This document shows, piece by piece, positions 1 to 64,000 of a DNA stretch of 64,000 nucleotides (the stretch's first letter is position 1; every line of letters starts with the position of its first letter). The notes below the pieces were generated by a model, which saw only the letters and a program-made list of their open reading frames with translations, had not been told where the DNA came from and searched no databases. Where the stretch lies: assembly GCF_003324165.1 (NCBI RefSeq), contig NW_025407880.1, positions 1-64,000 of the forward strand, written 5' to 3'. Origin of the DNA: Naegleria lovaniensis (Eukaryota; Heterolobosea; Eutetramitea; Acrasida; Naegleriidae). Made by a program: the position numbers and the translations under genes.

Positions 1-1822
1 AAGGTCGATGCTTTACGCAGACAAACCGTATCTTCTTCTTCTTTCTTGGTTGAGATTTACATACGGCCTGAAACAAAATCGAGATTTGTACCAAGGAATT
101 CCATTGTTTGAGTGGGCATGAGGATGCATTTTAACCTCCAGGAACATTTGATCGAGTATTAAGGTCATAATGTGATCCCAAAGTTCTTCAAGAGAAAGCT
201 AGTATTAACCTATGGCCTATGTAAACGTAAACCATCATTCCGTTTCTTCTCCAAACGATGATCATGTCCTTGAATATCTTGGAGAAATTAATTGGCCCTA
301 AATCATTCCAATTCGATTTTCGACTTTCTCTGCCTCCCTTCCAAATTGTCTCTTCTAGTGTTAATTGTCTCTGATGATTGTGTTTCCAGAACATGGGGTT
401 CGAACTGATGGTCACTCCATGTATCACCATAGTGAGGACGAATTGAGAAGCACCCCATTGCTTCCAGTGGTCTGCAAATCATTGAAGACGTCCTCCAAAC
501 AACTTCTTTTTTTCATGAGAGATTGCTTCCAGAAGACTGTTGGAAGTTACTGCCTGGATTTCCACTATGGCTTCTTCTTTGAAGGAGGCTTATTGGTGTT
601 GGTTGGAATAGTGGTACCTCGATAGTCGTCCTGAGGTCCTGAGTGTAGATGATATCGTCCATTACCTAGTAGTCTACCATTCATCGACTTCTGAAGAAAT
701 GAGTTAACGTTCTTGGTAGCATCTTCTTGATGTTTTTGTTGAACTCTCTTTCTGATTGTATTCTAACTCCAAATTTCAACATACTCCTCGAATAATACAC
801 ATGAGTGGATAAACGACATCAAGGAAAAGTTATACAAGTATATGTGGCTCCATCGTTTAACACCATGATATTGTATACAATTTAAAAATTGCGTTGCTGA
901 ATTCGGAAATGAATCTACCTACTGAGGTCTCAAAATTAGCTCAACCAATCGATTGTCCAATATTGAAAATAGGAGACGATTTTCATGATTACATTCGATC
1001 TCTTAGTGCATATTGGTTGTAAAATTACACAAATTCGAAAATTAACTCAAAGGAAGAAAATCAACATTCCGTCTAGGTAAAAGATACTGATGTGAAGAGT
1101 TCAACAAGTCACCAACAGTGAAGATCAAATTTTAGAATGTTTGAAATTTTCATGTTGAATGCAACAACTTTTTGGTCGATATTGTCACAAGTCACTTGTT
1201 TTGATTAAAGTGTGGCCAGAACTTGCTTGTGACAGCATTGTTTAAGGGTGTTGTTGTCAGCATGTCATCTTCTTCTATTTACGAATCAACGCAAGTTTGA
1301 AGTTTCCGTTTCTATGAACTTGGATTTGGTTATTTCACAGACGAAATTTTCAAAAACATAGATCCTTCTACATCCTCTCATCCTTTCGCTTCCATGTCAA
1401 TACGACCACCAGTCTAAGGAACACTCCACTGAGTGTGTTTTGTATGATTGTGTATGTTGATGTTTGGTTATTTTTTTATTTTTCAATTCAAACACAGTTG
1501 CGTTTTCTTAATTTAATGAATTTTACCTATTATCCTTAGGATCTTGACGTATTAGCTTTGACAAGGTAATTATGAAACAAAATATATTTGATGTTAACAG
1601 ACCTGTATCCTTTTTTTACAATAACACTCGAGCTAACAGTGGTGACGTTGACCGAGAGTGTCTTAAAGAACTACACCCAGATGTCCATATCATAATCAAA
1701 GTGTTCAACCATGATTCATAATAAATCCACACCAAGTTAAAAAACTATACCACTCAATTTTATTACTCGTTCAATCAAAATGTGCAACAATAGTGCTATT
1801 CATTCAAATTGCTTGTACAAAA
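1..1822. other. Gene-poor, decayed region
   Basis: I see no intact gene here. The longest open stretches are under 90 codons and recall no family. On the minus strand, positions 198-13 stay open for 61 codons before a stop and read like a basic C-terminal tail, so a 3' exon or gene remnant is possible. An upstream in-frame stop at 201-199 and the lack of a convincing splice partner keep it unproven. The part at 939-1060 is related to a segment near 17.5 kb (listed separately), which suggests decayed repeated DNA. Confidence 0.4.
939..1060 (+). repeat. Dispersed repeat, copy A
   Basis: This segment aligns with 17482-17608 on the same strand. Both begin GCTCAACCAA and share TATTGAAAAT, TTTCATGATTACA, GCATATTG, AAAATTA-ACA-AAATTCG and TCAAAGGAAGAA in the same order, with small indels. 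In copy B the matching stretch is an open reading frame. In copy A the frame is broken, so this looks like a decayed copy of a formerly coding or mobile sequence. The family is not recognised. Confidence 0.6.
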
Positions 1823-2323
1823 TTACCATTCGCTATTTTGATTGGTTTGTTGTGGTTGTTGTGGCATTGGAGTCAATCCTCTCTTACATTCATTCAAACT
1901 ATCAAAAGCATATTGACAAGATCCAATAGAGTATGGATTTTGCTCCAAACATTGAGAGAATGATTGCATTTGTGAGAAGCACTTTTGCATTTCCTGTGGA
2001 GAGTATTGTTGTTGTTCTCCATTACTGTCCTTGGATCCAAAAGCATTAGAAACTGAATCATAGATAGCATGACCGATCATGGTACCAGCTACCGTGGAAA
2101 CAATATTTCCCATGATACCAGGACCTCCGCTTTGAACAGGAGTTTGTTGATGTTGTGGTGGAGGAGTGGTTTGTTGTTGTGGTCTAGCTTGTTGTGGTTG
2201 TTGGGTGGATGTAGAATAATTTCTAGTTTGTTGTTGTGTTGGTGGTGCTTGATGAGAAGATGAAGAATGAGAGGAAGAGGAGGATCTTCTTGAAGAACCA
2301 GTGAATCTACTCTTTTGTGGCAT
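1823..2323 (-). CDS. Twin-CX9C CHCH-domain protein (CHCHD2/CHCHD10/Mix17-like)
   Basis: This is a 166-aa protein starting at the ATG at 2323; the frame is open a further 27 codons upstream, but the basic, Ser-rich start MPQKSRFTGSSRR fits the family. Residues about 5-75 are a low-complexity Ser/Gln/Pro region. A Gly/Ala-rich hydrophobic stretch follows (GIMGNIVSTVAGTMIGHAIY). Near the C-terminus, two CX9C motifs (C-FSQMQSFSQ-C and C-QYAFDSLNE-C) form the CHCH helical hairpin. In this family such proteins are imported and oxidised in the mitochondrial intermembrane space by the Mia40 relay, and relate to MICOS and cytochrome oxidase function. The order of basic N-terminus, Gly-rich helix and CHCH matches CHCHD2/10. 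It is divergent from the thiolase gene, with about 300 bp shared upstream. Confidence 0.88.
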   Translation of the reverse strand: MPQKSRFTGSSRRSSSSSHSSSSHQAPPTQQQTRNYSTSTQQPQQARPQQQTTPPPQHQQTPVQSGGPGIMGNIVSTVAGTMIGHAIYDSVSNAFGSKDSNGEQQQYSPQEMQKCFSQMQSFSQCLEQNPYSIGSCQYAFDSLNECKRGLTPMPQQPQQTNQNSEW

Positions 2324-2627
2324 TATGTGTTTTGTTTGTTGGGGTATTTTTTTTGAAGTAAATTTTAAAAATAATAAAAATTTACAATCAATTTGTTGCT
2401 GCAAAATTCCGATCGAACAACAATTTGATTGACCAGCAATGGACGCATAATATTTTCTTAAAGCTGATTGAATCCGTGTTGGTTTATGACTTTATTTGCT
2501 CCAATTCCACATGTTAAACAGTATTCGAGTAGAAATAACCCATACTTCAGGATCTGTAGTTTACAATTCGCTAATTTTCTCACAAAAGAAAAAAAAGCGA
2601 AAAAAATTCTCTCATCGTTGTCTCATC

Positions 2628-3824
2628 ATGACTCACAAGACTCGTGCTGTTATTGTTGCAGCTCAAAGAACACCTATTGGCTCCTTCCTTGGAAAACTCT
2701 CAGGTTTTGATGCTCCTAAATTGGGATCATTGGCCATTCGTTCCGCAACTCAAAAAGCTGGAGTTGCTCTTTCCGAAGTGCAAGAAGTCATCATGGGTAA
2801 TGTAGTCTCAGCAAATTTGGGTCAGGCACCAGCTCGTCAAGCAAGTATTCATGCTGGACTTCCTGATAGTGTTATTTGTACAACCGTGAATAAGATGTGT
2901 GCATCGGGAATGAAAGCAGTCATGTACGGATCGCAAAACATTGAATTGGGCATTCATAATTGTGTGGTTGCTGGTGGTTTTGAATCCATGTCCAATGCTC
3001 CATATTATATTCCTCAAGGCCGATCAGGCTATCGATTGGGTGATGGTAAATTGGTTGACTCCATTCTCAAGGATGGTTTAACTGATGCCTATAATGGAGA
3101 GCATATGGGTTGGTGTGCCGAGCAAACAGCCAAATTATATGGAATTACACGTGAAGAACAAGATGCCTATGCCATTGAATCCTACAAAAGAGCTACTGAA
3201 GCCAATGAAAAGGGATACATGTCCGGAGAATTATTCTCCATTGCATTGCCTTCAAAGAAGAAGGGTGAGCAAACTCAATACATTCAACTCGATGAGGAGT
3301 TTTCAAATATTAATTTGGAAAAGGTCCCACAATTGAAACCAGCATTTGTTAAGGAAAATGGTACAGTCACAGCTGCCAATAGCTCAAAACTGTCAGACGG
3401 TGGTGCTGCTTTGATCTTGATGAGTGAAGAAAAAGCCAAGAAAGCAGGTATAAGACCAATTGCAAGAATTTTGGGATATGGAGATGCGGAAAAGGCTCCT
3501 ATTGATTTCACAACTGCACCATCCTCGGCCATTCCAGTCGCTTTGAAGCATGCTGGAGTTTTGCAAAGTGATGTGAATTTGTGGGAAATTAATGAAGCAT
3601 TCAGTGCTGTTGCTTTGGTCAATATGAAACTTTTGGGCTTGGATGTCAATACTGTCAACATTTTCGGAGGAGCTGTTGCCTTGGGACACCCAATTGGTTG
3701 TAGTGGTGCCAGAATTCTCTGTACTCTTATTAGTGCTTTGAAACACCGAAAACAACAAGTGGGTTGTGCTGCCATTTGTAATGGAGGTGGTGGTGCTAGC
3801 TCTGTCGTCATTGAATTGCTTTAA
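2628..3824 (+). CDS. Acetyl-CoA C-acetyltransferase (thiolase)
   Basis: This 398-aa single-exon thiolase condenses two acetyl-CoA to acetoacetyl-CoA, or does the reverse. Catalytic landmarks are all present: the nucleophilic Cys in NKMCASGMKAV (residue about 91), NEAFSAV, the GHPIGCSGAR His, and the C-terminal acid/base Cys in CAAICNGGGGAS. The start RAVIVAAQRTPIGSF is typical of the biosynthetic class. I chose the ATG at 2628 because the family motif begins right after it. The frame stays open 44 codons further upstream, but that stretch is Lys-rich translation of an A-tract and is not a good targeting peptide, so a cytosolic enzyme is likelier. Length matches the family (about 390-400 aa). 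Confidence 0.93.
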   Translation: MTHKTRAVIVAAQRTPIGSFLGKLSGFDAPKLGSLAIRSATQKAGVALSEVQEVIMGNVVSANLGQAPARQASIHAGLPDSVICTTVNKMCASGMKAVMYGSQNIELGIHNCVVAGGFESMSNAPYYIPQGRSGYRLGDGKLVDSILKDGLTDAYNGEHMGWCAEQTAKLYGITREEQDAYAIESYKRATEANEKGYMSGELFSIALPSKKKGEQTQYIQLDEEFSNINLEKVPQLKPAFVKENGTVTAANSSKLSDGGAALILMSEEKAKKAGIRPIARILGYGDAEKAPIDFTTAPSSAIPVALKHAGVLQSDVNLWEINEAFSAVALVNMKLLGLDVNTVNIFGGAVALGHPIGCSGARILCTLISALKHRKQQVGCAAICNGGGGASSVVIELL

Positions 3825-4254
3825 ACAAAGTTAATGAATTCCTTAATAACATTAAATTGGTAATTTATGTGCATTTATCTGACCATTCAGTAAAGATCAA
3901 AGCAAACTCAGCAAACATTTTTGAAATATTCACCATCATTCAACATGATCGTCATTACCGTTACCTTTAAAGACAATCTCGTGACCAATCTATCCCACCA
4001 GAGAGAGTTCTCTCCAACGCATACAGAACTTGATTCAAAGAACAAACACGAAATCAAGTTACTGGTTCTTGTGTTGTGTGCACCATTCGAGGTTGTGCTT
4101 TTCTTTTTCAATTTCATCGCTTGATAATCTCTTCAATAAGAACTCAGAACTCGAGCCAAGCAAATAACGTCATCAGGTGTACATTTTAAGCGACAGTTGT
4201 AACATACATTCATCACGTCAAAAAAAATTTACGCTCTCACAACCCACGTCAAAA
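3825..4254. other. Intergenic region between thiolase and Ras genes
   Basis: It holds the thiolase 3' flank and the Ras 5' flank. Two short open frames of under 70 codons on opposite strands overlap at 3908-4124 and show no recognisable protein. Nothing else is seen. Confidence 0.5.
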
Positions 4255-5489
4255 ATGTCAGCTGCCAATAACTCTGGTATGGAAGAATATAAACTCGCCG
4301 TTGGTATGTAAACGTTTTATGATGATGTCTTCTGTGTTTTAACGTATTTTACCATGCTCTTCAAAACAATGTAACCAAATATTGCGAATTCATTTGTTGA
4401 ACAACAACAACAACACATCAACAACACGTTATTGCCATCATACATATTTATCAACAACAACAATAACTTACCAATTATTCACACGTGTTTGTTGTCTCAT
4501 GGTGATGATGACAATGATTTACTTTCTTCATCGTCGTGTTGTTACACCAACAACAACAACAACAACGTGCATGCGTGCGCTATTTTCCGCACTCCTCTCT
4601 CGACAACAACAACCTTCCAAACTTCTCCGTGTTTTTCTTCTCCATGACATTCATCATCGTATGATAACAACAATGAATTCCATCCTTCTCTCATGGGTTT
4701 ATTATTTACAAAAAAATATATTTTGTTATTGAAATGAAAACTCGTAACAACAGTCGGTGGAGGTGGTGTCGGTAAAAGTGCCCTCACAGTCCAATTCATT
4801 CAAAACATCTTTGTTGAAGAATACGACCCAACCATTGAAGATTCCTATAGAAAGCACGCCAAAGTGGATGATAAACCATGTTTCTTGGAAATTCTTGATA
4901 CTGCCGGACAAGAGGAATACAAAGCCTTGAGAGATCAATACATGAGAACTGGTGATGGTTTCTTGTTGGTTTATTCCGTGATTGATAGAAAAACTTTTGA
5001 GGAAATTAATGACTTCTATGAACAAATTTTGAGAGTGAAGGATGCTGAGAAGGTACCCATGGTGTTGGTGGGTAATAAGGTATGTTGTACACATTTAACG
5101 TGTGTTTCATTTTGTTCATCTGAATAATTATTTATTTCTTATGATGATGATGATGAATATTTTGTTATTTGAATGTTCTCTGAACACCCGATACCAACAA
5201 TCATCACATTTCTGTAAAATTACATTTCTTCTCCCGACGATTCATTGAAATTTATTGTTGCCATATCCAATAGTGTGATTTGGAATCAGAAAGAGTCATC
5301 AACGCCGACGAAGGTAAACAATTTGCCAAGCAATTGGGTATTCCATCCTTGGAGACTTCTGCCAAACAAAGATTGAATGTCGATGAGGCTTTCATGGCAT
5401 TGGTTCGTGAAGTGAGAAAGTCCAAGCCAAGCAATACTGGTCCTCAAAAGAAACCATCGAGTGGAAAGAAGGGTTGCAACTTGTTGTAA
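4255..5489 (+). CDS. Ras-family small GTPase (three exons)
   Basis: Exons 4255-4303, 4754-5079 and 5274-5489 join in frame to give 196 aa; both introns start GTATGT and end AG. The protein carries the full GTPase set. The P-loop is GGGGVGKS, with Gly at the usual Ala-11 position of Ras. The effector loop YDPTIEDSY is identical to Ras. Switch II is DTAGQEEY, followed by NKCD (formed across the second splice) and ETSAK. The C-terminus is basic and ends CNLL, a CAAX box whose final Leu predicts geranylgeranylation, so the protein should be membrane-anchored. It is a Ras/Rap-type switch rather than Rab or Rho, since there is no Rho insert and the effector loop matches Ras. The first intron is long (450 bp) and packed with CAA repeats. 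Confidence 0.95.
4400..4567 (+). repeat. CAA-rich microsatellite tracts in Ras intron 1
   Basis: Three interrupted (CAA)n/(AAC)n tracts lie near 4401-4415, 4452-4462 and 4546-4566 inside the first intron. They create spurious open frames of Asn or Thr. They are simple repeats, with no sign of coding. Confidence 0.8.
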
Positions 5490-5766
5490 ATGAATCTTTT
5501 CACTAGTTGTAAAACTCGACAGTAATAATTTTCTTTCGCTAAATTGTATCATAGTTCATAATTATTTTCACACCACGATTCTATTTCAATAAATTATTAT
5601 TATTAAGAGTTTTACAGATCGTACGTTGAATATTAGGGTCACCCAAACACCAAAAGGTATTCTGTCACATTTCAACGGGCCAAGTTTCGCCTCATTGCCT
5701 TAATACTTATATCACTTGATGGCATTGATTGTGTGATTCAAGACCAACACTCTCATTGAGTGCGCT

Positions 5767-8700
5767 TTATTGAAGTCTATTGTTTCTCATCAAACTTTGA
5801 TAATTGAATGAGGTTGGTGAAGGTGATTCATTGAATGTCGAATTCACATCCGAGTGAATGATGGAAAGATCCAATGACGAAATGGAGGCTTTAGGATTTC
5901 TTTGAATATTGGCTGGAATTTTGTGGAATCCAAATTTCTTGGCCAATTCTGTAGGCTCCACAGGTGGCACCAAAAATCCACATTTGCACAAAAAGTGATA
6001 ATACGTTGTCATGAGCTCAATCACCTTTGGACAAGTGACACCTGAATTCTCGAGTCCTTCCAAAGTATGTGTATTGTCATACCATGGACGTTTGGCTGTC
6101 ATTTTAAGATCATAATCATCTGTAAAGTAGGTCACCAATGGATACAAGACATTTTCTTCTTCGCCAGTACTTAATTCCTTCTTTTCAACAGTTTCTTGAT
6201 AAAGTTTTTCTTTCCATTCCTTAAATGGTAATGGTTGAATGTTGTATCCCAATTTCTTTCCAGTTTCAAATAATGAATTAAAGAAGAATTCATGAGGATT
6301 GACCAAGTGATAAGCCTGATGTTTCACCACACTATCCATCGTTCTCGACAAGTACACAATGGCTCCAGAAATAAAATCGACAGGTGACATGTCCAATTTG
6401 CTCGATGGCATGTCTGGATAATATCCCATTTGAATACATCCCTTAATCATTCGACATAGGAAATCATCTGGATTCCACACACCAGTCTTACTGTGTCCAG
6501 TAATATATCCAGGTCGATAAATACACACTGGCAGTCCTCTCATTCTTGCATTCATACATAACTTTTCAGCAACATATTTCGATTGAGGATATCCTGTTAA
6601 ATCTTCATGATAAGGCAATGTGGAATCTTCATAGACATCCGTAAATTCCTTATATTGTTCAGAATCGAACACAGAAGTGGTACTGACATAGTGCACGGGA
6701 GTTAACTTTTTACCACTGCATGCCATTTTGAGAATCTCACGGGTTCCATTCACGTTGGGAGCTTTCAATTTTTCATAACTGTAGAGCCAGTGAACAGCAG
6801 CTCCGTTGTGAATAATGACATCGATGGTGTCACTCAATTCTTCGAATTTGACAGGAGTTAAACCTAAATAAGGTTTAGTTAAATCTCCCAAAACTGGAAT
6901 GATACGTCCTTCGACAATTTCTGCTAAATTGGTCTTGTTCACAAAATTCATGCTTTCACGTTCCTCTTGTTGATCCATTTCTTTGGAAGTCCATAAAAAG
7001 TGATAACTCAATAAACTTTCCAAAATTCTTTTACGAGCTTTTTCTTCATTGTCAGCTCTTACAAGACAATAAATTCTTGCACTGGTCTTCTTTAAGAAAT
7101 CAGCCAATAAGAAGGTTCCCAAAAATCCAGTACATCCAGTAATGAGAATATCTTTTGGATTTTGCCAAGTTTTAGATAAGGAAATAAAATCATTGAAATT
7201 GAGTTGATGGTGAGGACGAGTAGAGGCCTCCAAGTGACAATCTGAAGAAACATCGGTCACGTGGGTCTTACTCACTCCTTTTCCACTTCTTAATTGTTCA
7301 ATAGCTACAGCAAGAGCACTCACAGTGGGTGCCTTAAATAACAATTCGACTGGTAAGGTAGAAGCTCCTTCCACTTGTTGTCTAATTTTCAAAGTGAGAG
7401 TTGTGGCATTGATCGAGTGACCACCGAGATCAAAGAAATTGTCATGAATACCAATTCCTTGTCCAGAACTTCCTTGTAAAATCTCTCCCCAAATGGTCAC
7501 TAATTGTTGTTCGAGTTCATTTCTTGGAGCAACATAGGTTTCTTCGTCTTGTCTCTCATCAGCGAGAGATGAAGAGGTACTGATTTCAGGTCTTGGTAAA
7601 TCTTGTCTCTTAATCTTTCCATTGGGTGTTAATGGAATTTTATCTAATGGAACAAAGTAGGATGGAATCATGTAATCTGGAAGTTTGCTTCTCAAATATT
7701 GTCTCAAATCCTTAATGATGGTCTTGATGATACTCAATCTCAAACCACTTTCCATGGTAAAGTAATTTCCGTAAATGGTGCTCTTTTCAATCTCGACCTT
7801 GTCCAACACAAAATATGTGACAATACGTTTTTCATTGGTTCCAGGAACACAATCTTCTCTTACAATGGTGACACTTTCCTTGACCAATTCATGACTATTC
7901 AGAGCAGTGTTAATCTCTCCCAATTCAATTCTGAAACCTCTGATTTTAATTTGATCATCGGCTCTTCCACTGCATTCAGCGTCTCCACTAATGAGATATC
8001 GTCCCAAGTCACCTGTTCTATACATTCGATCAATATATCCAGTGGTGAGGAAAGGATTTGGAATGAATTTTTCTCTCGTGTCCTTTTCCTTTCCTTTATA
8101 ACCTTGTGAGAGATGAGGACTACGCATATAAATTTCACCCATTTCACCAATTCCACACAACATGAACTTGTTATCTCGAGAAGTAAATCTGGAGAGAGTC
8201 AATGCTTGAACGTCTAACATTCCTCTACCAATTGGAATGATATCTTTCAATCGTTCGAAAGGAATTCCTGTTTCCATACATTTTTCACCTGGTCTTGGAA
8301 CCATATAGTACGTCACAGAGCGTTGAGTCTCTGTTGAGCCATACAAGTTAATGACTCGAACAATTGGAGAAATGTCACACAAACGTTTCACAAACTTTTT
8401 AGAAAGTACATCACCAACAAAGAATGCATATCTCAAATGATTCAATTTGAGAGGTTCTCCAGTGCTAGTCGTAGCAATACTGGCAGCACTGGTCAGTAAT
8501 TGACCCATAGCAGGTGTCAAACAACTCACTGTAATTTTCTTTTCTTCAAACCATTCAGCAAGACGACCAGGATTGACAATATCTTCATTCGTTGGAATGT
8601 ACATGGTACAACCCAAGAACCATGGTGTGAAAATATCTCTTTGGAGAGGATCGTGACTGATACCACTTTGCATACTGAAGGCATCATTTTCACTCAAATT

Positions 8701-10206
8701 AAATCGTTGTTTCATCCATGGATAGTAGTGAGTCAAAGGTCCATGACGACCTAAAACTCCTTTTGGAATACCTGTACTGCCACTGGTGTAAGTACACACA
8801 GCAAAATCATCCTGAGTAATTTGTACCTTATCACGCCATTCAGGATCTGAGGTTAAATCCGTGTCAGCATATTCAGCATAGATTTGTTCAGACACACTCT
8901 CTGTGATGGATTTGAGGGAAACAACAAATCGAACAGTTGATTCTGTTTGAATGTACTTGATGACTTCTTTTGGAAGTGGACCAGAGGCCTCAATTAAAAT
9001 GACGGCTGACGGAGAGGATACTTCCAAGCATGTAATAATTCTATCGGCTGGATAAGCAGGATCTAGCATGTTAAAAACTGCTGCACATTTCAAGGTTGAT
9101 AAAATTGCAAGCACTACGGGACAACTTCTGTGACCGAAAATGGTGACCACTTCTTGTCTCTTCAAACCATTGGCAAGTAATTGACGAGCCAATTGATTGG
9201 AAAGCTTGTTTAAGGTTTCATATGTTACAGATTCTTTGCTATCGACCATAGTAATTCGTTGAGGAATTTTCTTTGCTTGTTCTTGGAAGACTTCATGAAT
9301 GGCTCCATAGAAATCGTTATTCAATGGTTTATCTGGGTGTGGAAGGACTGTCTTGGCATATTCTGTGACAAGTGACACATCAAAAATCGATTGATTTGGT
9401 TCCGAAACCAATTGTTTAGCAGCCAATTTCAATTGATTCAACATGTCTTGCATTCTGAGTTCTGTGAATAAATTAGTTTGATACGAGACGCTCACTTGAT
9501 TTGTTTTAGTATCCAAATGCAAATGTAAATCAACATTGGAAATTGGGAAAGGAGAAGCACAAGTATTGACCAAATGATAAGGTCCATCATACGAACTGAA
9601 AGAAACTTGCACAAGGAGAGTAGTATCTACTTTTCCTTGTTTTTGTTCAACCTCCGAAAGGATATTCTGAACATTTCCGAATTGTGACAAATTTCCAACA
9701 GAGTCACTAAAAGCTTCTTGAATATTGGTCAATAACTTTCTAAAACTGTACACAGTAGTGGACTTGTCCCGAGGAATTCCCTCAAATGTATCTTCTTCAG
9801 CAGATGGCATTGGAATATTTGCAGAGACAATGAAAGAGTCACGTTCTGTATTTTCGTCTTGTAAAATACCAATCAAAAATGTCTCTTCATACGTGTACCG
9901 AGCGAGAAGTAATGCAAACACAGACAATACAAAAGTATTTCGTGTGAATGATTTTTGAGCATCGGAATCTGTCACTTGTAAAAATCGTTCTTTAAATGAT
10001 TGACTGGAGAGCACATCGTCAAGGGAAATCACTTGCTTCAATGGTTCATAATGTAAAATTGTGTTTGAAATGTTCAATTCTCCACCAGTCCCACTTTCAT
10101 CCATCATGGTTCTAGGAAAATCAGTGGGTAATTTCAAACTTTGGTTTTGATTCATGAGAGTGGACCAAAAACTCAATTGTTTCTCTTTCAATAAAGAGGC
10201 TGCCAT
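5767..10206 (-). CDS. LYS2: L-2-aminoadipate reductase, LYS2 type (A-T-R megaenzyme)
   Basis: This 1479-aa single-exon enzyme has four parts. An N-terminal condensation-like region (about 1-330) is followed by an adenylation domain with YTSGSTGIPKG (about residue 472) and the LYS2-typical block GISHDPLQRDIFTPWFLG. Next comes a carrier domain with the phosphopantetheine serine in DNFFDLGGHS (about 927). The C-terminal NAD(P)H reductase has GCTGFLGTFL (about 1023) and the SDR pair in GYPQSKYVAEK (about 1205). This layout is that of fungal Lys2, which activates alpha-aminoadipate, loads it on the carrier and reduces it to the semialdehyde in the aminoadipate route to lysine. Bacterial NRPS-like carboxylic acid reductases share the fold, but the adenylation block favours Lys2. 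I chose the ATG at 10206; the 47 upstream codons have no family match. It needs a phosphopantetheinyl transferase partner, not seen here. Confidence 0.9.
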   Translation of the reverse strand: MAASLLKEKQLSFWSTLMNQNQSLKLPTDFPRTMMDESGTGGELNISNTILHYEPLKQVISLDDVLSSQSFKERFLQVTDSDAQKSFTRNTFVLSVFALLLARYTYEETFLIGILQDENTERDSFIVSANIPMPSAEEDTFEGIPRDKSTTVYSFRKLLTNIQEAFSDSVGNLSQFGNVQNILSEVEQKQGKVDTTLLVQVSFSSYDGPYHLVNTCASPFPISNVDLHLHLDTKTNQVSVSYQTNLFTELRMQDMLNQLKLAAKQLVSEPNQSIFDVSLVTEYAKTVLPHPDKPLNNDFYGAIHEVFQEQAKKIPQRITMVDSKESVTYETLNKLSNQLARQLLANGLKRQEVVTIFGHRSCPVVLAILSTLKCAAVFNMLDPAYPADRIITCLEVSSPSAVILIEASGPLPKEVIKYIQTESTVRFVVSLKSITESVSEQIYAEYADTDLTSDPEWRDKVQITQDDFAVCTYTSGSTGIPKGVLGRHGPLTHYYPWMKQRFNLSENDAFSMQSGISHDPLQRDIFTPWFLGCTMYIPTNEDIVNPGRLAEWFEEKKITVSCLTPAMGQLLTSAASIATTSTGEPLKLNHLRYAFFVGDVLSKKFVKRLCDISPIVRVINLYGSTETQRSVTYYMVPRPGEKCMETGIPFERLKDIIPIGRGMLDVQALTLSRFTSRDNKFMLCGIGEMGEIYMRSPHLSQGYKGKEKDTREKFIPNPFLTTGYIDRMYRTGDLGRYLISGDAECSGRADDQIKIRGFRIELGEINTALNSHELVKESVTIVREDCVPGTNEKRIVTYFVLDKVEIEKSTIYGNYFTMESGLRLSIIKTIIKDLRQYLRSKLPDYMIPSYFVPLDKIPLTPNGKIKRQDLPRPEISTSSSLADERQDEETYVAPRNELEQQLVTIWGEILQGSSGQGIGIHDNFFDLGGHSINATTLTLKIRQQVEGASTLPVELLFKAPTVSALAVAIEQLRSGKGVSKTHVTDVSSDCHLEASTRPHHQLNFNDFISLSKTWQNPKDILITGCTGFLGTFLLADFLKKTSARIYCLVRADNEEKARKRILESLLSYHFLWTSKEMDQQEERESMNFVNKTNLAEIVEGRIIPVLGDLTKPYLGLTPVKFEELSDTIDVIIHNGAAVHWLYSYEKLKAPNVNGTREILKMACSGKKLTPVHYVSTTSVFDSEQYKEFTDVYEDSTLPYHEDLTGYPQSKYVAEKLCMNARMRGLPVCIYRPGYITGHSKTGVWNPDDFLCRMIKGCIQMGYYPDMPSSKLDMSPVDFISGAIVYLSRTMDSVVKHQAYHLVNPHEFFFNSLFETGKKLGYNIQPLPFKEWKEKLYQETVEKKELSTGEEENVLYPLVTYFTDDYDLKMTAKRPWYDNTHTLEGLENSGVTCPKVIELMTTYYHFLCKCGFLVPPVEPTELAKKFGFHKIPANIQRNPKASISSLDLSIIHSDVNSTFNESPSPTSFNYQSLMRNNRLQ

Positions 10207-11740
10207 TGTTAAATATTGCTGCAATATAATGAGGATAATGAGTAATGATGGAAAATGTGGTCGTTGTTGACGAGTATACAGGTGTATCGGACCCCAAGTC
10301 TTTTGTGAATAAAAACCTTTCTGCTTGCCAAAGGAATCAAACACCAAAGGAATGCTCTCGCGCTTTTTTTTTTCTCTTTAAAAAAAAATTTCGCGAACAC
10401 TCAATGATCCTTTTTGGAGTGTGGGTAAGCATTTGGAAAAATTCCCTGCTTCGTTCTTCCGAATGAATTCTCTTGTTCTGCTCACGAGAGAGCTTGGAGG
10501 TGCTGGAATGGTCCGATGGATGATGAGTGTTGGTTGTGAGCTTCCCACAGAGAGAGAAGAAGGAGAAAATGAAATATTTGGAAATTCTCCAGTATGCTCG
10601 CTCATTACAACCATCATAATGAGATTTGTAATGAACGGAAAATGGTGCAATAATGGCATGACAAGGACGAGCCGTTGTATGTATCTTTTGAGGGATATGA
10701 TCAACTTGTGGAGCTTCCATTCAGCAACACTTTCCATCTCGCTGCAATCTCGTCAAGACAATTAAGGTCCAATGAATAGAGTACTGTTCTCCAAGGCATC
10801 TTTATTGGTTGAACAAGTGTTTCAATGAGGAAATTTAAATGGATCTGATTTTGGGATTGGATTGGATTGACTGACAGAAAGTTCAAAAATAAACGCTGGA
10901 GCAATCCGATCCAATCCTTCGATCCTGGGAAATTAAATTACCTCAATGAGGCAATTTTATTTGGTGGAAGTTGTTGGGATGGAGTGGATTGACTTTTGTA
11001 ACATTTTTGTAATAAAATGAAAGTACGCTGGTTTACAAAATGAAGATCAGAATAAATCCTTGAATAATATCGTGTTTTGAACGTGGAAAGAGTGAATTCA
11101 TTGAATGAAAGTGGGTTTCAATCAAAATATTGGCAAACAGTTCCAGAAATTTACTTCAATTTTGTTAAGAGCGTTGAACAATCTAGTTAACTCTGTTTTA
11201 CACAAGCTCTGGATGAAATAGCTGAGTTGAGTAGTGTCACGAATCAATTTTTGACCCTCAATATTTCAGAGTTGGTGACCATAAAACCAGGTTCATCTCA
11301 CTTTGAATTGTCACCAGTGGCAGCCACATCCGTGTCTTTTCAGACGCTTGTATTCCACGAGTCGTTTCACCAACAGTTATGAACGTTTATTCTGATTTTT
11401 TAGAAGCTTCATCATTTTGAACCTCGTCAGAATTAGAAGCAAGCTGGCCAGTACCGAATCATTACCAACACATCTCATTCCAAAGTTAGGACGGAGTTGA
11501 TTAAAGCTGTTTTAACCATGTTAACAAAACCAAGTCCACTTCTAATTGGACTGGTTAGTGTCATCTTTATTCCTTGTGGAAGCGAAAAAATCTAAATGAC
11601 AACCTGATCTATCTGTTTGTCCGGGCCTGAAAAGTCAATCTCCACAACAACACCTCTCATTACTACACGTAACACGCAATACTCGACTGATAAAGCGCCT
11701 GCTCCAGAGGAATTTCAAAGACAATCAAGAAAAAAAACAA
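10207..11740. other. Long divergent intergenic region
   Basis: These 1.5 kb separate two divergently transcribed genes, so both promoters should lie here. Close to the LYS2 start is an A/T-run pair (about 10361-10390) next to TTTCGCGAA. A coding-like but broken stretch at 11071-11382 is listed separately. No tRNA or other RNA gene is evident. Confidence 0.5.
11071..11382 (+). pseudogene. Coding-like remnant with one in-frame stop
   Basis: Read in one frame from 11071, this stretch gives 103 codons of ordinary amino-acid composition, broken only by a TAA at 11188-11190 and closed by TGA at 11380-11382. The sequence around the stop gives no splice sites far enough apart to remove it. It could be a decayed exon of an unknown gene or chance. 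No family is recognised. Confidence 0.25.
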
Positions 11741-14700
11741 ATGAAATACTTCAACAAGGGTGTCTTCAACAAGAATGTTGTTCAAATTGTTGGTACTCGA
11801 ATTGGTTTGCTTTTCTTACTTGCTCTCGCATGTCATGCAGCAGCACTTGTTGTTGCCGCGTCTGATGTGAATTGGTCCACTCTCAATGCTGACCAACTTT
11901 CACAACTTCCCAACAGTGCTTTCAATTCCATGTCTTCTTCAGATCTTTCCTCCATTCCTCCAACAGCTTGCAGTGGATTCAAGTATTCTCAAGTTTCAAG
12001 TGTCAATGATTATGCATGTAGTGGATTCAAGAGTGCATGTTTCTCTAACATGCTATCATCTGCTTTCACTGGATTTACATCATCATGTTTTAGTAAGATT
12101 CCAAACCAAGAGTTGAGTGGAATCAATTCTGCTGAAAAGTTTGGAAAATTGAGTACAAATGTCATTGCTTCTCTTTCAAGCAGTGCTATTGCTGCCTTGA
12201 ATGTGAGTGCTTGTGCTGGATTTAGTTATAATCAAGTAGCAGCCATCAACAATGACTATCCAACATCTGCTTGTTCTGGTTTCACTTCTCAATGTTTTAA
12301 TGCCATTCCTTTGGAAAGTTTATCAGATTTGACATCATCCTGTGTTGGTAATTTGGATGCAAGTATGGTCAACCAAATTTCTGGATCAAGTATTGCCAAC
12401 TTTCCTGCTGCCTCATTCTCTGGATGGACTCAAAATCAAGTTGTCAAATTGACAAGTTTTGATATTTGTTCAAATTTCAGTCAAAATCAAATCGGTGCTA
12501 TGAACAATGATTATCCTGTCTTTGTTTGCAGCGCTTTACAAGCATCATGTTTGTCAGCAATGCAACCTAGTGCATATGCTGGAATGACTTCAGCTTGTGT
12601 GAATCAATTAGATGTTTCACAAATTAATGGGATTTCACAACCTGAACAAATTTCAAACATTCCTGCTTCTTCTTTTGCTGGGTTCTCATCCAATCAAATT
12701 GCCAAGTTTCCTCCAAAGACATGCTCTGGGCTCAACTCGAATCAAGCTACCAAGTTGGATAATTCTTATCCAAAATATGCGTGTCAAGGTTTCAAATCAG
12801 AATGTCTTTCAAACATTCCAGCAAACGCTTTCACTGGGTTTTCAAGTACTTGTGTTTCACAAGTCAATGCAGTTCAGATGAGTGGATTATTAGCCTCTCA
12901 ATTGGCACAAATTCCTAACTCTGCCTATTCAGGTTTCACCTCAAATCAAATTTCCTATTTAAACCCTACCTCATGTTCTGGTATTTCAAGCACTCAAATT
13001 TCCAATCTTAACAATGGTTATCCAAATTATGCCTGTCAAGGTTTCAAGTCAGAGTGTCTTTCCAATATCTCAGATAGCTCTTACAGTGGCTTCACAAGTA
13101 CTTGCATTAATTATTTGGCGGCATCTCAGGTGAATGGAATTTCAGCCTCTCAATTGAAACAGATCACACCAAATGCGTTCAGTGGTTTCACATCACAGCA
13201 AGTTTCAAATTGGAACCCTTCCTCATGTTCTGGTATTTCAAGCTCCCAACTTTCCAATCTCAACAATGGCTATCCAAACTATGCGTGTCAAGGTTTCAAA
13301 TCTGAATGCCTTTCAAACATTCCAGAAAGCTCTTACAGTGGCTTTACAAGTACTTGCATTAATTATTTGGTGCCATCTCAGGTGAATGGAATTTCAGCTT
13401 CACAAATGAAACAGATCACTCCAAATGCGTTCGGTGGCTTCACCTCACAACAAGTTTCAAATTGGAATCCTTCCTCATGTACTGGAATTACAAGTTCCCA
13501 AGTTTCATCTTTAAACAATGGATATCCAAACTTTGCATGTCAAGGTCTCACAGCAACATGCCTTTCGAATATTTCAGATTCAAGTTATTCCGGATTCAAT
13601 TCGGCTTGTCTTTCGATTATACCTCCACAAAGTATGAAAGGAATTGGCGCATCTCAGTTGACAAATATTCCATACAATCAAATCAATGGACTCGTACAAG
13701 ATCAAGTTGCAATGCTGAATAATTCTACATGCTCTGGATTCACTTCTTTTCAAATTAACCGATTAAGCAATTCTGGATGTAGTGGTTTCCAATATGGATG
13801 CTTGTCTGAATTGACACCTCTCAATATTGTATCTTCTTTGACCTCTCAATGCTTTTCAAACATTCCCTCTTCCTCTGTGTCTGGATTTAAAGTTGAGACT
13901 ATTCCTTACTTTACATCAGATACCCTTTCAGGTCTTCAATTGAATCAACTTGTGGCATGGCTCAATTCATATGGAGAGAAATATTTTGTTTCAGTGGCCA
14001 CTCAAAAACAATTGTCAACAGTGAACAGTGGTGTTGTGTTACAATTCAAGGAAAAGATTGAAAAGTCTGAAATTCAGAGATATAGAACATTGGAATCCAA
14101 TCAACTCTCTTCAACAACATGGTTGCAATTAAGTCTTTCCACAGATGACTCCTTGAAGAATGTTTTAAATGCAAACACCATGACAGATATTACTTTTGCT
14201 CAGACATTCTATGGTCTTCTCAACAATGTCAACATGTTACCGAGAGATGTTTTTTCAAAACTCCAAGTTTCATCATTCTATTATTTTTTAAGTGACACTG
14301 TGAGTGGATTCACAGCTGAACAAATTTCTTACATTATGCCTTCAGCATTTGAAAATCCAAATGGAATTTCAAGAAATGTTGCATATATTAATCCAAACTC
14401 AGTGAAAGGAATTACGTATCAACAACTCGACGTGCTTCTCAAATATGATTATCTTGGAAGAATATTCACTTGCAAGCAATTCATGGCAATGACTCAATAT
14501 CAAGTGGACTATATTAGAAATACCAACAGTTACAAACAATTGGTTGGTAAATGTGGAACTCCAAATCCACCTCCACAACCATCTGGATCGCTGTTTCCAC
14601 CTCCACCTCCACATCCACCATCACCAAGTCCATTAACATCAAATTCGGTTCAACCAGTCCAAAGCAAAAAGCCTCAACCAAGAAGATCACTCGGAATGAG

Positions 14701-14770
14701 TGATATCAAACACGGTACAAGCTGTTTTGTTTTGATCATAATGACAGTGTTTGTTTTGATGTTGCAATAA
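11741..14770 (+). CDS. Large surface protein of tandem Cys/Ser/Gly repeats, likely GPI-anchored
   Basis: This 1009-aa protein begins with a signal peptide or signal anchor (hydrophobic residues about 17-38). About 650 residues of tandem units of roughly 21 aa follow. Units follow the pattern SGFTS-x-Q/C-hydrophobic-xx-hydrophobic-xPxx-hydrophobic, and the Cys residues alternate in register. Four units make a higher-order 84-aa block that repeats almost identically (252 bp between 13178 and 13430). A non-repeat segment (about 700-930) leads to a Pro-rich stalk (PNPPPQPSG, PPPPPHPPSPSP) and a short hydrophobic C-terminal tail (FVLIIMTVFVLMLQ) typical of a GPI-attachment signal or a tail TM. I infer a solenoid-like cell-surface or adhesive protein. 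The repeat periodicity is LRR-like but lacks the classic LxxLxLxxN. Confidence 0.75.
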   Translation: MKYFNKGVFNKNVVQIVGTRIGLLFLLALACHAAALVVAASDVNWSTLNADQLSQLPNSAFNSMSSSDLSSIPPTACSGFKYSQVSSVNDYACSGFKSACFSNMLSSAFTGFTSSCFSKIPNQELSGINSAEKFGKLSTNVIASLSSSAIAALNVSACAGFSYNQVAAINNDYPTSACSGFTSQCFNAIPLESLSDLTSSCVGNLDASMVNQISGSSIANFPAASFSGWTQNQVVKLTSFDICSNFSQNQIGAMNNDYPVFVCSALQASCLSAMQPSAYAGMTSACVNQLDVSQINGISQPEQISNIPASSFAGFSSNQIAKFPPKTCSGLNSNQATKLDNSYPKYACQGFKSECLSNIPANAFTGFSSTCVSQVNAVQMSGLLASQLAQIPNSAYSGFTSNQISYLNPTSCSGISSTQISNLNNGYPNYACQGFKSECLSNISDSSYSGFTSTCINYLAASQVNGISASQLKQITPNAFSGFTSQQVSNWNPSSCSGISSSQLSNLNNGYPNYACQGFKSECLSNIPESSYSGFTSTCINYLVPSQVNGISASQMKQITPNAFGGFTSQQVSNWNPSSCTGITSSQVSSLNNGYPNFACQGLTATCLSNISDSSYSGFNSACLSIIPPQSMKGIGASQLTNIPYNQINGLVQDQVAMLNNSTCSGFTSFQINRLSNSGCSGFQYGCLSELTPLNIVSSLTSQCFSNIPSSSVSGFKVETIPYFTSDTLSGLQLNQLVAWLNSYGEKYFVSVATQKQLSTVNSGVVLQFKEKIEKSEIQRYRTLESNQLSSTTWLQLSLSTDDSLKNVLNANTMTDITFAQTFYGLLNNVNMLPRDVFSKLQVSSFYYFLSDTVSGFTAEQISYIMPSAFENPNGISRNVAYINPNSVKGITYQQLDVLLKYDYLGRIFTCKQFMAMTQYQVDYIRNTNSYKQLVGKCGTPNPPPQPSGSLFPPPPPHPPSPSPLTSNSVQPVQSKKPQPRRSLGMSDIKHGTSCFVLIIMTVFVLMLQ
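12926..13600 (+). repeat. 252-bp (84-codon) coding tandem repeats
   Basis: Within the surface-protein gene, blocks starting near 12926, 13178 and 13430 repeat with a 252-bp period and strong nucleotide identity, including synonymous sites. An example is AATTATTTGG(T/C)G(C/G)CATCTCAG around 13110 and 13362. This implies recent tandem duplication or conversion inside the gene. Confidence 0.8.
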
Positions 14771-15140
14771 ACTTGTGTTCTTTTCAATTAATTTTGATGA
14801 ATTTTGAATTAATTATGAATTAAATAATTATAAATTTGCATGAAATCTTCAGATCATTATTTCAATCTCTTTTGTATCCACTTGTTGTGTTATGTCATCT
14901 CTCATTATTTTCTGAACAGTTTTCACGAATACCAATGAATAGCAGTGATCACAACTCCATTCCGTTGCAACAAATCGTTTCAAATATTTTTTTAAAGATT
15001 GCATCAAGTCTGGCTGTTGAAAACGAGTGATCACTCGCCCATAAGGACAGTTAAGGCTCACATCAAGAAAGAACAACAATTTTCAAGTTTTACAAAAAAT
15101 ACACGAATTTATCTAAACTTGATGTGCATCCAAGGTTAAT
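14771..15140. other. Convergent intergenic region
   Basis: AT-rich 3' flanks of two convergent genes (surface protein and actin). Only short open frames of under 80 codons occur, on both strands, with no recognisable product. Nothing else is seen. Confidence 0.5.
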
Positions 15141-16268
15141 TTAGAAGCACTTTCTGTGGACAATACCTGGACCGGCATCCTCATATTCTTCCTTGGTGAT
15201 CCACATTTGTTGGAAGGTGGACAATGAAGCCAAGATGGAACCACCAATCCAGACAGAGTATTTTCTTTCTGGTGGAGCAACAACCTTAATCTTCATGGAA
15301 GCAGGAGCCATGTTGGTCAATTCCTTGGTCATTCTCTCAGCAATACCTTCGAACATGGTAGTACCACCAGACAAGACAACGTTTCCGTACAAGTCCTTTC
15401 TGATATCAATATCACACTTTCCGATGGAGTTGAAAGTAGTTTCATGAACACCAGCAGCTTCCATACCAATGAAGTTTGGTTGGAACAACACTTCTGGACA
15501 TCTGAATCGTTCGTTTCCAACAGTAATCACGTTACCATCAGGCAATTCGTAGGACTTTTCAACTGAGGAAGATTCAGCAGCAACCTTCATTTCTTGTTCA
15601 AAGTCCAAAGCAATATAACAGAGCTTTTCCTTGATATCTCTGACAATTTCTCTCTCAGCAGTGGTGTTGAATGAGTAACCACGTTCCATGAGAATCTTCA
15701 TCAAGTAATCAGTCAAATCTCTACCAGCCAAATCCAATCTCAAAATGGCGTGTGGCAAAGCATAACCTTCATAGATTGGAACAGTGTGAGAGACACCATC
15801 ACCAGAGTCCAAGACAATACCAGTAGTACGACCAGAAGCATACAAGGACAAGACAGCTTGAATAGCGACATACATGGCTGGAACGGAGAAGGTCTCGAAC
15901 ATGATTTGAGTCATCTTCTCTCTGTTGGCCTTTGGATTCAATGGAGCTTCAGTCAACAAGACTGGATGTTCCTCTGGAGCAACTCTCAATTCATTGTAGA
16001 AGGTGTGATGCCAGATCTTTTCCATATCATCCCAATTGGTAACAATACCGTGTTCAATTGGATACTTCAAAGTCAAAATACCTCTCTTGGATTGAGCTTC
16101 ATCACCAACGTAGGCATCCTTGTTACCCATACCAACCATGATGGACTTTTGCTTTGGTCTACCAATGATAGATGGGAAAACAGCTCTTGGTGCATCATCA
16201 CCAGCGAAACCGGCCTTACACATACCAGATCCGTTATCGACAACGAGTGCTTGAACGTCTTCAGACAT
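15141..16268 (-). CDS. Conventional actin
   Basis: The protein is 375 aa, exactly the length of conventional actin, and colinear throughout. It has [20 protein letters not shown], the [20 protein letters not shown] block, the nucleotide-binding [18 protein letters not shown] and the C-terminal GIVHRKCF. It forms microfilaments for amoeboid movement, endocytosis and cytokinesis. There is no intron. Codon use is strongly biased to C-ending codons (AAG, GTC, ATC, TTC), unlike most neighbours, as expected of a very highly expressed gene. Naegleria genomes carry many actin copies, so this is probably one of a family. The upstream flank has a TG-rich stretch right before the ATG. Confidence 0.98.
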
Positions 16269-16992
16269 TTTGTGTGTGTTTGTTGTTGGGAAGTTGTTGA
16301 GGTTTTTTTGTTTGTGAAAAAGAATGATCGGGATTGAGTTTTTATTGTGAATGGAAGCCTGTCAACTTGACGAAAAAATGACATCCCATCAATCATGTGG
16401 TTGATGTTTACAATGCTTGTCTGGCAGGTTGGTCTGACGTGCCACTGGGAGATGATCAAGGAAGTGAGTACTTGAATGAGGGACCTGATGGTGTGGCCAA
16501 ATGCTTTCTGATGAACAATTTGAGACCCTTTGTTAAGTGAGGACACAAAGAATGGCCGAATCATGATGGAATTTGTTATCGAAATTAAAGAATAACCTTT
16601 GCAAGGCTGACATAATTTAGTCCAGGCAGTCGAGGTTGATTTAATAAATTTGTGAATAAATTCAAAAAAATGTTTCAACATTGGTGTATGTGATTATCTT
16701 TTCTCACCTCTCCTCAGGGTCACTTGGTGAAGATGTTGTTTGAAAAACCTTCAACAGCAACGAACTTGCTTTCAAGCAACAACACATCATGACGCCAATA
16801 CATCTCACCAACCATCATCAGCCACATGTCGATCTTTCAATACAACACTCTCGGGAGACAGTAGTTATGACCGATTCAAGAAGATCATAGATAGATTCAA
16901 AATGCTTTGGCAGCCAAAAAAGCATCAGTGAATCTGTTGAACACTCATCAGGCAATCAATTTTACTTTATACACAGCTAACAAAGTGAAAAA

Positions 16993-17014
16993 TATAGGGA
17001 TAATGATCCCTATA
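16993..17014. repeat. Perfect 9-bp inverted repeat with 4-base loop
   Basis: TATAGGGAT, AATG, ATCCCTATA: a perfect palindromic hairpin alone in intergenic DNA upstream of actin. It could be a protein-binding site or a small structure. Function is not known. Confidence 0.6.
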
Positions 17015-17181
17015 GAATCGAAGAATTGTATACATTAACACGTGACGAATTGTTGGTTGATTTTTTCTTAGGAGATGTTTATCAATGGACGTTACTTCTT
17101 TGAGCCAAGAAATGATATAATCAAACATCCACTTTCGTGATTAGTACAGAATGAACTAAAAGAATCACTACGGCCGTTAAG

Positions 17182-17577
17182 ATGACATATTCCAAAACAA
17201 TTATCAACATCACACATTTTACAAACAATCCAATTATATACTTGTTGATATTGAGAATAATTTTAGGATATTACAGGTTCTACATGGAAATCGATTCAAG
17301 TCATACCCTGCTTCCATTGAAAAAAATTTGGAGAAGGTTTTGTTTTATCATAAGACCATCGTGCGACATTTCACAAACAAGACGATTTAATAAGCAAAAA
17401 CTAACCTTCTCTATATATTCACAAGCACTGGTGTCACAATTAGTGGAAGAATTGAATTTATCAATGAAGAATTCTGTATTTGCTCAACCAACGCCCATTA
17501 TTGAAAATTGGAGACTATTTCATGATTACACCAGAGTACAACAGTCATCTATTATAGCATATTGTTTGCAAAATTAG
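17182..17577 (+). pseudogene. Orphan open frame overlapping dispersed repeat B
   Basis: This 131-codon frame starts with an ATG and has a hydrophobic, then basic, N-terminal half and a more ordinary C-terminal half (about residues 85-131). Only the C-terminal part is shared with the broken copy near 1 kb. The conservation of that part in two places suggests it was once coding. The short length and decay of the other copy suggest a remnant. The family is not recognised, and it may still be an intact small gene. Confidence 0.25.
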
Positions 17578-17608
17578 ACAAATTCGCAAAATAGTTCAAA
17601 GGAAGAAG
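17482..17608 (+). repeat. Dispersed repeat, copy B
   Basis: Homologous to 939-1060 in the same orientation (see copy A). The best-matching core is ATTATTGAAAATTGGAGAC to CAAAGGAAGAA. The two copies are about 16.5 kb apart. Confidence 0.6.
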
Positions 17609-18108
17609 CCAAAAGAGAAACCTTGAGATGGATGTTTGTAGAAGATAATGAAGGTGGGGAGCTGCAAGAGATTTCAAACTTTCCGTTTTGAACTCGACAA
17701 CACTTTGTTTGATCTTGTTCCAATGCCATCCAGCAAGCATTGGTCCAGCATTATTTCATCAGCATTGAATTTGTCCCAAGGACACTTTACATCAGGATGA
17801 CTTGTTCCGGCCCTAAGAAAACAAACAGCAAAAAGACCATCTCCATAATCAATGATCATTGAAAACAAACAATTTACACAACACGAAACTAGAGTCCAAC
17901 CCTTTACAATTGAAACCGCTATCTTAAGCTGTGTCCCAATCAGCAAGGTCTTCTCATTAAATGGAACAAATTATGTTGCTTGAATTCTGTTTTGTGTTTG
18001 ACAAGCGGTGGCACAATAAACGGACGACGGTGAAATCTTGTCTTAACTATCATTGAATCCAAACTCCCATTTATTAATGCCTAATGTTGTGTTTTAATTA
18101 CATTTCCA

Positions 18109-19416
18109 TCATTTGAATAATTCCTTATTCACCTCCATTTTCGCACCTTGACATTCTTTTGTTTCGTTGCCACTTTGTTCTGGTTTAGTGCTAATTGAAA
18201 TGTTTTGTAAACTCTCAACTAAATCATTTTCTTCTTTGTCTGATGATTGTTCGTTGGTGTTTGGTTGTGTGTTTGATTGGATAGGTTGAACAATTGGTTG
18301 AGAAGCTGGCGGAACAACAACATTTGGTTGTCTAGTTGGAACCACAGGTGGAAGAATAGGTCTAGTAATTGGCTGGCTTGGTGGAACCACTGATGGAACC
18401 ACAGGCTGAACAATTTGTCCAGTAACTGGTGTGCTTGTTGGAACTACATGTAAAGAAGGTCTAACAGTTGGTTGGCTTGTTGGAACAGTTGGTTTGTTAG
18501 ATGAAACCACAGGCCTTACTGGTAGACTAGATTGTGTGCTTGATTGGCTAGATGCAACCACTGACGGAACTACAGGTTGAACAACTTGTCCAGTAACTGG
18601 TGTGCTTGTTGGAACTTCATGTAGAGAAGGTCTAATAATTGGTTGGCTTGTTGGAACAGTTGGGTTGTTAGATGGAACAACATGTCTTACTGGTTGACTA
18701 GGTTGAACAATACTTGGTTTCCCAAATAACGCACCAACAATATTTTGCATCGACGATGGTTGATATTTCAATTGTAGATGCTTTGAGACCGGATAGTGAT
18801 TGCCGTCAGGAGGTAGATGGTTCAAAACGATGGTTTGAGTTGCAATGAAGTGATTAGTATAAAGGATCTCATCAATCGAGTTTCCTCCTGTTGTTGTTGG
18901 TTGCCTGGTTTCACCGAAACCACATAGTAAACTAACACCAGTATCGATAGGAATAGTATATGGAGAAAAAGTGCAGTTAAAATCTCCAGCAATAATTACT
19001 GGTTGCCAAAAAGGCAATTTCAAGAGCAAAGAACTCAAAGTACTCAAGTTTGTAGTTGAGTCGTTCTTTCTTCCATGAACGTTGATACATAAAGGATCAA
19101 CTCTAAAATTGGAGGCAATGGAAATATCAGTAGTGTCGTATGCGAATGCGGCACCTGGCTTCTTTTTAACTAAGGTCAAATTGTGATAGGAATTCCTAAT
19201 ATTACTAGAGTACTTTTCCCAACCCTCACCAAAATATGACACCGTTCTCTCCACCGCTGCCTTGGAACCTAGTTCTTGAAGGAATATAATGTCATATGTT
19301 TCTTTGAATTGATTCATTATGGCTTGCATTTGAATCACTCCTTGCTCTGATTGTGGATTGTTTGTTTTACCAACATTCCAAGTTAATACTTTTAAATACG
19401 GAAGGTTTAAATCCAT
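18109..19416 (-). CDS. Endonuclease/exonuclease/phosphatase-fold protein with Pro/Thr/Val repeat tail
   Basis: This is 435 aa. The N-terminal half (about 1-215) has the EEP (DNase I/Mg-dependent phosphodiesterase) signature: LTWNVG (metal/phosphate Asn), FLQELG (catalytic Glu), AGDFNC (Asp/Asn pair), SIDEILYT and a final His in NHYPVSKHL. All key residues are there, so an active phosphodiesterase is plausible. The substrate (nucleic acid, lipid or inositol phosphate) cannot be told. The C-terminal half is disordered and built of near-identical Pro/Val/Ser/Thr repeats (VPTSQP, PTSTPVTGQ, VVQPVVPSVV), with a large block of about 70 residues present twice. It ends in a charged tail. No signal peptide or TM is evident. 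Confidence 0.75.
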   Translation of the reverse strand: MDLNLPYLKVLTWNVGKTNNPQSEQGVIQMQAIMNQFKETYDIIFLQELGSKAAVERTVSYFGEGWEKYSSNIRNSYHNLTLVKKKPGAAFAYDTTDISIASNFRVDPLCINVHGRKNDSTTNLSTLSSLLLKLPFWQPVIIAGDFNCTFSPYTIPIDTGVSLLCGFGETRQPTTTGGNSIDEILYTNHFIATQTIVLNHLPPDGNHYPVSKHLQLKYQPSSMQNIVGALFGKPSIVQPSQPVRHVVPSNNPTVPTSQPIIRPSLHEVPTSTPVTGQVVQPVVPSVVASSQSSTQSSLPVRPVVSSNKPTVPTSQPTVRPSLHVVPTSTPVTGQIVQPVVPSVVPPSQPITRPILPPVVPTRQPNVVVPPASQPIVQPIQSNTQPNTNEQSSDKEENDLVESLQNISISTKPEQSGNETKECQGAKMEVNKELFK

Positions 19417-19940
19417 TTTGTTTGTGCTGTTGTTTTTTTTTGTTGTTGAATTCTGATAGTTGTTGCTGTGGAGGTTGGATTTTCAATGTTTTGGAGTTGA
19501 AACAAGGGCCTCAAAAACCTCAAAAGTTACTGAATTTTACAACAATTTTAGGTTTTTTGGTTTTGAATAGCATTCATTTTCCATATTTCAGCTCAAAACA
19601 GTCCAATATGTTTATTGCAATTTCGAAAGAAGCAACACATTTCCTGTTAAATATCAAAATTCTTTGATTTCAATCATTTTAATCTTTGGCAGAAAAGGAA
19701 GTGTAACTTTCACAATTGCCAAATGTGGCCAAAAAACAGATAACTTGTCGCATCTCATACGCACCGATGTCATGCTTACAGCTTTCATTCGTAAATGCCT
19801 TCAATCCATGCCAATTTTAAATCTTTGCTGCACTTGGCTCTCCGAAAGTTTCATCATTGTTGAAAGAATGAATTATTGAACTTTGATGGAATGGTTTAAC
19901 ATCGTTGTGCGTTGAGTAAAACAGTCTTCACAACCGAATA

Positions 19941-19967
19941 GGCTTGTCCTGTGAACGTTTAAACTTG
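19941..19967 (+). repeat. Left terminal inverted repeat of the 912-bp element
   Basis: Matches the right end in reverse complement with two mismatches and is preceded by TA. Confidence 0.8.
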
Positions 19968-20381
19968 CATTGTTTATTTTGGTCATGTTTAAACAAGTTT
20001 GAACAAGTTTTTAATTGTTTGAACTTGTTTATAAAGTTTATTATGTTTGTTCATGTTTGAACTGTTTAAACATTTGTGAACAGAAAACACGAGAATCACA
20101 AATAAATATAATTTAATTTAAAAAAATGAAAAACACACCACAACATTACCACTAACACTTCTGGTGGCGTAGTAATTATGACACGTTGCTCAATGATGTG
20201 TTTAATGCGCAAAGAAGCATCGCTCCCAATAATACATTTCTTGAAACAATAATGATATTCTTTCCCTTTAGCCATAATTATTCCGATTCGTATACCACTC
20301 TCAATTATTTCATTCACAGCCTTTCATTACCTCACTAAACCCCTAAAGTCTAAGAACTATTCATATCAATAATTTTCAAGA

Positions 20382-20579
20382 ATGCGATTAATTGTTGACA
20401 TTGAAACTCAGGTCAGTGATGTCAAAGATTATTTGACTGCTGTTGGAATGTTGAAATACGAATTTGGTTACTATTCACCTTGGTCCGAGAAATTAGTTGT
20501 GTGTTTGGATGGGAAGTTTTTTCTGCCCCTCATTATACCAGAGACCTTGTTACACGATTATGAAATGGATACCAAATAG
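20382..20579 (+). CDS. Small hypothetical ORF inside the 912-bp element
   Basis: This 65-aa frame starts with a true ATG and has plausible composition (MRLIVDIETQVSDV at the start), but it has no recognised domain. It lies wholly within the foldback element and may be captured host sequence or chance. Confidence 0.25.
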   Translation: MRLIVDIETQVSDVKDYLTAVGMLKYEFGYYSPWSEKLVVCLDGKFFLPLIIPETLLHDYEMDTK

Positions 20580-20825
20580 GATGGTTTATAATTTCGATGA
20601 TTTGGATCCAAAAATCTTCGATATCCCGAATGAAAGCTAACTAATTTTCTTTCCCTACAAAACGCAAAATGAAAAAGGTGACAAATAGGAAGAAATTTCA
20701 ATTCTTTAGAAATTAATTTTCGTTTGAACGTTTAAACGTTTGAACGAGATTAAACGTTTGAACTAGTTTGAACATGTTTATGTTGTTTATTTTTGTTTAA
20801 ACATGTTTATTGTTTAAAGTTTAAC

Positions 20826-20852
20826 CAAGTTTGAACGTTTACAGGACAAGCC
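20826..20852 (-). repeat. Right terminal inverted repeat of the 912-bp element
   Basis: Reverse complement of the left end with two mismatches; followed by TA. Confidence 0.8.
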
Positions 20853-20895
20853 TAATGTTCCAAGCTTTCACGAAAAAGTTGAATTTCAAAAAAAA

Positions 20896-22338
20896 ATGAC
20901 TAAAAAGAAATCAAAGGCTTCCTCTTCCAAATCATCATCAACTCCGTCCACAGAACAAGGCTCTTCTTCCTCTGCATCATCGTCTGCATCATCTTCCGAA
21001 TCTACGACCGGTGTGTTTGATGGAGCTATTGGCATTGATTTTGGTAACCATAATTGCACCGTCTCGTATTTTAACGTTCAACATTTGCTTTCATCATTTC
21101 CAAATTTAAATTCATCAGCAGCTTTAACTTTATCTCCGAATAAGCCATGTTATGCTGCTACGGTGATTCAACCTGTTCAAAATATGAACAGTCATGTGGT
21201 TATTATACAGAATGAAGATGGTGCTCATCATACACCTTCCGTGATTACAGTGAATACAATTGTTGAAGGGGAAGGAACAGATCATGAAACTACAAGAGAG
21301 GAAATTATTGTAGGATTTCCTCCACTTCCAGGAGCATCACTAGCTCCAGACCAAGTAGTTTCCGATTTGAAGGAATTCATGTTGGAAGATGAGGAACGAA
21401 TGAAGAAGGAAAATTCAGAAACTCCAGAACAGATTACTTTCAATGGAGAGGAATATTCCCAAGATTACATGGTTAGCTTGTTATTGGGAAAGATGAAAAA
21501 TATTTCAGAACATTATTTGGGAAAGAAAGTGAAAAAGGCAGTCATTAGCTGTCCTTCAAATTCCCCACATTGTGAATCGGTCATTCGGAAAGCATGTGAA
21601 AAGTTGGATTTAAAAGTTTTAACAATTCTCAAAGAACCTATTGCTGCCTTAATTGGTTATGGGTTTGATTTACCCAAGCCACAAGAAAATGGCGTTGCTC
21701 GAAATGTTTGTGTGATTGATGTGGGTGCTTTGGAAACAAATATTTCAGTAGTGAAAGTTACAGAAAATGGTCTGTTTGAAATGATAAAGAGTGAATCGAA
21801 ACGACCACTGGGAGGAGAATCTATCGACCAAGTTATGATTCAAATGTGTCTACAAGAATTTAAGAAGCTCTATTACAAGAATATGTCTGAACCCATGTTC
21901 CAACAAGAAGTTGGAAAAAATAGAAAAGTCCAAAACAAATTAAGAAGATCATGTGAAAATGCCAAGATTGTGCTATCCAACAATCAACAAGCCATGGTTG
22001 AAATTGATTCATTGTACGATGGTTTAGATTTCCAATTCAAGGTCACTCGTGCACGATTTGAAAGTTCGGTCATGTCAATTTTTGGAAGCATTATTGAGCA
22101 TGCAAGACAAACAGTAGACTCGTTGACAGAGCAAGGATTTTCAGTTGCATCAATTTCCGACGTGGTTCTTGTTGGAGGTTCTTGCCAGATACCAAAGTTA
22201 AGGGACAGTATTCAAACACTGTTTTCTCAAGCCCAAGTGCATGACTCGGCTGTTGAAGACAGCATTGCAGTGGGGTGTGCCATTCAAGCACATTTGATAC
22301 ACATGTACTCACATTTAATGAGCAACAAAACCAAATAG
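20896..22338 (+). CDS. Atypical Hsp70 (HSPA14/Ssz1-like), nucleotide-binding domain only
   Basis: The protein is 480 aa, against about 640 for a canonical Hsp70. After a Ser/Lys-rich leader (1-40) comes the Hsp70 ATPase fold. Its motifs are AIGIDFGNHNCTVSYF (phosphate 1), AVISCPS, ILKEPIAALIGYG (connect 1), VCVIDVGALETNISVV (phosphate 2), RPLGGESID and VVLVGGSCQIPKLRD (adenosine). There is then little or no substrate-binding domain. Phosphate 2 is degenerate: DVGALET replaces the canonical DLGGGTFD, so hydrolysis is probably weak. A short, NBD-only, hydrolysis-poor Hsp70 is the hallmark of HSPA14/Ssz1. These pair with a Zuotin-type J-protein on the ribosome to help nascent chains. The 912-bp mobile element lies immediately upstream and may carry part of the promoter. 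Confidence 0.82.
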   Translation: MTKKKSKASSSKSSSTPSTEQGSSSSASSSASSSESTTGVFDGAIGIDFGNHNCTVSYFNVQHLLSSFPNLNSSAALTLSPNKPCYAATVIQPVQNMNSHVVIIQNEDGAHHTPSVITVNTIVEGEGTDHETTREEIIVGFPPLPGASLAPDQVVSDLKEFMLEDEERMKKENSETPEQITFNGEEYSQDYMVSLLLGKMKNISEHYLGKKVKKAVISCPSNSPHCESVIRKACEKLDLKVLTILKEPIAALIGYGFDLPKPQENGVARNVCVIDVGALETNISVVKVTENGLFEMIKSESKRPLGGESIDQVMIQMCLQEFKKLYYKNMSEPMFQQEVGKNRKVQNKLRRSCENAKIVLSNNQQAMVEIDSLYDGLDFQFKVTRARFESSVMSIFGSIIEHARQTVDSLTEQGFSVASISDVVLVGGSCQIPKLRDSIQTLFSQAQVHDSAVEDSIAVGCAIQAHLIHMYSHLMSNKTK

Positions 22339-22440
22339 AGTACTCTATTCATCATTTTTGTTGTTTTTCGAATATATTGTTCTTTGAAGTTTTGTGACAT
22401 TGTTAGCTCGTTCACTTGAATTTTCATTCATGTTGTAATT

Positions 22441-24279
22441 TTACTTGTTCAACTTCTTAATATCATCCAATGCTTGCTCAATAGTTTTGATCATTTCTTG
22501 ATCATTTTCTTGCAAATAGTTCTTTAAAACAATTTCATACTGCTCCACTGCCTTATCCTTCTCTCCTGTCACATTTTTATAGTACTCTGCTAACACCACT
22601 CGTGCTTCGGTAGTTTTAGAAGAGGGATCAATTTCGATGGCTCTATTGCAATCATGTGCCACTTTCTCAATATATTGTGTTGAAATTGGATCGTTGTGTG
22701 GAATACCTTCTTTGCATCTCTTCAAAAACATGTCGTAATACACCATGGATCGTTGAACGTAGAGTGTTGGAATTGGAGTATCCTCACTAATGGCAATGGC
22801 TTCATTCAAATACTCGAGAGCTTGGGTCGAGTCACCAGTGGATTGACATTCAGCTGCTTTGGCACCAAGTTCTGTCGCTTGGTCATACACGGATTGAAAC
22901 TGTTGAAGTGTTTGGATTTGTAATTTCAACTCTTCAATGTAATTACGCATGTCCGAGTGCATGTCACGATCAGGAGTTGAGTCCAGAAGTGCATTTGCTC
23001 TTTCAACATCAGCATCAGCTCCATTCAAATTCTTGGAATGCATTCTACACAAAGCACGTCGTACATAGCCCTCTGCAAGAATATCTCGTGCAATTAATGA
23101 CTCATTTTCTGGTTTTTCAAAATGTTCAACAAATAGTGTAAAATCTCTCTCGGCATTGTTGAGAAAAACTGAATTGCTGGATATTTGATTCATTTCGGAC
23201 TTGAATGTCTCTGAAAAAACTCTTCCTCTCACGTAATAAACGTAATAGTCCAGTATGAAATTGGTCATGTTATTCTTCTTGGCGTATTGAATCGAGTCTT
23301 CGATATATCTTTCACAGTCCATGAGACAATTATTGAGAATTTCGAGAGCGTCGTCGCTCCACTCTGAATTAATTTTCACAGAGAGTGTGTTATCAAGTGG
23401 TTGCGAATTGTTGGATCTTTCAGAGGTTGACATGTCAGAAGGTTCTGGACGCTCCTGTTCAATATTCATGGCAGTTTCATTATCTTTCATTTCATCAAAT
23501 AATTCCAAATTCAATTCCGCTCGTTTTAAAAATTTAACAGGTACTGCATTGTTTAAATCAATAGATTTTGTAAGGTGATGTAAGGCCATTCTCAAATCTG
23601 ATTTTACAATTTTCAAATACGTTGCATATGCAAAATTCACTTCATCACTCTCAGATCCAGATTCAAGAGCTTTGGCATAATCTCGTTCCATAATTTCAGA
23701 ATATTGCTCCTTTTCTTTTGGGGTTTCCGCTTTTCTCCACAATACCATGGCAGAGCTTGCTCGTCGGCACAAAATTGACAGATTCAATTCTTTGGCTGCT
23801 TCAATAATTTCAGTGATTGGGTCTCCAAGAAAAGTGTCTTGTTTTTTAGACAAGTCTTTCAGCATGACAATCAATGTATCAATTTGGGCAAGGAGAGTAG
23901 TAAAGGCGTTGACGTTATCATAAATTCTATAGGCAAGCGGAACTGATTTTTGGACAATCATAAATAATTCATAGATTGGTTTTTCTTGTTCCGTGAGAAT
24001 GATTTGGTCTTCGCCTTGAGATGAAGATTGATTCAACACCCGAGATGAATAATGGAAATTTCTGAATATTGATGATGAACCTTCTTGATGATTTAAATAA
24101 TTATTTGATAAATCATGATTCATTCCAACCAGAACAGGTTTTCTCGCTTCAAAATTCAAAGGTAAAAGAATTGCTTGCAAGCACGCTGCATTGTGTTTCT
24201 TGCTTGCAATCCCGATAATGTCGTTGCAAAGAGAGAAGCGAGAAAATTGATTGAATCGGCCAGATCGTTGTAGAAACAT
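22441..24279 (-). CDS. TPR-type helical-repeat protein, probably mitochondrial
   Basis: This 612-aa protein starts at the ATG at 24279. The N-terminus MFLQRSGRFNQFSRF is basic and lacks acidic residues, as in mitochondrial presequences. The body is alpha-helical with TPR-like units, best seen in the C-terminal part: ATELGAKAAECQSTGDSTQALEYLNEAIAI, then RSMVYYDMFLKRC, then CNRAIEIDPSSKTTEARVVLAEYY. A central acidic, disordered linker (about 270-310) separates two helical blocks. TPR scaffolds bind partner peptides, but no specific family is recognised. It resembles in style, not sequence, the mitochondrial-type protein at 58164-60224. Confidence 0.65.
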   Translation of the reverse strand: MFLQRSGRFNQFSRFSLCNDIIGIASKKHNAACLQAILLPLNFEARKPVLVGMNHDLSNNYLNHQEGSSSIFRNFHYSSRVLNQSSSQGEDQIILTEQEKPIYELFMIVQKSVPLAYRIYDNVNAFTTLLAQIDTLIVMLKDLSKKQDTFLGDPITEIIEAAKELNLSILCRRASSAMVLWRKAETPKEKEQYSEIMERDYAKALESGSESDEVNFAYATYLKIVKSDLRMALHHLTKSIDLNNAVPVKFLKRAELNLELFDEMKDNETAMNIEQERPEPSDMSTSERSNNSQPLDNTLSVKINSEWSDDALEILNNCLMDCERYIEDSIQYAKKNNMTNFILDYYVYYVRGRVFSETFKSEMNQISSNSVFLNNAERDFTLFVEHFEKPENESLIARDILAEGYVRRALCRMHSKNLNGADADVERANALLDSTPDRDMHSDMRNYIEELKLQIQTLQQFQSVYDQATELGAKAAECQSTGDSTQALEYLNEAIAISEDTPIPTLYVQRSMVYYDMFLKRCKEGIPHNDPISTQYIEKVAHDCNRAIEIDPSSKTTEARVVLAEYYKNVTGEKDKAVEQYEIVLKNYLQENDQEMIKTIEQALDDIKKLNK

Positions 24280-24384
24280 TTTTTTTGATTGGTTGAGCAA
24301 GTAATTGGTTTAAGTCAACAGACGCCTTTATTTAAATCAACAATTTGAACAAAACAAACAAATCGAACAAAGTGCTGATCTTGC

Positions 24385-24463
24385 AAGCAAACACTCAAAG
24401 AGTGAAAGCCAGGGGAAAGGACCCAGCGCACACAAGGTGGGGAAGACCCAACACACAAGGTGC
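24385..24463 (-). ncRNA. Candidate guide-RNA (omega-RNA-like) segment beside the Fanzor remnant
   Basis: Immediately downstream of the Fanzor stop, on the same strand, lies an unusually GC-rich stretch in AT-rich DNA. It includes two direct copies of ACCCA-(GCGC/AC)ACACAAGGTG (plus-strand 24421-24439 and 24446-24462) and a CACTC-AAA-GAGTG hairpin at about 24391-24403. In TnpB/Fanzor loci the guide RNA is transcribed from the 3' end of the nuclease gene and beyond. The assignment rests only on position and composition. Confidence 0.25.
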
Positions 24464-24715
24464 TCAAAAACTAATTCTTTGAGTAGTAAGGAATCGAAGA
24501 AGAATATTTCTTACTCCATTGATATCTTTGTCAAAAATTGAGCCACATAATGGACAATGAAACACTTCGGATGATTCAACCGTATAAATATGTCCACAAC
24601 ATGAGCAAGTTTTGGATGTATACGCTTCGTTGACAATATAAATGTGTGTCCACGGATGCTCTCTAGCTTTGTGAAGCAATCTTTGCTTGAATCTGTAATG
24701 TGACCAAGTCAACAT
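24464..24715 (-). pseudogene. Fanzor (eukaryotic TnpB-like nuclease) C-terminal fragment
   Basis: An 83-aa frame matches only the end of a TnpB/Fanzor nuclease. It contains the family's MLTWSHYRFKQRLLHKA helix, then EAYTSKTCSCCG and CPLCG, which together form the four-Cys zinc ribbon. The RuvC-III segment FDKDINGVRNIL carries the catalytic Asp. The wording YTSKTC plus LTWSHYRF is that of IS607-type TnpB and Fanzor proteins. The rest of the nuclease (wedge, REC, RuvC-I, RuvC-II) is missing: a TGA lies a few codons upstream of the ATG, and no other frame before 24930 gives Fanzor sequence. An acceptor-like CACATTACAG falls inside the fragment, so an exon boundary is conceivable. I read it as a truncated, dead copy. 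Confidence 0.8.
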
Positions 24716-24929
24716 TTTAAGTAAACAACCTCAAAATCAAGTGGCAGTATACCATAGACAGAGTCGAGCCTTGGCTTCGTCTGGACATTCTCTTCACGAC
24801 ACTCCTTGGCGAGGATCAACACCTCGAAATTTCGTTGTGTCCCTTGTCTTGTTGATATTCACATTCATAATGTTGACTGTTGCTCTTTAAAAAGTTCCCT
24901 TAATTGTCCTTTACTGGAGATTCTATTTT
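24716..24929. other. Segment between Fanzor remnant and transposon end
   Basis: About 210 bp. One plus-strand frame is open for about 55 codons without family resemblance. On the minus strand all three frames carry stops, so no upstream Fanzor exon is visible. Confidence 0.4.
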
Positions 24930-24941
24930 CCTAGGAGCAGA
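24930..24941 (+). repeat. Left terminal inverted repeat of the 4.4-kb transposon
   Basis: CCTAGGAGCAGA; a perfect inverted match to the right end over 12 bp, with weaker similarity inward. Confidence 0.8.
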
Positions 24942-24968
24942 GAATCGCGTCTGTATTTTACATAGTTA

Positions 24969-25225
24969 TCGTCGGTAGTAAATGAAGCTTATTGAATGCA
25001 TATTGTGCATAAGTAGTGTCTCCTTATTGCGGTCTGTTATTTCGAAGGTGATTCAAGCTTGTTTCCGCAGGTACAGCCGACGGTAAAACTCGAGATAAAA
25101 AATACTGTCGGGAGTTACTGACGAAAAGAATCCACCAAGACACAAAATACAGCCGGAAGAAGCATCATGTTAAATATTCTAATAATGGAGGTTTAATGAA
25201 CGAAATAACGACGGAAATACTGTTG
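24969..25225 (+). repeat. Left subterminal repeat array
   Basis: At least five short motif copies lie here: CGTCGGTAGTAA, CCGACGGTAAAA (25078), AATACTGTCGG (25101), AATACAGCCGG (25146) and AATACTGTTG (25216). Most are in the orientation opposite to the right-end array. Such arrays are transposase or accessory-protein binding sites in CACTA-type elements. Confidence 0.7.
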
Positions 25226-25379
25226 AAATAACCTACCACAACACCTGTGGCTGTTACTATCGACGATAATGATAGAAATCTTCTTATTTTATTTTAATTC
25301 AATTTGAAATTTTTTTGGTTCAATATTTGATTTAAAATTGTTATTGCAAATGCATTTTAAATTTTATTGGCATCATAAT

Positions 25380-26082
25380 TTACAACTCAACAACGTTGGC
25401 AGGGTTGACAGGTCTTGAGCGTCTCATTTTCGCTGATGATGATTTACGTAAATGCTCTTGATACAATTTATATTCCTCAGAATTGATGTCATACACATCT
25501 TCGTCGTTTTCAAAGTCAAAAAGGTTGTCTGAATTTTTGCTTTTTGAGACTCCAGATCTTCTACGAAGTTTCGCCTTCTTTTTTGCGTTCACAAATATTT
25601 GACTTATATGTTTCCTGCATATCTTTATCAACTAAAAACGATTGTTGTGAAATTTAGTCAAACAAATAACAAACACAACTTACTATTTCATCTACCTGGG
25701 ATTTATCACAATCTGAAAGAATACTATAGTTTGGAAGACTTGAACAAAATGTTTTAACATGAGTAACCACTGTGTCTGAAAGTTGAAGCTTTTGCTCTTG
25801 TGTTTGGGGATTAGAACAGATCTGAAGAATTAAAATTTATAGGAACAACATTACAACTTACTTGGGAGAGAAATGAATGAAATTTCAATTTACAACATTG
25901 TTTGATGCTTCATGGAAAGAAATGATCACCAAGAAATATTGACAAGAAACAAACCTTGCGTTGTTCTGAGTTAAGAATTGCTTGCTTTCTTGAAAAAGTG
26001 TTATATTTAATGATGGAGCTATATAAGAAATGTTTTTTCGATTACGTTTCTTCTTGATACCCCTTACAGTGTCAGTTGGCAT
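25380..26082 (-). CDS. Four-exon transposon accessory protein (unknown family)
   Basis: Exons 26082-25955, 25907-25862, 25821-25684 and 25631-25380 join in frame to 187 aa. The introns are 47, 40 and 52 bp, begin GTTTGT or GTAAGT and end AG. The N-terminus is basic (MPTDTVRGIKKKRNRKN), the middle is helical with several Cys, and a very basic cluster (NAKKKAKLRRRSG) precedes an acidic stretch (FDFENDEDVYD) and a basic tail. No known domain is recognised. Because it lies between the subterminal repeats and faces the transposase gene head to head, I infer a DNA-binding accessory protein analogous in position to TnpA of CACTA elements. A captured host gene is the alternative. Confidence 0.62.
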
Positions 26083-26218
26083 TATGATTGGTTTTTTTTT
26101 GTTTTGATTTTTGAAAATATTTAAACGGGTCAACTTTGAAACTATTGGAGAGAAGTTTTTGTAAGCGAGTTCAGATCGAGCGCGCACAGGAAGCGTTTTC
26201 TTTACAAAAAAAAATATC

Positions 26219-28831
26219 ATGCTTCAGAACAAGGCCGAATCCAAATTCTTTGACATGGTTTCCTTGAGAATGTGCCACAAGTGCAATGTACATGATTTGG
26301 AATTGTATATCCATAATTCGGCAAAGTGTAAAACCTTGAATCCCTCTATCAAATGCACTTGTTTTTCATGCGGCACAACTTACTTCACTTGTCCTTTTTG
26401 CAAAGATTGCTTCTCCGACTCTCATGCATCCAATTTTTTAAAACACATGAAAAGATGTTCAAACAAAGATGAAGCTCAGAACCCCGTTTTCAAGTGTTGT
26501 TCCGAACAAACGACAGAGTTTGATCATTATTATTCTCATATCATCAAAAATCATTGTGGTCATTTGTGTTCGTTTTTAAAAAAACGCAAACATGAGGATA
26601 AAATGGATGACGAAAAAAACAACAAGAAAACGACAGGAGTGGTTGTTATGGAGGAAGGTTGTGATATTGGTGGTTTATTGATGAACTTAGAAGCTCTCAC
26701 TGCTGACGTGCAGAATTTAGTACAAACACCATTTCCAATATTTGAATTTTTTGAGAAACTGAAACAATCTATGCCATATGTATCAAATCACTCGTGCGAG
26801 CATGAACAAGAATTTCACTTCCCTAAAGATCACCCTTTTGAAAGTTTTGAAGAATTATGTTGTTTTATGTTAATCAATCACTTTGGAATTTCTAAACAAG
26901 CATATAATTTCATGATTCAAATGCTGAAATCAACATTTAAAGACCGTCCTGAGTTGATGAAATTATTTGTGAGCTATGATACCTTGAAAGCAAGAGGAAA
27001 TAATTTGAATCCCCAAAAACCCATGCAGTTCAATGATAATTTCATCCTTTACTCTGTACAAGATACTATTCGAAACATGTTAATGGATCCGTATTTGGTC
27101 AACCAATTATGTCTCAACCGAGAAAAGCATCAACAACAGTTTGCAACCAAGCAACCATTTCAATCTAAAATATTCAACAAAATTTTGGAGAAGTGTCAAA
27201 GTGATATATTCCCTCTTGTGATGCTGATATATGTGGACGATTTTGTAAAATTCAGAACAAAGTCAACATCAACATGTGGAGTGTACTCAAGTTTGTTGAA
27301 TTTCAATAGCGACTTCATGAGAAAACTTGAATCTATAAGCTTACTTGGGTTCTCAAAAACTCACTGCGATTTTTGGACAATGACAAGCCATTTGATGAAA
27401 GAAATTAATCACCTTGATGGGGAGATAATTGAAATAGAAGATCCCTCTACAGGTGAGTCTAGAAAATTTCAGATTGTTGTTGCAGGGTTTTTATGGGACA
27501 CAGTCGAGAAGATGTATTCCTTGCAACTCATGAAAGAAGAATGTAGCCGTTGTGAAGGAATTTATGATAATCAACATAAAACACCAGATTGTTTATTTGG
27601 AGCGTCTACGATAGAAGATCCAAAGTATGTCACGCATTTCGAGAAAAGAAATATATTTGAAGCAAACACTGTTATTAATAGCATCGATTTAAGATCAAAT
27701 GACAGAACAAAGGACAAGGGTTTTAAACCCTTAATATGGGAAGAAATGCAATTCAAAGATTTGAAATTATCTAAAGCGAAAATAACGCAAAAATTACGAG
27801 AATTACCTGTTCTGCATATCATAGATAATCCTTTTTTAAAATATCCTAATACTGTGGATGCATTTCACAAAGCCTTAATTGATTTTTTCCATTTAGAGAT
27901 CCAAGGAACTTTTCGAACCCAATTTAAAAGAACAATGAAAGCAATTCATTACTCAACAATCATGGACGATTTTTTGGATGTTTGTGAGAGAGAAAGGTTG
28001 CCGAATGGCAAAAGGATTACAATGTACAGTGATATTGACAAACTATCCGGAACAGAGATGCTTGAATTTATAGCAATAAGCGCTCCAATTTGGTACAAAT
28101 TTCTATTCCTAAATACCAAATATTCAGATAATACTTTGGAGAAGAGACAAAAACTATATGAGTGTTGGATTTTACATTTGCAGTATTTTGTTCGATTGTT
28201 GCGGTTTGACCATACAGACCACGACTTAAAAGAAGCCGAGAAACTCTATGTAGCGTGGCGAGTTGCATATAGAAACTGTTTTGGATCCGAAAAGTGTAAA
28301 TTTCCAAACTTTCATGCAGGCTGTCATATATTTGAGGATGTCGATGATATTGGTCATGTTACTTGGTTTTGGACTCTCCTCTATGAGTTAAAACATTCCA
28401 CGTACAAGCAATTCAATGACAAAAGTAACAAAAAACAGCTTGAAAAAAGGGCTTCTGAACGAGAAATGGTCATGAAAGCTCTTTTTACAAAATATCCTCA
28501 ATGCAGAAAATTGATACCAAGAGCAAAAGAACCAGAATTCAAGCTTGAAAAAGACATTTTTGTCCTATTTGAAACGGATCAAGGAGAAATGAACATTGCG
28601 TTCGTTAAACAAGTAACTGATAAGGTAGTTCTTAGTTCCTTGATCTTTGAAGTGAAACACATGGATAACGTTTCCTATATGTATCACCTCAAATGCATTC
28701 CACAACTAATGCTATCAGCAATAGATATCAGCAAAGTCAAGTCTAAATGTAGCTGTATTTGCTATTCATTGCCATCTGGGTTAAAGTGGCAATTGAATCA
28801 ATTTGCATTTTGTTATAATTTTTGTAAATAA
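26219..28831 (+). CDS. DDE-type transposase, CMC/CACTA-like
   Basis: This is an 870-aa single-exon protein. The N-terminal 120 residues are Cys/His-rich, suggesting zinc fingers (MCHKCN, CTCFSCG, CPFCKDCF, HASNFLKHMKRC). The core fits the CACTA/Mirage/Chapaev transposase plan. LIYVDDF (Asp about 340) is followed by a Leu/Phe block and HLDGEIIEIED. VAGFLWDTVEKM (Asp about 427) comes next, then a CSRCEG zinc knuckle. Much later is FPNFHAGCHIFEDVDDIGH with TLLYELKHSTYK (Glu about 722). The D-D-E assignment is by motif resemblance, not proof. The reading frame is complete with no stops, and the gene sits inside matching terminal and subterminal repeats. A domesticated gene is unlikely given the intact ends. 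Confidence 0.75.
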   Translation: MLQNKAESKFFDMVSLRMCHKCNVHDLELYIHNSAKCKTLNPSIKCTCFSCGTTYFTCPFCKDCFSDSHASNFLKHMKRCSNKDEAQNPVFKCCSEQTTEFDHYYSHIIKNHCGHLCSFLKKRKHEDKMDDEKNNKKTTGVVVMEEGCDIGGLLMNLEALTADVQNLVQTPFPIFEFFEKLKQSMPYVSNHSCEHEQEFHFPKDHPFESFEELCCFMLINHFGISKQAYNFMIQMLKSTFKDRPELMKLFVSYDTLKARGNNLNPQKPMQFNDNFILYSVQDTIRNMLMDPYLVNQLCLNREKHQQQFATKQPFQSKIFNKILEKCQSDIFPLVMLIYVDDFVKFRTKSTSTCGVYSSLLNFNSDFMRKLESISLLGFSKTHCDFWTMTSHLMKEINHLDGEIIEIEDPSTGESRKFQIVVAGFLWDTVEKMYSLQLMKEECSRCEGIYDNQHKTPDCLFGASTIEDPKYVTHFEKRNIFEANTVINSIDLRSNDRTKDKGFKPLIWEEMQFKDLKLSKAKITQKLRELPVLHIIDNPFLKYPNTVDAFHKALIDFFHLEIQGTFRTQFKRTMKAIHYSTIMDDFLDVCERERLPNGKRITMYSDIDKLSGTEMLEFIAISAPIWYKFLFLNTKYSDNTLEKRQKLYECWILHLQYFVRLLRFDHTDHDLKEAEKLYVAWRVAYRNCFGSEKCKFPNFHAGCHIFEDVDDIGHVTWFWTLLYELKHSTYKQFNDKSNKKQLEKRASEREMVMKALFTKYPQCRKLIPRAKEPEFKLEKDIFVLFETDQGEMNIAFVKQVTDKVVLSSLIFEVKHMDNVSYMYHLKCIPQLMLSAIDISKVKSKCSCICYSLPSGLKWQLNQFAFCYNFCK

Positions 28832-28914
28832 ATATTAATTTTCTAAATATTTCAAAAATCAACAAGTCTTATTCAACAAAGTATCGATGAAAATAATTCG
28901 TGGTACTTTCATCC

Positions 28915-29245
28915 GAACCAATCCGAAGGTATTGTCCGTCGTTGTTATCATAATTAATTTCAATCATTATTTTGTCAATATTATTCTCCGTCCATATCTT
29001 GCCAGTGGTATTTCATCCGACAGTATTGGTCGAGCAGTAAAATATGTCATATATTCGTCGGTCAGTATTTTCCTCATTTACTTTTCCGACGGTATTTTGA
29101 TGACCAGTATTATGCACATGTAATTGCCCTGTTGTATTATGTCGTCCTTGATGCCATGGTTAATATCCATCAGTATTTTAACCAGGGATATTCTCCATCC
29201 GTATTCGTCCAGCAGTATTTTAATCGACGGTATTTTTCGATGGTA
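28915..29245 (-). repeat. Right subterminal repeat array
   Basis: About ten copies of a CCR(A/G)C(A/G)GTATTTT-type motif occur, including CCGACAGTATT (29018), CCGACGGTATTTT (29085), CATCAGTATTTTA, CCAGCAGTATTTTA and CGACGGTATTTTT near 29227. It is the mirror of the left array. Confidence 0.75.
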
Positions 29246-30382
29246 GATAAACGTCTTATTTTTGACCGCACTTATTTTCTGATTACTCATGCGGTATACC
29301 TGCTTCCTTCTGCTCCTAGGTTACTTCAAGAAGATCTGACAGAAAAAATGTGTGAATTCAAAGATTCCCCTGTTGTTCAATTAATATTACACGATACTTT
29401 AACTTTCAAAGATGTGAATATAAACGTTCACGATGATAGTAGGTGCTATCATCCGTTGAATGAATTATTTCAAAAATTGAAAGCTCGGATGATGAAAGCC
29501 ATTCATCGGAGCAAGACAGCCTTTTCAATGAATTTCCAGTACATTCAAAAGATACCACTCTCAACCTCTCATGGTATTTACTATCGGGCTGATCAAGTAG
29601 AAATATCATACCATCATGAGTGTATTTTGGTAAGCCTTTTGGATCGGACCGAGGGTCTACGTGGTTTTATATTACGGAACAGTGCCATTCAAGTCTTTGA
29701 TTTAAATACGAGAGAATTTAAAACAATGATTAAATTTCCAACTCTGGATGCTCTTTGTTTTAAAATTGAAGAGAATGATGAGTTGGGCGGTGATGCATGG
29801 TTGGTGTGTTGGCCGAACTCGAGTTTGTTCAAGTGCGATTTATCGAAATTACTTTTGGAGAAGAAGGAAGAACGTCAATTTGAGAATTCATCTGAATATT
29901 GTATTTGGGAAAAGCAAGTTGGTTTCTCCATTATAGGTATTTCACTTGTAAGATCACAACATCAATGTTATGTCTTTGGTGGAAATACTGTTCAAGTGTT
30001 GAATTTGACATCAGGAGATTGCATGAGACAATTCCAAATGGAAGTCTCGCCGCAATGGATGATATTTGATGATAGTACTTGCATGTGGATTGTTGCAGAT
30101 GGTTCTTATTCAGTAAATATTTATCAATTCCATAACGATGGAAATACATGGAATAGATTAACAACATTAACTCGTGATCTCAAAACGACCATGTTGATGG
30201 TTGATTCTGTATCAAAGAATATCATGACGATGAACAGTTATGGAACCATAGAAATTACCACAATGGATGGAAATATGATAAAATCGCACTCATTGAGAAA
30301 ACGAACGTTTGGAATGAATATTAACGAAATCACTGGAGAATTATTAGTCAGTCATAATGGTGGTATTGACATTTTCAAATAA
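29156..30382 (+). CDS. Beta-propeller-like hypothetical protein with transposon-encoded N-terminus
   Basis: The open frame crosses the right transposon boundary at 29320. The first in-frame ATG (29156) lies in the element and gives 408 aa. The first ATG beyond the boundary is at 29348 and gives 344 aa. The host-derived part contains repeated short beta-strand units such as GFILRNSAIQVFDLNTREF, QCYVFGGNTVQVLNLTSGD and MWIVADGSYSVNIYQF, as in NHL or WD-like propellers. It has no F-box or other N-terminal domain, although Naegleria propeller proteins of this type often carry one, so the gene may have lost its 5' part to the insertion. The transposon-derived leader repeats QYFN because it is translated subterminal repeat. 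Function unknown. Confidence 0.55.
   Translation: MVNIHQYFNQGYSPSVFVQQYFNRRYFSMVDKRLIFDRTYFLITHAVYLLPSAPRLLQEDLTEKMCEFKDSPVVQLILHDTLTFKDVNINVHDDSRCYHPLNELFQKLKARMMKAIHRSKTAFSMNFQYIQKIPLSTSHGIYYRADQVEISYHHECILVSLLDRTEGLRGFILRNSAIQVFDLNTREFKTMIKFPTLDALCFKIEENDELGGDAWLVCWPNSSLFKCDLSKLLLEKKEERQFENSSEYCIWEKQVGFSIIGISLVRSQHQCYVFGGNTVQVLNLTSGDCMRQFQMEVSPQWMIFDDSTCMWIVADGSYSVNIYQFHNDGNTWNRLTTLTRDLKTTMLMVDSVSKNIMTMNSYGTIEITTMDGNMIKSHSLRKRTFGMNINEITGELLVSHNGGIDIFK
29309..29320 (-). repeat. Right terminal inverted repeat of the 4.4-kb transposon
   Basis: TCTGCTCCTAGG, the exact reverse complement of the left end. Confidence 0.8.
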
Positions 30383-30422
30383 TACTTGTTGGAAATAACA
30401 AGTTTCAATTTATCGACACTAA

Positions 30423-30815
30423 TCAGACTCTATGAAAAAGTCTCCAAGATTCACTACAATGTGAGGACAGAACAATCATGTCACCAGCCAAATCAACATT
30501 GTCATCATCCACTAGAGGTGGTAGATCATCGTACAAATTCAACTCTTCTTCCACAAGTGGTAGTGATGGTAGATCATCGACCTCCTCATAAGAGTCATTG
30601 ACAATGGCTGTAATGTCACCAACACTTTCATCATCCCAATATGTATCGCTCTCAGAAGAATCACAATCATCCTCAAGGAGTGGCATTGGATCATCATCCT
30701 CGTCATAAAAATCATCCTCCACAAGTGGTGGCGGTGGATCATCATGATGAACAGGTGCAAAATACTCACGAAGAACCTCGTGATTGCTCAAATAGCAACG
30801 GCTTGTGGCAGTCAT
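30423..30815 (-). CDS. Small acidic hypothetical protein
   Basis: A 130-aa protein from the ATG at 30815; an A-run context and a plausible start MTATSRCYLSNHEVL. From residue 20 it is dominated by Asp/Glu/Pro/Leu segments of the form PPLVEDDFYDEDDD and LPLVEEE. No domain is recognised. It is convergent with the propeller gene, leaving only 40 bp. The repetitive acidic coding could also be a fragment of a larger protein. Confidence 0.4.
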   Translation of the reverse strand: MTATSRCYLSNHEVLREYFAPVHHDDPPPPLVEDDFYDEDDDPMPLLEDDCDSSESDTYWDDESVGDITAIVNDSYEEVDDLPSLPLVEEELNLYDDLPPLVDDDNVDLAGDMIVLSSHCSESWRLFHRV

Positions 30816-31179
30816 TTTTGTTTTTTTCACTAAGAGCAAAGTTGTTTATTTGCTAAATGGGGATGTGGACTCAAGCTTTTTCCAAAATTTTTTGACAGTT
30901 TGCAGTTTTTTTCAACAGCCCTCCATTCAAAATATTCTTTATTTTATGAGATTGCGCACAATTTCACCAAGTCACACCTGTTTAAACCTGACTCGCCCAC
31001 CCTAAATCAAACCGAACCGAAATCATTTTCAGCATTGAGCGGACTGGTCACAACCATGACGAAGAACCAGTATCCAAGCATTTAAGTAGGAGGTATTTTT
31101 ATGTCGTTAGCACCATCAATACTGATTTGCCTTAGAAAACAGTTTAATATTAAGAAACCAAGAACGACATGATCACGAT
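30816..31179. other. Intergenic region
   Basis: Shared upstream region of the acidic protein and the kinase-like gene. Overlapping short open frames of under 75 codons show nothing recognisable. Confidence 0.4.
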
Positions 31180-33713
31180 ATGGATGATACGGATGAACAA
31201 TTACCACCTTCCTCTCCATTCATGGAACCCCAAACAAAGAAGATGAAGAAATTTGTTTCAATGGAAAGTCCCGAATTTTTAAAGCTTCAACCAAGTATAT
31301 CCCAACACAATGAAACAGCATTCATCTTTGCAACGGAAGAACAACAAGGTATTTTTGAGAGCCTAATCACTATTGAGGTGAGTTTATTTTTCTCAATTCT
31401 TAATTCTTCCAATGACATGATGATGGTTGAATCGAATAGAGGGATCCTTTCATCATCACCAATGAACAGATGCACGAACAAATTGCCACTGGGTTACGAG
31501 AACAGCACAGCATGATATCTAACGAAGAGCTTGACTGTGCCTGGTGGTCCTACCAGTCCGTTGTTTTTGAGATCAATAAGATACTTTGTCAAAGCGAGGA
31601 TGAAGCTGTTGCTTCGATAACTACGAGTCTCAATAGCTTGAAACGTCATAGAATCCACACACCATATGATTTATTTTTGATATCCCAGAAATCTCTACCT
31701 CCCAATGCATGGGAATCTACATTCATGCGAATGGTCAATCATTTGTTGGACTATCAATTTAAATTTAGAAAAAACATTATTTTCCGAACGTAAGTAATAA
31801 TACTTTTATTTACACTTTTGGAACTCCTTTGTTAAAGACAAGAAGTGGTTCAACCTGTTGAGCGTTCAAAGGTGGAAGGAACAAAGTTAGAAACAAAGTT
31901 GTGTTCTGTCTCTTTTGCTCAATTAGAGAATGCGATGGGAGCATCTTCATTGGTGTTTTTGAAATGTGAAGGACAGAGAGCAGAGAATTTGAAACATAAA
32001 GACCATTTTGAGTTAACAACAATGGACGGTATTGCTACGTTTACAACTTTTATTGAGATCATGTGTGAGCATGTATATGAATGCAAACAACAACTAGCAA
32101 AAGAAGTTAAAGGAGAGAAGGTTTCTTCATCTAGTACATTACCAATCCGATCCAAGCCTCTTTCACTTGAAGGCACGTTAAAAAGCATGAACATGGGATT
32201 TGGAAGAAATCGTCCTGTCTACAATCCAATTGAAGATGTATTTGATTCCATAGATGAAGGAGTGACAAGCCTTGTAGAGACCCTCTCTCCTCTCTTTAAG
32301 GTAAATGTTGAGGTACAACACACATCTGTACCCAATGATTGCATCTCTGTGTTTGCTTTCAAGAAAGGTGATCCATTTGTTTGGATCAAGTCACTGAGAG
32401 AACCATCTTGCTTTGTTGGGGTGTTTTATTGGGGTGATGAAAACTTTTTTTTTAAAGCGTATGCTTGCCCACTCTCCGTGAAATCAAATCAAGAACGTTT
32501 GTTGAGAAAAGTCCTGAATGACCATCGCAGTGACGACCCCAAGAGTCGAAGAGAACTCAAAAAAGAAGGGTCCAACAATAATTTCCAGCCTCAAAACCAA
32601 TCAGCCTCGTCTCTTGACGTTTTCAACAAATTCGCTGAAAATCCAATGAACGAAGCAGCGTGTGCAGTGGAATTGGAGCAAATACTGTCCTTGTCCAACT
32701 TTAAATTCAGTCCGGAGTCAATGAGGTGTGAACGGTCGTGTGTGGGCTTTTATGGTCATGCATTGTCAAGGTTTCATAACACCTCTGTATTCGTCAAAAT
32801 AACTGCATTCAGAGAAGAAAATGAGAAAGTCATGAAGAAGATGGTCCATCTCCAAATTTCCAAGTCGATTTATACCTTCCCAAATGTGGTCAGAATTTAT
32901 GATTTTCAACAAATTCAATCCAATGAAAAATTGGTAAGGGTAGTTTATAATTTAATGAAACAGCACAATAGTGGAGAGTACGAACTGAAGAAACTTGTAC
33001 GGTCCACTCAACCTATTAGCATTACAATTCAAGAACAGTTAATGTCGTTGGATGATGTGATGAATAAGAATTCTATTCGGGAATGGGTTGGAAAAAATTC
33101 CAAATTGTTTTTTATGAATCTCGTGAAGCAATGTTTCGACATTTTGTTTCAGTTGGATGCTTTGAATACAGATATTTCTCTTGGAAATTTAATGATTCGA
33201 TTTGATCAAGATGGATGGAAACGAGCTGTCAACAAAGAGGAAAAGATGGCCTGTTTCATCCTTGTTGTTATCGATTTCAACTCCTCATTGTTATTGAGAG
33301 AACGTGACGTTAATTCCATTCAATCCTCTGAAAATATGTATCGAGAAGTTATTCTCGATCAATCTGTGGATTATGTTTATAAATATCCATATTCTGATCC
33401 CAGTTTTGAAATGAAAGAAGTTGATATTTATTCAATGGCTGTGGTCATTGTGAATTATTTATACCACATTACATATGGAAAATCATTTAAATCAAAAGTG
33501 AAAGAACATTTAGAGTCATGTGAACAATATCGAATTGAAATGATAGATTTTTTAATCGAACTCAACCACCTGCTTGATCCAGATTGTGTCAAGCTCGTTG
33601 AATTATTGAAATACATGTTGGGAACAACTGAAGAAAGGCCATCATTGGAAAATATTAAGGCCACGCTTCAAAAGATGGAATTCCTTGGTTTTAACAACTT
33701 CGAAACACCATGA
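31180..33713 (+). CDS. Divergent protein kinase-like protein (three exons)
   Basis: Exons 31180-31377, 31440-31789 and 31838-33713 join in frame to 807 aa; the introns are 62 and 48 bp. Residues about 1-400 have no recognised domain. The C-terminal third has a kinase-like core. A catalytic-loop equivalent reads ALNTDISLGNLMI (about residue 625), keeping the Asp and Asn of the usual HRDxxxxN. Then comes VVIDFNSSLLL (about 660), where DFN replaces DFG. EMKEVDIYSMAVVIVNYLY follows, equivalent to the DVWSxGV helix. An APE motif and a Gly-rich loop are not obvious. The layout resembles the divergent FunK1-like kinases of fungi. Activity is uncertain; substrate and partners are unknown. Confidence 0.6.
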
Positions 33714-34058
33714 AGTGCTGAACATACAAGCTAACCCTTAAGAAACATTTCAAAAGAGCTCGAGTCTAGAAACTCATACGGAACAAGTTGAAAACTCTAG
33801 ACTGGCTGCCAGTTCCAGAAAGGCTCTGTTGATAATTCAGCAATTTGTTTTTTTTTGATTCCATCTCATTAACGTCTCCTTTTATACTGTGTCTCATGTA
33901 CCAAAACAACGCGCATTAATGCTTGACTCACTTCTTGGGGGGAGTACACATATTTCATGATCTTCTGCATGAATGATGTTCAAGAGCTGATTATAAATTT
34001 TTAAAACACAAGTAAGGGAGCATTAGTTTCAAAAGATTCAACTTTTACAAACAAAAAA
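33714..34058. other. Intergenic region
   Basis: 3' flank of the kinase-like gene and 5' flank of the next gene, with an A-run directly before the ATG at 34059. Nothing else seen. Confidence 0.4.
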
Positions 34059-35621
34059 ATGACTCAATCTCACTCACAGAGTTTTCTCCCCCAGACGTGT
34101 CATCCATTGAAAATTGCCAAATTCGTTACTACTTCTAATCGGAAGGAATGGAAAGTTTATGAAAATCGTTGGGAAGCGTTACAATATGAAGAGAAGAATA
34201 ACAATTCCGAATCGGAAGAATGGATATCCATACTTTCAAAAATCATTCCATCGGAACAGTATCTATTTCATCATCATCAGGATCATGTGGGTTCTTCTTC
34301 TTCTCAAGAAGATCATTCTTTGGGTTTAAAAATTGGAACGTTTAACGTCATGTTTAATTTAGTACCGTTTTTTATCAAACCTATCATTCGGTCGAGACAA
34401 CGTTTCGCACACACTGTTCAATTATTGAAACAAGAAAATTTTGATATTTTGGTGTTGAATGAAGTGACTGGAGATTTTTTGAAAGTGTTGCAACAAGATG
34501 AATTTTTCAAAACTAATTACTATTTTAGTGATATTTTTCAAGTTGAAAATGATCAACAATTTCAGAACAAGTTGAAAACGAGTGATACTTTGAATGAATC
34601 ATTGGGAAGAAAGATGGGAAATTTAATTCTCTCGAAATATGCTCCTGATTACATGTATATGGAATTGAAAATCCATGAAAGTCGTCCCGTCATTTATGCC
34701 TTCTTTTCACATGCTCCCAAAACGCATCCATCCAATAGTACTTCAAGTATCAATCTGTCTCCAACTTCACAATTGTGTGTGATTGGAGTGCACACAACTG
34801 CCACGACAGAATTTGCACAAAAACGACGACATGAATTATTGGCCATTGCTTCTCATCCATTGCTACAAAGAGCTATTCACAATGATGACCAAGTTTCCAA
34901 TCATGATTCCAAGAATAGCTCTAAATTGGATGTTATTTTAATGGGCGATTTAAATTTACATGATGAAAAGGAAGATGTTGTCATTTCTGACATGAATTTT
35001 ATTGATGCTTGGAGTGAAACACGTACTTCGAAAGGTTACACATTTGATTCGAGTGTGAATGATTTGGTACGATGGATGTTTTATGGAATGGAAATTCGAA
35101 GAATGAGATTGGATCGTATTTTAATACACAGATCAAGTTTGTGTGTACCGGCTTGCAAGGTCAAAATATTTGCTAATCGTCCGTTACGGGAGTTGTTACT
35201 TAATAATACGGAAAGGAATGTTCAACCAAAAGCTTTATTGAATCATAATTACAACAATATTCAACATCACCAGACAAAGTGGAAAGTACCGTTATGGTGG
35301 AAGATAATTAGGTTCTGTTTAACCACTTCCACCTTAATGAAGGTAGACTCTGGGTATGATTACTTGTTTGCTTCGGATCATTTTGGATTGAAAATGAGAA
35401 TTGTTCGATGTGATCATGAGCATGAGGGAAATGAGTTGAAACGACAAGTATTGGCAAGCCAAAACAATTATTGTGATTTTGATGAAACCAGTGGAGTGGA
35501 TGAAAATGATCATGACGGAATGGAGAATGGAGCGCCTTTTTCAAATCATCGGTCTCGAGTGGTTGTGGCAAGCCTCATCCTTTTGGGGTTGGCCTTGTTG
35601 CTTGTGAAATGTATCTTGTAA
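34059..35621 (+). CDS. TDP2-like phosphodiesterase with C-terminal membrane anchor
   Basis: This single-exon 520-aa protein belongs to the endonuclease/exonuclease/phosphatase superfamily. Motifs in order are IGTFNVMFN (about 94), VLNEVTGDF (catalytic Glu, about 131), LMGDLNLHDE (about 294), RLDRILIHR (about 350) and ASDHFGL (catalytic His, about 440). The spacing and the GDLNLxD-DAW-YTFDS-RLDRI series are closest to TDP2, which removes tyrosine adducts from 5' DNA ends. Unlike TDP2 it ends in a hydrophobic helix (VVVASLILLGLALLLVKCIL), so a tail-anchored membrane enzyme is likely. That would also suit a phospholipase or sphingomyelinase role. A 90-residue N-terminal extension is unique. Confidence 0.68.
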   Translation: MTQSHSQSFLPQTCHPLKIAKFVTTSNRKEWKVYENRWEALQYEEKNNNSESEEWISILSKIIPSEQYLFHHHQDHVGSSSSQEDHSLGLKIGTFNVMFNLVPFFIKPIIRSRQRFAHTVQLLKQENFDILVLNEVTGDFLKVLQQDEFFKTNYYFSDIFQVENDQQFQNKLKTSDTLNESLGRKMGNLILSKYAPDYMYMELKIHESRPVIYAFFSHAPKTHPSNSTSSINLSPTSQLCVIGVHTTATTEFAQKRRHELLAIASHPLLQRAIHNDDQVSNHDSKNSSKLDVILMGDLNLHDEKEDVVISDMNFIDAWSETRTSKGYTFDSSVNDLVRWMFYGMEIRRMRLDRILIHRSSLCVPACKVKIFANRPLRELLLNNTERNVQPKALLNHNYNNIQHHQTKWKVPLWWKIIRFCLTTSTLMKVDSGYDYLFASDHFGLKMRIVRCDHEHEGNELKRQVLASQNNYCDFDETSGVDENDHDGMENGAPFSNHRSRVVVASLILLGLALLLVKCIL

Positions 35622-35680
35622 AGTGCAATGCAATTTATTAGATTGACTTTGTTCTTGTGAATTAATTTCAAAAATAAATT

Positions 35681-36679
35681 TTACTGTCCAAGTTGGAACA
35701 CACCACAATCATGCTCAATCTCAACAAGATTTACAAGTGAAGATTGAACTCCACACAATTCTTTTGCTTCACGTTGACTTGTGAAATTTCCTCTGAGATC
35801 TAATCGTGTCAAGTTCATTAGATTTGTTGTTTTTTTCAACAATGCCAAAGTCTCATAATTGAAATGTACATTTTGTAATTTCAAAATTCTCAAATTGGTC
35901 CACTTTTCAGGATTACTGTTTGCAATTATTTCAATCGCATGATTGATATTGGAATTGGAGGAGAGGTCCAAACTTGTCAATGACTGACCCACCGCTGAAA
36001 ATAACAATTCATAATTCATTTTGTTTCCGCTCACATCCAATTCTTGCACGTGCTCTAATAATGGTTTTTTCATTAGAGGTGTATAGTTTCGTGACGATAA
36101 CTGTGTTTGACGCAAATGTAAATATTTCAAAGTGTGACCTAATACTTGAAATATTCTTGCAGCCGTGTCCCAACTCAGATAACAATGATTTAAATTCAAG
36201 TAGGTCAGATGTTTTAACTGAGCTTTCAACAATGCCTCTCTCCCATATGTACTAACATGATTATTAAATAATGTAGGTTTGCATGATAAATCCAATATTG
36301 TTAATTCGGGAAAAAAACAAAAGAAATCGGACTTGTCATCTTTGAGATGCTCATCATTCAAACCGCCCATACACAATTCACGAATATTTTTGAAATATCC
36401 TTGTTGGCAACACTTGTAGAAGGCTAGAAATCGAGATGATCGTTGTTTCAAATCCACACCATCTAGTTTTTTAATAAATCCCAAATGAGGTTCAACAACA
36501 ACAGTATCGGAATGGTGTTCTGTTGTAGAAATAATATTTAATTGTTTCCCTATAATGATATCATTCCAGTCATGACACACCTTCCTCACATTTGCAAATA
36601 ACCACAGGTCATCCAAAAATTGAAAGATATGAAACGCAAGGATCTCAAGAGGCAACTCTCGTAGTGAGAGATTGTTCAT
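35681..36679 (-). CDS. F-box/LRR protein
   Basis: A 332-aa protein. An F-box occupies residues about 5-45 (LRELPLEILAFHIFQFL then NVRKVCHDWNDII), the Skp1-binding module of SCF ubiquitin ligases. It is followed by leucine-rich repeats of the ribonuclease-inhibitor type (LTYLNLNHCYLSWD, TSLDLSSNSNINH, LRILKLQNVHFN, LTRLDLRGNF) for substrate recognition. No intron. A related F-box/LRR gene lies at 40266-41744 on the other side of the RCC1-BTB gene, in the opposite direction. The substrate is unknown. Confidence 0.8.
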   Translation of the reverse strand: MNNLSLRELPLEILAFHIFQFLDDLWLFANVRKVCHDWNDIIIGKQLNIISTTEHHSDTVVVEPHLGFIKKLDGVDLKQRSSRFLAFYKCCQQGYFKNIRELCMGGLNDEHLKDDKSDFFCFFPELTILDLSCKPTLFNNHVSTYGREALLKAQLKHLTYLNLNHCYLSWDTAARIFQVLGHTLKYLHLRQTQLSSRNYTPLMKKPLLEHVQELDVSGNKMNYELLFSAVGQSLTSLDLSSNSNINHAIEIIANSNPEKWTNLRILKLQNVHFNYETLALLKKTTNLMNLTRLDLRGNFTSQREAKELCGVQSSLVNLVEIEHDCGVFQLGQ

Positions 36680-36800
36680 TTTTTTTTGAATGCAATTTCA
36701 AAATGTTTTTGCAAAATTTGAAATATTAAATTGCTGCAGAACAGAATATGGTTGTCGAACCAACCAATCATCATGTTGTTTATGTGGACAATATCTATTG

Positions 36801-39800
36801 TTAATTCTGTAACACTGTTGGAGCGGTTTGTTGTTGGAGCGTCTGCAGTTGTTGTTGAAGTTGATTCGCACGCTTTGTGAAGAATTTCAAGTAGGCCTGT
36901 GTGACTTTGATATATCTGTCATAGGACATGTATTCCATGATTTGCTGTTTGGAATATTTCTCATTGATAGATGGCCAATATTTGATTAAGGATTGAACGC
37001 ATGCCTTCCTGAGAAAATGATATGGAGAGGAACGGTCGAGGAAGAATGATTTTTGGAATTCTAACACATTTTGCTCGTTCAGTCCATCCACAATAATTTC
37101 TTGACATTTCACACTAATGGGATTGTTGATATCCATTGAATAGAAATTCCATCGAGTCAAGAAGCTAATAGCATTGTTCTTGGAAAGCTCAACTTTGTCC
37201 GTGTACAGATATCGAATAAATTCCTCTTGGGCACGAATCTCATTTTCATCAGCATCTAAGCCAAATAAACAAATTGTCATCATTGCATAAAGATCAAAAG
37301 TGGATGCGTTGTGATAAACATTGAAGGCATGCATTTTCATGGTACTTACATTCATAAATTTCAACGCGTCGAGAGTCCATATCTCCCATTCCAGATGTGA
37401 ATTTAAGCTTGAAAAAGTCGCATTTCACAGCAAGGATAGCCTTGTGAGCATACAATACTCTGGTACCTTCCTTGTTGAGTAATAGAGTAACATCTCCCAT
37501 GGTTCCTTTTGATTGTTGAGCCTTGTTAAATAATTGCTCTAAATTTGTAGAAAATGATGAGGGTGGAACTGAAATATCGCTCGAACCAAGACAGTGATAA
37601 TTCTCTCCAAATGCCAGAGTCTCTATTAAGGCTTCCTTGGAGAGCTGGCTAAAGTTAGCAATTTCGTTAATAGTATAGGTCTTCTCGATTTTTCGGATTA
37701 ATGCAATACAGTGTCTATACAAGTTGATGATTAATGGATGTTTTTTGAGAACCTGGAGAGTCTCCAACACGTTGACCACTGTGGTATTGGTGATGGAGGA
37801 AAGAATCTTTTGTAAAATTAATTTGATAAATCGAGTGGTGTTTGAGGCGTCCTGAGAGGATGAAGAAAAGTCTAGACCACTATTTTCTGTAATCCACTGT
37901 ATAATTTTGAGGTCTTCCTGTATTGAGGTTGGATCTCTGTCGTCTACCACATCTGTACAGATATATGTTAAAAGTTTTAGAATGGAATTGCTTGAAAGGG
38001 TAGCAATAGGTGATAAATCAATGACTTTCATGGTTTGATCTTGACCTCCAGATTTTCGCTTTTTGGTAGGAGGCTCTGTAGAGCTTGAACTGCATTCTTC
38101 TTCGGTGACCTCCTTTGAATACTTTTCTAGGAGTGGAAAACGTATTAAAACAAAGTCGTAGAGAATGGGGAATTTCTTTCCATCGCTACAAATAATGAAT
38201 GAATCAAGAAGAGGAGCCAAATTCGAGTCGTCAAAGTTTAACATCTTTCCGAAAGTGTCATCGTAAATAGCTTCATTGTACTCTCTATCTTCGGCCTCCA
38301 CCATTAAGGTATCCCTGCCACAATAAACAGCCTTGACACGATGTTTGAACGTACGCGTAAATTTGTCAACTCGCTGACCTTCTCCAGTCCCCAGTTGACC
38401 ACACTTGTTAGATCCTGTCAAGAACATTTCCATCTTGTCTGTGATGGCGATTGAATAATACGAGTAGCAATAAAGCTCCTGAACAAAATGATGACTGAGA
38501 GAAGAGGCCGAAATGGGAATGTGTGTAAAAGTAAAAAGTCTTGGTGTTGGCTCTCCACATGACAACTGTCCGTCACCATTTCTACCACAAATATAAATTT
38601 TTCCACTCAGAGTCAAAAAAGCAGAGTGATGGAAGCCACATCTTATTTGCTTAATGGTCTCGTTGAGGGGAGTATCGATTTTGACAGGGCTATTCACGCT
38701 TTGCCGTCCTAGTAGTTGTGGATCAAAGCCAAGCTGCCCATTCACGCTCGTACCAGAGCCATATAGGTCTCCTGAAGCAGTTAAAAAGAGCGAATGAAAT
38801 TCTCCACACTCTATCTGTGTAATATTAAGTCTTGAAAAGTTTGTTTTGAGTGGTTTGAATGATTTGACTTGGAGAGTATCCACTCCAAGGCCACACTGAC
38901 CTCTTGAATTGTCTCCACATGAATACACTCCGTCAGTGGTTTTAATAAATGTAAATTCTGACCCACACGAAGCAAATAAAACTTTTCCAGAAAATTGAGC
39001 AATAAGACGAGTGGGAGAAGGGTAAATGTTTGCTGATGGAAGCGACATTTGTCCAGATTTGTTTTTTCCACATACCCACACATTGTCACTGGGTTGATCT
39101 GTAATGAACATGGTATGGTATCGGCCACATTTCACATCTCGAATTAATTCTTTGGGTATTCCATTCATGCTCGATTCTACCATTTTGAAAATTGGAAATA
39201 CTTTTGTTAGGTTTCCCTAATGTAGGACGGCATAGTAATAATATCCACAAGCCATGATTTTAATGTTGGATTATTAATCAAATTATACAAGGCAACGTAT
39301 GAATGTGTCCAGGTTTAGAAATTAGAGTAAAATAATCGGCCAAAATATTTACGGAATTAATGGATTTTGAATAAATACGGCTCCATCACTGCTTGATTCA
39401 GTATTGTTGAATAACTTACCATTGCAAGCTGACCATAATTATTCTTTCCACATGCATAGATTTGATTGTCTTTCGTGACAACCACAGTATGATAATGTCC
39501 ACAAGCCATGATTTTAATGTTGGATGGTACAATGGCAGGGTTGTTCATTCTTGTAAAGGATGTAATCTTTGAACTATCAGAAACAGCGTTTCCAATTCCA
39601 AGCATACCAAATGCATTACTACCAGTTACATAGAATGACGAAGAATCCTCGTTGGAACCTGTAGTAGCATTAGTACTAGAATTACTGCTGCTTGCTTTTG
39701 TAAATGTAAGTTGCATACTTTCTTCTCCGTACAACTCATCATCGCTGGACTCATCAAACCTCTGCATTTCTTCAAGCTTTCTCTTGGAGGGTGTATAGGG

Positions 39801-40070
39801 GGAGACGGGTTCATCATAGCCTGCATCAAACGATGGGTCCACTGATGATATCAGAAGGTTACTAGCGCTTCTAATAGCTGCGGACTTGCTATTGCAAGTA
39901 CTTTCCGATGATGAGCCTGCTGCTACTTGCTGTGTACTTGATGATTGGACGAATCGGGTGAAGAGATGAGAAGATGGCAGTGATTGGGTCGGGGTTGTTC
40001 GTTGATCATCATCTCCATCATCTTCATCGTCATCCAATAAAACAATTTCCGGTTGTTGTGCGGGAAGCAT
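36801..40070 (-). CDS. RCC1-repeat/BTB-domain protein (three exons)
   Basis: Exons 40070-39420, 39216-37350 and 37255-36801 join in frame to 990 aa. The middle splice yields GQLAM-GNLTKVFPIF, a natural RCC1 repeat. The first 150 residues are acidic and Ser-rich. From about 175 to 480 there are RCC1 blades with the CGHYHT, CGKNNYGQL, CGEFHSLFL and GTSVNGQLGF type motifs. After a spacer with a basic patch (KKRKSGG) comes a BTB domain near the C-terminus (GDVTLLLNKEGTRVLYAHKA to EEFIRYLYTD), ending in a coiled Gln tail. RCC1-BTB proteins act as CUL3 adaptors or trafficking regulators. The first exon may extend upstream beyond the assembly gap at 40255. Confidence 0.8.
39244..39270 (-). repeat. 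Exon relic inside the first RCC1-BTB intron
   Basis: 27 bases here are identical to 39498-39524 of the first exon, encoding the SNIKIMACG part of an RCC1 blade, and similarity fades on both sides. The copy lies in the 203-bp intron 39419-39217 and runs into a stop. It is a decayed partial duplication of the exon. Confidence 0.7.
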
Positions 40071-40254
40071 GTTGTTCAGTAGTCTCGCTGGTTTGTCGTT
40101 TTTGATTTGGAAACTTGCCACTGCGTGATGGAAAAATGAAGGCGATTTCAATTCGACTTATTTTTTTTTTGAATGGTACCTCTTCAGTTTGGCGTTCTTG
40201 TTCTTTCTAAAAACTTTGCAGACAAAATCATTTGTTGCTCCATCTAATGAGATT

Positions 40255-40264
40255 NNNNNNNNNN
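40255..40264. other. Assembly gap (10 N)
   Basis: Ten N bases. The next gene begins two bases later, so its true 5' end and promoter, and any extra exon of the RCC1-BTB gene, may be missing or misjoined. Confidence 0.95.
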
Positions 40265-40265
40265 A

Positions 40266-41744
40266 ATGACACTCCGAGAACCGAAAAAGAGAAAACTATC
40301 TCCCACGATAACAAGCAACAGTGATAAAATTGAAAATGATGAAAATATATGCGCGGACATACTCGATTCAGAAAAATTTAATTTTGCCAATTTATTTCAA
40401 ATGGATGATATGGTGTTTGAGATTTTACGATTTCTTGATTGGAAATTTATTTTACGTGTGTGTATGAGAGTTTCAAAACAATGGAATAGTAAATCATTAG
40501 ACATTCCACTCACCATATCAATTTCTGAACGCAGAAGTATGGGTCAGCATTGTTTGAAATGCATTGCTCATTGTGAGAGTTTAAGGAATTTGACATCTCT
40601 CTCATTATCACACAATAATATGAAGCCCAATGAGATTGAGCTCATTGTAACTGCTGAGAATATGAAAAATGTCACCTCATTGAATTTATCTGGTAACAAA
40701 CTCGTCCCTTCTACCATTAACAGCATTACCAAATGCATGGACAAGCTAACTTCATTGTATTTATCTTGCTCACAAATCAACTGTGAATCTGTTAAAAATA
40801 TTGCTATTAGCGAGAAGATGAAACGCTTGAAAACTTTGGATTTAAGCTCCAACCTTATTGGCCCAATTGGGGTTAAACATATTGCTGAGAGCGAGAATTT
40901 AAAAAATTTAATAACCATCGATTTGTCTTGGAATGCTATTGGTCCGAGTGGTGCTAAATATTTTGCCGATAATTTTGAAAATGTTAAAAATTTAAAGGTA
41001 CTCCATTTGATAGACACAGGCATACTTTCTGATGGTGCTTCCTTTATTGCAAGTAGTGAAATTATGAAAAATCTAACGTCTCTCAATTTGTGTGATAACG
41101 ATATTGGCACGAAAGGGGCAACGTGCATTGCGTCTAGTCCACACACAACGAATCTTAAAACACTTGATCTCTCTGGCAATAATATTGGATCTGACGGAGC
41201 CTTATTTATCACCAGCAGTGTACATTTAAAGAATTTAACAGAACTATATTTACAACGCAATAATATTGGCTCTGAAAGCATGATGCAAATTGCTAAGAGC
41301 CCGAATTTGAAAAGTGTGACACAATTAGATTTGTCTTCCAACAACATAAACGACACTGGCACTCAGTACATTGCGAATGGTGTCAATTTGTTGAATTTAA
41401 GAATCTTACGACTGAGAGGGAATGGCATTACTTCAACTGGAGTTCACTACATTGCCAATAGTGAGAATTTGCAGAACTTGACATTGTTAGACTTGTCCAC
41501 TAACCGTGTTGATGCTGAAGGAGCTAAATTCATCGCCAACAGCCAAACATTACAAAATATCACAGCGTTAAATCTGTATGATAATTGTATTGGTTCTAAA
41601 GGAGCTCAACTCATACTCAACGGTGTGAATTTAAAAAATTTGATGGAACTGAACTTGATTTATAATCAAATTGGCACGGACAATGCTAATGTCCTTGCAA
41701 ACCACAACAACAATAAGCAAAAGAAACTCAAATTTTTCTATTAA
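40266..41744 (+). CDS. F-box/LRR protein with about 14 RI-type repeats
   Basis: The 492-aa frame starts right after the N gap, so the start is provisional. An F-box lies at about 45-85 (LFQMDDMVFEILRFLDW, then VCMRVSKQWNS). It is followed by a regular array of 24-residue leucine-rich repeats (NLTSLNLSGNxIGxxGAxxIAxS pattern), the NOD/ribonuclease-inhibitor type common in Naegleria. The array runs to the C-terminus without a cap. By family it should be an SCF substrate receptor. Compared with the gene at 35681-36679 it has more and more regular repeats. Confidence 0.82.
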   Translation: MTLREPKKRKLSPTITSNSDKIENDENICADILDSEKFNFANLFQMDDMVFEILRFLDWKFILRVCMRVSKQWNSKSLDIPLTISISERRSMGQHCLKCIAHCESLRNLTSLSLSHNNMKPNEIELIVTAENMKNVTSLNLSGNKLVPSTINSITKCMDKLTSLYLSCSQINCESVKNIAISEKMKRLKTLDLSSNLIGPIGVKHIAESENLKNLITIDLSWNAIGPSGAKYFADNFENVKNLKVLHLIDTGILSDGASFIASSEIMKNLTSLNLCDNDIGTKGATCIASSPHTTNLKTLDLSGNNIGSDGALFITSSVHLKNLTELYLQRNNIGSESMMQIAKSPNLKSVTQLDLSSNNINDTGTQYIANGVNLLNLRILRLRGNGITSTGVHYIANSENLQNLTLLDLSTNRVDAEGAKFIANSQTLQNITALNLYDNCIGSKGAQLILNGVNLKNLMELNLIYNQIGTDNANVLANHNNNKQKKLKFFY

Positions 41745-42396
41745 GATCATTCGAGTATGGTCTTGCATATAAAGTGACCAACTTGGTATTAAATTAGTCT
41801 AAAACACATGTGTTGTTGACTCTTTAGAAAGTCGAGGGTATGCGAAATCAAAAGTCAGACATAACTATCGAAAAAATTACCATCGCGTCCGGTCGGTTCC
41901 GTCTACAACACTACTAGAGGAGCGACCAGAATTCTTTTTGACAACAATTGTGTCGTGTTTGGGTATGTTTGTTTTAAAGCGTGATGATGTCATATCCTAT
42001 TTACATTTACTATCATTTGGTTTATTTTCAAAATTCCATAGAGAACCATTTCTATCGGTTGTGTTGATTTGTTCGTCTTGAGAGATTGTATATTGAACCA
42101 TCATTGAAACTCTTTCCAAAACGTATGTTTTCATGATTTGTATTTGATGTTTTGAATGATAATCATTGGTTGCTGAACCCGATATCCATTCTCTACATCT
42201 CCTCCTGTCATTTGGATTTATTTGAACCATCATCATCATAGTCTCATTCCAACTGCTATCATCATCAACACCCCTCTCACATCAGAAAAGAACTTCATAG
42301 GTTACTGAACCCATCATTCTATTAAAACGGACGCTTTCCACTCTTCTTTCTTCATCCCGTCCTATCATCTGTCTGTACCATACCATCTTCATCACG
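41745..42396. other. Intergenic region
   Basis: 650 bp between the LRR gene and the hydrolase gene. A minus-strand open stretch at 41997-42239 has no domain. Just before the hydrolase ATG is a pyrimidine-rich stretch. No RNA gene seen. Confidence 0.4.
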
Positions 42397-44130
42397 ATGA
42401 ATTTTAATATTAAAAACATTGGAAATTTGTGGGATGAAATTTGTAACTTGATCATCCGACCACAACGGTGTATATATGAACCCTCGATTGCACTCGGACC
42501 TAAATTATTTACTCTTGATAATCGAATTTTTGAAAGAAAGGATTTTCAGTTGACAAATTCGAGAGGAAAAGTTATTGAATGCTCGCATTATCAACCCATA
42601 GAATCGCAAAGAACAAAGGAAAAGTTACCTTGTGTGATTTATTGTCATGGTAACTGTGGATCAAGATGTGATGCATTGGATGCTGTCAGGTGAGTATTGG
42701 AATTATGACTTGATTTTATATTTTGACTATCATCTTATTAATAATATCATTGTCTTGCGATTATTGACGATTTGGAATACTGTATGGTCAATTAATACAA
42801 TCCGTACCCAAATGCTACTTTGTCACCTCACGTGTCACGATCATTGAATATTAATATTTTTGTATGTCACTGACCTCACCTCCACTACTGATCTGATTGG
42901 TTCATGAATGAACGGACATGTCAATTCTTGGACTGCTGCTTCATGCAAACACAAAATCACAATCAACGTGAACAGCATTTTACTTCCATACAATATCACA
43001 GTTTTTGCTTTTGACTTTACCGGATCTGGCTTATCTGAAGGAGATTATGTTTCACTTGGAAATTACGAAAAGCAAGATGTTGGAACAATTGTTGAATATT
43101 TATGGTCAACCAAGAGAGTGAGTAGAATTGGATTGTGGGGACGATCGATGGGTGCTGCCACATCCATCATGTATGCATCCATAGATCAAAGTATTGCTGG
43201 AATTGTTGTTGACAGTCCATTCACATCTTTGGAAGATTTATCAATGGAACTTGTTCACTCTTATCAATCTTGGATACCGAAAAAGATGATCAAAATGGGT
43301 ATTAATCTTATTAGAAAATCAATTATTGGCAAAGCAGGTTTTGATATTCGTTCGTGTGCACCTATTGAATGTGCTGGCTCTTGTTTTGTTCCTGCACTTT
43401 TTGCCCATGCAGAGAATGACGATTTTATCAAAATTCATCACTCTGAAAAGCTCTATGAAACCTATGCAGGTGACAAGAATATGATTCGATTTGAAGGTGA
43501 CCACAATAGTGCAAGACCCGATTTTATGTATGACTCTGTTTGCATCTTCTTTTACAATGTGCTTGTGAGCAATGATAAGGAATTGGAAAATAAGGATATT
43601 CCAAAGGGTTCAATGGCACACAAGAATGATGTTGGTGTTGTGACAGAGAAGGGTCGACAAAGTAAGTTCATACATTGATTTCAATTTCAACAAGCGAGTT
43701 GTTAACAATATTTCTTTCCTAACCTATTATTATTATTATTTTGGACATTTTATATTTTTTAATGAAAGTTGCTCTTGAAAATGGAGAAGGAGAATACTTT
43801 ACTGATTTCTTAGATTCTGCCACTTCAGATTCACCAGCGAAAAAGACCACTTCGGCCTCCTCAAAAATCTCCATTCCACGCGAAGCAGCTCATAACGATT
43901 CATCCTTCTTCCAATCACTCTCATATCCTCAAATGATTGTTCCAAGTTCTCTCAATGACAATTATGAAGGATTTGGAAATAGTGACGAAGACGAAATGCT
44001 TTTCCGAGCTCTCATTGAAAGTGTCAAAGAAGAACTCAATATTTGCAAGGACGAAAATGAACGAAAAGAACTCGAAACTCGATTGAAAGAGCTCTATGAA
44101 CAAGCCAAAGTCAACTCTGCATTCTTATAA
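42397..44130 (+). CDS. Alpha/beta hydrolase with C-terminal ubiquitin-interacting motif
   Basis: Exons 42397-42689, 42976-43661 and 43769-44130 join in frame to 446 aa. The hydrolase fold has YCHGNCGSRCDALD (oxyanion HGN), FDFTGSGLSEGDYVSLG, the nucleophile elbow GLWGRSMGAATS (Ser about 153), the acid in HAENDDF (about 245) and the His in EGDHNS (about 272), so the Ser-Asp-His triad is complete. This is the ABHD13/17-like serine hydrolase group, often acyl-thioesterases. The third exon adds a disordered acidic stretch and DEMLFRALIESVKEEL (about 400-416). That segment fits the UIM consensus (acidic, then AL-xx-S-xx-E) and runs into a coiled-coil tail. The combination suggests recruitment to ubiquitinated partners. 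Intron 1 is 286 bp, intron 2 is 107 bp. Confidence 0.8.
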
Positions 44131-44371
44131 AACACATACGCGTCATGAAATCAACTTCATCACCCAATAGTGTTTGTACATTGTGTGCCCCGATTTACTG
44201 TAACAACAATTGAAACAACAAGGTGATGTCCATTTACTAAGTTGGATGCCCTCAATAGATAGTACATTGAGAGTATATACTAGTATGCGGCTATCAGTTC
44301 ATTCGTTTACAGTATATGCTGCCCAATAGTATTACCCTTGGAAATGAACCCTTTCAAGACCAAGCGAAAAA

Positions 44372-46356
44372 ATGCGACCAGTGGGTTTGAGTAGTTTCAC
44401 CGCTCACCCTACCGTAGCATCCTCTACAGTAGTTCTCTCTTCTCCAACATCACATCAGCTACAACAACAACAACATCATTCAATGAACATGAACAACAAT
44501 AATGGTCAGCATCAGCATCACCATCAACCATACAATAATCACTCAGGTAGTCTCATTGGCAATAATACCATGCCATTGGGATCCCCTCAGAAAGCGGTTA
44601 AGAGGCCAGCCATGATTCATGTTGGAGCCTATCAGGGAGGTTTTGGGCTTGTACCTCCGAGCCATTCGGGAGGAAATGAAGCACAACCCTCAAACATGGT
44701 ATCTCCGAGTGCCTTGACCTCTCCCAATAATTATTCCAATGGATCATCCATAATGACCTCTCCCTCTAACAGCAAGACACCAGTTGGGAGCTCTACCTCT
44801 ACGAACGCCACTTTCGTACAACACAATACCATGTCTGTCATTAATACTTCTGGGCCAAGAACACCATCTGGAAAATCGAAAAAACCTCTCATGGAAAATG
44901 GAATAACATCACCCAAAGTATTCCGATCAACAGCCTTATCAATGATCCCGTCAACACCTCCCAAGTCAAGTCAACAACAACAATCTGCACAGACTTCACC
45001 AGTTCTGACATCTCCTGGCGCGTTAACCTCTCCATTCAAAGAAATTCCATCTCCTCTCGTTCGAAGTTCGAATACAGCCATTGAACCGCGAAGAAATGTT
45101 CAATCTTCGGCTAACAATGGCATGGGTAAAATCACTCGACATTTGAGCGCCTCTTCTTCACCTTCTTCTTCATCATCGTCATCTGCCAGCAGCAACGGTA
45201 GCAGTAAAAGTTCGACAACCCCCAGTAAAAAGTCCATTATGGAGGAATTAAAAATTGATAAGGTCAAAAATCCCTTGCACCGATGTATATCCGTTCATGC
45301 AATCCCATCCATCTCTGGCATTTACGACAACCTTTTCAACAATCAATCTCGAAAGCTCTCCTATTCTTCAGCAAGCGCACAAGGCAAAAGACCCTCAATG
45401 GAAGACGAGCACTTCTTTGTGAAGAACATTGAAGAGGCACTCGGTCAGCCACCAACATTTAGATTTCATGCAATGTTTGGCGTTTTTGATGGCCATTGTG
45501 GCTCAGAATGTGCACAACATTGTAAGGAGGTAGGTTGTTTTGAATTGCTTTTTTACCTATTCACTTCAATGGTGTCCTTTTTTCGTGTATTCTTCTCGTT
45601 ATCACTCAATATTTACGTTTATTCATATGGATAGACATTATTTCAAATTTTGGCAAAGAATCGATGTTTCTTGCAAGATATTGTAAGATCATTTGTTGAG
45701 AGGTAAGTCACTTGGCATGCATTACCCTTTCAAGGGAATATTCTGATCCTTTGATCTTTTTCGATATCAGTTTTGAGGCTTGTGACATGGAATTTAAGCA
45801 AAAATTGTTTGGAGGTTCAGATGATTCACTTTTTTCAGCCGAGGAATATTATGCTGGTTGTACAGCTAATGTTTGTGTGTTAAGGAATGATGATTTATTT
45901 GTGGCAAATCTCGGAGACACGAGGTGTGTTCTCGCTCATAAAGGTTTTGCCATTCAGCTTTCAGAAGATCATAAACCTAACAATAAGGACGAACGATTGA
46001 GGATTGAAAAAAATGGAGGAATAGTTTCCTTCGGAAGAGTGAATGGAGCTCTGGCAGTTTCTAGAGCTTTTGGAGATTTTGAGTTTAAAAAGAAGGGTTC
46101 AAATCTTGTGAGCGTTGTTCCCGATGTTTCTCACTTCATTCTCACCAAAGATTCTGACTTTATTATTATTGCATGTGACGGTCTGTGGGACGTCATGTCC
46201 TCAGCAGAAGCAGTCAAACATGTTTACAATTACCTTCAACAATTCAAAGATCCAAGGAAAGCATGTGAAAAACTTGTTGAAAAGGCTCTCAAAGATGGTT
46301 CCATGGATAACATCACTGTTATTTTAATTCTCTTGAAGGAATTGAATAAAACGTGA
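44372..46356 (+). CDS. PP2C-family Ser/Thr phosphatase (three exons)
   Basis: Exons 44372-45529, 45635-45702 and 45771-46356 join in frame to 603 aa; the middle exon is only 68 bp. The first 320 residues are low-complexity Ser/Pro/Gln/His with many SPxxL-type patches, likely regulatory and phosphorylated. The catalytic PPM domain follows. Its motifs are GKRPSMEDEHFF, MFGVFDGHCGSECA (metal Asp/Gly), VANLGDTRCVLAHKG, LSEDHKPNNKDER, GALAVSRAFGDFEFK, IIACDGLWDVMS and GSMDNITVILI. All metal-binding Asp are in place, so it should be an active Mn/Mg-dependent phosphatase. The family dephosphorylates MAPK and stress targets; the target here is unknown. Confidence 0.9.
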
Positions 46357-46532
46357 CCTTAATTAATATCTTTTCAAAATTAAAATGACACACGGTGGTT
46401 TAACTTGAGCCAAAGTTTATTGGTGTATTGGTGGTGTTTCGTCCCTTGTGTGTCACTCTTAATTTCGTAAGATATAATGCCTTTCTTTTGTATTGCTCAG
46501 TCATCGAAACCTTCCAGATTCAACCAAAAAAA

Positions 46533-47699
46533 ATGCTTTCATCACTTGCGCAGTATGGATCTGATTCCGAGGATGAATCATTCTCTGCTCCAACCAACAA
46601 CAAGAACAATGCTGAAAAAACCAACAGTGCACCATCGGTGGTGTTGAATAATAATTTCAAACAAGCTGAGTCTTTGGTTACAACAAGCACGAAAAATCAA
46701 ATTCAATCCGATCAAGACGAAGTTATCATTGAATCCATAGACGATGAAGTTGGAGTTTCAAATTTTAATTACAAAACAATTTCATCAACCGTTATAAATG
46801 CTCCCAATAATACGGAGAACACAAACAACACAAGCCGAGTCAACACTTCATCATCATCCTCTTCCACTATCACAGCAGAAGGTAAAAGAAAAACAAAGCA
46901 AAAGAAGGTATCAAGTACTAAAAAAGCTCTCTTGATGAAACTCGCTGAACACTCTCTTTTTAATAATCCCAAAGATTCATCTGAAACAACAACAGCCACA
47001 AGTAAACGAAAATTATTTGAAGAACAAGAACGATTTCTCGATGACGATGATGGAGATTTCAATGATGAAGAGGATCAAATGTACTATTCAACAAGTAAGA
47101 AACAAAAATCGGAAGCAGGCTCGTCTTCTCCATTTTCAGATCAAGAGACGGACAATACCGATGAAATGAGCAACAAGTTGTATCTTCCAAAATCAAAAGA
47201 AACCATGCCTTTGGATGATAATGAGGATGAGTTTAATCTGGGAATGGACGAAGAAGAGGAGGAAGAAATTTATAACAACTTGAAGGACGTTCAAGACGAG
47301 CAGGGCACTACAAACCCCAAGTCCATTCCTGAAGATATTCTCGCTGAAATGAAACGTCAAGGTATTGATGTAGACCAACTTGGAGAAGTCGATATTGTGG
47401 ACGTGGGAGAAAATGGGTCTAGCGAGTTGGTGAATTTAGAAGTAGAAAGAAGAAGAGCTCTCATTGAAAAACACAAGAGAGAAATTTACATGACAAAGGA
47501 TGAACAAGATGCTCTTAAACAGTTCAACTTTACAGTTGAAGGCGCAGGAAACAAACATCGTGTGAAGGTTGCAAAAACCAAAAATCAAATTTCATTCCTG
47601 GCTCAACAAGCAACCGGAAGAGAATTGGAAATGGCTGAGAGATTGGAAAAATCAAGACAAAGCAATTCCTCTGCAAAGAAGAAATATGGATGGAGATAG
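46533..47699 (+). CDS. PRCC-like nuclear/splicing-associated protein
   Basis: The protein is 388 aa from the ATG at 46533 (start MLSSLAQYGSDSEDE, typical of this family; the open frame 35 codons upstream is not supported). Most of the chain is disordered, acidic and Asn/Ser-rich with Lys patches. The C-terminal 90 residues carry the conserved PRCC block. VNLEVERRRA leads to HRVKVAKTKNQISFLAQQA, RELEMAERLEKSR and the terminal KKKYGW. Human PRCC associates with pre-mRNA splicing factors. The match is confined to the tail, as is normal for this family. Confidence 0.75.
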   Translation: MLSSLAQYGSDSEDESFSAPTNNKNNAEKTNSAPSVVLNNNFKQAESLVTTSTKNQIQSDQDEVIIESIDDEVGVSNFNYKTISSTVINAPNNTENTNNTSRVNTSSSSSSTITAEGKRKTKQKKVSSTKKALLMKLAEHSLFNNPKDSSETTTATSKRKLFEEQERFLDDDDGDFNDEEDQMYYSTSKKQKSEAGSSSPFSDQETDNTDEMSNKLYLPKSKETMPLDDNEDEFNLGMDEEEEEEIYNNLKDVQDEQGTTNPKSIPEDILAEMKRQGIDVDQLGEVDIVDVGENGSSELVNLEVERRRALIEKHKREIYMTKDEQDALKQFNFTVEGAGNKHRVKVAKTKNQISFLAQQATGRELEMAERLEKSRQSNSSAKKKYGWR

Positions 47700-47947
47700 T
47701 GCATGACAGTGATGTCAACAACAACATCAATACCGAATTATGGAATGTGAGTATTTCATGTAATGCAATATTGCATGGAATTGCAAAGGCGATTTTCTTT
47801 CAACACATTCATGACATCCAAGTGAACGTATGAATACTGTCATTGAAACTGATGATATATGAATGGATTTTAAACTACTACTAAAAAGAATTTCTAATCC
47901 TGCGGAAATGGATGTATTTTACGAATGAATATTTTGCATTTTCACCC

Positions 47948-48766
47948 TTAATCAACCTTCTTTGTCTCACTTTTCATATTATTGGAACCTAAATAGTAGG
48001 AAACACTAAAAGCAAAGACATACAAGACTGAAATGAGAGGAACCAAATCTGGAGACATTGCAGCACCATCGACCACTTGGTCTGCCCTCTCGGAAGTATC
48101 ATCACCAAAGTAAGCAAACCAATTCAGACCTGTCGCTGAAATTCCATACACTACAAAGGCCAACCAAAACGTTCGATCAAGCTTGTTCGCTCTAGCTCTT
48201 GCTGCCAAAATGCCAATCATTCCCAACCACACAAAGAACCACTCTAACCATGTATTGCCCCATTTTGACCAATTTTCCCAAGTTCCCAATCCAATCATGG
48301 CTGTAGTAAAAGGTGGGAAGATGGTGACGTCTGGTCGATGAACAAGAACATCCAATACCCAATGTGAAACTACACCTAAAAAGAGAATACAAAACAAGGA
48401 CCAGAAGGATCGATGATTTTGATTCGTTCGTGTTGTTGTTGTTGAGTGTTGAAACATTCGATAGAGTATTGTAAAAATCAAAGCCAATGCCAAAGAACCT
48501 GTCAATGAATGAGTATATTCCGAATGAATATCCGAAGGAAAAACTGCATTCTTTCTCATTCTCTCCACATTGAATGTGGCATATTCATGACAAATGAAAG
48601 GATAGGAACATTCTTGAACATTCATTTGACACAATGTTTTGCACAAGACTTGAAGTGAAAAATACACAATGTCAATGAGTTGTGTCGAAATCATGAGCCA
48701 TACCAAACTGACGTCGGGAAAGAAATAATGAATCACGCCAGCTGGACCGTAATGACCTTGAAACAT
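47948..48766 (-). CDS. Multipass membrane protein, YdjM/DUF457-like metal hydrolase
   Basis: 272 aa with about five to six hydrophobic helices. The segment GVVSHWVLDVLVHRPDVTIFPP holds the His-xxx-Asp-xxx-HRPD-type motif of the membrane-bound YdjM (DUF457/LexA-binding) hydrolase group. An HSLTGS motif lies in the preceding helix. The N-terminal half has a Cys-rich loop between helices, likely lumenal. By family it would be a membrane-embedded metal-dependent hydrolase, but the biochemical role is unknown. No intron. Gene order gives no further clue. Confidence 0.6.
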   Translation of the reverse strand: MFQGHYGPAGVIHYFFPDVSLVWLMISTQLIDIVYFSLQVLCKTLCQMNVQECSYPFICHEYATFNVERMRKNAVFPSDIHSEYTHSLTGSLALALIFTILYRMFQHSTTTTRTNQNHRSFWSLFCILFLGVVSHWVLDVLVHRPDVTIFPPFTTAMIGLGTWENWSKWGNTWLEWFFVWLGMIGILAARARANKLDRTFWLAFVVYGISATGLNWFAYFGDDTSERADQVVDGAAMSPDLVPLISVLYVFAFSVSYYLGSNNMKSETKKVD

Positions 48767-49064
48767 TTGTGAATATTTTTTGAGTTTGAGAAGTTTGTGG
48801 TGGACACGCTTTTATCCGGAATTGGCAGTTGACATTTTGATGTGGCCACATATATTGTGCGTGAGTTTATACATCCGTTCGAAAATTGAGCTCAAATAAT
48901 GTCCCAGAGTATCAATCCAACGCTCTGAAAGCATGGAATTGATCGCCTTGTGATATCTTGTCGAGAAGAAGAAGAAGAAGTGAAGTGGGTTCCACAGCTT
49001 TGTTAAATTTCCTTTTTCAACGAGTTTCAAGTACAGATTCAAAAAGTTTTAAAGAAAAAACAAA

Positions 49065-50935
49065 ATGCAACAACAACCCTTGACCATTAGCACTGTTTCG
49101 ATTACTCCTTTTGGTTCCTCCTCCACAACGAACATCTCTTCTCATCCTTTTCCACTCCAATCGCACCACAATCCTCCGAATGCTGCTGAAACTTTTATTG
49201 AAGATGAAAAACCTTCTCAATCATCTTTGCAGACACCTCCTCTTATTGAAGAACGAAACCATCCTTCCGTAGTAGTTAATTTGGCAATTCCCACACAAGC
49301 ACAACCTGGAAGCTTACCAGAAATTATTTCACATCAAGTCAAGACACAACCAAGCAGCAGTATGAAATCTTCACCTTCTCGTGGTAGTGGTGTATCATTC
49401 AAATCCTTTCTTTCTGCCTTAACCTTTCTCATCTTGACACGAAAAACGTATCATAATTTTTTCAAACCTCAACACGAGAGAGAAGCAGCTGTTGTTGTTG
49501 CTCCTCCTTTCAAACATACCAAAGAAGAAGGAAATTCTTCACCACCACAACACCACCACCACCATGATTCATTGTTGCAAGAACCCAAGAATCATGACAT
49601 GGTTCATGAACTGAATGAACATCCAACAAGGAACGAGACGACTCAATCATTGCAACAACATGTCTTCAATCCTCATTTCATTAGTTCTTCCTATAACCTA
49701 AAAAAGGATTTTTACTCAAAATCGAATTGGACACAAATTGTCTTTGATTATATCATGGAATGGCTCGTGATCCTTGTGGTAGGAATTATTGCAGCAATTT
49801 TATTCCAGGTACCATATCCCCAAACCTTGTACTTTCGATTGGATGATCCTCGAATTGGATATCCCTTATTGGGAATTCAAACAGTTCCTTTTAATTTGAT
49901 TGTGATTGCATTTGTGGTGTGTATTCCGATTGGATCCTTGTTGTTGTTTCAATTGGTGTTTGTGAGGAATTTACATGATACGCATCACATGTTATTGGGA
50001 TATATTCAATCGTTGTGTAAGTATGTCATTGGATGTATACAATTGATTTCAATTCTGAATATTCCATTCAATCATTGTTAATGGCCTTCATTGGTTTAAA
50101 AAAAATTGTGACATGTTGACATTTTGGAATGAATAACAATATTCATCATTCAAAATACTTGAAAAAAACAACAATTGTTGTTTCTAAATATTCCATTCCA
50201 TAATAGGTTTCAGCATGTTATTCATGATGTTTTTTTGGTTTTTTTATCCCGATTACAGACCTAGCTTTCTTCAAGAATGTAATCCCATTGCTGCCAAAGT
50301 TCAAGCCCTCCAAAACGAACGTACGAATCATTTCAATACAGTTGTGTATTATTTACCTCATGAAATTTGCTCACAACCAGAAAAGTATCGAGGAATGAAA
50401 GTGAATAATACTCCAGCATTTCCAAGTGGACATGCAGCAAATTTGTTTGCTGTTTGGATTTTTCTCTTGCTCTACGTGTTTGCAAAAACAAAGGCTGTAA
50501 GTTAATGTTTTGGGGAAATGAAGTAACGATTGGAAATTGACAACGTATCACTTGTCGAAAAATTGAACCTTTCGAAACAACAAGCTCTCGCTGGCGCAAG
50601 ATCGAAATAGACAAGATCACAGAAATGGAACACTTACAAGCACTGCCCGAAGAGGTATTCTTTTCTTTCCATTTGTTGCGCTTTTAATTTTGGCATGCTT
50701 AATTTGGATTGGAGTGTTTTCAAGAGTATTGGATTACCAACATACATGGACGCAAGTCATTGTTGGAACAATTATTGGAGTGCTGTGTGGAATAATTGTG
50801 TACATGTACAAGTACGGCAGTTTATTTGGTCACAATTCACACATTCCATTGTATTATTATTGGAAAGATGATTACAATAGTGCTCATGAAAATCAGCAAC
50901 AATCGTCTAGTGACAAAGCGATCAGTAAGGAATAG
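49065..50935 (+). CDS. PAP2-superfamily membrane protein with altered active site (three exons)
   Basis: Exons 49065-50016, 50207-50496 and 50585-50935 join in frame to 530 aa. The last acceptor (50583-50584) was chosen because it is the one that keeps phase and restores helix 4. Residues 1-215 are cytosolic, low complexity and His/Pro-rich. The membrane core of six helices follows. Motif C1 reads FFYPDYRPSFLQEC (the RP is kept, but no Lys sits at the usual place). C2 is FPSGHAAN (the catalytic His environment is intact). C3 is SRVLDYQHTWTQ, where the relay Asp after the His is Gln. The family dephosphorylates phosphatidate, diacylglycerol pyrophosphate or related lipids. Loss of two catalytic-site residues questions activity. 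Confidence 0.75.
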
Positions 50936-51088
50936 GAATTAAGCATCATCTGTACGGGCCAACATTTGTATGAGTTTGAATCACTTTGACATGATAAAGG
51001 ACTGGTGTTTGAGGGTTTGTTGTAGAATGGCTTTATGAAGATGGTTATAGAAAAAATTATTGCACATGTTTTATTTTAAACAAACTAA

Positions 51089-53994
51089 TTACTTCTTCTC
51101 AGCCTTATCTTTGTTTCCTTTACCACCAGACTTGTTGTAAATCATTGACACAACAGAAACTGGAACGGAAATCCAGCTCGTTTCATATGGACTCCAAGGC
51201 CAGTAAGGATACATGTCATTACATTGCGCACCATAGATGAGATAACAGAATTGAGCACTCAAAAACTTGGACAATGCCTTATTTGGATTGTTGACTTGCA
51301 CGATAAACTCTTCTCTTGAAGGTTCGCTTGGAGGCTTGAGTCTGGAAAGAATACCTGGTAATGGTGGTCCTGGTAAACTAATTCTTGGCAAACCTGGCAA
51401 ACTTAGTCCTGGAATCTTCAATTCAAGCAAGTTAAGACCTGGTAAGTTGAATTTACCAAGATATCCAGCAATAGCCTTCAAAATAGCTGCCACAAGTACA
51501 GGTGGATATGGATCGAATTTGATATGAGGTACTGCAACAGAGCTCAATTGTTCAATAAGGTCAGGCAACTTGGGGAATGATTCACCAGTAGCCAAATTCT
51601 TAATGGCAGTATTGTCAAATTCAGTCTTATTCTTGTAATTTTCCAAAGCACCCTTCAACAATCCAATCATGTCTTGATATGGTAACTCTTTTGGTTGTTC
51701 GAATTCGAGAGTTGGATTTTTGCCTGATTGTTCCAATTTGTAGACAGCAGAGTTGATACTTCTGATGAGGGAACTGATAGTAATAGAGCTTGGGATGTTC
51801 AAATCCATATCGTCATTGTACTGCTCTAAAATGTCACAAATTTGAATGAGCAAAGTAGTCAACTTCATGTTTGGCAAGTTTGGAAGATCCAATTCAATGG
51901 TCTCTGAGAGTGTGTCAAACATTTCTCCAGCAATTTCCAAGGAGTGGGCCACATTGGCTTGTGCGAGGCCATTTACACTGATTTGAGTGTCAACCTTATC
52001 TCTGTACAAGCTGGTAGCAGCAGTTCTCAGTAAGAAACCAGGGCTGTTGAATTTTGGCAAACCAGGAATGTCAACAACAGGTTCCTTTTCAGTTCCGATG
52101 GCTTTAGTGAGAACATCTTCAACGAGGAATTTCAAAATCTTGAAGACAAATTTTTTGACTGCCTTTGAGATGGCCTTTTCAGTCATTCTTTCCTTCATGG
52201 AAGTGATAATGTTTGTGTAAATCTTGAGACCATAGTTTGACAAGTCCTTCATCAAGTCTTGAGCAGCGTTTGCAATGGCACCTGCAGCACCTCCAACGAC
52301 TTGAACATTGTCATCTCTGAGAGGTCCATATCGAGTAGAGTAAATATTATTGTACACATAACGGTGAGCTCTTCTCTTAATGAGTTCCTTCTTCTTGTAG
52401 TCGAAGGCAAATGTGTAGAGAGCCTTGTTAGTAATGACAGCAAGACGAGCTTGAACTTGGCCTCTAAAGTTGGTCTTGTTGATTGAGTAGGCCTTAATCA
52501 CAGTCTCTGGGAATGGAGTGCCTTCCTTATATTCTTGCTTCTCTTCTTTCTCTTCACCTTCCTCTTCTTCGTGCACAGGTTCATCTCCGTCCTCGTCGTC
52601 TTCTTCTTTCTTTTCTTCCTTCTTGTCCTTTTTATCCTTCTTTTCGTCTTTCTTGTTACTCTTGCACATGACTTCCTTGTGGTAGGTCTTCAAGCAAATG
52701 TCAACAGCCTCTTGATCAATTTCGTCCAATTGAGGGAAGCATTTTCTCTTTGAGAGCTCAATGAGTGGCTTCAAGTTTCCGTATCTGACTGCGCTAGAGG
52801 AACAAATTTCACGAACAGCACGAACCAAAAGGTCCAATTTTTCATTATCTAGGGTTTCATTGTTTTCAAAAGCTTGATCAGCCTCATCGAGAATGCATCC
52901 ATAAGCAACTGCTCGTGTGACATCATAGCTGTAAATGTATCCCCAATATTCTCTGTAGACACCTCTCATTTCCAATGTTCCATTGGTCAACATGGCAAAA
53001 CTGTGCCAGTATCTTCTCTCAACACCGTCATCTTCGGCATTGGAAAAGACAACCTTCTTGAGGGATTGCTTCAAGCGCTCGTGAGTGACAGGATAATCGG
53101 ACTTGGCCCATCTGAAAGCACGTGGCAATGTTTGAAGGGAGTACCAACAATCCCAACGAGCTGTAGTGGTTCAGTTATTTGTTCGGACGAGGTGTTGCAT
53201 ATTTTGTCATAGCAAGTTAAAAATGTTTGGGAATTGTATTCATAAACGTTTGTGTGTGAGAATAAATATATATGTGCAGAGATATCGTTGATGATGTAAT
53301 AATGTAAATAACTCATGTTGCAATGATCAATCAAATACATACCCATATTATTCAATGCCGAGTCCATATTTCCAGCATTTTGGAAACTTTCCCAATCAAA
53401 AACAATTTCAATATCAAAGTTTGGATCGTCTACTTCTCTCTTAATTTCTTCCTTAGTCTTGGCAATACGATCCTCCAAAACCTTTTTATAATAGGCAGAA
53501 CTCACTCCGAACAGGGCATTCAAAGTCTCACTCACGTAGGAATAACTTGGAACACCGGAAGCACCCAAACCTAACTGAACGGAGACTGTCATGGCGCCAT
53601 CCTTCAAACTAATGGTTGGATTCTCGGCCTCTTCCAATTTTTGTTTGTGTTTCTCTGCCGTGGTTAATTCTTTTCCGACTGGTTTTGGTGGAGGAATAGC
53701 AATGCATTGAAGTCTAACTTGTGCCAATTGACGAGCAATCACTTCACGAGCATTTCCTCCGTACTCTTGAATCATGGTTTGAACAGTGTCAACAATTTTA
53801 CCAAGAACCAAGAATCCATTCCATGAGCACAAAACTTCGTAGGAGAAGGGAAGAAGGTCTTGTTGAATATTTTGTTCAAAGGTGGCCCAGTCCACAACAA
53901 TGGAGACATCAGTACCGAGACATCCTTGGAGACGAGATTGCAGTTGCCCAATCTGTCCTTGAGCTTCTTGAATAATTGTATCAAGTTCTGGCAT
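51089..53994 (-). CDS. Large hypothetical protein with KEKE region (two exons)
   Basis: Exons 53994-53343 and 53160-51089 join in frame to 907 aa; the 182-bp intron is removed at GTATGT and CAG. The N-terminal 320 residues are helical. Then comes a strong KEKE tract (about 390-430: KKDEKKDKKDKKEEKKEEDD). Next is a segment FRGQVQARLAVITNKALYTF that resembles the beta core of GRAM/hSac2-type lipid-binding domains. Long helical stretches follow, then a Pro/Gly/Leu repeat (LPGLPRISLPGPPLPG) and a Lys-rich end. No signal peptide or TM. Codon use is C-ending rich as in actin, suggesting strong expression. No confident family; the GRAM-like call is tentative. Confidence 0.6.
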
Positions 53995-54879
53995 AGTACT
54001 ATAGAATTTGTTTCAAAATTCCACAATGCCGAAGGAGTTGGAGGCACCAGAGAGAGATGTTTTTTCGTGATTATTCGTTTGATTGTAATTGTGCAAAGGA
54101 TTCGCCACACAAGGATGAAAATTAGAGATTTTGGGGCAAGTGGGGACCAGCAACAGATGAGGATGGGTTATAATGGGTGGTTAGAGGCACGACAATTTTA
54201 TCATCATTCATGGAGGTTCAACAATTTGATGAAACATTGTAAAATCAGATAGGAAAAAGGAACATCATCGTGGATCAATCGAATAGGTCAAATAGGCGTC
54301 ATTGGAATTGGCGAGAGTGGAAGAAGAGCCAATAGGGTACCCATCATGATGATCAAAATAATGAATTAGGTACAGACCCACCCACACACACATGAGGTTG
54401 TTCCATATTATCATCATAATCATCAGGCAAAAAATTAAATTTCCGTTGTTATCCAATCAACAGAATCAGCCTCACAAACACTCTCGCGCTACGTACCACT
54501 TGATTTTTTATGAATCTTCTTTGTGGAAGTGCTTAGCCAAATGCTTTGAATTTTTTATTCGCAAAAACTCATGAATCGATACAGCCAAGTGTGTTCCTCA
54601 TTCAATTTGAATTTACCACTAAAGTGTTCCGAGTGAGTTCTTTTACAATTCTCCAGTCAAACAGCTGGCAAGGTTTCATTGTGGAATTTACCGTTTCCAA
54701 AGAAAGAGGAAGAGAAGGAACACAAGTACCGTCATCAACATCAGTAGAAGGAAACAGTGTCTTTTGAAAACAAATCTCATCAAGATGAAAGCATTTCCAA
54801 AAGCATATCTAACATCACGAAATCAAGTTGTTTGAAAACAGCTACCTATCAATACAATTTGCACAAATACACCCAACAC
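53995..54879. other. Intergenic region
   Basis: 885 bp upstream of the KEKE protein gene and downstream of the FAD monooxygenase gene. Several short open frames on both strands (up to 73 codons clear of both genes) have no domain. No RNA gene or repeat seen. Confidence 0.45.
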
Positions 54880-57567
54880 TTACCGAAATCCATCTTGCAT
54901 ATTAAGAATGGTATAAAAGTAATTCGCTACAATCTCTGTAGTACTTCCCGACGAAAAGATATGATACAGCATGAAATCTAATAAGGGAGCGACCATGTAC
55001 TTTTGCCATCGGCAACTTCTCGAGTAGGTTTTGGAATGGTTGATATGGCTATTGTCATGTCGAGAAGGTTGCTGCCGTGAGGAAGAGGGAGCATGCTTAC
55101 GATCTGGTATCTCAGTATCACAATATCGAATATCATCGGACGAGGTCATGAGCCAAGGAATGAACAACATGTAGTAAATGGCTTGTTGGAATTTGGAACA
55201 GAATTCATGATCAAATACGGAAGAGCCTTTTGTAGTGGGCACAGATTGAGCAAGCTCTTCTCTCTTCGGCGTGTGCTTATTCGTGCACCTTGATACAGTC
55301 TTTTTCAATTGTTGAGCCAATAATTCCTTAATTGACTCTCTCAATATTAGTGTCGATTCAAGACACGTGGTCATTCCCTGAGCATAGACTGGATTCATGG
55401 AACTAACGGAGTCTCCCATGGCAATGAAACCACTTAAAAACGTCTCATGATGATTCATAGGATTCTCATAATGCAACAATTCTTCGTAATGAACAAACAT
55501 GTTCCCTTCTTTTTCGTAGGGAGGTGGTATTCGGATGGGTTGATCTTTCATACAATTCAAAACGCTAATGAGATCCTTCTCGAAGGGAGCACCTTTTGCA
55601 TAGTATTCAATGATTCGTTCTTTGGCATTTTCTAAGGTCAATCCTTCAGATATTCTTCGATTGTTTTCCTTCTCTTCATCGGCAATGGTAATGAGATTGA
55701 TCATGAACATGTTTCTCTCCATGGGTATACACAGTACACCTTTCGTTTGAGGATACGTTAAAAGATGATAAAAAGCATAGTAGGGCTTGGTCTTTTGGGA
55801 ATTTGCTTTGGGATCTTGCGGATCTTCTTCGTCGTCATCGTGTACAACGGTAACTGGAGAACGTAATAATTTTCCTGGAATTCCCTTCTCGAACCAATCA
55901 AACGCCTCGTCTTTGGGTTCAAAATAAAAACAATGATATCGAACCTTGTTGTTAATTCGTGTGGAGTAGAGTAGTTGTTGTTGTTGCTGTTGTGGAGGAA
56001 TTGTAGTGTTTTGTGGTTGTGTCTTATTTTCTTGACATGCTTCATGGCCATGAATAGTAGTACTACTCAAAGTCTTCGTCGACGAACCTCCCAATGAGGG
56101 ATCCACAGTTGCCCAGATCATGGCATGTTCAACACCTTTCAGTAATTTAGAGTAGTCTGCGCACGTATGAATACCTCCACAATTGACGACTAGATCACAA
56201 TCCAACTCGATGGTATCGTCTTGAGAGTGATTGGATTGAGATCCTTTCGTATGGTGGTGATGAATGTGTTGAGTACTTGTGGTTGCTAATGAACCAGTGG
56301 TTGTGTTTGATTTTTCAACTTTCTGTATGATCACACCACATACTTGAACATTCAATTGTTGAGTGGATGACAATGATTGAGTCTCTTGGTTTTCCTGTTG
56401 TTGTCGTTGTTGATCAGAGGATGAGCCTCTTCTTATTGGCTCCACTCTGAGCTTAATTCCCTTTCCATTCGACAACACCTGATAACCATCATAGACTTTG
56501 ATATTCTTTGTTGCCTTAAATACATAATCTCGAATGGTACTCTCCCACATGCCTCTCGATACAATGGTAACCTCATGATTTCCATTCTGCACTCGTTTGA
56601 GAGGTTGAGATTGATCCGATGAGTAGATCAATTTCAAATGCTCGGAAGCGTTGAAAAAATTTTTCATGACAAAGTAAGGTTTTGCTGATGACGTAGTTCT
56701 TGATGGTGATGGTGGAGAAGGGATAGTTTTTTGGGAGTTGTGTTGCTGCTGAGAAGAATCTGAGAATTGTTGCTGTTGCGTTTTGCTGATCATTGAATCT
56801 CCAGTGGATGATGTAGCCTTAAAATCGTTTTGATCACAAGTGTTGGAACTTCTTCTTTCTAAGGGCGTTTCATATTGTTGGTGGGACGATGGATTCAGTG
56901 TGATTTGGGCAGATTTCGTTCTCACCTCTTGAATAATACCTGGAAAGAGCTTCTCCAAGATGCTCTGCCCTCGATTCACGAGAATATGAGGTAAATCTCC
57001 GTGCCTATGTTTCACTACGGATTCTCCCTCAACGTACTTGGATCGCTCAATCAGTACTACTTCCTTGAAGAAGGGAGAAAGGCAGCTGGCACTCAACAAG
57101 CCAGCAATGGAACCTCCAATGACGACCGCTCGTTCTCCCAACAAGAACGGTGAAGTGTCTTGAGGAGAATGGACCTGATCATGATTCTTGTCTGTATGGA
57201 CATGGAATTTCCAACCCAATTCTTTAATGTAGGGAGGAAAGACTTGTCCATCCACAATGAAAGGTTCTATTTCTTCAAGGGGTATTTGACAATCGAGAAT
57301 TAACTTCTTCAATTGCAGAAATCTCTGGAGCATGGCAGAAAGTTTGGGGAGTGTCATCATCATCCCAATGGAAATGATAATGATCACGATGGAATAGGTG
57401 ATATATTCGTGGGAGAATATTCCTCCATGCATGAGGTTCAGTGGATCTTGTGGTTGATGTGAGTGTTGTGATTCTTGTGCTGTGGTTAGCTGATTCAGTT
57501 CCGAACAGCTAGATGTTGCCATAGTCGACCAGATAAGGCCCAAAACAAGTAATATTTCTCTTTGCAT
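54880..57567 (-). CDS. FAD-dependent monooxygenase-like membrane protein
   Basis: The protein is 895 aa from the ATG at 57567 (upstream codons lack an ATG). A signal-peptide-like N-terminus (ILLVLGLIWSTM) is followed by a TM helix (YSIVIIIISIGMMM, about 50-70). The FAD Rossmann motif is VVIGGSIAGLLSASCL (about 149). VKHRHGDLPHILVNRGQSILEKLFPG is typical of group A flavin monooxygenases of the PgaE/halogenase/PHBH type. DLVVNCGG follows, and a late GDSVSSMNPVYAQGM (about 716) closes the flavin site. Between these are long Gln/Ser/His insertions absent from family members. The likely reaction is hydroxylation or epoxidation of a hydrophobic substrate. The GDxxxxxxPxxxxG motif is intact. No intron. 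Confidence 0.78.
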   Translation of the reverse strand: MQREILLVLGLIWSTMATSSCSELNQLTTAQESQHSHQPQDPLNLMHGGIFSHEYITYSIVIIIISIGMMMTLPKLSAMLQRFLQLKKLILDCQIPLEEIEPFIVDGQVFPPYIKELGWKFHVHTDKNHDQVHSPQDTSPFLLGERAVVIGGSIAGLLSASCLSPFFKEVVLIERSKYVEGESVVKHRHGDLPHILVNRGQSILEKLFPGIIQEVRTKSAQITLNPSSHQQYETPLERRSSNTCDQNDFKATSSTGDSMISKTQQQQFSDSSQQQHNSQKTIPSPPSPSRTTSSAKPYFVMKNFFNASEHLKLIYSSDQSQPLKRVQNGNHEVTIVSRGMWESTIRDYVFKATKNIKVYDGYQVLSNGKGIKLRVEPIRRGSSSDQQRQQQENQETQSLSSTQQLNVQVCGVIIQKVEKSNTTTGSLATTSTQHIHHHHTKGSQSNHSQDDTIELDCDLVVNCGGIHTCADYSKLLKGVEHAMIWATVDPSLGGSSTKTLSSTTIHGHEACQENKTQPQNTTIPPQQQQQQLLYSTRINNKVRYHCFYFEPKDEAFDWFEKGIPGKLLRSPVTVVHDDDEEDPQDPKANSQKTKPYYAFYHLLTYPQTKGVLCIPMERNMFMINLITIADEEKENNRRISEGLTLENAKERIIEYYAKGAPFEKDLISVLNCMKDQPIRIPPPYEKEGNMFVHYEELLHYENPMNHHETFLSGFIAMGDSVSSMNPVYAQGMTTCLESTLILRESIKELLAQQLKKTVSRCTNKHTPKREELAQSVPTTKGSSVFDHEFCSKFQQAIYYMLFIPWLMTSSDDIRYCDTEIPDRKHAPSSSRQQPSRHDNSHINHSKTYSRSCRWQKYMVAPLLDFMLYHIFSSGSTTEIVANYFYTILNMQDGFR

Positions 57568-58163
57568 CTCACCACGTGATAAATATGAGAAGTATTGTGG
57601 TGTCGTCGTATTCAAAGGAGCGTGATGGGTTTGGAGGTCCCAGATATGATTGATCTTCACTCTCTTTCCGATTGATCAAAGTCAACCAATATAATTTATA
57701 TATGAAATATCGAAATTGCCACAACGTTGTCTTCGTGAAAATTCGTGCAAAGTGTGGGTGAATGTTGTTGATGATTGTCCAGTTAATAATTAATAATTGT
57801 TTTAATCAGTCACAACCAAGGGAGATTTGCTCTCTCGGTTACAAGGGTTTTGCAAATGTGCTCGCACAAACAGCAGAGATATCTGAACGAGTCGTTTGTT
57901 TCAGTTGTCTATCAAATCAAATGATAATTTTTTTCTTGTTTTGAGAAAGCTCTTTCTGTGTTGAACTGATATTTCGCTTTGTGGCCATCTTTCGATCCTG
58001 TTTAATCTGAAATGACCATTTAAGTGTCGTCAGCCGAAGTGGATGTTTTGGTGGTTTCAAAGGAAAGACAGATAACAACGAATCCATTGAGATTTGGTTA
58101 AAGGACAATTGAGGATTGCGAACGACATGTTGTTTGACTCGAAAATAAAACCAAATTGAAAAA
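57568..58163. other. Divergent intergenic region
   Basis: About 600 bp between divergently transcribed genes, hence both promoters. Open frames here are shorter than 80 codons or overlap the next gene antisense. Nothing recognisable. Confidence 0.45.
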
Positions 58164-60224
58164 ATGAAAGCCTTGCTAGCCTTCACAAAGTCTCCATTAA
58201 AATTTCCATCATCAACACTTGCATTACATCGTTGTAGAAGCAGTAAAAGTTGTTCAAACAAATTGTTGATCAATCTCTTTTGTGTAAATGATACGTGTAA
58301 AGGATCATCAGTTAACATTTCTCAACAACAAAATCATAACTCTCAGAGTGAACATGTTGCTTCAACAACTTTCCGAAATTATCATAACAATTTAATTTAT
58401 AGAAATACTATGGGAGAAATAGATTTATCATTTATGGAAACAGAAACATTCATCAAGGCAAATGAACAACTCACTCAAATGGAAAAAACATTTTCGGAGC
58501 TGTTAAAAAAGAAAAGAAAAAATCAATCATTACAGTACGATGAAGAGTTGGAACGACAAAACTTGGTATTTGGAGCTAACAATCTTCTTGAAAGAGCTGA
58601 AGAAGATAATGGAGGAGACACTTCTCTCATGTCTCCAACACAATTATACATTACTTGGAAATTGTCCAAATTACGTTCAAAATTGTTGATGAAAGATTTC
58701 TTTACAGTGAACGAGAATATTCCTGAAGACGCCATTCAAGAGGCTGCAAAAATGTTGGAAGAGAGGCCATACCTCGCCAAATTATTGAAAGAGCAATTGA
58801 TGGATAATAATGAATTTGACAAGTATGACAAACATTTCGATCAAAATATTCAATTTCCAATCTACACAGGCCTTGCTCCAATCCATTCGCCAGAGAACAA
58901 TTGGCTTAAATACTACATTCATGACAAACTCTCGAATAGTTCAGTTGGACCTATTGTTTCTAAAAAGAGAGCTGTTTTCACAGAGTTGGCCTTTGCCATG
59001 CACAGTGGTTTGGCAAGTTCTCTCTTACTGGGAGCTTCAATTGTGAACAAGGATTTGTTTATCTTTGCATTCTACTATGTCGTTCACTTTTTTAGTAGAA
59101 TGAATCCAGAGGCCTATGAGCATTGTAAAGAGGTTGTCAAGTTGTGGGACAAGGGACTCAAAGAGCAGTTTAAGGATGTCACATTCAAAGATTGGGAAAC
59201 TGATGTTGAACTTCGTCTCGACTCGTGCATGTCTGTTCTCAAGGCATACCTCATTGGATTTGCGACCGAAGATGACACTTCTGATGAAAAAATCAAAAAG
59301 TATGCAAAACTCGCCCAAAAACAAGATCCCAATAACTTTTACGTTTTCACATTGGACATTGACGATGCAGACCCTGCCTCATTCTTAAGAAACGTCTTAA
59401 AAGCTGAGAAAATTATTCTCGAAAAGGGAACACTCAAAACCATCAACCACTTACGATTTTTCCCAGTGCTATTCCATAAAGCGAATGCAATATGGTCAGC
59501 TGCTGCAGCCTCTCCCGATCAGGTTCAACGAGGAAAGGTTGCAAAAGACGCTCTCAAACTCCTTCAACTCTCCTTCAACAATTTACAAGTACCCATGGAT
59601 CCCATTGAAGTCCAAACTATGGCCGATTGTAAATTAATGATGGCTGAACCCGAGCACGCCTTAAAGTTATATAAGGAATTTTTTGAGGTTCAATTTATGA
59701 GCTCGTCGTTCCACATTACTCATGCTGTAGAGGTGGTAGCATCATTGATCATGAACGGTGGTGAGGTGGAGAGTGCTATCAAGTCTCTCGATCGATACTG
59801 TAGACATTTTCCCGAAGAGTACACTGTTTCATTGAGGTTACATCTCATTAATGCGCTCGTGGAGCCACCCAATGCATCTAATTTGCCATTCATTCACACG
59901 GATGATCCAGCCATAAAGGCTCAATTGGCAAGTGTCACCACCGCAGCAGCGACACCACCCAAAATCTATAAGGGAAAAACAGAGCGAGATCAATTGGAAT
60001 GGTGTCGAAAAGAGCTCAGCAAATTGATGGATAAACATTCAGAGTGGATACAAATGGATCCATCACTTGAAAATTTTTACAGAGACATCAGTAACAAGTT
60101 GGAATTCAAGTTGAAGCAAGGAACAATGACGTCTCAAAAACCAAAGGTCCCATCCTCTCTCAAAGCATCTGTAAGCAAATCTCTCTTAATGCCCAAAAGT
60201 AGTAGCGACAAGAAAAAGAAATAA
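58164..60224 (+). CDS. Helical-repeat protein, probably mitochondrial
   Basis: 686 aa, single exon. The first 40 residues (MKALLAFTKSPLKF, LALHRCRSSKSC) are basic and Ser-rich without acid, fitting a mitochondrial presequence. A disordered Gln/Asn stretch follows. From about 90 to 640 the chain is helical with TPR/SEL1-like spacing; examples are KVAKDALKLLQLSFNN, ADCKLMMAEPEHALKLYKEF and VESAIKSLDRYCRHFPEEY. The tail is Lys/Ser-rich (SSSDKKKK). No named family is recognised. It shares this style with the protein at 22441-24279. Confidence 0.65.
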   Translation: MKALLAFTKSPLKFPSSTLALHRCRSSKSCSNKLLINLFCVNDTCKGSSVNISQQQNHNSQSEHVASTTFRNYHNNLIYRNTMGEIDLSFMETETFIKANEQLTQMEKTFSELLKKKRKNQSLQYDEELERQNLVFGANNLLERAEEDNGGDTSLMSPTQLYITWKLSKLRSKLLMKDFFTVNENIPEDAIQEAAKMLEERPYLAKLLKEQLMDNNEFDKYDKHFDQNIQFPIYTGLAPIHSPENNWLKYYIHDKLSNSSVGPIVSKKRAVFTELAFAMHSGLASSLLLGASIVNKDLFIFAFYYVVHFFSRMNPEAYEHCKEVVKLWDKGLKEQFKDVTFKDWETDVELRLDSCMSVLKAYLIGFATEDDTSDEKIKKYAKLAQKQDPNNFYVFTLDIDDADPASFLRNVLKAEKIILEKGTLKTINHLRFFPVLFHKANAIWSAAAASPDQVQRGKVAKDALKLLQLSFNNLQVPMDPIEVQTMADCKLMMAEPEHALKLYKEFFEVQFMSSSFHITHAVEVVASLIMNGGEVESAIKSLDRYCRHFPEEYTVSLRLHLINALVEPPNASNLPFIHTDDPAIKAQLASVTTAAATPPKIYKGKTERDQLEWCRKELSKLMDKHSEWIQMDPSLENFYRDISNKLEFKLKQGTMTSQKPKVPSSLKASVSKSLLMPKSSSDKKKK

Positions 60225-60274
60225 TTTACTTCATGCAAAACCAAACATATTTACAGACACAATAGCCACTACAC

Positions 60275-60942
60275 TCACACTATAACATGCTGTCCATGTC
60301 CTGACGTAATCTTTGGTTCAATTTGAACGAATTCTTCTCGTTTCTGCGCATCCGTTTTTTGTACATTGAATTTGCCTAAATACCACGTACCACTCCTCTC
60401 TCCACATTCAGCCAATAAATCTGTAATTGGTTAACATTGTGCATCTCTTGTACTACCAAACATGTGGAGTGAATGGATATCAACCTATTCAATTTGGGAA
60501 ATACAGTGCCAGGTGATCATCGATGATACTAATCGATGAAAAATAACCAAAAACATGCTTTGGATACTACCATGTTTGATCCAATGACTGCAAATTGCAT
60601 GACTCATGTATGAATATAGAAGCATACGCTTTATAGCAAGTACCAATTGCAATGGCATCTATGGCTGCTTTGAGATTTAACCTTTTGGAATGAAAGAGCT
60701 ATTGACCATTCCTCCATACTCAATGCACGATTGTATATCGAATCAAACAACGCCATCATGGACAATTTGTTTCTATTCCATTCTTTAATGCGCTGTTCTT
60801 TGAGGATTGGTTGGAGATAAGGCCAAAAACAAGAATCAAAAAAAAACGTTCCCCTCATATTAGATTGGATTCTTTTTGTGCTGAATTGAGAAAGCTTCTC
60901 TCCGTACGGACATTCAACTAGAGTAATAATACTAATAACCAT
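60275..60942 (-). CDS. Small hypothetical protein, two-exon model
   Basis: The first exon, 60942-60720, starts with an ATG and encodes coding-like sequence (CPYGEKLSQFS, then FWPYLQPILKEQRIKEW). The last exon, 60420-60275, follows CCAATTACAG and encodes LLAECGERSGTWYLGKFNV and onward to a TGA. Joined directly at GTATGG (60719) the frame is kept and gives 122 aa. A 24-bp micro-exon at 60667-60644, between GT/AG sites, would also keep frame and give 130 aa. No family is recognised. The two exons were identified by open frame plus splice signals, so the model needs transcript support. Confidence 0.45.
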
Positions 60943-61257
60943 CTTCTTCAAAACAAACACGTACGAACAGTAACGTTCTATTCAAAGTCGTTACGTTCTT
61001 GTTTCATTACTCACGACTTGTACAAGCCTCCGAGTCGATTTGAATCATCATTTTCAATCGGAGATAAGAGTCATAGATCACCAGACGGTCCGCAAACCTC
61101 TGAATCAACAATCTTGTCGTTGTTGTATTTTTCAACTTGACGTCGAATAAGCTTTTAATAATTCTGGCATCATTCAGAATCTAAATACTCACCAATAATC
61201 TTTTTCAAACAAAAACATTATTTAAATCTAACAGAACAATATTATCATTGTACAATC
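60943..61257. other. Divergent intergenic region
   Basis: About 315 bp between the small minus-strand gene and the response-regulator gene, so both promoters should be here. No other feature seen. Confidence 0.4.
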
Positions 61258-64000
61258 ATGATTACAACAAAAGACGATATTAGCAGTAGTAACACTTCTC
61301 ATGATCATCACATGCCTCCCCGACGAAGACACGCCGTTGTTGATATTGATCCATACAACCTTCACAACAAAGATGCTTCTGATTTATTATCGTCTACATC
61401 GTGGGCTTCTTCATCCCCACCCTCCTCCGAGTTGCAAAATGACGACGATACCAACAGACTCGAATCATCACAGCACCCTGCTAACTTGCAATCGTTTGAT
61501 ATTGATGTCGATGATCAGGTGAATCGTGTTCTGGTGGTAGATGATGACAAAGTGGCCCGACAAGTTTTAGCAAAATTACTTGAACAGTTAGGATTTGAAG
61601 GTATGTGTTTATTTTGCTTAATCAATCATTGATTAACAATGAATATTTCTCATGACGAAAATTTCTTTATTGCCCAACCATTCGAATGATTCTTTCAACT
61701 GTTCCTTCGAATTCAATGTCTACTTTGTTTTACATGTGGACCCACCACAGTCAAAGCAGTAGAAGGTGGAAGGCAAGCACTTGAAGTTCTCCGAGAGGAA
61801 GGAAGCAAATACAGATTACTACTTGTGGATGTGCTCATGCCCGACATGGATGGCCTACAACTGCTCAAAATCTTTAGACAAGCTTACTCTGAGGACATGC
61901 CAATCATCAGTATGTAATCAATTAAGTTTGAATGATATCTAACAATTTATTTGTATTAATTCAAATGTTGATACCTAATATAATATTCAAACCACATCAA
62001 CCCTTAACAATTGTGACATGTAACAGTGGTTTCGTCAAGCGAAGACCCTGACACCATTAATCAATGCTTTCAAAGCGGTGCAGAAGATTTCCTTCAAAAA
62101 CCTGTTCAACTAGAGATTTTAAAAAGACGTGTGAACATGTGTCTTGAAGACAGAATGAGAAGGCGGAAAGAGAAAGCCTATCAAGAAATGTTAAAGAATG
62201 AACGAATTAATCGGAAAAAACTAACTCTTCGTGTTAAGGAGCAAGAAAAAGAATTGGAGCAAATCAAATCACAAATGAGCAGTGCTGTTGAAACTCCAAT
62301 GCAAGTAGTCATGAAAACCATTGCAGATCTAATGGAAGGAAAATACTCGATGGAAAATTATAAGGGAGCTCTAATAGCAATTTTACGATCTTTAGGTTCT
62401 AAAGACCTTTACAAACCTGTCTTTTCTAACTTGTTGAAGAAAGGGGAAATTGATGACTCTACTAGACGATGGCTTCAAACCGAATTCATGAATGAGGATA
62501 CCAGCAAGTCATCTAATTCTCCAACAACTCCTTCAAGTCCTGAAAAACTCTCACCATCCTCCTCAGCTTCATCTTTTCCAAGTAACACGACTAACGAGAA
62601 AACATCCACTGCAACAACTACGGTCTCGCTTAAACCTCTCACGCCTCATCATCACCACCATCCATTGAATGAACAACAAACATCTCTTTTACACAAGCAA
62701 GTAGATGATATTGTGACAAAACCCATCCCCGAAGATATAGGTGCCAATACTTTCAACGCCATGAAATATACGAGTGATGAATTGATTCAATTCGTGGTGC
62801 ACATGTTTGAAAGTTTAGGCCTCATTGACATTTTCCAAATACCTCCAACAGAAATTGTGAATCTGCTTCAGGTTGTCAAGAACTCTTACAAAGAGAATCC
62901 ATATCACAATTTTACTCACGCGGTTGATGTTACTCAATTTGTTTATCATTGCTTACTCATCGATAAGATTTCTGCCATGTTTACTCCACTTGAAAAATTT
63001 GCCTTAATTTTCGCAGGTACCATGCATGATGTGTGCCATCCAGGAGTTAACAATAATTACCTTATTAACGTTAAGGACGAACTTGCTCTCATTTACAACG
63101 ATGTGAGCATATTGGAGAATCATCACGCCTCTCAGGCCTTTTATATTCTCAGAAAACACAATATTTGTTCTGGCTTAACTAAGGATGAATTTAGAGAGTT
63201 CAGACGTTTGGTGATTAACACCATTCTCTCGACAGACATGTCCCATCACTTTGAAATTCTCACCAAATTCCAAACTCGTCTCCAAACAGGTGTGACACTC
63301 TCCAAAGAAAGTAAGGAAGACAAATTGCAACTCATGGGAGTCATTCTCAAATGCTCGGATGTGAGTAATGCTGTTCGTCCATTCCCAATTTCCGAACAAT
63401 GGGCCAATCTTGTTCTCGAAGAATTCTTCAGACAAGGAGACTCGGAACGAGAACGTGGTCTTCCGATCTCTCCCCTAATGGATCGCCGAACGGTCGACCG
63501 TCCCAAATCGCAACTCAATTTCATTGACTACATTGCAGCACCGTTGTTTAATGCTCTTTTCACTTTTTGCCCATCCTTGAAGTCGACGGTCGGAGAGACA
63601 TTACTAAAAAATAGGAGTCTGTGGGAAGAGAGAGCTTTGGCAACGACGAGTAGCCATCATCATCCGCAAACGCCACCACGTACTTCGAGTTATCATCACC
63701 ACCGAACTGGTTCTGGTATGGGAAATAATCAAGATTCTACTACGACAACAACTGCACACACAGACCAAACCATTGGTGCATCATCACCCATATCATCAAA
63801 AGGCACGACTTTTTCATTATCGGAAGGATCCTTCGAACCAAAATCTGCAACAACAACTACCACTGCGATACCTGTACTCATGGGAACCTTACCGGAACAT
63901 TTGGCCAAAGCCAAAGGATTTACCATACTCCTCGTTGACGATGAGAGTCAGCAATTTGCAAAACAAGTCTTACCAAGTATTCAAGCTCTTAGTTACACTT
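61258..64000 (+). CDS. RegA-like hybrid: receiver domain, cyclic nucleotide phosphodiesterase, second receiver (partial)
   Basis: Exons 61258-61600, 61751-61909 and 62027 to beyond 64000 join in frame to at least 825 aa; the gene runs off the window. After a Ser/Asp-rich leader comes receiver 1. It has VLVVDDDK (acidic pair, about 95), LLLVDVLMPDMDG (phospho-Asp about 140), MVSSS and FLQKPV (Lys about 191), so all phosphotransfer residues are present. A coiled coil and low-complexity linker lead to a class I phosphodiesterase. Its motifs are YHNFTHAVDVTQF (about 461), GTMHDVCHPG (about 501), LKCSDVSNAVRPF (about 611) and QLNFIDYIAAPLF. Another linker leads to TILLVDDES (about 801), the start of receiver 2. 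The order matches Dictyostelium RegA except for the extra receiver. I infer phosphorelay control of cAMP or cGMP. Confidence 0.9.

Follow-up and report, generated by a model that had tools for sequence, protein, structure and literature searches.

A Complete Two-Gene DNA Transposon of Naegleria lovaniensis That Looks like an Undescribed Branch of the CACTA-Related Transposons

Introduction

The first CACTA-type elements to be described came from plants; animals and fungi followed later (PMC1636069). In the En/Spm system both element proteins are required, and one of them, TNPA, recognises the subterminal repeats (PMC2613891). The transposases of the CACTA-Mirage-Chapaev-Transib (CMCT) clade carry the signature D, D, C(2)C, H(3-4)H, E (PMC12730594), and in mouse RAG1 these residues are D600, D708, C727/C730, H937/H942, and E962 (PMC4914335). 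In N. lovaniensis, 38 CMC-EnSpm repeats totalling 69,762 bp have been counted (PMC6125883, Table 3), which may include the family of the element studied here, the Transposase_21 family described below, or both.

An earlier note, made from the DNA sequence, had proposed an intact two-gene CMC/CACTA-like transposon that might be undescribed in heteroloboseans. No description of the element was found in the relevant parts of the genome paper (PMC6125883), nor among the titles and abstracts listed from the open literature on Naegleria transposons or CCTAGG terminal inverted repeats, and the pertinent parts of PMC9928731 and PMC12344493 do not mention it. The proposal of novelty may nevertheless be right only in part; the CMC-EnSpm class is perhaps not new to the genus, because 38 such repeats had already been counted (PMC6125883). 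In the present study, the window (the whole stretch of 64,000 nucleotides that was analysed) was compared with the rest of the N. lovaniensis genome, whose contigs are given C-numbers (such as C3 and C90); the window copy is on C59.

Results and Discussion

Structure and Copies of the Element

The element is a mobile cut-and-paste DNA transposon, complete, recently active, and autonomous in appearance, and it looks like an undescribed branch of the CACTA-related transposons. Its features are listed in Table 1.

Table 1. Positions of the features of the element in the window.
Feature	Position	Strand	Remark
Target-site duplication TT, left	24928..24929	.	8 of 9 two-ended copies, plus the empty sites of three other copies, set the length at 2 bp
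Whole transposon	24930..29320	+	4391 bp; full length, with identical copies on C6, C27, C43
Left terminal inverted repeat CCTAGGAGCAGA	24930..24941	+	exact 12 bp
Left subterminal array	25097..25227	-	4 mirrored motif sites at 8 bits or more, two overlapping
Accessory gene	25380..26082	-	four exons; basic protein of 187 aa, the same as NCBI C9374_012423
Accessory exons	26082-25955, 25907-25862, 25821-25684, 25631-25380	-	GT..AG introns
Divergent intergenic region between the two ATGs	26083..26218	.	136 bp; putative shared promoter, judged by position
Transposase ORF	26219..28831	+	870 aa, uninterrupted
N-terminal Cys/His-rich region, aa 19-113	26273..26557	+	from sequence
First catalytic Asp candidate D340	27236..27238	+	invariant in window protein and 2 relatives
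Second catalytic Asp candidate D427	27497..27499	+	invariant in window protein and 2 relatives
C442xxC445, C(2)C motif	27542..27553	+	invariant in 3 proteins; criterion of PMC12730594
H699xxxH703, H(3-4)H motif	28313..28327	+	invariant in window protein and 2 relatives
Catalytic Glu candidate E723	28385..28387	+	invariant in window protein and 2 relatives
Right subterminal array	28922..29238	+	11 motif sites at 8 bits or more, 10 of them in the matrix
Right terminal inverted repeat CCTAGGAGCAGA	29309..29320	-	exact 12 bp
Target-site duplication TT, right	29321..29322	.	2 bp

The perfect inverted ends reported in the earlier note were recovered: the match between the left and right ends was exact over 12 bp and then stopped. 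The 12-mer CCTAGGAGCAGA occurred 22 times in the 30.69-Mb genome, against three times for the reversed pattern, and 21 of the 22 occurrences were ends of element copies; the remaining match, on C46, had no element sequence alongside. A genome search for further copies, which the note had suggested as a check, located both the ends and the subterminal motif elsewhere. The exact ends marked 12 copies genome-wide, namely six full-length copies of 4391 bp (window, C6, C27, C43, C28, and C30), three two-ended deletion derivatives, and three single-ended copies. The first four full-length copies were identical throughout, and those on C28 and C30 showed 14 differences each from these four, 13 of them common to both. 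The derivatives on C31 and C90 had the same internal deletion, located in the transposase gene; they were identical over 3521 bp and retained both ends and both arrays. The C38 derivative had a different deletion plus additional small gaps. Two of the three single-ended copies, 484 and 481 bp long, were cut short by the end of their contig.

Outside the 12 copies, the element was represented by fragments with no exact end pair. Among these, a fragment on C3 was a short, older copy of 84-87% identity, and C32 held a further piece with a transposase fragment 82% identical. On C3 a miniature copy of about 290 bp was barely more than the two ends, one of which had decayed.

Target Duplications and Empty Sites

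Comparison of the insertion sites, likewise proposed in the note, revealed a 2-bp target duplication at eight of the nine two-ended copies: TT at the window, C27, C28, and C38 copies, AA at C6, C31, and C43, and AT at C30. The chance of a single 2-bp match of this kind was about 0.073. All eight duplications consisted of A and T only, and A/T dinucleotides made up 37% of the flanks (measured at seven of the nine copies). The C90 copy had no target duplication (flanks AT and GT), and a 3-bp direct repeat was not seen by eye at any copy.

For the empty-site search, the flanks of the eight copies with duplications were joined minus one repeat and run against the genome itself; 40 of 77 candidates were scored, and the counts are lower bounds. 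Empty paralogous sites were obtained for three of the eight copies, each missing exactly the element and one duplication. The C31 site was unfilled, with a single AA, at C16, C38, C44, and C46, and over a shorter stretch at C22 and C55 (at least six places); the C38 site was unfilled at C70 (at least one place). The C28 site was unfilled at no fewer than 24 copies of a repeat family, the target of the element there, the match spanning 25-31 bp left of the junction. Base-by-base alignment of six of the 31 empty sites showed all six to be continuous through the junction with a single repeat. The aligned sites on C55 and C70 differed away from the junction, and that on C44 had three mismatches. 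No empty site in the same genome was found among the scored candidates (40 of 77) for the other five copies, including the window copy.

The copies might also have been produced by segmental duplication or an assembly artefact rather than by transposition. The C90 derivative is in line with this: a target duplication is missing there, and 1 kb of its flank is 99.8% identical to that of the end-only copy on C43, perhaps through recombination between copies or as an alternative haplotype. In an all-against-all flank comparison, however, no other pair of copies matched; moreover, duplications were exact at eight of the nine two-ended copies and the aligned empty sites were precise. The empty sites refute duplication or artefact, whose probability is close to nil. 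From the duplications together with the precise empty sites, transposition with a 2-bp duplication is therefore shown: the element inserted at several unrelated sites, duplicating exactly 2 bp of an A/T target. The other copies, target duplications, and empty sites together bear out the proposal of an intact two-gene DNA transposon in a heterolobosean. In addition, the presence of one identical derivative at two places (C31 and C90) fits movement in trans, which is unproven because the C90 copy has no target duplication.

Two insertions lay close to or within open frames. Next to the window copy (window 29321-30382), an ORF had its first in-frame ATG 27 bp downstream of the element, and from this position the insertion may have altered the leader of the neighbouring gene. 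A short open frame, whose start resembled a signal peptide by eye, surrounded the C30 copy and read on across the junction once the flanks were joined.

Subterminal Arrays

A motif matrix of 16 positions, with the consensus TCCGACAGTATTTT, was built from 10 right-arm sites; the left arm played no part in it. When the left arm was scanned at 8 bits or more, four mirrored sites (two of them overlapping) and one site in the same orientation were found, and none of 1000 dinucleotide shuffles of the left arm reached four mirrored sites. An untrained k-mer asymmetry test gave a weaker result, with 21, 14, and 2 of 2000 shuffles reaching the observed value for 5-, 6-, and 7-mers, respectively. The matrix scan thus agrees with the oppositely oriented motif arrays that had been noticed inside both ends. 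The motif was made of a GC-rich half and an AT-rich half. Its core, YCCGRCNGTATTTT, a pattern picked from the element itself, had 35 exact matches in the genome, 32 of them in element copies, and the reversed control had none.

The Transposase and Its Relatives

The uninterrupted 870-aa frame was present as reported before. The profile search advised in the earlier note yielded no Pfam family above cut-off for this frame, and so no transposase match; the sole signal was LRR19-TM at 14.8 bits (cut-off 27), and Transposase_21 gave no match at E up to 10. The protein had no detectable sequence similarity to PDB chains. Searched alone against 5.8 billion proteins it had no homologue, relatives much shorter or longer being outside the candidates of this search, and no homologue was found in viral or prokaryote contigs. 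With an alignment of three sequences as the query, one protein was found at E up to 10, the 452-aa deletion product of N. lovaniensis itself, which is named 'hypothetical protein' in its public record. None of the searches run gave a match outside Naegleria. A single-sequence AlphaFold2 model of the protein had a mean pLDDT of 34, too poor for a fold search.

Relatives were found within the genome. A sister family on C15 and C51 was broken and 38-44% identical to the window transposase. One of its ends, CCTAGGAGGAGA, was present at each locus; the other was not found at C15 or C51, and the loci look scrambled. The C15 locus contained an inverted repeat, imperfect at 83% over 115 columns, as well as rearranged pieces in common with C51. 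Furthermore, a single frame-broken relative of 28-31% identity was located at C59:90 kb, and the N-terminal region of the transposase had a match on C5 at 28% identity. Neither an accessory gene nor inverted ends were found for the C59 relative within C59:87.8-93.3 kb; a domesticated or retained gene and an unusual insertion are candidate readings of it. This relative (about 89.4-92.3 kb) lay beside an HSP70-like gene and had direct repeats of about 60 bp on either side, both judged by eye.

The genome search with PF02992 (Transposase_21) detected other loci only, a separate family at C3, C36, and C25. The scores were 30.2 bits at C36 (cut-off 28.6), 26.5 bits at C25, and 27.6 bits for the whole C3 frame, and an uninterrupted 791-aa frame was seen in two copies of this family. 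This family probably represents a CACTA-like element of a more conventional type. An hhalign comparison of the window transposase with these proteins gave a probability of 0.2%, the alignments having only three and two rows.

The window protein was aligned with its relatives from C15 (44%) and C59 (28%), the former being devoid of residues about 560-670, and 105 columns were invariant. Among these were the residues of the CMCT signature (Table 1), with 15 residues from D427 to C442 and 20 from H703 to E723. D340 and D427 are the candidate catalytic aspartates. The N-terminal Cys/His-rich region is likely to bind zinc and contact DNA, and a similar segment was seen by eye ahead of the C59 relative.

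It is residue motifs, then, that suggest kinship with the CMC clade. The likeness of CxxC and HxxxH to this clade could be coincidental, and the protein could belong to an unrelated DDE superfamily that has yet to be named. Such an origin would agree with the searches run, none of which matched the protein to a known transposase by profile or by sequence, and with the CC..GG termini of the element, which are unusual for a clade that usually ends in CA..TG. Against it, when the 105 invariant residues were permuted over the invariant columns, the ordered motif arose in just 10 of 100,000 trials, under distance limits chosen by the analyst after seeing the protein. Moreover, the 2-bp duplication (eight of nine two-ended copies, and empty sites for three) lies inside the 2-5 bp range of the clade (PMC12730594), and subterminal arrays inside both ends plus a second gene fit the organisation of CACTA elements (PMC2613891). 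An unrelated superfamily is accordingly regarded as improbable.

The Accessory Gene

The divergent four-exon gene and the 136-bp shared region predicted earlier were both present, and the spliced product corresponded letter for letter to C9374_012423. Gene prediction in the genome paper was aided by RNA-seq (PMC6125883), and presumably produced this record. The encoded protein (187 aa) had a pI of 9.6. Its Pfam signals were sub-threshold only (Mus7, E 0.0034; TAF10, E 0.5), and a histone-fold idea prompted by the TAF10 signal was dropped. The structure model, with a mean pLDDT of 42, was too poor for a fold search.

The relatives found were a second N. lovaniensis protein and the N. fowleri protein FDP41_001973, which matched 73% of the query at 90%; in the public records located, the accessory protein bears the name 'hypothetical protein'. 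In addition, C51 contained a broken exon-4-like match (34%, E 1.2e-4, one stop), which adjoins the transposase remnant of the sister family and is divergent from it. The searches run found no relatives beyond N. lovaniensis, N. fowleri, and the sister family. Because of the divergent exon-4-like remnant on C51, the two-gene plan is probably older than the family of the window element.

Rather than being an end-binding factor, the accessory protein might regulate the element or counter its silencing, like VANC of VANDAL elements, or be a captured passenger. It is small and basic with no known domain, and its gene has the 136-bp intergenic region in common with the transposase gene; VANC proteins are described as acting sequence-specifically against the silencing of the elements that encode them (PMC10398659). 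However, the mirrored arrays inside both ends point to end recognition, beyond a promoter target alone, and a recent passenger is at odds with the relatives in the sister family and N. fowleri. We consider a regulator or passenger the less likely reading, and the end-binding role is preferred.

Proposed Mechanism

Taken jointly, the results suggest that an 870-aa CMCT-type transposase cuts and joins the ends, that a 187-aa partner binds the arrays, and that deletion derivatives are moved in trans; a probability of roughly three in four is assigned to this reading. Both proteins would be made from the 136-bp region, whose position suggests a shared divergent promoter. By analogy with TNPA of En/Spm, the basic protein would coat the mirrored TCCGACAGTATTTT arrays and would pair the two ends, regulate the divergent promoter, or both. 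The transposase would use its Cys/His-rich N-terminal region together with its catalytic core to cut at the CCTAGGAGCAGA ends (CCTAGG) and join them to an A/T dinucleotide target with a 2-bp stagger. Deletion derivatives with both ends intact would be mobilised in trans. Whereas movement and target duplication are shown by the data above, the division of labour between transposase and accessory protein is inferred.

With its full structure, uniform sequence, and empty sites, this element of a discobid protist offers a test case for the pairing of a DDE transposase with an end-binding protein of separate evolutionary origin. As a further branch, it could also help to resolve the order of lineages in the clade that gave rise to RAG1. 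To our knowledge, Naegleria is short of genetic tools, and the element is a candidate tool for insertional mutagenesis in this genus.

Comparison with Known Transposons

Transib elements and RAG1 have the residue order D-D-C(2)C-H(3-4)H-E in common with the window transposase. They differ from the element in their ends and in duplication length, which is 5 bp in Transib, and the window protein has no detectable resemblance to a PDB chain in sequence. The distance from the last His to the Glu is 20 residues both in mouse RAG1 and in the window protein (PMC4914335).

Compared with CACTA (En/Spm), the element likewise has short inverted ends and subterminal arrays whose motif is GC-rich in one half and AT-rich in the other, a transposase accompanied by a second product (the DNA-binding TNPA in CACTA), and deletion derivatives, which in CACTA are moved in trans (PMC2613891). 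In contrast, its ends are CCTAGG instead of CAC(TA), giving CC..GG rather than CAC..GTG termini; its duplication is 2 bp instead of 3 bp; and a Transposase_21 match is missing. Its accessory protein is encoded by a separate divergent gene and has no known domain, whereas the second product of CACTA arises by alternative splicing. Thus CACTA/EnSpm proper is ruled out by the ends, the duplication length, and the profile result, and what stands of the CMC/CACTA-like label is the CMC part, through the motifs and the overall plan.

Plavaka elements of fungi have the CMCT motifs as well, and PlavakaA also makes 2-bp duplications (PMC12730594). However, Plavaka termini are TGT..ACA or CATCA..TGATG, and PF18759 had no match in the N. 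lovaniensis genome; Plavaka was rejected on both counts. CNEST of Cryptococcus, a member of the CMC supergroup, resembles the element in its CMC-type DDE transposase and 2-bp duplication (PMC12810828), but has a 33-bp inverted repeat starting with CACGG, 'TA' duplications, and a length of about 7.2 kb, against 12 bp, TT/AA/AT, and 4.4 kb here. Tentatively, and with somewhat less than an even chance of being right, the element may be placed in a new CMCT superfamily known only from Naegleria, with CCTAGG ends, a 2-bp A/T duplication, an uninterrupted frame with an N-terminal zinc-binding region, and a newly arisen, co-evolved end-binding protein, and still mobile.
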